In this document: positions 1-35,231 of the stretch, piece by piece
Numbering within the stretch: position 1 is the first letter of the stretch
How the letters are laid out: each line of letters opens with the position of its first letter
Source of the DNA: Caldilineaceae bacterium SB0662_bin_25
GTDB lineage: Bacteria; Chloroflexota; Anaerolineae; Caldilineales; Caldilineaceae
Assembly (NCBI GenBank): GCA_009840225.1
Contig: VXOE01000237.1
Coordinates: 1 to 35,231 of the forward strand
Length of the DNA: 35,231 nucleotides
Reading direction: 5' to 3'
Made by a program: the position numbers and the translations under genes
The notes under the pieces: generated by a model
What the model was told of the DNA's origin: nothing
Database searches by the model: none
The model's input: only the letters and a program-made list of their open reading frames with translations

Positions 1-51
1 TTCCACCCAGACAGACCGCACACAGTACACACACAAAACATGGCTTAGTAG

Positions 52-228
52 TTACGCCCTCCACTTTTTTTCTTCACGCTCCCACTTCACTTCCACTGTC
101 GCCAGATCGGCCTCTCCCTTACCGTCAGCCATATAACAGGCAGGTTCTCCAAAAGCAGGCTGTCCTTTTGCCTTGACATCGTGTTCGTCTACGCGTAGGC
201 ATTGCAGGGGAGACTGGAATTCGGCCAT
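52..228 (-). CDS. possible small acidic/charged protein, 58 aa
   Basis: An open frame of 58 codons starts at an ATG (226-228) inside the 3' end of the regulator gene and runs past that gene's stop to a TAA at 52-54. It overlaps the regulator by about 40 bases in another frame. The C-terminal 40 residues are rich in Glu, Lys and Trp (ending VKWEREEKKWRA), which does not look like a random shadow. No clear ribosome binding site precedes the ATG, no family is recognised, and the overlap allows translational coupling. It could be a chance frame. Confidence 0.28.
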   Translation of the reverse strand: MAEFQSPLQCLRVDEHDVKAKGQPAFGEPACYMADGKGEADLATVEVKWEREEKKWRA

Positions 229-1082
229 GGCGTCAGCGCCAAGGGACGGTTGCTTCTGTCGGCCAGGTTCTGGAATACAGCCCCTGTGTCGCGATCCTGG
301 GGCACAAAGGTGGCGAGGTAGAGATCGCCGCAGGCGCTCAGGCTGATGTTGGTGAATACGGTGTAGGCCACAGGCCCATAGATGCCATGCGTGTAGAAAT
401 GACTGCGCAGGCGACTGTTGTCGTCTTCGACGCGTCTGCGGCTGGCCGCCCATAGCATCTGGAAGTCAGGGTAGACCGACAGTGTGGCGAAAAGATTGCG
501 AAAGCGGTTGGTATGACGATATCGCAGTGTCATGACCCGCCACTGACGCATATTTGCCAGTGCGATAGTGTTCCAACCGGTTCCCAGCACGCGGCGTATC
601 GGCGCATCCGGTGCAAGCAGGAGTGAAAGGATATTGACGTTGCCGGCGGAACACCTTGCAGCATTGAACTGTGACCAATTCAGTCTGTGAAAATCGAGGA
701 CGGCGCGGTTGGCGCCGACCAGATCGCCGAACGAGTCCATAAGGAAAGCGGGTGTGCAGAGCGTTCCGAGCGTTGCCCAGACCTGGGCGAAGACTTCCTG
801 ATGGTTGAGGTCGTCGCGCACGATTGCCTCATCTGTGATTTCACTGGCCATGGCGAAGAATTCGCGGCGTTCGAGCGACGTAAGTTTGAAGACCCGCGCC
901 AGGTCCTGTAGCGTCCCTCTGTCCAGGCGTACCTGGCTGCCCCGCTCGATCTTGCCCACGATTCTTGTTGTCAACCCGGTTTCCTCTGCCAGTTTTTCCT
1001 GGCTCCAACTGTTGCCGCTGTTGAAATCGATTTGCTCCTTTCGCAGTGCGGCAACGACTTTGCCGAACATTTTCCGTTCCAC
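189..1082 (-). CDS. XRE-family transcriptional regulator with MmyB-like C-terminal domain
   Basis: A 297-residue protein with an N-terminal Cro/C1-type helix-turn-helix (about residues 9-62, including WSQEKLAEETGLTTRIVGKIERG) followed by a ~200-residue domain. The second part opens with PAFLMDSFGDLVGANRAVLDFH, which matches the PAS-like ligand-binding region of the MmyB-type XRE regulators (pattern: x-x-x-D-x-x-x-x-x-x-x-N-x-A). These proteins are DNA-binding repressors or activators whose C-terminal domain may bind a fatty-acid-like or other hydrophobic ligand; the ligand here is unknown. The GTG start at 1082 is chosen because GGAGG lies five bases upstream. The gene is divergent from the lipoprotein pair, and a long inverted repeat lies 20-46 bases before its start, so autoregulation and control of the lipoproteins are both possible (inference). 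Confidence 0.85.
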   Translation of the reverse strand: MERKMFGKVVAALRKEQIDFNSGNSWSQEKLAEETGLTTRIVGKIERGSQVRLDRGTLQDLARVFKLTSLERREFFAMASEITDEAIVRDDLNHQEVFAQVWATLGTLCTPAFLMDSFGDLVGANRAVLDFHRLNWSQFNAARCSAGNVNILSLLLAPDAPIRRVLGTGWNTIALANMRQWRVMTLRYRHTNRFRNLFATLSVYPDFQMLWAASRRRVEDDNSRLRSHFYTHGIYGPVAYTVFTNISLSACGDLYLATFVPQDRDTGAVFQNLADRSNRPLALTPWPNSSLPCNAYA

Positions 1083-1101
1083 AGCATCCTCCGCTGTCTA
1101 C

Positions 1102-1128
1102 TGCCAGATACAACGCTGTAATCTGGCA
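1102..1128. promoter_or_regulatory. operator candidate: nested inverted repeat upstream of the XRE gene
   Basis: Perfect 8-bp arms TGCCAGAT (1102-1109) and ATCTGGCA (1121-1128) enclose a second palindrome TACA (1109-1112) / TGTA (1117-1120). The site starts 20 bases before the GTG of the divergent regulator, a typical position for an autoregulatory XRE operator. The remaining 227 bases to the lipoprotein start show no convincing promoter. Function is inferred from symmetry and position only. Confidence 0.5.
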
Positions 1129-1355
1129 TCACCCTCTAATAAAAATTGTATCACTCTGTACCACGACTTCAAGTGAGGAATCTCCCAAAATAGAACCTAC
1201 AATCTCCCGAAATCGGTACATTGCAGGGGGACAGACGCAGTCAGCGAAGGCTACACTATTTCATAAATGATTACGTCGGTTCCACATTCCCGCGAAGGAG
1301 ACACACACAGTGGACCGCCCTTTCCAAGACAGTCGGTCAAAAAGGATGATGCACC

Positions 1356-2027
1356 ATGATTAAGCAACTCCTGCTCGTTGGGATCGCGCTGTTCGCCACA
1401 GCCTGTGTGCCAATTCCCGCAGAGCCGCCGGCAGCATCGGAACAAGCGCTGTCGTCAGATAAGCTCGATGATTGTGCCGGCGGCTACCTTAACATGTTGC
1501 CCGGCCAGACGGCCAGCGATCCGATTCTGGGCTCTCTTCCGGGTTACATTGACATTGTTGGAGCGGCTTCCAGCCTGGAGGGCGAAACCCTGACAGCCGT
1601 CTTTCATCTCAGGAAGATTCCTGAAGAGATGGCTGTCAACAGAGAAGGTGTGGCAGACCTGCACATGGAGTACATGTGGTCTGTTTCAATCGACGTTGAT
1701 GGCGGCTCCATCGTCACACATGATTCGACCGGTTTCACGATTGCCGCCTTCCATGCCGCAAGGAGTGACTCGGCAGACACGGCGACCGCGGTCCTTCCAT
1801 TTCAGGTTGCTGTTCAGACTATGGTGTTGAAAAACAGGCACTCTCCTGAAAAGAATGAAACACGCCTTCTCGAGTTGCCCGTCATTCCGCGCCTGATCGT
1901 TTCCCACGAAGATGACACGCTTACTCTTGTCGGTCGGGTTCCGGGAATTGCTGACAGTTCGATAATCTCGTTCTCGACGTTCGATGCCCTGCACGGACGG
2001 GACGGCGTCTCGTGCCGTCCTGGTTGA
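1356..2027 (+). CDS. lipoprotein of unknown function, paralogue A
   Basis: A 223-residue predicted lipoprotein. A short hydrophobic signal (residues 3-14) ends in the lipobox FATAC with the modified Cys at 17, so it should be processed by Lgt/Lsp and anchored to the outer face of the cytoplasmic membrane. The start at 1356 is preceded by AAGGA about 11 bases upstream. The mature part contains LPGYIDIV (61-68), then a segment HLRKIPEEMAVNREG, and a C-terminal block SHEDDTLTLVGRVPG followed by HGRDGVSCRPG. All of these recur in the next gene, so the two are tandem duplicates. No known domain is recognised. Probable extracytoplasmic beta-rich domain (inference from alternating hydrophobic residues). 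Confidence 0.8.
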   Translation: MIKQLLLVGIALFATACVPIPAEPPAASEQALSSDKLDDCAGGYLNMLPGQTASDPILGSLPGYIDIVGAASSLEGETLTAVFHLRKIPEEMAVNREGVADLHMEYMWSVSIDVDGGSIVTHDSTGFTIAAFHAARSDSADTATAVLPFQVAVQTMVLKNRHSPEKNETRLLELPVIPRLIVSHEDDTLTLVGRVPGIADSSIISFSTFDALHGRDGVSCRPG

Positions 2028-2037
2028 TGCGGGACGC

Positions 2038-2074
2038 TTCGATCGCCTTCGATGCCCCGAGAAGTGCGATCGAA
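2038..2074 (+). promoter_or_regulatory. intercistronic hairpin between the lipoprotein paralogues
   Basis: Perfect 9-bp arms TTCGATCGC (2038-2046) and GCGATCGAA (2066-2074), with an inner CTTC/GAAG stem separated by a single bulged T, leave a ~10-base loop. It begins 11 bases after the first lipoprotein stop and ends 43 bases before the second start. No T-tract follows, so it is more likely an mRNA-stabilising or attenuating structure than a strong terminator. Confidence 0.5.
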
Positions 2075-2117
2075 ACTTAGGTCCGGCGCTCGTCCTGAAC
2101 ACTTCAAAGGCGAAACC

Positions 2118-3170
2118 ATGTTCCAAAGAGTTCTGACCGCCGGGACCGTGTTGCTCGCGGCGACCTGTGTTCCGATTTCGCCGCAGCCTGCGGGGCCGTG
2201 TATCTCGGATGAACGAGCCCTGTTGATTGGAGAATCGGTTGAGACAGAGCCTTCAGACGAATTGCCCGGTTACATTGATATTGTCAAAGTGGAATCAGAA
2301 CTGTACAAGCAGGTGCTGACTGTCGTCCTCCATCTCAGAGACATTCCCGAGGAATTGACCTTCAATCGAGAGGGTATGAAGAACAACCGTATAGAGTATT
2401 CCTGGATGGTCTTGATTTCCGAAAGTGGCTACGTTGAGCCTTGGGCAGATGAAGTTGAGAGGATGACGAGGTTCAGACACCACCTGATGACCGCCCACTT
2501 CACAGAAGACGTTGAAGCCATAGTGCCCGATTCCGGCTCTATCGTGAGCTTTGTGGAATCAAACGTGTGGGCAATAAAGAGAGATGAAGGCAGTGAGGAG
2601 GAACGCCCCTGGTATGCAGAGGCGCTATGGGATGCCAGTATAGAAGTCTCGCACGAAAAGGACACGCTGACGATGACAGGGTATGTCCCTAGCGTAGCAG
2701 GCGAACATTTGCTCCTTATAGAAACAAATGACTACTTTCGCGGCCGGGACAGAATCCGTTGCGACTCTGCTCTGGTTTCGGTCCATCGGCGTTCCGTTCC
2801 TGAGACTGAAACAGCGAACCCGACGCTGCCTTCCCCCAAGGCTGACCTGAATGACCTTGCAAGTGTTCTGGCGGAAATGGATAGATCGGACGGTTCAGAA
2901 ATGTACGCAGCTCTGCTGCGTGAGTTTTCTGACTGTTTTCTTAGCAATTGGAATGCAGGAATTGGGGAAGAGAAATCAAGGGACGGTAGCCGATCTGAGT
3001 TGACCCCTGCCCAGATAACGGCAGTAACATTATTTCAAGCCGGCGTATTTGCGATCATAGGCGAATTGGGTAGGGCACGCCTCGATGAGCGGGCCAATCC
3101 CTCGCCGTACACGTTGGACATGTATGAGCTACTGGCAGGGGCATTGGCAATCTGTAAAGATAGCGGCTGA
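2118..3170 (+). CDS. lipoprotein of unknown function, paralogue B with C-terminal extension
   Basis: A 350-residue predicted lipoprotein. The frame is open from 2052, but the ATG at 2118 is chosen because it places a normal signal peptide first (MFQRVLTAGTVLLAATC, Cys17), exactly parallel to paralogue A, and because the earlier start lies within the hairpin. Shared blocks with paralogue A: CVPI after the lipobox, LPGYIDIV (49-56), HLRDIPEELTFNREG, EYSW, SHEKDTLTMTGYVPS and FRGRD-IRCD. After the shared region there is an extra ~115-residue, mostly helical C-terminal segment rich in Leu/Ala/Glu, absent from paralogue A. Function unknown; probably surface-exposed. The two genes are likely co-transcribed (gap 90 bases with a hairpin). 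Confidence 0.8.
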   Translation: MFQRVLTAGTVLLAATCVPISPQPAGPCISDERALLIGESVETEPSDELPGYIDIVKVESELYKQVLTVVLHLRDIPEELTFNREGMKNNRIEYSWMVLISESGYVEPWADEVERMTRFRHHLMTAHFTEDVEAIVPDSGSIVSFVESNVWAIKRDEGSEEERPWYAEALWDASIEVSHEKDTLTMTGYVPSVAGEHLLLIETNDYFRGRDRIRCDSALVSVHRRSVPETETANPTLPSPKADLNDLASVLAEMDRSDGSEMYAALLREFSDCFLSNWNAGIGEEKSRDGSRSELTPAQITAVTLFQAGVFAIIGELGRARLDERANPSPYTLDMYELLAGALAICKDSG

Positions 3171-3335
3171 TTCTGCAAAAGTGGGGCAGGGCCGGCTCTG
3201 ACATCTGACGATGCTTTGGACTGCAAGTCCTTATAGCCCTCCGATATTTGCTTTCAGTATGCCAGCTGTTTCGTAAAGCCCCCTGGTTTGTCTTCGTTTT
3301 TTTGAACCCCCAATTGCCTTGGAGTAGAATATGCG

Positions 3336-4946
3336 GTGCTCTGCGGGTGCCCTGAGCACCTCTCGGCGCGAGGTTTCAGCTTCCCATTTGCCGCAAGATC
3401 GAACGACACCCACGGAATCGTGCACTCTACGTTGCACCGCACTGCCGCGGAGAAACTGACTGTCGCCCAATCTTTCAGAAGCATTTCGTTTCCCAGCACT
3501 CCTGGCGCACTGTCACGCTATCAGAGTTATCTGTGTTTCCTGATTCTATTAGGATTTGGGCTGCGCCTGGTCATGCTGGACCGCTTTCGCTTCCACCAGG
3601 ATGAAGCGCTCTACAGTTATTGGGCGCTGAACTTTCTCCACGATGATCCCCAATTTCTCAGACAGTGGATCGATAAACCACCGCTGTTTATCTGGCTGCT
3701 CGCCTACAGCTTCAAGGCACTTGGCGCTTCGGAGGCCAGCGCGCGGCTGCTGAATATCGGCATAAGCATACTCACGATCCCGGTCGTCGCCGCAATCGCC
3801 AAACGGGCATGGACGCCGGCTGCGGGCGTAGTGGCAGCGGCCGTTTTCGCTTTGAATCCGTTTGCAATCAGCTATAGCCCGACGGCGTTCACCGATCCTT
3901 TGCTGGTGCTGGCGGGTGTCTGTTCGCTCTTCGCTGCACAGAGCTCGCGCCCTTTCCTGGCTGGACTTTGCCTGGGCGCAGCGATAATGACCAAACAGCA
4001 GGGGGTCTTCTTTGTACCATTGACGCTGTCCGTTCTGATAGCGGGTTACCCGAGAGCCAGGGCCATGGCGGCAGCGGGCCTGCGCGTCGCCGGAGGGCTG
4101 GCCCTGACAGTTCTGCCAGTCTTGTATTGGGACAGCCTGCGCTGGGCCGTGGCACCATCGCCCTGGGATCTGGGCGTGCGCAACTATGGTGCGCTTGAAC
4201 TGCTCTCGGTGGGGGCGTGGCCGGACCGCGTTGTGCGCATCGCCGACCTGCTCTGGTATCTGACGGCCAGTAATTTCGTCTGGATAGTTCTGACGGCTGC
4301 CACTGTGCTGGCGGTGGTCTTTGTGCCGCGGACAGGATTTGCGCAGTCGAAGCGAAATTCAGTGCTTGTGGCCCTTCTTTGCGGATGGGCCGGCTTGTAC
4401 CTGGGCATCCACGCTGTTCTTAGTCTTCCGGTTTGGGACCGCTATTTCCTGCCGCTTGCGCCGGCCTTCGCCATCCTTTGCGGATGGCTGGGAGCGAGGA
4501 TTCTGGCGTCCGATTCCAGCCTGTGGAGACAGATAGTTGTCGGGCTCTGGCTTGTGCTCTTGCTGCCGGGCGGCGTGCAGGCGGCCAGGGGGGAATTTCC
4601 GATAGGGAGCGATCACGGCGCGTACGACGGCCTGCGGGAGGCATCTGCCTGGCTTGACAGTCATAGTCCGGCGGGGGCGGTGCTGTATCACCAGTCGCTG
4701 AGTTGGCACTTTCAATTCTATATGTATGAGAATCCAAGAGACTACACTTTGCGCTGGTTTGCAAGCCCGGTCGCGCTGGCGGACGATGCCGCGAAGAGAC
4801 CGCGGAGCGCCAGGTTCGTCATCGCACCTGCCTGGCAGCCGTTGAGGAATTTCCATCCCCAACTGGCCGCCCGCGAGTTGGAGTTGGTGCAGAGGGCCAA
4901 AGAAGGGAATTTCACAATTTACGAACTCATGCCGCGCCGACGTTGA
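3336..4946 (+). CDS. PMT/ArnT-type membrane glycosyltransferase
   Basis: A polytopic membrane protein of up to 536 residues with the fold of the GT-C glycosyltransferases (dolichyl-phosphate mannosyltransferase / ArnT group), which transfer a sugar from a polyprenyl-phosphate donor to a protein or lipid on the outer face of the membrane. Evidence: a first transmembrane helix (about 62-81) followed directly by the acidic loop RFRFHQDEALY, where the Asp-Glu pair (89-90) corresponds to the catalytic/metal-binding motif; then IDKPPLFIWLLAYSFKALG, typical of the family's first loop and second helix; about ten further hydrophobic helices; and a C-terminal extracytoplasmic segment. The first ~55 residues are hydrophilic and the GTG start at 3336 has no clear ribosome site, so the true start may be internal. 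Acceptor and donor cannot be read from sequence. Confidence 0.8.
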   Translation: MLCGCPEHLSARGFSFPFAARSNDTHGIVHSTLHRTAAEKLTVAQSFRSISFPSTPGALSRYQSYLCFLILLGFGLRLVMLDRFRFHQDEALYSYWALNFLHDDPQFLRQWIDKPPLFIWLLAYSFKALGASEASARLLNIGISILTIPVVAAIAKRAWTPAAGVVAAAVFALNPFAISYSPTAFTDPLLVLAGVCSLFAAQSSRPFLAGLCLGAAIMTKQQGVFFVPLTLSVLIAGYPRARAMAAAGLRVAGGLALTVLPVLYWDSLRWAVAPSPWDLGVRNYGALELLSVGAWPDRVVRIADLLWYLTASNFVWIVLTAATVLAVVFVPRTGFAQSKRNSVLVALLCGWAGLYLGIHAVLSLPVWDRYFLPLAPAFAILCGWLGARILASDSSLWRQIVVGLWLVLLLPGGVQAARGEFPIGSDHGAYDGLREASAWLDSHSPAGAVLYHQSLSWHFQFYMYENPRDYTLRWFASPVALADDAAKRPRSARFVIAPAWQPLRNFHPQLAARELELVQRAKEGNFTIYELMPRRR

Positions 4947-4988
4947 TCCGGTCACCGTCGACTACAGCCATTAGGACAGCTGGTGGGC

Positions 4989-5016
4989 TTCGCAGGTGTA
5001 GGCACAATGGTACAAT
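4989..5016 (+). promoter_or_regulatory. extended -10 promoter candidate for the ADP-ribosylglycohydrolase gene
   Basis: TGGTACAAT at 5008-5016 is an extended -10 element (TGn plus TACAAT). TTCGCA at 4989-4994 gives a 4/6 match to -35 with 16-bp spacing. It lies 21 bases before the start codon, with a strong ribosome site (AAGAGGAGA) in between. Not confirmed by any transcript data. Confidence 0.4.
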
Positions 5017-5037
5017 CCTTTTAAGAGGAGAGATGAG

Positions 5038-6003
5038 ATGACAAGTGACAGAAGCCATTCCAATTCTGGCGTCCTTTCCAGGGCGCAGGGCTGCCTGCTC
5101 GGCCAGCTGATCGGGGACTCTCTTGGGAGCCTGGTGGAGTTCCAGACACCGGAAAGGATACGCAGCAGATATCCCGACGGTGTGCGGGACATGGCGGACG
5201 GCGGCACCTTCAATACAATTGCCGGCCAGCCCACAGATGATTCAGAGATGGCACTGCTGCTGGCCCGATCGCTCGCTTCAAATGGTACGTTCGACCGAGA
5301 TGATGTGCAGAAGGCTTACGTTTACTGGTTGGATTCCGATCCCTTCGACGTAGGCGGTGCCATTTTCGGCGGCCTGAGAGGACGTCCTATTTCGAACAGC
5401 CAGGCCAACGGGGCGATGATGCGGATCAGTCCGCTGGGAATATTCGGCGCCAACTATGCGTTGGACCAGGTGGCGGAATGGGCGCGGCAGGACGCAGAGA
5501 TTACCCACATCCACCGGGTCTGCCAGGAGGCCAACGCGCTCTTTGCGATGGCGATCGCGCAGGCTGTGCGCACTGGATGCGACGCCAGTGACCTGTACAG
5601 GGAGATCGAGGGCTGGGCAGAGGAGATGGACGTCGACAATCGGTTGAAAAAAGCTGTTGCCAAAGCTGCTGAATCTCCACCAGACGAATTCATCCATCAG
5701 CAGGGATGGGTACTTATTGCATTCCCAAACGCCCTCTGGCAGCTTCTGAACGCAGAAACCGTCGAAGAGGGAATCGTCGAGACAATCATGCAAGGGGGTG
5801 ATACCGACACAAACGCGGCGATCTGCGGAGCCCTCCTGGGTGCTGTCCATGGACGGGAGGCCATCCCCGAACGGTGGATCGAAACGATTCAGAATTGCCG
5901 ACCTCGTAGGGGGACACCAGGTGTGCATAAGCCCAGGCCCGAAGTTTTCTGGCCGGCGGATGCGCTGGAGCTTGCCGAGAAGCTGGTTACCCAGACTGAT
6001 TGA
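5038..6003 (+). CDS. ADP-ribosylglycohydrolase family protein (DraG/ARH type)
   Basis: A 321-residue protein of the ADP-ribosylglycohydrolase family, all-alpha enzymes with a di-metal (Mg) centre that remove ADP-ribose from proteins or small molecules. The N-terminal signature GCLLGQLIGDSLG (19-30) is followed by the metal-binding TDDSEM (66-71), the mid-domain NGAMMRI (about 124-130) and the second metal motif GGDTDTNA (253-260), so all expected metal ligands are present. Length is normal for the family. The start is well supported by AAGAGGAGA upstream. It heads a probable operon with the DUF1907 and enolase genes (45 bases to the next ATG, then an ATGA overlap). In such metabolic neighbourhoods family members often have unknown small-molecule substrates, so a role in reversing protein ADP-ribosylation is only one option. 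Confidence 0.9.
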   Translation: MTSDRSHSNSGVLSRAQGCLLGQLIGDSLGSLVEFQTPERIRSRYPDGVRDMADGGTFNTIAGQPTDDSEMALLLARSLASNGTFDRDDVQKAYVYWLDSDPFDVGGAIFGGLRGRPISNSQANGAMMRISPLGIFGANYALDQVAEWARQDAEITHIHRVCQEANALFAMAIAQAVRTGCDASDLYREIEGWAEEMDVDNRLKKAVAKAAESPPDEFIHQQGWVLIAFPNALWQLLNAETVEEGIVETIMQGGDTDTNAAICGALLGAVHGREAIPERWIETIQNCRPRRGTPGVHKPRPEVFWPADALELAEKLVTQTD

Positions 6004-6047
6004 CTCTTGCCTGAATCGAGACCTTAGTGAAAAGAGGTTGGGCAGTT

Positions 6048-7055
6048 ATGATTGACTCGATGAGCAGAGCGTCGTTGTGGTCACCTTCCCTGGAAGAATT
6101 GAAGCAAGTCATTCGGGAGGGATTACAGACCAATTACGCCAGTGTCGATGTTGAGGTGGTCGATTGTCCCGACCTGCGTGCGCTCGGATGCGCCAGCCCC
6201 GGCTTGAGCGGGTCCACTGTTCTGTTGGAAGTGGGCGGCGAACCGTACGCCCACAATCCCAGATACCGGCACGTCACTTTCGACATGGCGGAGATGGCGA
6301 GCGACTGCGGCCAGGCCGAAGGCAGCATCTTTGGCGCGGGCATGGCCTTTCCGGGCGTGTTGGACGGACACTGCGGCGAGGTGATCGCAACGCTGCAGGC
6401 GGGTGGCGTCAACAGGTCCAAGGTCGCCCGCGTTGGGCTACAGCAAGAGTGCATTGTTGAGCCCTATGCGTCGACGCGCCACAGCGGACTGTCCAATCTC
6501 TTCCTGTCGGATGGCCGGCCGGGCCCTGTGCTCAAGGTCAGCGTGGAAAGGCGGACCGGCAACGAACGCTCTTTCACGCAGGCGTTGCGCAAGAGTCTGC
6601 AAGCCCATCCTGATACTGGCGGCGAGGGCGCGCCTCCCGGAGCACGGCAGGTGGGGATGGGCGGCGTCTTTGTCATCGAGGCCGGTCAGATACGCTCGCA
6701 CGTCATGCCGGATTACGAGTGCATCGCCCACCGGTACTACGACACTGAAGCCGAGGAAGTCGTCGCCGATTTTCTTCAGTTCTACGAGCACATGGGGCCC
6801 GACCTGTTATGCTTCACCGTATTCTGGACCGGGGACCCCACCGGCGGGCGCCTGCACTTGCGGGATTCGGGGGAACACACTCACTTTTTCCACATGGATA
6901 ACCTGAATCAGGCCGGCCACTATCATTATGATGTCAGCCCCGAAACCATCCGGTATACCGGATACTTCAACGTCGCGGCTGAACTGGTACGCATCGGCGA
7001 CATTTATGCAGAACTCGAACGGCAGTCAAATCACACCGACGAGGAGCAGAGATGA
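6048..7055 (+). CDS. DUF1907 protein, bacterial homologue of human C11orf54 (putative zinc ester hydrolase)
   Basis: A 335-residue protein that aligns by eye along its length with human C11orf54. Matches include SLEELKQVIREGLQTNYASV and VVDCPDL near the N-terminus, LSNLFLSDGRPGPVLKVSVE in the middle, MGGVFVIEAGQIRSHVMP, and the C-terminal EHTHFF ... GHYHYDVSPETIRYTGYF. The histidines 277, 279 and 291 or 293 correspond to the zinc site seen in the human protein, which has weak esterase activity in vitro; the physiological reaction is unknown. The ATG at 6048 is preferred to an in-frame GTG at 6027 because AAAGAGG lies about ten bases before it. The stop overlaps the start of the enolase gene (ATGA), so the two products are translationally coupled and probably act in the same pathway. 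Confidence 0.85.
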   Translation: MIDSMSRASLWSPSLEELKQVIREGLQTNYASVDVEVVDCPDLRALGCASPGLSGSTVLLEVGGEPYAHNPRYRHVTFDMAEMASDCGQAEGSIFGAGMAFPGVLDGHCGEVIATLQAGGVNRSKVARVGLQQECIVEPYASTRHSGLSNLFLSDGRPGPVLKVSVERRTGNERSFTQALRKSLQAHPDTGGEGAPPGARQVGMGGVFVIEAGQIRSHVMPDYECIAHRYYDTEAEEVVADFLQFYEHMGPDLLCFTVFWTGDPTGGRLHLRDSGEHTHFFHMDNLNQAGHYHYDVSPETIRYTGYFNVAAELVRIGDIYAELERQSNHTDEEQR

Positions 7056-8164
7056 AGATCACAGAGGTACGCGCGACGGGTCTGCGCGGCGCGACGCCGG
7101 AGGGCGGCTGGAGCGAGGAGCTGAAGGAGGAAGACTGCGTCCACACGCTTGTTTTTGTCGAAACGGATGAAGGCGTCACCGGTTACGGTTCCGTCTTCAC
7201 CAACGACGGGCTTGTGCTGGCCGCGTTGGAGGTGCTGCGCCCGCTCCTTATCGGCCAGTCCGCGATCGAGCCGGAAAGGGTGAGTGAGTGGCTGCACCAG
7301 AACACGTTTTGGATGGGACGCGGCGGCACCATCACGCACGCGATCAGCGGAATTGACATCGCGATGTGGGACATTCTGGGCAAGGTCACGGGACAGCCGG
7401 TCGGCCGCCTGCTCGGCGGGCGTTACCGGGAAAGGGTCCGGCCCTATGCCTCTCTGCTGATGGACCAGCCGGCCCCGCTGCGCGACGAACTGCAGATGTG
7501 GAAGGAGCAGGGGTTCCGCGCCTTCAAGATGGGCTGGGGTCCCTTCGGCCGCGTCAGCGACGAGCTGGATGAGGAGATCGTGGCCACCGCCCGCGAGGTT
7601 GTGGGGGACGACAACCAGTTGATGGTGGACGCCGGCGGCAGCGACGCCCACTGGCAGGGCCGTTATACGTGGGCGCTGCGTTGTGCAGGGATGCTGGCCG
7701 ACTACGGCGTTGACTGGTTTGAGGAGCCGCTGCGCCCCGATGACCTGGAAGACTTTATCCATCTGCGCCGTTACACGACGGTCCCCATTACCGGCGGCGA
7801 GGTCCTGACGCGGCGCCAGTCCTTCATTCCCTTTCTACAGCAGGGCGCCTTCGACATCGTCCAGCCGGATGTCGCCAAAGTCGGCGGCATCAGTGAGGAG
7901 CGCCGCATCGGCTGGATGGCGCAAGAGAATGGCGTACGCATGATTCCGCACGGTTGGAACACCGCCCTTGGGCTGGCGGCCGATCTGCAGCTGGCCTCGG
8001 CCCTCGCCGATACCGACCTGGTGGAGTACAAGACCGGTTCGCCCTACATCGATGAGATCGTAGCCGGCGGCTGGCAACTGGACGAGGAAGGCATGCTGCC
8101 GATTCCCGACGGGCCGGGCCTTGGAATCGAGTTGGATATGGATGCGGTGGCCCGTTATTCCTGA
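7052..8164 (+). CDS. enolase-superfamily protein, mandelate racemase subgroup (probable sugar-acid dehydratase)
   Basis: A 370-residue (alpha/beta)7-barrel enzyme that should abstract the proton alpha to a carboxylate, with Mg. The N-terminal capping domain (1-120) is followed by the barrel. Visible active-site residues: Lys159 in AFKMG on the second strand; metal ligands Asp193 (VDAGGS), Glu224 (FEEP) and Glu250 (GGE); and the His-Asp dyad Asp273 (QPDVAKVGG) and His300 (IPHGWN). The His300/Asp273 dyad places it in the mandelate racemase subgroup rather than the muconate cycloisomerase subgroup, which uses a second Lys. Substrate is probably an aldonic or uronic acid. The start codon overlaps the DUF1907 stop. 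Chloroflexota, notably SAR202, are known for expanded enolase paralogues, consistent with a catabolic role. Confidence 0.9.
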   Translation: MKITEVRATGLRGATPEGGWSEELKEEDCVHTLVFVETDEGVTGYGSVFTNDGLVLAALEVLRPLLIGQSAIEPERVSEWLHQNTFWMGRGGTITHAISGIDIAMWDILGKVTGQPVGRLLGGRYRERVRPYASLLMDQPAPLRDELQMWKEQGFRAFKMGWGPFGRVSDELDEEIVATAREVVGDDNQLMVDAGGSDAHWQGRYTWALRCAGMLADYGVDWFEEPLRPDDLEDFIHLRRYTTVPITGGEVLTRRQSFIPFLQQGAFDIVQPDVAKVGGISEERRIGWMAQENGVRMIPHGWNTALGLAADLQLASALADTDLVEYKTGSPYIDEIVAGGWQLDEEGMLPIPDGPGLGIELDMDAVARYS

Positions 8165-8192
8165 TCGCGGGGACTACCAGGCTACAGTTGTT

Positions 8193-9497
8193 TCACACCG
8201 CCGGGCGTGTGCGCCAGACCCGTAATTGCTTCTTGCCGAGGATAAGCCACCAGAGTGTAACTGTCTCGGAGGTGAAGCCGGCAAGCAGCGCAGCCACCCC
8301 GAGTGTCGCGCCTTGTACTCCCAACAGCGGCAGGACCAGCAGGGCGATGAGAATAGCGCCGGTACGCATCGGCGCGCCAACTGCCATAGGTCGTGTGTCG
8401 CGCTCCATAAAGGCGATGCTGTGGAAATAGGCTCGGTGTACGACAACGAACGGAAAGAATGTGTAGATCTGGAGGGGCACTCGACTGAGCTCAGCCAAGG
8501 CGGGCGTTATTCCGATGACCTGCTCCAGAAGGACGGTCCGCAGCGGTGTCCAGAAGAGCAGTAGGCAAATGGCGGAGGCAGCAAGTCCACACCAGTAGGC
8601 GTAGCGAAGAAAGGGACGAAAAGACTGCAGCTCGGCGTAGAATGGGGGCACGAGCGCGCGCAGTTCATTCAGCCAGCGGTAGGTCCACTGTCCAAGCGTA
8701 TAGGCCACGGTCAGCGCCGCCATCGCTTCTGCACCGTGGGCGCCCCGCACCACGAACAGATTGATGAGCGGGCGGCTGGACTCCTGCATGAAATTCATGA
8801 GCGCAATCGGCCATGTAAAGCGGAAAAAAGCGGCATAGGTGATCGCGGGGCGATCGAGCGCGTCCGGGAGTCGGCCGAAGAAGCGCCAGAGATAGAAGAC
8901 GATAGTGATTGACTCGGTGAGCGTTGACGCGTAAAGAACGAGGATCGGCAGCCAGATAGGCCGGGCTCGAATCGAGTCGACCTGGAGAAGAGCAACGACC
9001 GCCAGAAGTCCGGCGGCAACGCTCAAGGCGGTGGCTACGCTGATTCTGCCTGTCTGCTTGCCGCGCGTCAGGACGCCCATGCCGAGCTGTGTTATACCCC
9101 GCAGCAGGGGCATCGGCAGCATTGACAACATCATAACGCGTACTCGTTCGCCTGTCTCCGAATCGACAGCGTGCAGGCCTTCGAGCAGATGGCGGCTGAT
9201 AGATGTGCCGCCGAGAAGCCACTGCACTGCCACCATGATCAGCGCCAGGCCGCTTACATAAGTCAAGCCTCGCCAGAAGTCTCGCTTGTCCTCCACCAAT
9301 ACCATCCCGGCATAGCGAAGTTGCGCCAGTGGGCTGGACAGAGACGTAACCAGACCCCAGGCCAGTCCAAAGGCGGCCAGTACGCGGATGGCGTCGGGCA
9401 TACGCGCCATCCCGCCGTTGATACTCTGCGCGCCGAACTCAAAGATTAGGATTGTCAGAACCAGGGGCAGGAGAAATCGAGTAAAGCGCAGGTACAT
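8193..9497 (-). CDS. ANKH-like multipass membrane transporter
   Basis: About 434 residues from the ATG at 9497 (an upstream in-frame start at 9584 would add 29 hydrophilic residues). The protein matches animal ANKH (progressive ankylosis protein, which exports ATP/pyrophosphate and citrate) across its length: FLLPLVLTILIFEFGAQSIN at the N-terminus, LAAFGLAWGL, VLVEDKRD, RPIWLPILVLYAS, SSRPLINLFVVRG, LPLQIYTFFPF-like VPLQIYTFFPF, and LGVQGATLGVAALLAGFTSE near the C-terminus each have a near-identical block in the human sequence as recalled. About ten to twelve hydrophobic segments fit the MATE/MOP-like fold of the family. It converges on the enolase gene with 28 bases between. Substrate in this bacterium is unknown; export of an organic anion or phosphorylated compound is a reasonable guess. 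Confidence 0.85.
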   Translation of the reverse strand: MYLRFTRFLLPLVLTILIFEFGAQSINGGMARMPDAIRVLAAFGLAWGLVTSLSSPLAQLRYAGMVLVEDKRDFWRGLTYVSGLALIMVAVQWLLGGTSISRHLLEGLHAVDSETGERVRVMMLSMLPMPLLRGITQLGMGVLTRGKQTGRISVATALSVAAGLLAVVALLQVDSIRARPIWLPILVLYASTLTESITIVFYLWRFFGRLPDALDRPAITYAAFFRFTWPIALMNFMQESSRPLINLFVVRGAHGAEAMAALTVAYTLGQWTYRWLNELRALVPPFYAELQSFRPFLRYAYWCGLAASAICLLLFWTPLRTVLLEQVIGITPALAELSRVPLQIYTFFPFVVVHRAYFHSIAFMERDTRPMAVGAPMRTGAILIALLVLPLLGVQGATLGVAALLAGFTSETVTLWWLILGKKQLRVWRTRPAV

Positions 9498-9965
9498 GAA
9501 GTGATGGTCAAACGGTGTATTGGGCGTAGAGGCTGACTGAAGGACCCTTCCGCCGCAGCTCGTCCTGTGAGTGTGACATGGCAAGGGCAGCCACAGAGAT
9601 TATCACACAGGGCCAGAGTGCGCGCAATGGAAATAGTAAGGAAGGGGAGGGAAGGCGCAACTGAGCGCTGACCTTGGCGGCCTTCGAATAGATTGCACAG
9701 AATCCAAAGAGTCTGGCCTGAAGAGTGAAGATTTTCAGGCGCTTTGCACGGATTGATCAGGACTGCCAGTTGACCTGTGGGGAAGGCGATTCTGTGCCGA
9801 ATGCCCCTCAACCTCCTGCGTGACCAGAAAAGCGCGAACATCGGCTTCGCGGCAGAACGCAAACGAGACGGCTTGAAAAACGACCATCTCCAGAAAATTC
9901 TCTTATGATGGGATGCCTGTGCCCTGCTCATTCGTGTAGGGGTCCCCAAATAGGCGCCGTTCATA
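9498..9965. other. gene-free stretch upstream of the ANKH-like gene
   Basis: Open frames here are short or lack any recognisable protein features. The region should contain the minus-strand promoter for the ANKH-like gene, but no clear -35/-10 pair was found. It leads into the decamer-repeat region on the right. Confidence 0.5.
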
Positions 9966-9974
9966 TGCTATAAT
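9966..9974 (+). promoter_or_regulatory. extended -10 element at the entrance of the repeat region
   Basis: TGCTATAAT is a perfect extended -10 (TGn + TATAAT) on the plus strand, about 45 bases before the first decamer-repeat unit and almost 1 kb before the amylase start. No good -35 precedes it, as is usual for extended -10 promoters. If active it would transcribe the repeat units as an untranslated RNA or a very long leader. Confidence 0.4.
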
Positions 9975-10018
9975 TGCCTCCGAATTCAAAAGCGCCTGCT
10001 ATGACCCTTAGGAGCCGT

Positions 10019-10262
10019 GGCTCTCGCCAAAAGAAAGTCTGAAGTCGAAGGAGGGCAGCTGTAAGTCTGTGAATTGCTCATACTTCATCTACCTTCTCCC
10101 ATCATTGACGGCGAGGAGACGTCTGCAAACTCAAGCACGTAATGGCCGAAAAAAAGGAACCACTCCGTCAAAGTACGACTTAATCCGTCATAATCCGTCG
10201 AAATCCGCCCCAACCCAGGGCAGTTGCCACGAATTGGGACGATCCTCGTCAAGCTCCCAGAT
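10019..10262 (+). repeat. decamer-array repeat unit 1
   Basis: First copy of a ~330-bp unit. It aligns with unit 2 at an offset of 332-333 bases: GAGGGC(A/C)GCTG(T/C)AAGT (10051), then GAATTGC(T/C)CAT, GACGGCGAGGA(G/A)ACGTCTGC(A/G)AACTCAAGC (10107 on). An A-run (GAAAAAAA, about 10148-10155) is followed by five decamers, 10161-10210, with pattern AATCCGTCRT in exact 10-base register. Then comes the conserved trailer AACCCAGGGCAGTTGC (10212 on) and CACGAATTGGGAC. No coding potential is evident. Confidence 0.7.
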
Positions 10263-10351
10263 TCGGACAGAAGTGCCCCTTGTGGGCACAATTCGTGTGC
10301 TGTAATGGCGCCCAAACTTGGAATCGTTTTCTCTGAACCTGAGTTTCCATG

Positions 10352-10600
10352 ACTTTCACCAGAAAAGAATCTGAGGGCGAACGAGGGCCGCTGCAAGTCG
10401 ATGAATTGCCCATGAACAGTCAACTCATATGCCATCAAAGACGGCGAGGAAACGTCTGCGAACTCAAGCATTTGAGTCAAAAAAAAAGAAATTCCCACGA
10501 CTTACCACGACTTGCCACTACTTACCACTACTTAACTCGACTTGACCTGCCCAAACCCAGGGCAGTTGCAACGAACTGGGACCGACCTTGTGAGGCTGCC
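10352..10600 (+). repeat. decamer-array repeat unit 2
   Basis: Second copy. The leader and trailer are conserved with unit 1, but the internal array has a different decamer (CCACGACTTA type, about six copies, 10495-10550, exact 10-base period). After the array the offset to unit 1 grows from about 333 to about 342, so this array is about one decamer longer. The A-run (nine A, near 10480) again precedes the array. The trailer is CCCAGGGCAGTTGCAACGAACTGGGAC.. at 10556 on. Confidence 0.7.
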
Positions 10601-10607
10601 AGTGTAG

Positions 10608-10703
10608 GATGGGAGAAACGTCTGAGAAGGCATGACAAATGTCCGAAAAAAGAAGGACGTGCCCTGCCCTGGATCGACTTGGATCGAGTTTGACCGACCT
10701 GGC
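10608..10703 (+). repeat. partial decamer-array repeat unit 3
   Basis: Partial third copy: GGGAGAAACGTCTGAGAAGG (10611 on) resembles the GAGGAAACGTCTGCGAAC leader, followed by an A-run (CCGAAAAAAG, about 10643) and about three decamers of TGGATCGACT type (10669-10702). It lacks a clear GGGCAGTT trailer. Between it and the amylase start (10937) there is no recognisable feature. Confidence 0.55.
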
Positions 10704-10936
10704 CTAGAAAAATGGCATCCAATTGGTTCACGGCCTCGTTAGGCCGCCTGAGTCGGGTAGCTACCCTTTGTGCGGGCCCTGCGTGGACGATTCCGGCGTC
10801 CGGACCTAGATGCTTATACCCTGGCCCCTCGTCCAAATGCATTGACAACCGCCTGTGCCTATGCAACAATCAGACTGAGATTCCAGGCGTCGCAGGCTTA
10901 AATGGCCTCGGCCTCCTCTCCTATCACCTTGGGACG

Positions 10937-12517
10937 ATGATGGGCGTCAAGACACCAGATTGGGTTAAGCACGCAGTTTTCTATCAGATCTTTCCGGACC
11001 GGTTCAGTCGCAGCCCCCGTTTGCAGCACCCTCCCGGAATCCAGTTTAAACCCTGGGGTGCGCCGCCTTCGGAACAGGGCTTCCAGGGCGGCGATCTTCT
11101 GGGAATTGTTGACCGCCTGGACTATCTGGAGAATTTAGGTGTCAATGCCCTCTACCTGAACCCAATATTCAGCTCGGCCTCGAATCACCGTTACCATACT
11201 TTTGACTACATGACGATAGACCCGCTGTTGGGCGGGGATGCCGCGTTTCGGGAGTTGTTGGACAGGGCGCATGAACGGGACATACGGGTCGTAATTGACG
11301 GCGTATTCAACCACTGCGGACGCGGCTTCTGGCCGTTCCACCACATCCTGGAATCTGGTAAAAGATCCCCTTATTTTGACTGGTTCCGTGTGAAGGGCTG
11401 GCCGCTGCGCCCCTATCACAGTAACGAGCAACAGCCGCACAACTACGCGGCCTGGTGGAATCTGCCCGCATTGCCAAAGCTGAACACCGTCAATCCCGGC
11501 ATGAGGCGCTATTTGCTGGAGGTTGCTCGACACTGGATCGAGTTCGGCGCAGACGGTTGGCGGTTGGACGTACCGGAGGAAATCGACGATCCGCCCTTCT
11601 GGCAGGAGTTCCGCCGTGTAGTGAAGAAGTCCAATGCCGACGCCTACACAGTAGGAGAGATCTGGCATGAGGCCGAGGAATGGCTGCAGGGAGACCGCTT
11701 TGACGCCGTGATGAACTATGTCCTGAGCCGAGCTGCCTACGGCTATTTCGGCGCGGAGACGGTGCCGCGCGACTACCGGCCCGGGGGCTATGCAATCGAG
11801 AAGCTGGATACGCTGGCGTTCGCAGCCGCGATCGAGCGGATGCTGGAACGCTATGACTGGCAGGTCGTGACCGCACAGTTCAACCTGTTGAACAGCCACG
11901 ATACGGCGCGCAATTTGTGGGCTCTGGACGGAGATGCCAGCGGTGTGCGGCTTTGCCTTCTGCTACAGATGACGCTGCCCGGTGCGCCCTGCATCTACTA
12001 CGGCGAAGAGATCGGCATGAACGGGGGCCCGGACCCGGGCTGCCGCGGGGCATTCCCTTGGGATGAGAAAGAGAGCTGGGATGGCGAGATGCTCGGCTTC
12101 TATCGTCAGGCGATTGCTCTGCGGCACAGCTACTCCGCGCTGCGTACCGGCGCATACAGGACCCTTGTCGCTGCCGGCGACGTCTTTGGATTCAGCCGAT
12201 CCATATGCGATGACCCTACCTCTTCTGACACGGCAACTGAGGACAATTGTCCGGCTGAAGAGCAGCTGATCGTCCTTTTTAACCGCGCAAGGTCAGAGGC
12301 GCGATTGGCAGTACCTCTCGCCGGCAAGGGCAGGGAGGGGGAATCCGACACTGCCTTGTCTTCGCCTACTTTCCGGGTCGTCTGGCCGCCGGGAGCCTCC
12401 GGGCAGACCTGTTGCGCTCGCAATGGTACTCTTTGGGACCTTACGATTCCGCCCAGGGAAGCGCTAATCCTTGAAGGTGCGGGCTCGTCGCAGTCCGCTG
12501 CTTCGGAAGAGGGGTGA
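10937..12517 (+). CDS. GH13 alpha-amylase family glycosidase (neopullulanase/cyclomaltodextrinase-like)
   Basis: About 526 residues from the ATG pair at 10937/10940; the frame is open from 10712, but the extra 75 residues are unlike any family member. It hydrolyses or transfers alpha-glucosidic bonds in maltodextrins or related glucans. The TIM barrel starts with WVKHAVFYQIFPDRFSR; region I is DGVFNH (121-126); the nucleophile Asp211 sits in GWRLDVPEE; the acid/base Glu241 in VGEIWHE; the transition-state Asp322 in NSHDT; and PGAPCIYYGEEIGM follows. There is no signal peptide, so the enzyme is probably cytoplasmic and acts on imported oligosaccharides. A C-terminal beta domain is present with a low-complexity insert (DDPTSSDTATED). 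The stop is one base before the next start, so it is co-translated with the lipid kinase. Confidence 0.9.
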   Translation: MMGVKTPDWVKHAVFYQIFPDRFSRSPRLQHPPGIQFKPWGAPPSEQGFQGGDLLGIVDRLDYLENLGVNALYLNPIFSSASNHRYHTFDYMTIDPLLGGDAAFRELLDRAHERDIRVVIDGVFNHCGRGFWPFHHILESGKRSPYFDWFRVKGWPLRPYHSNEQQPHNYAAWWNLPALPKLNTVNPGMRRYLLEVARHWIEFGADGWRLDVPEEIDDPPFWQEFRRVVKKSNADAYTVGEIWHEAEEWLQGDRFDAVMNYVLSRAAYGYFGAETVPRDYRPGGYAIEKLDTLAFAAAIERMLERYDWQVVTAQFNLLNSHDTARNLWALDGDASGVRLCLLLQMTLPGAPCIYYGEEIGMNGGPDPGCRGAFPWDEKESWDGEMLGFYRQAIALRHSYSALRTGAYRTLVAAGDVFGFSRSICDDPTSSDTATEDNCPAEEQLIVLFNRARSEARLAVPLAGKGREGESDTALSSPTFRVVWPPGASGQTCCARNGTLWDLTIPPREALILEGAGSSQSAASEEG

Positions 12518-12518
12518 A

Positions 12519-13454
12519 GTGGAAACAGTTAAGGTCATACTCAACCCATACGCGGGACGGGGACGCGGTGGTAAGGTGACCGGCGAGATCGAAGCCGCGT
12601 TTCGCCGCGGCAACGTTCCTTTCGAGATCGCGGAAACTTCAGCACCGGGAGAGGGAATCTCTCTGGCTCGGCGCGCGCGGTTGGACGGTTACGCGATCGT
12701 GGCTGCCGCCGGCGGCGACGGAACGGTACATGAAGTAGTGAACGGGCTGGCGGAGGCTACCCCTGAAGATGAACAGGTGCAGGGGTTGGCAGTTTTGCAG
12801 GCGGGCAGCGGAAACGACTTCGCCGACATGGCAGGGTCGGCTCGAGGAATCGATGCAGCCGTACATGCCATCCGCGAAGGCAATACGCGCGACGTCGATT
12901 TGGGGCGGGTCGAAGCCTTCGACGGACACAACACGTTGCGGCGTTACTTCGACAACAATCTGGGCATGGGTTTTGAGGCACAGGTGACTGTCGAAAGCCG
13001 CGAGATTAAACGGTTGCGAGGGTTCGTCATCTATCTGTGGGCGACGCTGCGAGCGCTGCGGGCCTATGACCAGCCCCACTTTGAGGTCGGGTGGACCGAC
13101 GACGCCGGGAACGAGCACACGGTTGCCAAAGAGATGTTGCTGGTCAGCATCGGAAACTCGCGACGGACTGGCGGGGCCTTTTATCTGACACCGGATGCGG
13201 AGATGGACGACGGTCTGCTCGACATGGCATTTGCCGACGCGCTGTCGCAGCTGGGAATCCTTAACCTCCTTCCACGTGCAATGACCAGGACAGGGCTACA
13301 TGGGCAGAAGAGCGTGTCTTTTGGTCGATTGCGTTCCGCTCGCATCGCGGTCCGGCAGCCCGTTCCCGTGCATACGGACGGGGAGATCTTGTCGCGAAAT
13401 ATCGAAAGACTGAGCGTTGAAGTGCAGCCTGGCCGCTTGCAGGTAATCGTGTAA
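12519..13454 (+). CDS. diacylglycerol kinase-family lipid kinase (DagK/YegS type)
   Basis: A 311-residue member of the DAGK catalytic family, which phosphorylates diacylglycerol or another lipid alcohol with ATP at the inner face of the membrane. Motifs: NPYAGRGRGG near the N-terminus, the nucleotide-binding GGDGT (65-69) in AAAGGDGTVHEVVNGL, GSGND (96-100), and a C-terminal beta domain ending VHTDGEILSRNIERLSVEVQP, which matches the usual DGE motif. The GTG at 12519 is chosen over an earlier in-frame ATG (12471) because AGAGGGG precedes it and it directly follows the amylase stop. Likely role: recycling diacylglycerol to phosphatidic acid. Confidence 0.88.
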   Translation: METVKVILNPYAGRGRGGKVTGEIEAAFRRGNVPFEIAETSAPGEGISLARRARLDGYAIVAAAGGDGTVHEVVNGLAEATPEDEQVQGLAVLQAGSGNDFADMAGSARGIDAAVHAIREGNTRDVDLGRVEAFDGHNTLRRYFDNNLGMGFEAQVTVESREIKRLRGFVIYLWATLRALRAYDQPHFEVGWTDDAGNEHTVAKEMLLVSIGNSRRTGGAFYLTPDAEMDDGLLDMAFADALSQLGILNLLPRAMTRTGLHGQKSVSFGRLRSARIAVRQPVPVHTDGEILSRNIERLSVEVQPGRLQVIV

Positions 13455-13476
13455 AGTTCTCTGCGGGCACTCCTTC

Positions 13477-13485
13477 TGGTATAAT
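13477..13485 (+). promoter_or_regulatory. extended -10 promoter candidate upstream of the membrane-protein gene
   Basis: TGGTATAAT at 13477-13485 is a perfect extended -10. The -35 position (TTCTCT, 13457-13462, 17-bp spacing) is poor. It lies after the lipid kinase stop and about 115 bases before the next likely start, leaving a moderate leader. Confidence 0.5.
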
Positions 13486-13605
13486 ACTCTATTCAGATTA
13501 ACCGGATACCCCACATCCTAGAGGATACTTCCCGAAGGTCGATCGGCTTCCGAGATCTTGGGGCAAATTGATCCTGCCAGTAGCGAGAAGGAATACAGGT
13601 AGACT

Positions 13606-14559
13606 TTGACAACATCAGAGGAGTTCGGCGCGGCTGCAGCAGAGTTGAGACCCAAGCACACGCCAGATGATGTGACAGGCGCGAACGCCGAACTGGAGTT
13701 GGGTCCTGCGCCCATTTCAGCGACATCAAGCAGTGCGTTGTTGGACGCTCGCTTCTGGCCGGAACTCTCTCCGTGGCGCGTCTCTGCCGCCTGGTCGCTG
13801 GCAGCGGCGGCATTGGCCGCTGGAATCGGCGACGTGGGCCGGACAGTCTCTTTGCAGACGCTGATACTCCTCTTCCTGCTGGTCGATCCCTTGTGGGGCA
13901 ACATATGGGGCGGTCTTGCTACGCCAGAGGCATTGCCCCGAATAAAGTCAACTGTAGCGCGGAAACGCCCGGGGCTGCCTTATCTGGCCTTGGGGTCGCC
14001 AGCTGCTCGCGTTTTGGGAATGCACGGTCCAGGCATTCTCTCCATAGTGGCGCGCGTTTGGCTGCCGGGTGTGGCGCTAGCCTTTGTGGCCGCATTTGCA
14101 ATCGGCATGTCAGCGGTCTGGGCAACACTGGTTGTGCTCGGTCTGGCGGTGAGCGCCTGGCTTCAACGCCACGTGGCGCTGATTCCCGCCTCCGTTCTTC
14201 ACAGTCTCGCCGTCGTGGCAGCGCCCTGGTTCATGGGACTGTCGCTGTTCGGCCTTGACCCCTGGAGTGGACGCCATTGGGCGTTGATTCTGTTGTGGAC
14301 ATTGCATGTTTGGGGCGCGAACAGCAGTTTGGACAACCCTGGCAGGCTGGGCGGACTCGCGGGCATGGCGACGGCTCAAGCCGGAATCGCTCTGTTGCTG
14401 ATATTCGGCCGGGCACCCCTGCCTTTGGCTGTGCTAGTCGTATTGTGGATGGCCACGTGGGTGGCGGTCTACCGCGGTCAGTCGCTTGTCAACATCCAAG
14501 CCTCCTGGACGGCGGCTTTGCTGGTCAGCGCGGCAGCGATGTCACAGGCGGTTTTCTGA
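13606..14559 (+). CDS. polytopic membrane protein of unknown function
   Basis: A 317-residue protein with a hydrophilic, Ala/Glu/Pro-rich N-terminus (~55 residues) and then about eight hydrophobic segments, for example VSAAWSLAAAALAAGIGDVG, LILLFLLVDPLWGNIWGGLA and the last helix near ASWTAALLVSAAAMSQA. A conserved-looking DPLWGNIWGG stretch follows the second helix. No transporter or enzyme signature is recognised. The topology and the acidic loop between helices recall prenyltransferases, but no DxxxD motif is visible, so this is not claimed. The TTG start at 13606 is uncertain; an internal start is possible. It stands between a promoter candidate and argF. Confidence 0.6.
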   Translation: MTTSEEFGAAAAELRPKHTPDDVTGANAELELGPAPISATSSSALLDARFWPELSPWRVSAAWSLAAAALAAGIGDVGRTVSLQTLILLFLLVDPLWGNIWGGLATPEALPRIKSTVARKRPGLPYLALGSPAARVLGMHGPGILSIVARVWLPGVALAFVAAFAIGMSAVWATLVVLGLAVSAWLQRHVALIPASVLHSLAVVAAPWFMGLSLFGLDPWSGRHWALILLWTLHVWGANSSLDNPGRLGGLAGMATAQAGIALLLIFGRAPLPLAVLVVLWMATWVAVYRGQSLVNIQASWTAALLVSAAAMSQAVF

Positions 14560-14685
14560 CAGAGGGACAGTTCTGACTGGCCCCGTACAGGACAGGTCCG
14601 CCAATCTTGGAACTTCGCGAGTGAACTGTTCGTCTTAATTCTCGGATACAACCACCTTGGCCGGGAGACATGTCTCCAGGTCCAT

Positions 14686-15636
14686 ATGCAGGAGAAGATT
14701 GTGAGCGTTACTCCTCTTAACCATTTTACTGGCATTGATAGCCTTACGAGTGAGCAGTTCTGGGGTCTTCTGAAGCTGGCAAGACAGTTGAAAGATGAGT
14801 TTACGCAGCGGGGTTGCAACAGCCCGGTCCTGGCGGGAAAGTCGTTGGCGATGCTTTTTGAGAAGCCGTCGCTGCGCACTCGTGTCAGCTTTGAAATGGG
14901 CATGCAACATCTGGGAGGCTATGCCTTCTATCTCAGTCCGGCGGAGGTCGGCCTGGGTACGCGTGAAAGCCCGGCGGATGTAATTCGAGTGTTGGGCGGC
15001 TACGTGAACGGTGTGATGGCACGCGTCTTCGCGCATCGCCATATCGAGGAGATGGTGGAGTGGGGGACCGTGCCCATCATCAATGGGTTGAGCGACTTCA
15101 GCCATCCATGTCAGGCACTGGCCGATGTGTTCACCATCTGGGAGCAGTTCGGTTCGGTAGAGGACAGGACGCTGGTGTATGTGGGAGACGGCGCCAACAA
15201 TGTTGCGACCAGCCTGCTCATGGCCGCGGGAAAGGTCGGCATCAACGTGCGCATCGTGGCGCCGCGGGGGTACGTTCCTTCCGGAAGTGTGCTGGACGCG
15301 GCGGAGGCGGAGGTCGAAGTTACAGATGACTTGGACGGCGTCAGAGGAGCGGACGTGCTGTATACGGATGTCTGGGTCAGCATGGGAGATGAAGAGGAGC
15401 GGGAAGAGAGGATGGCTGTCTTACCGCCATACCAGGTAAACACGGAGTTGGTAAAGCGGTCGGAGAATGAGGAGGTGCTGGCCATGCACTGCCTGCCCGC
15501 CCACCGCGGCGAAGAAATATCCGATGCCGTGATGGACGGAGACCACAGCCGGGTTTTTCCGCAGGCCCACAACCGACTTCACGCGCAGAAGGCGGTTCTT
15601 GCGCATCTGCTGGGGGGCGTAGAGTTGCCTTCATAA
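14686..15636 (+). CDS. argF: ornithine carbamoyltransferase
   Basis: A 316-residue enzyme that joins carbamoyl phosphate and L-ornithine to citrulline in arginine synthesis. The carbamoyl-phosphate loop is [11 protein letters not shown] (Ser62, Arg64, Thr65, Arg66). HPCQ is at 140-143. The ornithine-side loop DVWVSMG (229-234) contains the family's SMG motif. HCLP (268-271) supplies the catalytic Cys. Length and motif order are those of anabolic ornithine carbamoyltransferases; the SMG loop separates it from aspartate transcarbamoylases and from acetyl- or succinylornithine versions. No ARG box is obvious upstream and no other arg gene is adjacent. Confidence 0.95.
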
Positions 15637-15812
15637 GGGAACGCGGTCTAACAGACTGTGAGGGCAGAGAGCAGTTCAATTGTCAGTAGCTGTCCTCGAC
15701 AGCGGTTCAGCTAGTGGTGTCGACTTGGATTCATGACTGGGAAAGAAGCGAACAGGCTATACGGGCAGAGGGAAGGCTCCGATGAGGATTCCTCCTCTGA
15801 AAAGAGATTAAC

Positions 15813-16631
15813 ATGACTGACTTTGTGGCTATTCTCAGTCGCCTAACCGACTGGCAAAACATCGTAGATCTTTTCCTGCTCATGCTGATCTTCTACGCAC
15901 TGTTACATTTGCTGCGAGGAACGCAGGCCGCGCAGCTTGTACTTGGCATTTTGATAATCGGTATCCTGGTATTTGTTCTTGTTCGTACGGTCGAGTTGAC
16001 TGCATTCAGCTGGTTGTTACGCAATAGCTCTCTGGTTGTTTTTGTGTCGATCCCCGTTATTTTTCAACCGGAGATCCGTCGCGTCCTTGAACAGGTAGGG
16101 CGCAGGACGCCGTTCTTCTTGCGCCGCACCAGTGGGGGAGCCGAACCACTGATCAATGAGATCGTCCGTGCGTGCGAGCAGCTGTCGGCGCGGCGCCATG
16201 GCACTCTGCTGGTGCTGGAAGGAAGCGGCGGGTTGATGGAGTATATCGACCGCGGGGTCAAAATCGACGGCGAACTGACAGACGAGATTCTGCTCACGAT
16301 ATTTTTCCCTGGAACAGCACTCCACGACGGAGCGGTGATCGTCCAAAACGGCAGAATTGCAGCAGCGTCTTGCATTTTGCCTCTTACAAACCGCAATATT
16401 GCCGACCACCAGCTGGGCACACGACACCGGGCAGCAATTGGGATAACGGAATTGACGGATGCCATGAGTGTGGTCGTTTCCGAGGAAACAGGTGCGATTT
16501 CGATTGCAACGAGCGGCCGCATGGCCCGGCGTTTGGAAGCAAACGAGTTACGTCGCAGGCTGACCGAGTTCTATGAGCCACGACCAATAATGGGAAATGC
16601 AGAGACCGGAGAATTTCTTGCAGAGGTTTGA
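15813..16631 (+). CDS. cdaA: diadenylate cyclase CdaA (DacA)
   Basis: A 272-residue membrane enzyme that condenses two ATP to cyclic di-AMP. Three N-terminal transmembrane helices (about 20-34, 41-58, 64-84) are followed by the DisA_N catalytic domain with the hallmark DGA (172-174, in LHDGAVI) and RHR (204-206, in GTRHRAAIG) motifs. Length and order match the CdaA class. The next gene, cdaR, overlaps its 3' end by 35 bases if the first ATG is used, the usual cdaA-cdaR pairing. The 175-base upstream region has a short GCTGTC/GACAGC hairpin (15689-15703) but no clear promoter. Confidence 0.95.
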   Translation: MTDFVAILSRLTDWQNIVDLFLLMLIFYALLHLLRGTQAAQLVLGILIIGILVFVLVRTVELTAFSWLLRNSSLVVFVSIPVIFQPEIRRVLEQVGRRTPFFLRRTSGGAEPLINEIVRACEQLSARRHGTLLVLEGSGGLMEYIDRGVKIDGELTDEILLTIFFPGTALHDGAVIVQNGRIAAASCILPLTNRNIADHQLGTRHRAAIGITELTDAMSVVVSEETGAISIATSGRMARRLEANELRRRLTEFYEPRPIMGNAETGEFLAEV

Positions 16632-18051
16632 TGAGATTCGGCGATACGGTCGTTCCATGAAACCGACGACGACGCTGCTTCTGTCGGTTCTTTTGGCGTT
16701 TGTCGTTTGGTTTATCGCGATCGATCAGGAAAACCCGATGATTCGGGAGGAATATGAAGAGCCGATTCTGATCGAACTCAGAAATATGGGGCCAGGCCTG
16801 CAGAGTGTGCAGGACCTGACGAATCGCACAGCCATGCTGACGCTGCGGGCGCCCCAGCGCACACTGGATGCCCTTCAGGTGGACGATTTCAGCGCGGTCA
16901 TAGACTTGGCGAATCTGACAGCGGGAAGCTACGAGGTAGAAGTGGAGGTCACGGCACTGAACCCCGACGTGGAAGTCATTGCGCTTGAACCGCGGCAACT
17001 TCGTATACAGCTGGAGCCGGTGATTTCCCGTTTTGTCCCGATAGAAGTGGAGGTAATGGACAGCCCGGCATTCGGGTACGACTGGCAGGAGCCGCTGTCG
17101 GAGCCGGCGGAAGTAGAGATATCCGGCCCGCGGACACTTGTCACGCAGGTGCGGTCAGTGATTGCAACGGTCTTTCTGCGCAATGCCAAGAGCCAGGTGG
17201 AGCAGGTTCGACCCCTCATCGCCCGCAATGCGCAGAATCTGGAGGTGGGCAGGGTAAACATTGAACCGGGCACGGCCCGGATCGTCGTGCCTGTTGTGCA
17301 GCCTCCGGGACGCAAAGAGGTGGTTGTGCGCGCCGATGTGAAGGGCTTGCCCTCGCCGAACTACCGCTTGACGGGTGTAAATGTCGAGCCGCAGACGGTT
17401 GTCCTGTCGGGCAGCCCGAGCGCTCTGCGGGAAGTTCCCGGATTTGTAGAGACGACGCCACTTCTTATTGAGGGCGCGATTGACGACGTTCGGGAACGTC
17501 TTGCCTTGATATTGCCAGAGAATGTCTCCTCACTTCAGGACAGCGTCCTGGTGACGGTAGGCGTCGCACCGCTGGAAAGCAGCCTGACCGTCACTCGTCA
17601 TCCGGTCATCCAGGGCGCGGGTGATGACATGCGTATCACCGTTTCACTGGAGGAGGTCGAGGTGATTGTAAGCGGCCCACTGCCGCGGTTGGAACTGCTG
17701 GGCTCTGAAGAAGTACGTGTGCTCCTGGACCTGGCGGGACTGTTGCCCGGCAGCCACCTGGTCGAACCGACAGTTGTCGTGCCCGAAGGAATCGTTGAAC
17801 AAGGCGTGATCCCTGAAGCGATCGAAGTGTTGATCGAATCTTTGATCACACCGACTGCCACAGCGACGCCTGAACCAGTTGAAACACCGGCTACGCCTGT
17901 TCCGGAACCAGTGGAACCGACGGCCGAAACCGAAGTGGAATTGACCGAGACGCCGCCGCCGTTGGCGAGTGAAACTGTTCAACCTTCGCCCGTTCCGGCG
18001 CCAGAGCAAACTGAGCCGCCTCCGACGGAAACACCTGAAACGTCCAATTGA
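16597..18051 (+). CDS. cdaR: CdaR (YbbR-domain) regulator of the diadenylate cyclase
   Basis: A 484-residue single-pass membrane protein. One N-terminal helix (about 25-42, LLLSVLLAFVVWFIAID) is followed by four YbbR-like beta-rich repeats (about 50-140, 141-235, 236-330, 331-412), which lie outside the membrane and modulate CdaA activity. The last ~72 residues form a Pro/Glu/Thr-rich, probably disordered tail. The first ATG overlaps cdaA by 35 bases; an alternative ATG at 16657 would drop 20 residues and keep the helix. Neither has a strong ribosome site. In Firmicutes glmM usually follows; here der follows only six bases after the stop. Confidence 0.88.
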   Translation: MQRPENFLQRFDEIRRYGRSMKPTTTLLLSVLLAFVVWFIAIDQENPMIREEYEEPILIELRNMGPGLQSVQDLTNRTAMLTLRAPQRTLDALQVDDFSAVIDLANLTAGSYEVEVEVTALNPDVEVIALEPRQLRIQLEPVISRFVPIEVEVMDSPAFGYDWQEPLSEPAEVEISGPRTLVTQVRSVIATVFLRNAKSQVEQVRPLIARNAQNLEVGRVNIEPGTARIVVPVVQPPGRKEVVVRADVKGLPSPNYRLTGVNVEPQTVVLSGSPSALREVPGFVETTPLLIEGAIDDVRERLALILPENVSSLQDSVLVTVGVAPLESSLTVTRHPVIQGAGDDMRITVSLEEVEVIVSGPLPRLELLGSEEVRVLLDLAGLLPGSHLVEPTVVVPEGIVEQGVIPEAIEVLIESLITPTATATPEPVETPATPVPEPVEPTAETEVELTETPPPLASETVQPSPVPAPEQTEPPPTETPETSN

Positions 18052-18057
18052 TCTGGA

Positions 18058-19431
18058 ATGACACAACGAAAAGCAGTGGTCGCGCTTGTGGGCCGGCCCA
18101 ATGTGGGAAAATCGACCCTGTTCAACCGACTCATTGGCGCCAGAACAGCGATCGTAGAAGACCTCCCTGGCACGACCCGGGACAGGATTTACGGGGAGGC
18201 GGAATGGAGCGGGGTTTCCTTCGTCGTAATCGACACAGGTGGCCTGGAAGCGCATAAGACGGCAGAATTCAGGGCAACGCGGCCGGGCGTGGCGCCCCTG
18301 GCGCGTGACTCGGCCCGTTATGTAACCGAAATCACGAATCAGGCCCGGATCGCAGTGGACGAGGCCGATGTCATCGTTTTGGTGGTGGATGGAAAAGATG
18401 GCCTTACAGCAGCTGACGAGGACCTTGCCGAATTCTTGCAGCAGACGACCAAACCGGTCTACCTTGCGGTAAACAAGGCGGAGAGTGAACAGAGGCAGCT
18501 CGACGCGGCGGAGTTCTGGGCGCTGGGGGTGGGTGAACCGATTGCGATCAGCGCGTTTCACGGGATAGGCGTTGGCGACCTGCTCGATTCGATTGCGGCG
18601 GAGCTCTCCCATAGTCTGGTTGAGGATGACAGGGAAGAAGATGTCGTTGCCATCGCGCTTGTGGGGAGACCGAATGTAGGCAAGAGCAGTCTGCTCAACA
18701 CCTTGATCGGGCGGGAACGGGCAATCGTAAGTGATATCGCCGGCACGACACGCGATCCCATTGACACTGAGATCGTCTATCATGGTCAGAAGATCTCCCT
18801 GATTGACACGGCGGGAATCCGGCGAAGGGGGAGGGTGGAGCCAGGTATCGAGAAATACAGTGTCCTTCGCAGCATGCGCAGCATCGATCGAGCCGACGTG
18901 GCTCTGCTTCTTGTCGACGGAGTCGAGGGTGTCACAGCGCAGGATGCGCACATCGCCGGCCATGTACTGGAGGCGCACAAGAGCGTCGTCGTCCTGGTGA
19001 ATAAATGGGACATCGTCGAGAAAAACACACAGACGATGGTAGAATATACGCGACAGGTGCGCGCGGACCTGCAGTTTCTTGACTACGTGCCGGTGCTCTT
19101 CATCAGCGCGTTAACGAAGCAGCGTGTGCAGAAGGTGCTGCCGACGGCGCTGACTGTGGCGGCAGAACGGAAGCACCGTATTTCAACGGCAGAGCTGAAC
19201 GGCGTCATTCAGGATGCTTATCACCGTTCACCACCGGCAACGAAGCAACAGCGGCCTCTGCGCATCTATTACGCAACCCAGGCCAGCGTCGAGCCGCCTA
19301 CCTTTATTCTGTTCGTCAATGATCCGGATTTGGCCCACTTCAGTTATCTTCGGTATCTGGAAAACCAGCTGCGGCGGCACTACCCATTTGTTGGTACGCC
19401 CATGCGGATTCGCCTACGGGCCCGCTCCTGA
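18058..19431 (+). CDS. der: ribosome-associated GTPase Der (EngA)
   Basis: A 457-residue GTPase with two tandem G domains and a C-terminal KH-like domain, needed for assembly of the 50S ribosomal subunit. The first domain has GRPNVGKST (P-loop), PGTTRD, DTGG and NKAE. The second has GRPNVGKSS, AGTTRDPID, DTAGIRRRG and NKWD. The C-terminal part contains PPATKQQRPLRIYYATQ and PPTFILFVNDP, typical of Der. The first-domain G4 motif reads NKAE where NKxD is usual. The start is six bases after cdaR, so it is probably translated from the same message. Confidence 0.96.
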   Translation: MTQRKAVVALVGRPNVGKSTLFNRLIGARTAIVEDLPGTTRDRIYGEAEWSGVSFVVIDTGGLEAHKTAEFRATRPGVAPLARDSARYVTEITNQARIAVDEADVIVLVVDGKDGLTAADEDLAEFLQQTTKPVYLAVNKAESEQRQLDAAEFWALGVGEPIAISAFHGIGVGDLLDSIAAELSHSLVEDDREEDVVAIALVGRPNVGKSSLLNTLIGRERAIVSDIAGTTRDPIDTEIVYHGQKISLIDTAGIRRRGRVEPGIEKYSVLRSMRSIDRADVALLLVDGVEGVTAQDAHIAGHVLEAHKSVVVLVNKWDIVEKNTQTMVEYTRQVRADLQFLDYVPVLFISALTKQRVQKVLPTALTVAAERKHRISTAELNGVIQDAYHRSPPATKQQRPLRIYYATQASVEPPTFILFVNDPDLAHFSYLRYLENQLRRHYPFVGTPMRIRLRARS

Positions 19432-19629
19432 ATCGCGTCCTTTGACAGCCCATTTAGCTGAGCAGGATGCGGCAACAGGGAGCAAGTTGAGACCTTGCCA
19501 AGCGTAAGGACTCCCGGGGTAAGCCACACTCACATCACAGAGATATCGACCTGCTTGACTGTGAGTAGAACGGAATCCAGACCAATCTTCATTGGACATA
19601 CACTTGCCGAAGCACCAGGACCAAGACCT

Positions 19630-20592
19630 ATGTTCCTAACAAACTGGCGGCGCCTAATGAATACATCCAAGACCTTTCGCACCGAAATCACGCTACTGGT
19701 TGCTCTGGCTGCATCTGCGGGGTTTTTCGGATATCTGGGCTATGGATTGCTGGAATTGCCGGTGTCGCCTGCGTCATTTTCGGCTGAGCAGGCTATGGCC
19801 TACGTAGAGGAGCAGATGGCATTCGGACCCAGAATAACCGGGACGGACGCCCATCGTGAGATGGGCGACTGGATGGTACATGAATTAACTTCAAATGGAT
19901 GGGATGTACTGATCCAGCCGTTCCGCCCGCTTCCCCAAGTGGAAGCGCGCAATTTTGTCGCATTCAAGGGATCGGGGCCGGTGATAATTCTGGGCGCGCA
20001 TTACGATACGCGAATCTATTCCGACGAGGACCCGGACCCCGCCAACCGAGAAAAACCTGTACCTGGGGCGAATGACGGCGCCTCCGGCGTAGCGGTGCTG
20101 CTGGAGTTGGCCCGCACATTGGACGTGGATAGCACAGATCACACGATTTGTCTGGCATTCTTTGATGCTGAGGACAATGGACGCATTCCTGGATGGGACT
20201 GGATTCTGGGCAGCCGCCATTTTGTGGAGAATCTGGAGTCGCTGGGCGAGTGCCAGTCGCCGCGATACACGGTAATCGTAGACATGATTGGCGACGCAGA
20301 TCAGCAGCTTTTGTGGGAACCGAATTCCGACAGGCGTCTGACAGAAGCGATCTGGTCGGTTGCTGACCAGCTGGGATACGGTGAGTGGTTCCGCCTCGCG
20401 CCGGGCACGCCTATTATTGACGATCATACGCCCTTTATTGAGGCCGGCTACACCGCCATCGACATCATCGATTTCACCTATCCGTACTGGCATACAGTTG
20501 AGGACACGATCGATAAACTGGGAGAGGAAAGTTTTGAGAGGGTAGGCGCCACGCTGGAGGTGTGGTTGGAGAACGGTGCTCCGGGACCGTAA
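19630..20592 (+). CDS. M28-family, glutaminyl-peptide cyclotransferase-like protein, membrane anchored
   Basis: About 320 residues from the ATG at 19630 (AGGA about nine bases upstream); starts at 19495 or 19657 are also possible. An N-terminal hydrophobic helix (about 19-40) anchors a periplasmic/extracellular zinc domain. Motifs of the glutaminyl cyclase branch of M28: GAHYDTR (122-128), Asp149 in GANDGASG, Glu181 in FFDAEDNG, DDHTPF (264-269) and His288 in PYWHTVEDT. Glutaminyl cyclases bind one zinc through Asp-Glu-His, as seen here, and convert N-terminal Gln to pyroglutamate; aminopeptidases of the clan bind two metals. Either activity is possible, but the QC-type DDHxPF and YWHT motifs favour cyclotransferase. 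The ~200 bases upstream hold no recognisable feature. Confidence 0.82.
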   Translation: MFLTNWRRLMNTSKTFRTEITLLVALAASAGFFGYLGYGLLELPVSPASFSAEQAMAYVEEQMAFGPRITGTDAHREMGDWMVHELTSNGWDVLIQPFRPLPQVEARNFVAFKGSGPVIILGAHYDTRIYSDEDPDPANREKPVPGANDGASGVAVLLELARTLDVDSTDHTICLAFFDAEDNGRIPGWDWILGSRHFVENLESLGECQSPRYTVIVDMIGDADQQLLWEPNSDRRLTEAIWSVADQLGYGEWFRLAPGTPIIDDHTPFIEAGYTAIDIIDFTYPYWHTVEDTIDKLGEESFERVGATLEVWLENGAPGP

Positions 20593-20720
20593 GAGGGATA
20601 CTCGACGCGGGGAGTAATCGTGTCGCCCGTACGGCGGATTTTTCGTGAAAGCGTAAGGATCTTCTATACTCTGGAGTGAAAGTAACGGCGTGTTCTCACT
20701 GACAAGGCTACGATAACGGT

Positions 20721-21680
20721 ATGGGCCCGACCATTTTTGAACTTGAAATCTTCGGCAGAGTCTTTGCTCCGGGGTGGTATGGTGTATTCATTGTCGGCGG
20801 CGCAGTAGTTGCCGCCTGGCTGTCTGCGAGGCTTTCCCGGAGAGCCGGCGAAAACCCGGACCACATCTGGAACCTTCTGGCCTGGACGCTACTCCTGGGA
20901 ATTGTCGGCGCCCGCTTGTACCACGTGTTCAGCACACCGGCTGACGGGCCAGGCTGGGCCTTCTATCGCGAAAACCCATTTGAAATCGTCAGACTGTGGG
21001 GCGGGGGCAAGGAAGGTTTTGGGTTTACCGGTCTGGGCATCTACGGCGGGCTGATAGGCGGCGTTGTCGCCATTGTTTTGTACACCTGGCGCAACGGCCT
21101 GAGCTTTCTGAGCTATTTGGATTACATTGGCCCCAATGTGCTGGTCGCCCAGGCAATCGGGCGGATGGGAAACTTCGCCAATCAGGAGTTGTACGGACAG
21201 GCTACAGACCTGCCTTGGGCGTTCCACATCAACCCCGTACATCCCTGCCAGCGCCCAGAGGGGGCGCCTCCTTGCGGCGTGGCCGATGTCCCACAGGCTA
21301 CGCTGGACTGGTATGCCAACAACGGCTTCCACCCTACTTTTTTCTATGAGGCCGGTTGGAGCCTCCTGCTGTTTGGTCTGCTTTATTTCATCTACTGGCA
21401 GTTCGGGCACAAGCTACGCCGGGGCGACGGTGCGCTGATGTATTTCATAGCCTACCCGTTGGGCCGCTTCTGGGTCGAATACTTTCGCCCGGATGCGTGG
21501 GTCATGGGCCAACTGGCGACCGCTCAGTGGATCGCAATAATCAGCGTTATCGTAAGCGTAGCTATTCTCATTGTGCGGCACTACGGCTGGTCGGCGGAAG
21601 AGAACCAGGAAGAGTCCATTGTATCACTGAGCAGACACAACGCCTCTCCGGGCGTTCCCCAGGCTGCGCAGACCAGCTAA
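20721..21680 (+). CDS. lgt: prolipoprotein diacylglyceryl transferase
   Basis: A 319-residue membrane enzyme that moves the diacylglyceryl group of phosphatidylglycerol to the lipobox Cys of prolipoproteins. About seven transmembrane helices. The family signature GRMGNFANQELYGQ (147-160) includes the essential Arg148, Asn151 and Glu156. YGG/GGGKEGFGFTGLGIYGG precedes it, HPTFFYEAGW follows, and the C-terminal RPD motif lies in EYFRPDAW. A hydrophilic tail of ~35 residues follows the last helix. A TATACT at 20665-20670 could be a weak -10. It serves the lipoproteins in this window. Confidence 0.95.
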   Translation: MGPTIFELEIFGRVFAPGWYGVFIVGGAVVAAWLSARLSRRAGENPDHIWNLLAWTLLLGIVGARLYHVFSTPADGPGWAFYRENPFEIVRLWGGGKEGFGFTGLGIYGGLIGGVVAIVLYTWRNGLSFLSYLDYIGPNVLVAQAIGRMGNFANQELYGQATDLPWAFHINPVHPCQRPEGAPPCGVADVPQATLDWYANNGFHPTFFYEAGWSLLLFGLLYFIYWQFGHKLRRGDGALMYFIAYPLGRFWVEYFRPDAWVMGQLATAQWIAIISVIVSVAILIVRHYGWSAEENQEESIVSLSRHNASPGVPQAAQTS

Positions 21681-21727
21681 ATCGCGTTCACAATGGAATT
21701 GCAGTTCGTGCTGGCAAGAGTCATCAT

Positions 21728-21749
21728 CGCGTCAGAGTCGGTTGACGCG
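21728..21749. terminator. weak hairpin between converging lgt and DUF503 genes
   Basis: Arms CGCGTCA (21728-21734) and TGACGCG (21743-21749) are perfect, with an 8-base loop. It lies in the 120-base gap between two converging genes, where a bidirectional terminator is expected, but no T-tract follows on either strand. Confidence 0.3.
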
Positions 21750-21800
21750 CCGGCACGAGAGGGTCCTGCAAGCAGCATGGCCGCGCGCCGACCTCCTCGT

Positions 21801-22088
21801 TCACGCAACCATTTCAATAAAGTAATCCACAACCTCGGCGTCCAGTCGCCAGTTTTCGACGCGGATGGCAATCTTTTCGAGTTGCCTGTATGCCAGCGCA
21901 CCGTTCTGGCTGACACAAGCTACTTCGAGAACAGCCCGGCTCAGCGTATCCTGCCCTTCGGCTTCGCAGACCGAAACGTTGTAGTCACGGCGCAGCCGGG
22001 CAATGAGGGGTTTGACGATGCTTCGCTTCTCTTTCAGCGAACTCGTCAGGGGTAGATAGAGTTCAAGGGTCAGATGCCCTATAGCCAT
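21801..22088 (-). CDS. DUF503 family protein (YlxP-like)
   Basis: A 95-residue ferredoxin-like-fold protein of the DUF503/YlxP family. Matches: [23 protein letters not shown] near the N-terminus (first 20: [20 protein letters not shown]), then [27 protein letters not shown] NVSVCE and the hydrophobic LEVACVSQ. Members are often near rbfA/infB and are thought to help ribosome assembly; the molecular role is not settled. Here it lies six bases downstream of lipM, as the last gene of a minus-strand cluster. Confidence 0.85.
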
Positions 22089-22094
22089 GTGACG

Positions 22095-22928
22095 TTACCG
22101 CTGGCGGGTCCAGGCCGGATCGGTATAGCGGTTGCGGATCAGTTCGGCGCTGCGACGTAATTCGTTCGGAGAGAGGGTGCCTGGTTCGATGTCCTGGTCG
22201 AGCGTTGACGCGAACCCGTCTGCCATCGCCGCGGCTATTCGAGGAAAGTCCAGTTGATCTGAATCCGGCGACAGTTCCAAGGCCTCTGCAAGGGTGACGG
22301 CCTGCTGGCGCAGCTGTTGACGTAGATGGTCCTGCGCGGCGCGGGGTAGCGCGAGCACATCCACAAGCCGCGCGACATCGCCCCTTAGAGGCAAACTGCC
22401 ATGCTGTAGGACATAGCCCTTGCGGCGGCTTTGGGCGCTGCCCATCAGTTTGCGGCCTGCGGCGGTGATTTCGTAGGCGCTGGGCATTTCGAAACAGGCG
22501 GCTGACAGCTCGCGTCCCGCACGAGCGCGGGCGCCGGCCTTTTCCGCGTTTAGCCCTAACGACATCAGACCGGACAGCAGGGCGTTGCTGAATCGCAGAT
22601 AGGCGTCCATCACACCTCCGGCCATGTGCGGCTCGGCGATGGGGCCGGTGACGGAATAGGTCAGTTCGTCGGCGTGCAGAATCGCCCTGCCGCCGGTCGC
22701 ACGGCGCACCAGGTCGTAGCCTTGTGCGGAGACGCGGGCTTCGTCGATGTCGGCTATCTTTTGAAAGCGTCCCAGGCTGACAGTGGGACTTTGCCAACGA
22801 TAGAAGCGCAGAGTGGGCGGGACATCTCCGCCGGCGGCAGCCTCGGCGATCGACTCGTCAACAGCCATATTGGCTGCGCCGGAGCGGGGCGAGTCCTCAA
22901 TTATCAGACGCCAAGGTGGAGAGGGCAT
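22095..22928 (-). CDS. lipM: lipoate-protein ligase/octanoyltransferase family, LipM-type
   Basis: A 277-residue protein of the BPL/LplA/LipB fold. It begins [20 protein letters not shown], as in LipM proteins. It carries the substrate loop [11 protein letters not shown] (75-85), Cys145 in [13 protein letters not shown], and the lysine loop [12 protein letters not shown] (Lys160). The Cys in ACFxxPSxYEI is the catalytic thioester residue of LipM, which transfers octanoate from acyl carrier protein to GcvH in de novo lipoylation; ATP-dependent LplA enzymes lack it in this form. No LipA is in the window. No clear ribosome site precedes the ATG. It follows ygfZ after 102 bases that include a 14-bp palindrome. 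Confidence 0.88.
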
Positions 22929-22959
22929 AGAGAAACGCCAGATAGAAATCGGCTGGCTT

Positions 22960-22973
22960 TAGTTGGCCAACTA
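22960..22973. promoter_or_regulatory. 14-bp perfect palindrome in the ygfZ-lipM gap
   Basis: TAGTTGGCCAACTA is perfectly self-complementary. It lies 32 bases before the lipM start and after the ygfZ stop. It could be an operator for a separate lipM promoter, or chance. Confidence 0.35.
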
Positions 22974-23030
22974 CTCGCTCAGATCCTGGAATCTCCAGGA
23001 AGGCTGGTACTCATGGCCGGCTGCAGCCAC

Positions 23031-24002
23031 TCAAATCGAGGGCAGAGAAATCTGTTCGACGTATGCAGCAATACCCTCAATCGTGACCTCTGCACCTTGG
23101 ACATTGTGGGGCCGCTTCAGTACTGCCAGCGCGGCCGGACCGGCTGACGGGCTGTGGGCACTACTGGTAACTGTACCGACAGAGCGTTTATTTACGCTGA
23201 CGGTTGCGCCCTCCGGCAGAGGCAGTTCGCTACGAAGGCGGACCAGCGATCGAGTTACCTTGTCGTAAGTGAGCTGACGGGCGATGATTTCCTGGCCGGT
23301 ATAGCAGCCCTTGTTCTCGGCGCATACCCAGGCCATGCCCGATTCCAACGGCGTAAAGGCGTCAGTCAGTTCCTTTCCGGGAAGAGGACGGCCCAGCTCG
23401 ACGCGGCGGGCTTCGTAGCTGTCGTTGCCGACGAGAACGACGGCGCCTGCGCCAGCCAGTCTCTCCTGGAGCGCGGCAATTTCGCCGGCAGGTCCGATGA
23501 TCTCAAAGCCAGGAAGGTCGTATCGCTCCTGCCAGAGGATTGAAAAGCCATCGCTTTCAAGGAATTGGTCATCGGATTCCGGTTGGGGCAGACCGACAGC
23601 CTGCAACAAATCTGCCACCAAGTGACCAAGCAGGCGTAGACGGCCCAATTCGGCGCTGTCGTCGGTGACGGTCACCTTATCCATGAAGAAGATCTGGCTC
23701 TGCAGCCGATGCCGCAGGTCATCTGCCTGTCCTTCAGATGCCAGTAGCATTAGGTCGTCCTGGCGGCAGAGGACGGAGAAGACGGCTTCGATACGCGCCG
23801 TAGGGCTGGTGAGAATGGTCACCGCGGCCTGGCCCGGCTGGAGGCAGGCGATGTCGTTGGTGGTCATTCTCTGAAGAAAATCGACCCGGTCCCGCTCTCT
23901 CAGACGCAGGACGCCGAAATGAGGCCGGGGCAGGACGGCTGCGCCGGAGGTCAGGGCCTGGTCGTCGCGGTCACTCACTGATACAGCTGTCGTAACGCTC
24001 AT
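23031..24002 (-). CDS. ygfZ: YgfZ/GcvT-type folate-binding protein
   Basis: A 323-residue GcvT-fold protein. The ATG at 24002 is chosen because GGAGG lies five bases upstream; the frame extends 31 further codons without support. The YgfZ signature KGCYTGQEII is at 231-240, with the conserved Cys233. LRLRERDRVDFLQRMTTNDI near the N-terminus matches the family's folate-domain entry. YgfZ proteins bind tetrahydrofolate and support assembly or repair of certain 4Fe-4S enzymes, such as MiaB and lipoyl synthase type radical-SAM enzymes. Its position directly upstream of lipM fits a link between Fe-S maintenance and lipoylation (inference). Confidence 0.9.
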   Translation of the reverse strand: MSVTTAVSVSDRDDQALTSGAAVLPRPHFGVLRLRERDRVDFLQRMTTNDIACLQPGQAAVTILTSPTARIEAVFSVLCRQDDLMLLASEGQADDLRHRLQSQIFFMDKVTVTDDSAELGRLRLLGHLVADLLQAVGLPQPESDDQFLESDGFSILWQERYDLPGFEIIGPAGEIAALQERLAGAGAVVLVGNDSYEARRVELGRPLPGKELTDAFTPLESGMAWVCAENKGCYTGQEIIARQLTYDKVTRSLVRLRSELPLPEGATVSVNKRSVGTVTSSAHSPSAGPAALAVLKRPHNVQGAEVTIEGIAAYVEQISLPSI

Positions 24003-24164
24003 CGGTTCCTCCAAATCGATCCAGTCTCTGTTTCCAGCCGCCCATGTGGGCGGGTCGACGATGACAGCAATCGGAGGCGAATCCATTGATGGCAAGTAAT
24101 TCGGATTGCCCTCCGCAGCGCCGGTAGGGAAGAAGCGGTTTCCAATTCAAGATCGGTCAGGCAT

Positions 24165-24179
24165 TCTGGATTATCCAGA
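24165..24179. promoter_or_regulatory. 15-bp palindrome upstream of the ygfZ cluster
   Basis: TCTGGATTATCCAGA: perfect 7-bp arms around a single central T. It lies ~165 bases upstream of the ygfZ start, in the 257-base gap after the hydrolase gene. Operator candidate by symmetry only. Confidence 0.35.
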
Positions 24180-24259
24180 GCTACTATAGTTCATTCGCGA
24201 CAATTTCCACAGATCACAGTGGGGCTGCAGAGGAGAAAACTGAAGGCGGTCTTTGCGCC

Positions 24260-25612
24260 TCACTCCCCAATGTTTCCGGTCTGGGATTCCAGGAATTCGA
24301 GCACTTGCCAAAACATCTCTTCGCCAGACTCGGTCATGTTCTCGCCAATCTGGAGATAGTGGCTCACGTCTTCATAGTACAGGACCTCTACATATACGCC
24401 CGCGTCGCGCAGCGCCTGTTCCATTTCGTATGCCTGGGTAATTGGAATGATGCGGTCGACATCGGTGTGAATGATCATTGTCGGCGGCAGTTGGGAGGCG
24501 GTGTAGACCGGCGAGAAGTAAAGAAAGGGTAGGGGATAGAGATTTGCCGGGCCCATTGCAGGGATCAGGTATTGGAATCTTTCGGGAAAGGTCAGGCGTT
24601 TGGCATAGAAGTCTGCGCTGCCGGTGAAGGCGTTGCTGACACCTCCCAGGGTCAGCCAGGCGGCGAACTGATCGCGCTCATCCCGCAGTAACCGGTTGAC
24701 CATAGCGCTGCTGAAGCTGCCCCCAAGGGCCACGGCCGGCACGTCGGCCAGGTCAACGCCCAAGTGACCGCCGCGGGCCAGCGCCAGTGCGAGGCGGGCG
24801 TCCTCGGCGTGGGCGGCCACATCCAGTCCCCACGCGCCGGTCGGGGACAACGCAAGCACCGTATAGCCGGCATCAGCCAGGGCCACGTTTACCGGCGCCC
24901 AATCGTCGACCCAGCCGGGGAAGAGACCGAATAGCAGAGGCAGCTGGGCACCGGAGTCGGGGAAGGGACGGTAGAGCCGAAGGGAAACGATTCGAGCACC
25001 TGCGCGTGTGAAAGCGTACGCGCGTTCCCAGGCGATTGCCCCCGCGGGAAATGGAGCCGTCTTCGTGACCGGTTCGCTCGACCAGAGATCTGCGGCTTCA
25101 GGCAAGGGGGCGGGCAATGGGCGAGGCCGGTGACGGCGCAGGACGAGCGCGGGTACCTGGGTCGTCTGGGCTGCCTGCACTGTGATTGGATAGGGGAGGT
25201 CGAAAGCGCCGCTGAGGGCGGTTTCCTCGAATTCGGGAGCTACAGCCGCCGGCACGTACCTGCCTATAGGGATGTCTTCAATGTGATAGTGGCCTGACTC
25301 GTCGGTGCGTGCGGTAAAGGGCGTGCCGGTACGCGTGGCGACGATTACGGAGGCGCCTTCAACTGGCTCACCTGCATACAGAACCTGACCGGCCAGGCTG
25401 CCTCTGGGGACCGAAGGGTCAAATTCGACCGGCCCTCCCAGACGCTGCTCCAGCAAGTAGCCGAGCACATTCACTGTCGGAGAAGGTTCGCAAGCGGCGA
25501 CCAACGCGACGTACAGCAGGAAGGGAGCCAGCCGCAGAAATATCCACTGAAGGCGGCGAGAAGAACAGTCGGCGGTATTCACGTCGTGTTCACAAGCAAA
25601 AGGGAGACGCAC
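24260..25612 (-). CDS. alpha/beta-hydrolase lipoprotein with carboxypeptidase-regulatory-like domain
   Basis: Up to 450 residues (GTG start at 25612; the real start may be a few codons later, just before the hydrophobic signal). The signal ends in the lipobox VALVAAC (Cys41). Residues ~70-160 form a carboxypeptidase-regulatory-like beta sandwich (GQVLYAGEPVEGASVIV ... TDESGHYHIEDIPIGRY), as found in exported proteins. Residues ~190-445 are an alpha/beta-hydrolase of the dienelactone-hydrolase/acyl-peptidase type: nucleophile Ser299 in LGGSFSS, Asp386 in HTDVDRIIP, and His418 in DVSHYL. The nucleophile elbow is G-G-S-F-S rather than G-x-S-x-G. Probably an esterase or peptidase on the outer face of the membrane; substrate unknown. 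Confidence 0.85.
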   Translation of the reverse strand: MRLPFACEHDVNTADCSSRRLQWIFLRLAPFLLYVALVAACEPSPTVNVLGYLLEQRLGGPVEFDPSVPRGSLAGQVLYAGEPVEGASVIVATRTGTPFTARTDESGHYHIEDIPIGRYVPAAVAPEFEETALSGAFDLPYPITVQAAQTTQVPALVLRRHRPRPLPAPLPEAADLWSSEPVTKTAPFPAGAIAWERAYAFTRAGARIVSLRLYRPFPDSGAQLPLLFGLFPGWVDDWAPVNVALADAGYTVLALSPTGAWGLDVAAHAEDARLALALARGGHLGVDLADVPAVALGGSFSSAMVNRLLRDERDQFAAWLTLGGVSNAFTGSADFYAKRLTFPERFQYLIPAMGPANLYPLPFLYFSPVYTASQLPPTMIIHTDVDRIIPITQAYEMEQALRDAGVYVEVLYYEDVSHYLQIGENMTESGEEMFWQVLEFLESQTGNIGE

Positions 25613-25631
25613 CAGACGGCACTACGTAGGG

Positions 25632-25640
25632 AGTATAACA
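25632..25640 (-). promoter_or_regulatory. extended -10 promoter candidate for the hydrolase lipoprotein
   Basis: Reading the minus strand, TGTTATACT (25640 to 25632) is an extended -10 (TGn + TATACT), 19 bases upstream of the GTG at 25612. The -35 match is poor. It is the third or fourth extended -10 in the window, which suggests this organism uses the element commonly. Confidence 0.4.
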
Positions 25641-25710
25641 CGCCACAAAAATCGAAAACAAAGAGGGTGATTCCCTAAAAATGGTGCGGACGAGCAACAA
25701 AGGTCACGAT

Positions 25711-25749
25711 GGCAAGGCAGTTGCCTCCGGTGTCAGGCACAGCTATACT
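25711..25749 (+). promoter_or_regulatory. sigma-70-type promoter with overlapping inverted repeat, upstream of the LLM gene
   Basis: TTGCCT (25721-25726; 4/6 of -35), exactly 17 bases, then TATACT (25744-25749; 5/6 of -10). An inverted repeat GGCAA-ggcag-TTGCC (25711-25725) overlaps the -35 and could be an operator. The transcript would start near 25756, giving a ~160-base leader before the LLM gene, which has its own strong ribosome site (AAGGAG). Confidence 0.5.
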
Positions 25750-25916
25750 TGCATGGTCAATTCTCTCCAAACTTACCGGCAGACCAGCACCCAGTTTATC
25801 GACACTCCTCGCTGTTGAAAGTGGACTGCAACGGACTCATCATTGCCGCTGGGCTGATTTTCTCAGAAACTGTGGACGACTGACGAGCGGCCGACTCGAT
25901 ATAAGGAGCCAAAGTA

Positions 25917-26861
25917 ATGCAATCAGTTGAATTTGGCTGGCATGCGCCATCCTTCCCGACGGACGGAGCCGATGCCGACACTTTTCTGAAGCAGATGCAT
26001 ACACACCTTCAATTGATGGACGGTCATCTGACATCGGTCTGGGTGGACGATCACGTGCATCCATGGGGGACCTTTGTGCCGAGAGATACGCCTGCCACAG
26101 AAGTGGCGATGACACTGGCCTATTTCGCTGCCCTCTATCCGAGCTATGACTGGGGCAGTCTGGTCTTTTGCCAGTCCTATCGAAACCCGGCATTAACGGC
26201 CAAGATGGCCGCTTCGCTCCAGTGGCTTACGGGCGGGCGCCACATTTTCGGGATCGGTGCTGGCTGGTTGGAGGAGGAGTACGACGCCTATAACTGGTCG
26301 TTCCCCAGACCGGCAGCCCGGATTCGCCAGTTGGAAGAGACGATCGAGATCGTCAGACTCTTGTGGACGGAATCACCTGCCAGTTACGAAGGGCGCTACT
26401 ACCGCATCGACAATGCCTACTGCCACCCTCAGCCTGATCCGCTGCCGCCGGTGATGGTCGGCGGCGGGGGCGAGCAGTTGACGCTGCGGGTGGTGGCCAA
26501 GCACGCGGACTGGTGGAATTTGCCGGGCGGGACACCTGAGATCTATGCACACAAGTTACGTGTGTTGCGCGAACACTGCGAGGCGGTGGGCCGAGATTAT
26601 GACGAGATACGCAAGACGAGCGCATTGCCCCCGATCGCGGTCCATCTTTCGGAAGACGTGGCCCGCCAGCAGGGCGAGGCGTCACCCTACGCGTTGGGGG
26701 GCAGGGGCGCCCTCGCAGGCACACCGGACCAAGTGGCGGCGCAATTGCAGGATTATGTCGATCTGGGCGTAACGCTGTTCCAGATCCGAATTGCCGATTT
26801 TCCGGAAACGGCAGGTACGGAACTGTTCATCCAGGAAGTCATGCCGCGTTTTGAGGGTTGA
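25917..26861 (+). CDS. LLM-class (luciferase-like) flavin-dependent oxidoreductase
   Basis: A 314-residue TIM-barrel oxidoreductase of the bacterial luciferase-like superfamily, using FMN or F420. Family marks: VWVDDHVHPWG after the first strand, then VAMTLAYFAALYPSYDWG, LTGGRHIFGIGAGWLEEEYDAY (a hallmark of the group; here at about residues 106-126), RIRQLEETIEIVRLLWTE, PPVMVGGGGEQLTLRVVAKHADWWN, and AGTPDQVAAQLQDYVDLGV near the end. The length is standard. The start has AAGGAGC eight bases upstream. Whether FMN/O2 monooxygenase or F420 chemistry applies cannot be decided from sequence. It is followed by sugar-type dehydrogenase and lactonase genes, so the three may form one catabolic unit. 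Confidence 0.9.
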   Translation: MQSVEFGWHAPSFPTDGADADTFLKQMHTHLQLMDGHLTSVWVDDHVHPWGTFVPRDTPATEVAMTLAYFAALYPSYDWGSLVFCQSYRNPALTAKMAASLQWLTGGRHIFGIGAGWLEEEYDAYNWSFPRPAARIRQLEETIEIVRLLWTESPASYEGRYYRIDNAYCHPQPDPLPPVMVGGGGEQLTLRVVAKHADWWNLPGGTPEIYAHKLRVLREHCEAVGRDYDEIRKTSALPPIAVHLSEDVARQQGEASPYALGGRGALAGTPDQVAAQLQDYVDLGVTLFQIRIADFPETAGTELFIQEVMPRFEG

Positions 26862-26927
26862 ACGGCGTCGCGTCCGCTCTGCCTTTTCTTTATCTCCAAC
26901 CGGCTCATGCTCGCAGGGGTACAGGAC

Positions 26928-28130
26928 ATGAACGACAGAATAGGCGTTGGGATTGTGGGGTTAGGGCTGGCGGCAACCGCTCATGTCAAGGGATATCTGA
27001 GCCACCCTTCTGCGAAAGTACTGGCGGTCTGTGACACTGACGGTGGGCGGGCCGCGGCATTCGGCGAGCGGTACGGTGTCGAACGCGTTTTTGCGTTTTA
27101 CTCAGATCTGCTGGATGACCGCGACGTACAGGTCATCGACATCGCGACGCCTACTTTCTTGCACGCGACGATGACGCGGCAGGCAGCGCAGGCGGGCAAA
27201 CATATCCACTGCGAGAAGCCATTTTGCCGCAGCGTGGCAGAGGGGATGAAAGCGGTGCGGGCGGTGAAGAACGCCGGCGTCAAGCTGCTGGTTGGCGAGA
27301 CGTATGTGTTTCTCACTTCGCACATGAAGGCGCGTGCGCTCATCGAGGATGGCGCAATCGGCCGGCCCCTGCAGATTCGGCAGAGACACGGCGCCTGGCG
27401 GCGGCGGGCGGACCACGAATTGCATCTCAGCGCGGCGGCGCGCGCGTGGCGGCTGGACGGAGAGCAGTCCGGGGGAGGGCGCTACCCGTGGATGTTCGAT
27501 CATGCGGTTCATTTCTTTGCCACAGCCGAGTATCTCATGGAGGACGCGACGATCGACGAGGTCTATGCGGTGGTTGCGGCTGGAAGCCGAGGGGGACGCA
27601 GGGCGGGCGCCTCCCACGACCCATACGCCACTGAGGAGTTGGACATTCCCATCATTACGTGGCGATACGCGGATATGGAGCGGCAGGGCGTGTGGATGCG
27701 GGCGGACCCGCTCAACGGCAAGTACGATATGATGCATGGCTTGAGTACGACTGTTGTCGGCGAAAAAGGTATGATCGAGGTATTGGGAGAGGGCGGGCAC
27801 AATTTGATGTGGGAGGGGAAACAGCAGCATCTAATTCTGCACCGGGCGGGGCGGGAGACGGTCTGCTTCCGGTTCGATGAGGAGCCAGACCGCGTGTGGG
27901 ATTCGGAGATCAGCTATTACGGGCAAGGCCATGTCAATCAGGTCCATCACATGCTCGAAGCGATACTCGATGGTCAACCGCTGCGATACGGCGGCGAAGA
28001 CGGTGTGCGCGCAGTACGCTGCACATTGGCGACAATCCTCTCTGCCGAGGAAGGGAGGCCGGTTCGGGTAGCCGAGGTAGGCGAGGACTTTACTGCATAC
28101 GCGCGGCGCGGTGTTGAGAAAGGCATCTGA
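26928..28130 (+). CDS. Gfo/Idh/MocA family NAD(P)-dependent oxidoreductase
   Basis: About 400 residues from the ATG at 26928 (another in-frame ATG at 26907 adds seven residues). An N-terminal Rossmann domain begins RIGVGIVGLGLAATAHVKG (GxGxxA at 11-16). The DxD-like loop CDTDGGRAAAF suggests NAD. The conserved HCEKPF (EKP at 96-98) supplies the catalytic-loop Lys. The C-terminal alpha/beta dimer domain follows, including the MFDHAVHFF region, where the conserved Asp/His of the family sit. Such enzymes oxidise sugar or inositol hydroxyls. Length is slightly above the usual 330-390. Confidence 0.9.
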   Translation: MNDRIGVGIVGLGLAATAHVKGYLSHPSAKVLAVCDTDGGRAAAFGERYGVERVFAFYSDLLDDRDVQVIDIATPTFLHATMTRQAAQAGKHIHCEKPFCRSVAEGMKAVRAVKNAGVKLLVGETYVFLTSHMKARALIEDGAIGRPLQIRQRHGAWRRRADHELHLSAAARAWRLDGEQSGGGRYPWMFDHAVHFFATAEYLMEDATIDEVYAVVAAGSRGGRRAGASHDPYATEELDIPIITWRYADMERQGVWMRADPLNGKYDMMHGLSTTVVGEKGMIEVLGEGGHNLMWEGKQQHLILHRAGRETVCFRFDEEPDRVWDSEISYYGQGHVNQVHHMLEAILDGQPLRYGGEDGVRAVRCTLATILSAEEGRPVRVAEVGEDFTAYARRGVEKGI

Positions 28131-28155
28131 CGATACGTGGACTGCATTGCAGTGG

Positions 28156-28187
28156 CCAACATTGCAATCGGCAGTTTGCGATATTGG
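28156..28187 (+). promoter_or_regulatory. imperfect inverted repeat between dehydrogenase and lactonase genes
   Basis: CCAACATTGCAA (28156-28167) and TTGCGATATTGG (28176-28187) pair 11 of 12 positions in RNA, counting one G-U, around an 8-base loop. It lies 26 bases after the upstream stop and 46 before the lactonase start. Either an attenuating hairpin or an operator with half-site ATTGCAA. Confidence 0.35.
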
Positions 28188-28233
28188 AGAGGTACTAGAG
28201 TAGAAACCACGAAGATCCCGGAGGAGGAATCGT

Positions 28234-29112
28234 ATGTCCATTGATGTTGATCTTCTCATTGACGCCCACGCGCTTGTAGGCGAAGGGCCCATTTGGGACG
28301 CCGACGACAGTGTGCTGTGGTGGGTGGATATCATGTCGAGCAAGCTGTACGCCTATGACCCGGCGGCGGGGGTTAACCGGGAATGGGACGTGGGGCAGCA
28401 CGTGGGGACGGTTGTACAGCGAGCGTCCGGCGGGTTGATGCTGGCTCTGAAGGACGGATTTGCCGCCTTTGACCCCGAGAGCGGGGCACTGGATATGCTT
28501 GTCGATCCTGAGTCCCATCTGCCGGGTAACCGCTTCAATGACGGCAAATGCGATCCCGGAGGCCGTTTCTGGGCCGGCACGATGGCCTATGAAGACCAGT
28601 CGGACCAGGGTAGCGTCTACCGAATGGATACCGACCACAGCGTTCACAGGATGATCGAAGATATCGCGATTTCGAACGGCATCATCTGGAGCCTGGACGC
28701 AAAGACGATGTACTACACCGATTCGCTCGATTTCGCGATCCGGGCCTATGACTACGATGTCGAATCGGGCGGTATCCAGAATGAGCGCATCGTCATCGAA
28801 TTCTCCGAAGATGTAGGCTTTGCCGACGGCTTCACGATTGACGAGGAAGGGATGCTGTGGGTGGCGCACTACGGGGCCAGCCGTGTACGGCGCTGGAATC
28901 CGGAAACGGCAGCCGTGTTGGCGGAGGTCGAACTGCCGACGTCAGCCATTACTGCCTGCGCATTCGGGGGACCGAATCTGGACCAACTCTACATTACAAG
29001 CGCTTCTTTCCGAATGAGCGACGCGGAGAAGGCGGAACAGCCTCATGCGGGTGGACTGTTCGTAGCGGACCCCGGGGTACGCGGGGTTGCTTCTGACAAG
29101 TTCGGCGGATAA
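28234..29112 (+). CDS. SMP-30/gluconolactonase family protein
   Basis: A 292-residue six-bladed beta-propeller lactonase that opens sugar lactones using a divalent metal. Metal ligands equivalent to those of SMP-30: Glu17 (GEGPIWD), Asn148 (ISNGI) and Asp198 (FADGF). Substrate-binding Arg100 and Asn102 lie in GNRFNDGKCDPGGRFWAGTM. All are intact and the length is typical. The start is preceded by a strong GGAGGAGG. Together with the upstream dehydrogenase it forms a plausible oxidise-then-hydrolyse pair, which would supply a sugar acid to a dehydratase such as the enolase-family enzyme at 7-8 kb (inference). Confidence 0.9.
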   Translation: MSIDVDLLIDAHALVGEGPIWDADDSVLWWVDIMSSKLYAYDPAAGVNREWDVGQHVGTVVQRASGGLMLALKDGFAAFDPESGALDMLVDPESHLPGNRFNDGKCDPGGRFWAGTMAYEDQSDQGSVYRMDTDHSVHRMIEDIAISNGIIWSLDAKTMYYTDSLDFAIRAYDYDVESGGIQNERIVIEFSEDVGFADGFTIDEEGMLWVAHYGASRVRRWNPETAAVLAEVELPTSAITACAFGGPNLDQLYITSASFRMSDAEKAEQPHAGGLFVADPGVRGVASDKFGG

Positions 29113-29221
29113 GAGGCAGACCCAGGGGAAACACTCGGTCGTTACGGGAACAAAAGGGGGGAGGCGTTCGTCCTATATTCCAGGCTCATTGCGTTATGTT
29201 GAGATGGCAGGAGTGAGATCA

Positions 29222-30124
29222 GTGGGACGAATACGATTAACCATTTCGATTGTTTTGTTTCTCATAGGGACTGCTTTGGCGGGCTGCGGCGCCGGCGTTT
29301 CGGACATGGCCGTTTCCGAGTCGGCGGCGATGAGCGCGCCCGCCATGGCAGACGTAGAGGCGTCCGCAGGGCAGCAGGCGGCTGAAGGCGCGGGAGAACC
29401 ACGCCAGGTCATCGCCAATGCTAACATTTCCCTGGTTGTAGCCGATGCGGCGACGGCCCTGTCGGGAGTCGAGCAGATCGTAACGGATCTGGGCGGGTAT
29501 GTAGCCGACATGGATCTGTCCAAGGGGAGGTATGACGAGTCGGACGTTTTGAGGGGCTCGTTAACGCTCCGTGTGCCTTCAGCGGGATTGGAGGAGGCGC
29601 TGGACTTGCTGCAGGCGCTGGCCACGGATGTGAACTACCTGAATGTGAACAGACAGGATGTCACGGACCAGTACAGTGATCTGGATGCGCAACTGCGAAA
29701 CCTGCGGGCAACCGAGACGGAGTTGCTGGCCCTGCTAACGGAGGTGCGTGAGAGGCCCAATGCCAAGGTAGAGGACATTCTGGCGGTCCACCGCAGCTTG
29801 ACTCAGATTCGTGAAGAGATTGAGATGCTGCAGGGACGCAAGAACCTACTGGACAACCAGATCAATTTCTCGACGATCTGGGTTGAGTTGATCCCGGACA
29901 GCGTTTTCCGGCCGATTGTGGAGGAGCCTTGGAGCGCCAGCGGTCCGGTACGAAATGCGTTGCGGGCACTGGTGGCAACGCTACAGGGATTGCTGACGGC
30001 GCTGATTTGGGCGGTGCTGTACTTGACCCCGTTGCTGCTGGTCTTTTTGATTCCGCTGGCTGTCCTGATCTGGCTGGTGCGTCTTTGGATGGGTCGACGG
30101 CGCAGAAGGGAGGAATCGCGGTAA
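29222..30124 (+). CDS. DUF4349 lipoprotein with C-terminal transmembrane helix
   Basis: A 300-residue protein from the GTG at 29222, chosen because AGGAG lies eight bases upstream and the signal peptide then starts normally; the frame is open from 29087. The lipobox ALAGC puts the lipid on Cys22. The DUF4349 region runs from ~60 to ~240: ANISLVVADAATALSGVEQI, GSLTLRVPSAGLEEALDLL, then a coiled coil (about 140-195, including the YSDLDAQLRNLRATETELLALL and LTQIREEIEMLQGRKNLLDN segments), ending in a strand INFSTIWVELIP. A strong transmembrane segment (about 255-285) and a basic RRRRREESR tail follow. Function unknown; such proteins are common cell-envelope proteins. The stop codon forms part of the terminator palindrome. 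Confidence 0.85.
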   Translation: MGRIRLTISIVLFLIGTALAGCGAGVSDMAVSESAAMSAPAMADVEASAGQQAAEGAGEPRQVIANANISLVVADAATALSGVEQIVTDLGGYVADMDLSKGRYDESDVLRGSLTLRVPSAGLEEALDLLQALATDVNYLNVNRQDVTDQYSDLDAQLRNLRATETELLALLTEVRERPNAKVEDILAVHRSLTQIREEIEMLQGRKNLLDNQINFSTIWVELIPDSVFRPIVEEPWSASGPVRNALRALVATLQGLLTALIWAVLYLTPLLLVFLIPLAVLIWLVRLWMGRRRRREESR

Positions 30125-30158
30125 CCCGGCAGGCTAACTGCTAAGTGCTGCCGGGTTA
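30122..30158. terminator. bidirectional terminator palindrome containing both stop codons
   Basis: Perfect 11-bp arms TAACCCGGCAG (30122-30132) and CTGCCGGGTTA (30148-30158) with a 15-base loop. The first three bases of the left arm are the TAA stop of the DUF4349 gene; the last three of the right arm are the TAA stop of the minus-strand permease. The hairpin therefore serves both converging transcripts. No T-tract of note follows either arm. Confidence 0.65.
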
Positions 30159-31010
30159 GCCTTTGAGCGCGCCGAAGGTCAGGCCGCCGGTGATGTATTT
30201 CTCCAGGGCCATGCCGGCTGCGACGACGGGGATGACGCTGACGAGCGAAATGGCGCTCATGTTCCACCATTCGGTGTAGCCGGTCTGACTGACCTGCATG
30301 GTCATGAAGAGGGGAATGGTGATGGCTTCACGGAAGGTCAATGTGAGGGCGACGAGGTACTCGTTCCAGGCGCCGATGAGGGAGAGGACGAAGACGGCGA
30401 CCAGGCCGGGCGCGGCCAAGGGCATGGCGATTCGGAAGAGGACACCGAGGCGGTTGGCGCCGTCGATCATGGCGCTTTCCTCGATTTCCACCGGAAGTCC
30501 TTCGAAGAAGTCGCGCATCACCCAGACGATGAAGGGGATGGCGCCACTGCTGTAGACGATTATCAGGGCCAGCCGGGTGTCGAGAAGGCCCAGCTCGCGG
30601 AACATTACCAGGAAGGCGAGAATAAAGAGCGCGCCGGGGAACATACGCTGGGACATGAAGCCGAGAACGATGGAATTATTGCGGCCGCCGTAATCGAAGC
30701 GGGCGAGGGCGTAGCCGGCACTGGAACCGATAACCAGGGCGACCGTGGACGAGATGAAGGCGACGAGCACGCTGTTCATGAATGGATCGAGGAACCAGGT
30801 GAGGCGGTCGACAAAAAGGTAGCGCCAGGCGTGAAGGCCGGGTTGAAAGTCGATAAAGGGCATGTAGGTCGCCTTGATCGACATGTCAATGGCGTTCTTG
30901 AAAGAGGTTATCACGACCCAGTACATGGGGAAGAGGAGGATAAAGGACCAGAATCCCAGAATGCAGTACGATATGATCGTGCGAACCCGTTTTTGTGCGG
31001 CTAGTCCCAT
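30156..31010 (-). CDS. ABC sugar-importer permease (MalG/UgpE-type)
   Basis: A 284-residue inner-membrane permease. The ATG at 31008-31010 shares its A with the TGA of the upstream permease, which fixes the start; longer in-frame reading to 31391 lies inside that gene and is rejected. Six transmembrane helices are visible. The EAA loop reads EIEESAMIDGANRLGVLFRIAMPLAAP, the contact point for the ATPase. The N-terminal ILGFWSFILLFPMYWVVITS and the C-terminal TGGLTFGALKG are typical of the carbohydrate uptake transporter-1 family. Confidence 0.93.
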   Translation of the reverse strand: MGLAAQKRVRTIISYCILGFWSFILLFPMYWVVITSFKNAIDMSIKATYMPFIDFQPGLHAWRYLFVDRLTWFLDPFMNSVLVAFISSTVALVIGSSAGYALARFDYGGRNNSIVLGFMSQRMFPGALFILAFLVMFRELGLLDTRLALIIVYSSGAIPFIVWVMRDFFEGLPVEIEESAMIDGANRLGVLFRIAMPLAAPGLVAVFVLSLIGAWNEYLVALTLTFREAITIPLFMTMQVSQTGYTEWWNMSAISLVSVIPVVAAGMALEKYITGGLTFGALKG

Positions 31011-31936
31011 CAGTCCTTCCCCATCGCTCGTCTCGTCAGCACAAGGTATGCCCCGCCGAAGATCATCAGCACAATAAGGAGGAAATATGCCTGGCTGCTG
31101 CCGAAGGCCAGATCGCCTCCTTTGACCCCGGTGCGATAGATGGCAAGCGTCACCGATTCGGTGGCTTGTCCCGGCCCTCCTCCGGTCAGCACCATGATAA
31201 TTTCCACGACTTTGAAGGCATCGATAATACGGATCAGGAGCGCGGTCATGGTGATGGGCATGATCAGGGGTACTGTGATGCGCCAGAACGCCTGCAGCTG
31301 ATTGGCACCATCGACGCGGGCGGCTTCGTGCAGGTCGGGCGGTACACCCTGCAGCGCGGCCAACAGCATCAGGATCATGAAGGAGCTCCACTGCCAGACG
31401 TCGATGGCCATCAGCGCGACCATCGCCCAGGTGGGGCTGGTCAGCCAGGGGACGCCTTCGAAACCGAAGCTGCGCAGGATGTCATTGATGGGGCCGATGT
31501 CTTCCTGGAACAACATGCGGCCAACAATGAAGGACACGACGACCGGGCTGACCATGAGAGGCATCAGGAACCAGGTGCGGAAGAGCTTTTGGCCGCGCGT
31601 GATGTTGTTCAGCGCCAGGGCGACGGTCAGGCCGATGATGAGCTGCGTGGGCACAACACCAAGCATGAAGACGACGGTATTGCGAGCGGTGCGCCAGAAG
31701 GAGCGGTTGTTCAGCAGCTTTTCGAAATTGGCCAGACCGACGAATTTCGTGTCGAAATCCCCGATGCGGTAGAGGTGGAGATCGGTAAAGGCTGCGTAGA
31801 GGGTCCACAGCACGGGGACAGCCAGCAAGATGAGGATGATGGCAACTGCGGGCACCAGGAAGATCCACTTCCAGAGGTTGTCCCGGATTTCGAAGCGAAA
31901 TCGTTTCGAGGGGTAGATTTGGGGTTCAGTTGCCAT
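31010..31936 (-). CDS. ABC sugar-importer permease (MalF/UgpA-type)
   Basis: A 308-residue permease with six helices and the EAA loop LHEAARVDGANQLQAFWRIT-VPLIMP. It starts KWIFLVPAVAIILILLAVPVLW and has the family's GLANFEKLL segment before the second helix. TGGGPGQATES precedes the last helices, as in UgpA-type proteins. It couples to the next permease through a TGATG overlap. The ribosome site is weak. It lies downstream of the binding protein gene behind a strong hairpin, which may lower permease relative to binding-protein output. Confidence 0.93.
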   Translation of the reverse strand: MATEPQIYPSKRFRFEIRDNLWKWIFLVPAVAIILILLAVPVLWTLYAAFTDLHLYRIGDFDTKFVGLANFEKLLNNRSFWRTARNTVVFMLGVVPTQLIIGLTVALALNNITRGQKLFRTWFLMPLMVSPVVVSFIVGRMLFQEDIGPINDILRSFGFEGVPWLTSPTWAMVALMAIDVWQWSSFMILMLLAALQGVPPDLHEAARVDGANQLQAFWRITVPLIMPITMTALLIRIIDAFKVVEIIMVLTGGGPGQATESVTLAIYRTGVKGGDLAFGSSQAYFLLIVLMIFGGAYLVLTRRAMGKD

Positions 31937-32002
31937 TTGTGCCCTGGATGATTGGCGGGCTGGCGTGAAAGTTACGCCGCAATGATAGAGAGAAGAGAAG
32001 CA

Positions 32003-32055
32003 GTCAGCGGCCAGCGACCGGGCAGGCTCTTCGCCGCCGGTCGCTGGCCACTGAC
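32003..32055 (-). terminator. large intercistronic hairpin between binding protein and permeases
   Basis: Arms 32003-32021 and 32037-32055 pair at 18 of 19 positions (one C-A mismatch) around a 15-base loop. Reading the minus strand, the hairpin starts 15 bases after the binding-protein stop and is followed by a pyrimidine-rich tract (CTGCTTCTCTTCTCTC). Probably a partial terminator or 3' stabiliser that keeps the binding-protein message more abundant than the permease part, as in the malE-malF arrangement. Confidence 0.65.
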
Positions 32056-32069
32056 ATTACCAACTGCGG

Positions 32070-33590
32070 TTACTTGCCCAGGGTGCGGGCGTAGAGTTCG
32101 GCCTGATGCTGGAGGCCGCCCATGCGTTCGCTAATTTCGTTGAAGGCGGCCGCGACTTCGTCCAGGGCATCCTGGGGCGGGAGTTCGTTGGCAAGCGCCT
32201 TGGATACACCCAGTTCAAGCGCGTCACGGTACTGTACCCAGCCGCCGAAGGCCTGGTCGGTGACGGCGTTGGGATGGTCAAGGGTTTCGCGGGCGGCGTT
32301 CAGGTAGTCCATGGCCACTTCTTCGCCCAACTGCAGCGGGCCGGTGGCGAACTCTTCGACCGCTTCCATCTGGCTGAAGCGGTAGGGGCTGGCGCCGGTG
32401 AGGTCGGTAACGAATGCCAGGCCGCTCTCCGGCTTGGTCAGATGGGTGACGAAGCCCCAGACGGCGTCGTAGGCCAGTTCGTCGACCTGGGCGGAAACGG
32501 CGATGACCCAGCCGCCGAAGGCGTGGAATGGCGCATGACTGGGAATGTCGAAGTAGTCCCATTCGCCGGACTTGGAGTTGAAGACTTCGTGTGAGCCCGG
32601 CAGGATGTTGTAGCCCTGCAGGCCCTGGATGACGGAGGTCTCAGGCGAGGTGGCGCTGGTGACGGCGTCCCAGTTGTAGGTCTGGGCGACGCGGCCGCCG
32701 TTCATGGCGTTGAGGGAATCACCATAGGTGAAGTTGGTGCCGCCGGGAGGCGCCCAGTTCTGCATTTCTTCGACCCATTCGGTCAGGGCGCGAACGAAGC
32801 CGGGATTGTTGAGACGGGCCTCGCCGGTGTCGAGGTCGATGAAGTAGGCATCGTCATCGGGGTGCTTGGCGTAGGCGGTGGCGCGAGAGTTGAAGCCCCA
32901 CCAGAGGGTATCGCCGCGCTTGGTCATGCAGGCGGCGCCGAAGTCGTCGTCTTCGCCGTTCTCGTTCCAGTCCCAGCCGGTGAAGAATTCACAGATGTTG
33001 CGCCACTGATCCCAGGTGACGGCGCCTGTGTCGGGCGAAAGGTCGAAGCCGTAGGTGTTACTGAAGCGGCTGTTGATGTCCTCGTTGGCGAAGAGGTCTT
33101 TGCGGAAGGAGTAGTAGTGGATATCGCCGTCGTAGGGCAGGGCGTAGATCTTGCCTTCCCATGAGAGGGTATTGACGATACCGGGGAGGACGTCGTCAAA
33201 GTCGATGGCCTCCAGGACCTCGGTCGGGATCTCCTGCAGAGCGCCGGCGTTGATGACATCGGCGCGGGCGTTGCTGGGGAACTGGAAGATGTCGGCCAGG
33301 TAGGTATCGGTAGCGACGGACTGCATAATCTTGTCGGTCAGCTCCTGCTGTCCGAAGGCACCGCGTTCGAGTTCGTAGCCGTTTTCCTCGACCCACGGCA
33401 GCATGAATGCTTCGACGCGGGCCCCCATACCGTCAAGTCCGGCGTAGCGGATGACGATCTTCTCCTGGGACATGGCTTCTCCGCCGTCCGCCGCGGGTGC
33501 GGCAGGCGCGGCACATGCGGCCAGTGCAACAGCGCCGGCTGCGCCACCAACCATACGGAGAAATTGACGTCGGCTTACTTTGCTTTCCAT
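32070..33590 (-). CDS. ABC sugar-importer substrate-binding lipoprotein (Tat-type signal)
   Basis: A 506-residue family-1 extracellular solute-binding protein. The ATG at 33590 is chosen because AGGAAG precedes it and a twin-arginine lipoprotein signal follows at once: SRRQFLRM (Arg7-Arg8), a hydrophobic stretch, and lipobox ALAAC. After an Ala/Pro linker come the two lobes; conserved landmarks include YALPYDGDIHYYSFRKDLF and the C-terminal hinge. It captures a carbohydrate outside the membrane. Specificity is unknown; aromatic residues are frequent. It is the first gene of an operon with two permeases and no ATPase, so a shared MsmK-type ATPase must be encoded elsewhere. Confidence 0.93.
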   Translation of the reverse strand: MESKVSRRQFLRMVGGAAGAVALAACAAPAAPAADGGEAMSQEKIVIRYAGLDGMGARVEAFMLPWVEENGYELERGAFGQQELTDKIMQSVATDTYLADIFQFPSNARADVINAGALQEIPTEVLEAIDFDDVLPGIVNTLSWEGKIYALPYDGDIHYYSFRKDLFANEDINSRFSNTYGFDLSPDTGAVTWDQWRNICEFFTGWDWNENGEDDDFGAACMTKRGDTLWWGFNSRATAYAKHPDDDAYFIDLDTGEARLNNPGFVRALTEWVEEMQNWAPPGGTNFTYGDSLNAMNGGRVAQTYNWDAVTSATSPETSVIQGLQGYNILPGSHEVFNSKSGEWDYFDIPSHAPFHAFGGWVIAVSAQVDELAYDAVWGFVTHLTKPESGLAFVTDLTGASPYRFSQMEAVEEFATGPLQLGEEVAMDYLNAARETLDHPNAVTDQAFGGWVQYRDALELGVSKALANELPPQDALDEVAAAFNEISERMGGLQHQAELYARTLGK

Positions 33591-33752
33591 TCTTCCTGTC
33601 TCCTTGAATGTGAACAAAATGATTTGTAGTGATGCCTGATGGGGCGCGGCTTCCCGGGAGCTACAGCTAAGTTCTCTGTTGTGCCGCGGGTAAGATTTCG
33701 TATCTTTGCGGCCGTAGTGAAGAGGCGGTCGCGGACTGAATATCAAGCGAGA

Positions 33753-33781
33753 ATTCTAGCGAAAAAGTCGACGGCTGTCAA
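33753..33781 (-). promoter_or_regulatory. near-consensus sigma-70 promoter of the sugar-importer operon
   Basis: On the minus strand: TTGACA (33781-33776, perfect -35), 17-base spacer, TAGAAT (33758-33753, 5/6 of -10). The transcript would start near 33746, leaving a ~155-base leader. The near-palindrome GCGAGAATTCTAGC (about 33748-33761) overlaps the -10, a suitable place for a LacI-type or similar repressor. Confidence 0.72.
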
Positions 33782-34093
33782 AATTTTGGTGTCATTTATT
33801 TTTGGTGAGGTCGAAGAGGAATCATATCTTGCGGCTGCCGAATTGACCATGTCATTCCGCGGCAACCCCAGGGCATACGCGTCTCATTGGGAGAGCGTTC
33901 TCAGGAAATTGTCAGTAGTCCAGCCGGATCGTTTACCTTTGGCAGGACTACCGGTTTTGGCACTTTTCTTCTGGCGCAGGGTGTTGAAAGCCAAGCGGTG
34001 CAAGACGGCCAGGTTGTCTTGCGCATGGCCGTTGCCCGTGTGACTGTCGTCCACATTCATTGTGGGTTGTTGGAGTCAGATTCATCTTGATGT
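33782..34093. other. gene-free stretch upstream of the sugar operon
   Basis: No convincing gene. A TTG-initiated frame at 33887-34090 gives 67 residues, with an internal SPAGSFTFGRTTGFGTFLL segment that looks somewhat protein-like (possible gene remnant), but it lacks a ribosome site and family match. Confidence 0.4.
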
Positions 34094-34351
34094 TGGCGCA
34101 GGCTTTCTCATATGTATGTTGGACGAGAGTTTATGAGCGTTTACGAGTGTTTGCAAGCGTTGACGTGTTGTCTGAACTGCATTTTTTGTGATTTATATGA
34201 TGGGCTGCAGTTAGGGCCTTGCCGGTGCAGGTTGTCTCGCACGAGCGTTGGACTAGAGTTGATGAGAGTTTACGAGCGTTTGCGTGTTGTCTGAGTGCGA
34301 TTCATACAGTTTGTGTGATGGGCTGCAGTTAGGGCCTCGCCGGCGCAGGCG
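34094..34351 (+). repeat. tandem repeat, unit ~129 bp, two copies plus fragment
   Basis: Copy 1 (about 34094-34222) and copy 2 (about 34223-34351) share GG(C/T)GCAGG at the left end, TTGGAC(G/T)AGAGTT, GAGTTTAC-type decamers, GTGTTGTCTGA, and GATGGGCTGCAGTTAGGGCC. Each contains its own 10-base-period array: in copy 1, GAGAGTTTAT, GAGCGTTTAC, GAGTGTTTGC, AAGCGTTGAC from 34126. Copy 2 has one decamer fewer. A third fragment (CGTTCAACTGTTTGCGTGCG, 34367 on) follows. Confidence 0.7.
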
Positions 34352-34418
34352 GGGCCGTTCAACTGTTTGCGTGCGCTGTACGAGAGTTGTACGTACTCTG
34401 ACATGGTGGGACGAGACG

Positions 34419-34580
34419 GTCGGGTCATGTCGGGTCAAGTCGGGTTATGTCGGCAAAAGTCGGGTGAAGTCGGGCGAAAAAATTTTTATGGCCCTTTTTT
34501 GCCGTTACGGTTTTGCATCAGTTTTTTCGTTTCCGGAGCCGACTCCCGGTACTGGCAGCCTCGCCACGACTCTCTCACAG
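34419..34580 (-). repeat. decamer-array repeat unit 4, inverted orientation
   Basis: On the plus strand six decamers of type TCGGGTCAAG run from 34419 to 34477 in exact 10-base register, followed by GAAAAAATTTTT. On the minus strand this reads AT-run then CCCGACTTCA-type decamers, matching the order (A-run, then CCACGACTTA decamers) of unit 2. Farther right, the minus strand has GGCGAGGCTGCCAGT (around 34551-34565), like GTGAGGCTGCCAGT near 10590. So it is a diverged copy in the opposite orientation. Confidence 0.6.
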
Positions 34581-34639
34581 ACGCCAGACTCACGCCGGTC
34601 GGCCGGCGGTTGGGGGCGGTGTGTCGTGTCCGGACGCTA

Positions 34640-34677
34640 AGAGTCGGGCTAAGTCGGGTCAGTGCGGGCAGTTTACC
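34640..34677 (+). repeat. short decamer array with GGGCAGTT trailer
   Basis: Three decamers of AGTCGGGCTA type (34642-34671) lead into GCGGGCAGTTTACC. The GGGCAGTT(G/T/A)(A)CC motif also trails units 1 and 2 and reappears at 34738-34749 (GGGCAGTTACCA), which ties these sites into one family. Confidence 0.5.
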
Positions 34678-35110
34678 CTTCTGTGGTCCTTCGCGTTTTG
34701 CCTCGCACACGTTTCCTTGCTGTCTTAGTTGGGTACTGGGCAGTTACCAGTCCTGGAAGGGTCCTCCTTCGCCTTCGGATTCCCCGCCAGAGAGAGTCAT
34801 GGCTTGATGACAGTACGCTCTCGGTCATGCCTTTTCGCATTCTGGCGCAGGGATATTATATCACTGTTTTTGATGCAATTTCCGGGTGCAACCCAAATTT
34901 GGGGTGGGGATAGTCTGGCGACTTTTGGAAAGACGCAGGGGAGGCGCCAGGCCGGACATTATCGCGGGTTCCGTCAGTTAGGGAGGATGCGAAGGCAGGC
35001 ACAGGGCCGGCACCTGTGGGGATTTGATGGGACTGGCGCGAAGTGGTTTGGCTAAACCCCTTCGAGTAGGCACCCGTCCGAATGTCGACACCAGGTCGAT
35101 GAGGGATGTT
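34678..35110. other. gene-free stretch near the contig end
   Basis: Only short frames without recognisable protein features. Contains the GGGCAGTTACCA copy at 34738 and nothing else identified. Confidence 0.4.
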
Positions 35111-35231
35111 GTTGGGGGGGGCGTTGGGGGGGGGGGGGGGGGGGGGGGGGGGGCGGGGGCGGGGGGCGCGGGCGCCCGCGCGCCCCGGCCGCGGGGCCCG
35201 GGGGCGCGGGCACCGAGAGCACAAGACAAAA
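35111..35231. other. poly-G/GC-only low-complexity end, probable sequencing or assembly artefact
   Basis: About 27 consecutive G (interrupted earlier by CGTT) are followed by ~70 bases of almost only G and C. This is unlike the rest of the window, and unbroken G runs at a contig end are typical of two-colour Illumina no-signal calls. It should not be interpreted biologically. Confidence 0.7.

What the first reader, a model, noticed from the sequence alone, without database searches (positions are those of the whole stretch)
10019..10703. Repeat family with conserved flanks and a variable array of exactly 10-bp-period repeats
Two ~330-bp units and a partial third stand head to tail. Leader (GACGGCGAGGARACGTCTGC) and trailer (CCCAGGGCAGTTGC) are conserved, but the internal decamers differ between copies (AATCCGTCRT, CCACGACTTA, TGGATCGACT), and the array in unit 2 is about one decamer longer. 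An A-run precedes each array. Conserved borders with replaced, length-variable decamers suggest array turnover rather than simple duplication. A period near one helical turn would place every repeat on the same DNA face, so a phased protein-binding or bending site is possible. I know of no described element with this layout.
Basis: partly seen in the sequence, partly recalled or inferred. Interest (0 to 1): 0.75.

Follow-up and report, generated by a model that had tools for sequence, protein, structure and literature searches.

The report
Transposon-derived elements carrying phased decamer arrays
The 10-base repeats sit inside crippled jumping-DNA elements that have spread in front of many genes of a Caldilineaceae (Chloroflexota) genus, and the core of the repeat is preserved as if a protein bound it once per helical turn; what it does is not yet known.

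Summary
Two ~333-bp units and a partial third carry arrays with an exact 10-bp period, and array length changes by whole decamers. Leader copies occur in 10 of 17 genomes of the genus (16-33 each in eight; lower bounds). The units belong to non-autonomous elements derived from an ISAs1-family insertion sequence. A full-length 1253-bp parent with the same ends and a perfect 10-bp target duplication is in the same genome. Three array-bearing elements elsewhere have 9-10 of 10 bases duplicated; the two in this window show no clear duplication. EF-G and AccC loci show presence/absence between relatives. In tandem gene pairs 17 of 17 sites point with the genes; none of 42 sites is convergent. Of arrays followed by an inverted-repeat copy, 39 of 42 end 14, 24 or 34 bp before it. 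Neighbouring decamers differ at 7-8% for the core A-C against 50-58% at two spacer positions. I infer a phased protein-binding array beside IS ends; binder and function are unproven.

The parts
9783..9902 (+). Remnant of the ISAs1 transposase C-terminus (about 40 residues)
   Evidence: 64% identity over 39 residues to the L310 transposase, E 1e-13
9912..9926 (+). Right inverted repeat, GATGCCTGTGCCCTG
   Evidence: 13 of 15 to the parent right end
9966..9974 (+). Extended -10 promoter motif TGCTATAAT of unit 1 (consensus match only)
   Evidence: position; such motifs lie upstream of most arrays at preferred distances
10010..10118 (+). Leader copy of unit 1
   Evidence: model R1 match, E 1.5e-23
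10149..10155 (+). A-run of unit 1
10160..10215 (+). Decamer array 1 (CCGTC type)
10216..10230 (+).
   Evidence: 12 of 15 to the parent left end
10298..10306 (+). Degenerate extended -10 motif of unit 2, TGCTGTAAT
10343..10451 (+). Leader copy of unit 2
   Evidence: model R1 match, E 3e-23
10479..10487 (+). A-run of unit 2
10492..10557 (+). Decamer array 2 (CCACGACTTA / CCACTACTTA type)
   Evidence: last core ends 14 bp before the inverted-repeat copy
10558..10572 (+). Left inverted-repeat copy, CAGGGCAGTTGCAAC
   Evidence: 13 of 15
10646..10651 (+). A-run of partial unit 3
10670..10704 (+). Decamer array 3 (TGGATCGACT type)
   Evidence: one decamer shorter in G009 by direct reading
10705..10719 (+). 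Relic of a left inverted-repeat copy (weak)
   Evidence: 10 of 15
10809..10823 (+). Right inverted repeat, GATGCTTATACCCTG; right end of the composite
   Evidence: 13 of 15; next to it lies the amylase promoter kept in relatives without the units
33869..34886 (-). Second element in the window, upstream of a solute-binding-protein gene: left repeat 34872-34886 (12 of 15), right repeat 33869-33883 (14 of 15), leader 34713-34809, transposase remnant about 33887-34021
34418..34474 (-). Decamer array of the second element (CCCGACTTNA type)
34641..34663 (-). Short decamer array of the second element (two to three units)
   Evidence: direct reading

Best explanation
The repeats are part of non-autonomous transposable elements derived from an ISAs1-family insertion sequence. 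Elements keep the IS ends (CAGGGCAATTGCATC ... GATGCGTATGCCCTG) and replace the transposase gene by a non-coding interior of about 0.9 to 3 kb: an inward promoter motif, a leader, an A-run, decamer arrays and often the last codons of the transposase. Modules (spacer, A-run, decamers, inverted-repeat copy) have been amplified in tandem, and arrays gain and lose whole decamers, presumably by slippage or unequal recombination. Shown here: IS ends, parent IS, target duplications in several elements, presence/absence between relatives, whole-decamer steps, fixed register to the inverted repeat, conserved core, one-way placement upstream of genes. Inferred: a DNA-binding protein (the transposase or a host factor) reads the core GAC(A/T)T or a close variant once per helical turn, on one face of the DNA beside the inverted repeat, shaping the transposon-end complex and perhaps transcription of the gene downstream. 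No binding, transcription or effect was tested.
For: Parent IS with the same ends and a perfect 10-bp duplication, ISAs1 transposase at 443 bits against a cut-off of 70. Array-bearing elements with 10/10, 10/10 and 9/10 duplications. Sharp left ends with unrelated flanks and a common right end in 8 of 17 elements. Presence/absence at AccC and EF-G. 35 of 41 arrays have a correctly ordered end within 3.5 kb, 14 both; 105 left-repeat matches against 9 in shuffled sequence. 39 of 42 arrays followed by a repeat copy end 14, 24 or 34 bp before it. Core spacings 287 of 306 at 10 and 13 at 20, none at 8, 9, 11 or 12. Core A-C mismatch 7-8% against 50-58% at spacer positions 1-2, in modules found without using the core. 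Placement.
Against: Neither element in this window has a clear 10-bp duplication (2/10 and 1/10), and no left repeat was found for the first composite (best 11 of 15). 10 of 17 end pairings match at 5/10 or less. The parent has no array, so arrays are not needed for its ends. 6 of 41 arrays lack a correctly ordered end, and some lie before a terminase-like gene without the IS ends. Five array-rich genomes show no PF13808 match. The fixed register and period may reflect common descent. Other core positions vary more: 23-27% at three of them.
Confidence: 0.6

Rival explanations
1. The arrays are a functionless minisatellite trapped in a MITE-like element; period and similarity come from slippage and spread of the element.
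For: Whole-decamer length changes; BrickBuilt precedent; decamer sequence differs between arrays; downstream genes share no theme.
Against: Core A-C conserved far more than spacer positions within arrays; no off-register spacing at array edges; the core is shared by arrays whose spacers differ.
Confidence: 0.22
2. Operator arrays for a host regulator that binds 10-bp direct repeats head to tail, as OmpR/PhoB-type response regulators do (recalled), giving a spread-out regulon.
For: Exact 10-bp direct repeats with a conserved core; upstream, co-directional placement; arrays 35-45 bp before the -10 motif of a terminase-like gene in three loci.
Against: Downstream genes are diverse; promoter motifs mostly lie upstream of the array, not downstream; no regulator identified; a search for decameric direct repeats with response regulators gave no papers.
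Confidence: 0.12
3. The arrays act in RNA as long unstructured leaders, for example Rho-loading (rut-like) sites between element promoter and gene.
For: Element regions are long (median 1708 against 363 bp) and C>G on the sense strand (C/G 1.36, n=24, against 1.00, n=46); about one YC per 10 nt and C 0.30 against G 0.20 in 31 arrays; RhoTermPredict's criteria of C>G and regularly spaced C (passages).
Against: Window element C/G is 1.01; C spacing in the predictor is 11-13 nt; Rho would not need strict 10-nt spacing (my judgement); no transcript data.
Confidence: 0.08
4. A structured non-coding RNA, riboswitch or short protein.
For: Conserved leader behind a promoter motif; a 114-aa ATG frame in unit 2; RNAalifold energy of whole type A units about 2 s.d. 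better than 30 column shuffles but not beyond the best one, and that of a 9-sequence sub-family better than all 30.
Against: Type A leader worse than shuffles; single-sequence z-scores average +0.33 (leader) and -0.48 (whole unit) in 23 copies; no Rfam match at gathering in the window and five loci; relaxed search gave none and one chance hit at E 0.25; no Pfam match for the 114-aa frame, which is stopped in other copies (direct reading).
Confidence: 0.03
5. The arrays are stacked 10-bp target duplications made by the ISAs1 transposase (see the section on the most novel reading).
For: Period equals the target-duplication length; arrays abut inverted-repeat copies in register.
Against: No right end with the matching decamer beyond it in the pairings tried; target duplications found do not resemble the core.
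Confidence: 0.06

Closest known systems
ISAs1 family insertion sequences
   Same: Inverted repeat starting CAGGG, 10-bp direct repeat (PMC11946415, passages), ISAs1 transposase in the parent and its remnant in the elements
   Different: The elements lack a transposase gene and carry promoter motifs, leader and decamer arrays that the parent lacks
BrickBuilt, a MITE with an internal minisatellite in Porphyromonas gingivalis (PMC4596501; abstract, outline and passages)
   Same: Non-coding, multi-copy, intergenic, with leader and tail around tandem repeats and inverted-repeat ends; promoter activity shown there
   Different: 23-nt repeats there, 10-nt here with a conserved core locked to inverted-repeat copies; BrickBuilt duplications vary in length, here 10 bp
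Intergenic TAACTGA heptamer arrays of Beggiatoaceae and cyanobacteria (PMC4679880; abstract, outline and passages)
   Same: Short direct repeats, mostly intergenic and in forward orientation upstream of functionally unrelated genes, indels in unit steps
   Different: 7-nt repeats close to start codons, without described IS ends
Tandem direct-repeat operators of OmpR/PhoB-type regulators (recalled)
   Same: Head-to-tail direct repeats of about one helical turn
   Different: No regulator found; arrays lie beside IS ends and mostly downstream of the promoter motif

Membership tests
ISAs1-derived element | Terminal inverted repeats of 14-22 bp starting CAGGG | tested here: met
   Elements and parent share 15-bp ends; in the window 12-14 of 15 matches, but no left repeat found for the first composite
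ISAs1-derived element | 10-bp direct repeat at the insertion site | tested here: met
   Parent 10/10; array-bearing elements 10/10, 10/10, 9/10; three more at 7-8/10, two of them the same site in two species; ten pairings at 5/10 or less, both window elements among them
ISAs1-derived element | ISAs1 DDE transposase | tested here: met
   Parent L310. The array elements keep only the C-terminal remnant, hence non-autonomous
MITE | Short (about 50-1000 bp), no coding capacity, inverted repeats and target duplications (definition) | tested here: inconclusive
   Non-coding with ends and duplications, but 924-3113 bp long, the longer ones composite
Minisatellite-bearing MITE (BrickBuilt-like) | Tandem repeat inside an element with inverted-repeat ends | tested here: met
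   14 of 41 arrays have both ends in order, 35 at least one
OmpR/PhoB-type operator | Cognate response regulator binds the repeats | not testable with these tools
   No binding data; no regulator search was made
Rho utilisation site | C>G, regularly spaced C, Rho-dependent 3' ends | tested here: inconclusive
   Composition partly fits; termination not testable
Structured RNA / Rfam family | Match or conserved structure | tested here: not met
   No gathering match; no consistent folding signal

The most novel reading that the evidence does not exclude
The array period is 10 bp because the ISAs1 transposase cuts its target 10 bp apart: arrays that abut inverted-repeat copies in fixed register would be built or lengthened by the transposase itself, each abortive insertion or insertion-excision beside an IS end adding one 10-bp target duplication. 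The arrays would then be a record of transposase activity and a self-made, helically phased binding platform. Against it: in the pairings tried no right end carries the matching decamer on its far side, and observed target duplications do not resemble the core.
Probability: 0.07. Interest if true: 0.85.

Novelty: new variant of a known kind. Interest (0 to 1): 0.5.

Why it matters
These elements place about 0.9-3 kb of promoter-bearing, phased-repeat DNA upstream of operons, including housekeeping ones such as EF-G, and close relatives differ in having them. If the decamers bind a protein, this is a natural helically phased binding array tied to a transposon end, which would make testable how ISAs1 transposases organise their ends and how minisatellites carried by mobile elements affect neighbouring genes.

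Tried and rejected
RNA structure, riboswitch, Rfam: no consistent support; the partial signals are listed under the rivals. Coding leader: frame open in some copies, stopped in others (direct reading; no Pfam match). Bending: arrays exceed shuffles (mean z 2.27, n=31), as any 10-bp repeat may, and modestly (parameters recalled). Regulon: 28 of 30 downstream proteins have Pfam matches and share no theme, though several are solute-binding proteins; L260 and L262 proved to be transposase remnants. Insertion of elements into existing arrays: right ends read are not followed by array remainders. An early idea of mine, a closing RNA helix between 5' end and trailer, was dropped after and after the trailer proved to be an IS end. 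One search hits in unrelated taxa were not studied and may be chance or coding. No regulator and no PF01609-type transposase search was made.

Limits of counts. R1 scored 150 of 1151-1725 first-look candidates per genome, so copy numbers are lower bounds. For some searches I used the listed matches: 25 of 27 in G017 and 12 of 16 in G019. Sites were chosen by me from earlier calls (20 own, 14 G017, 8 G019); some are orthologous and not independent. Gene calls are from my own codon score. The first orientation count holds one reversed-motif artefact row and several short called genes; one search uses genes of 150 residues or more. Left ends were found with a pattern that includes the end and the promoter motif; three pairs of the 18 are the same site in two species. 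Core spacings come from arrays found with a 10-bp expression, so the informative part is the edges. The p-values treat non-independent pairs as independent. Links between handles and named records (G017 = OX638330.1, G019 = OY282376.1, G005 = MPML01) rest on equal contig lengths.

Full report
What is there. Between an ANKH-like gene (8193-9584, minus) and an alpha-amylase gene (10937-12517, plus; Pfam) lie two units 333 bp apart and a partial third. Each has a leader, an A-run and decamers with an exact 10-bp period; units 1 and 2 end in CCCAGGGCAGTTGC. Tandem Repeats Finder confirms the first two arrays and finds one more at 34419-34474, minus strand. Array segments are 55-56 and 66 nt in units 1 and 2. 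Orthologous segments are 65 and 56 in G009, 75 and 66 in G016, and 55 for array 1 in G011, where unit 2 is missing; G008 has a longer array 2. Turnover is in whole decamers, and units can be lost.

How widespread. The own genome gives 67 array hits against 6 for the reversed control. In the family, 12 of 46 genomes have hits: 11 of 17 of the own genus and 1 of 29 of other genera; control hits were 0 in the genus and one each in two other genomes. In the phylum 5 of 400 genomes have an exact hit, the own among them and the rest with one or two. A sequence-only model of the 113-nt leader finds copies in 10 of 17 genomes: G000 26, G005 21, G006 2, G008 19, G009 25, G011 19, G015 1, G016 33, G017 27, G019 16; none in 7 (lower bounds). 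G018 has arrays but no leader match.

What it is. Upstream of AccC the units are present in G000, G009 and G016 and not detected in the other 12 genomes with a match. Upstream of EF-G they are present in G000 and G009; 14 genomes show none in the stretch held (1500 bp, 337 bp in G014), and G018 has different arrays. The EF-G insertion lies between the neighbouring gene and the native promoter. Eighteen left ends share CAGG-CAAT-T/C-GC from one base with flanks that are unrelated except in three orthologous pairs. In 8 of 17 elements similarity ends at the same right end, -CCTG. The own genome holds a full-length IS with these ends (L310, 1253 bp). Its transposase is ISAs1 family, 443 bits against a cut-off of 70, and its 10-bp duplication is perfect. 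Array-bearing elements L266 and L258 have 10/10 duplications and L058 9/10. Three more pairings have 7-8/10, two of them one site in two species. The other ten of 17 pairings have 5/10 or less, both window elements among them, and some pair ends that need not belong together. ISAs1 elements are described with a 14-22 bp inverted repeat starting CAGGG and a 10-bp direct repeat (PMC11946415, passages). Inside the right end, elements encode the end of the transposase; the window remnant at 9783-9902 is 64% identical over 39 residues. So the trailer is the IS inverted repeat.

How the array sits. Of 64 arrays, 42 are followed within 80 bp by an inverted-repeat copy, and in 39 of these 42 the last core ends 14, 24 or 34 bp before it. 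Consecutive cores are 10 bp apart in 287 of 306 cases, 20 in 13, and 28-34 in 6; none is at 8, 9, 11 or 12. In 66 modules found by A-run and inverted repeat alone, 173 of 198 core matches fall in one register, 21 in the next one (which I attribute to a one-base difference at the repeat) and 4 elsewhere. Neighbouring decamers differ at 7-8% for core A-C, 20-37% at most other positions and 50-58% at positions 1 and 2. A plain minisatellite would not be expected to give this contrast, but common descent may explain the register.

Placement. Of 42 sites, 17 lie in tandem gene pairs, all pointing with the genes; 18 lie in divergent pairs; none is convergent or reversed; 7 are at contig edges, 6 of them with a co-directional gene downstream. 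In the earlier count 45 of 47 arrays with a downstream gene were co-directional, both exceptions in L121. Divergent pairs are enriched: 18 of 35 against 11 of 183 other pairs. Element regions are long, and C- and A-rich on the sense strand. Extended -10 motifs lie upstream of most arrays at preferred distances. Selection against reversed promoters, or a benefit of forward ones, would both explain this.

How it most likely works. Shown: mobile origin, ends, duplications in several elements, whole-decamer turnover, register, conserved core, one-way placement. Inferred: a protein reads the core on one DNA face beside the inverted repeat, the transposase or a host factor, so that the amplified modules form an enlarged transposon end. 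An effect on amylase or other genes is a guess. Against a pure transposition role: the parent has no array; arrays occur without the IS ends near a terminase-like gene; five array-rich genomes show no PF13808 match.

What is known. The nearest kind is BrickBuilt, a MITE with a 23-nt minisatellite, intergenic and with promoter activity (PMC4596501; abstract, outline and passages). Heptamer arrays upstream of unrelated genes are described in Beggiatoaceae and cyanobacteria (PMC4679880; abstract, outline and passages). My searches (open-licence PMC papers only, the rest seen as listings, of which only the top rows were shown) listed no paper on decamer-array ISAs1 elements in Chloroflexota. I call it a new variant of a known kind.

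Verdict. The claim of an undescribed layout shrinks, since the borders are IS ends; the hint of phasing gains weight from the core and register data.

Noticed in passing
L256, L257, L258, L264, L270, L275, L276 and others; window about 34118-34290 (minus, direct reading): A second 10-bp array type, CTCGTAAACG/CTCATGATCT, in tandem modules of about 130 bp, usually nearer the gene than the CGACTT arrays.
   Followed up: partly
L061, L064, L102, L112: Decamer arrays with the same A-run stand just upstream of the promoter motif of a terminase-small-subunit-like gene (phrog_6299 for L064), followed in L061 and L112 by a gene that looks like a terminase large subunit (recalled motif).
   Followed up: partly
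L049, L050 (C192, C375): In some arrays an inverted decamer precedes the direct array, forming a hairpin with an A-run loop (direct reading).
   Followed up: no
window 10349-10693: A 114-aa ATG frame runs through leader and array of unit 2, without family match; stopped in other copies, so not taken as a gene.
   Followed up: yes
window 35114-35172: Poly-G stretch at the contig end, probably an assembly artefact.
   Followed up: no
G015, G018 (L121, L167, L294): Other decamer types (CGACATTGGN, GGGGACATTT) with little or no leader match; the only reversed placement (L121) is among them.
   Followed up: no
L256, L270: Elements upstream of DUF1016/YhcG nuclease-like genes in two species.
   Followed up: no
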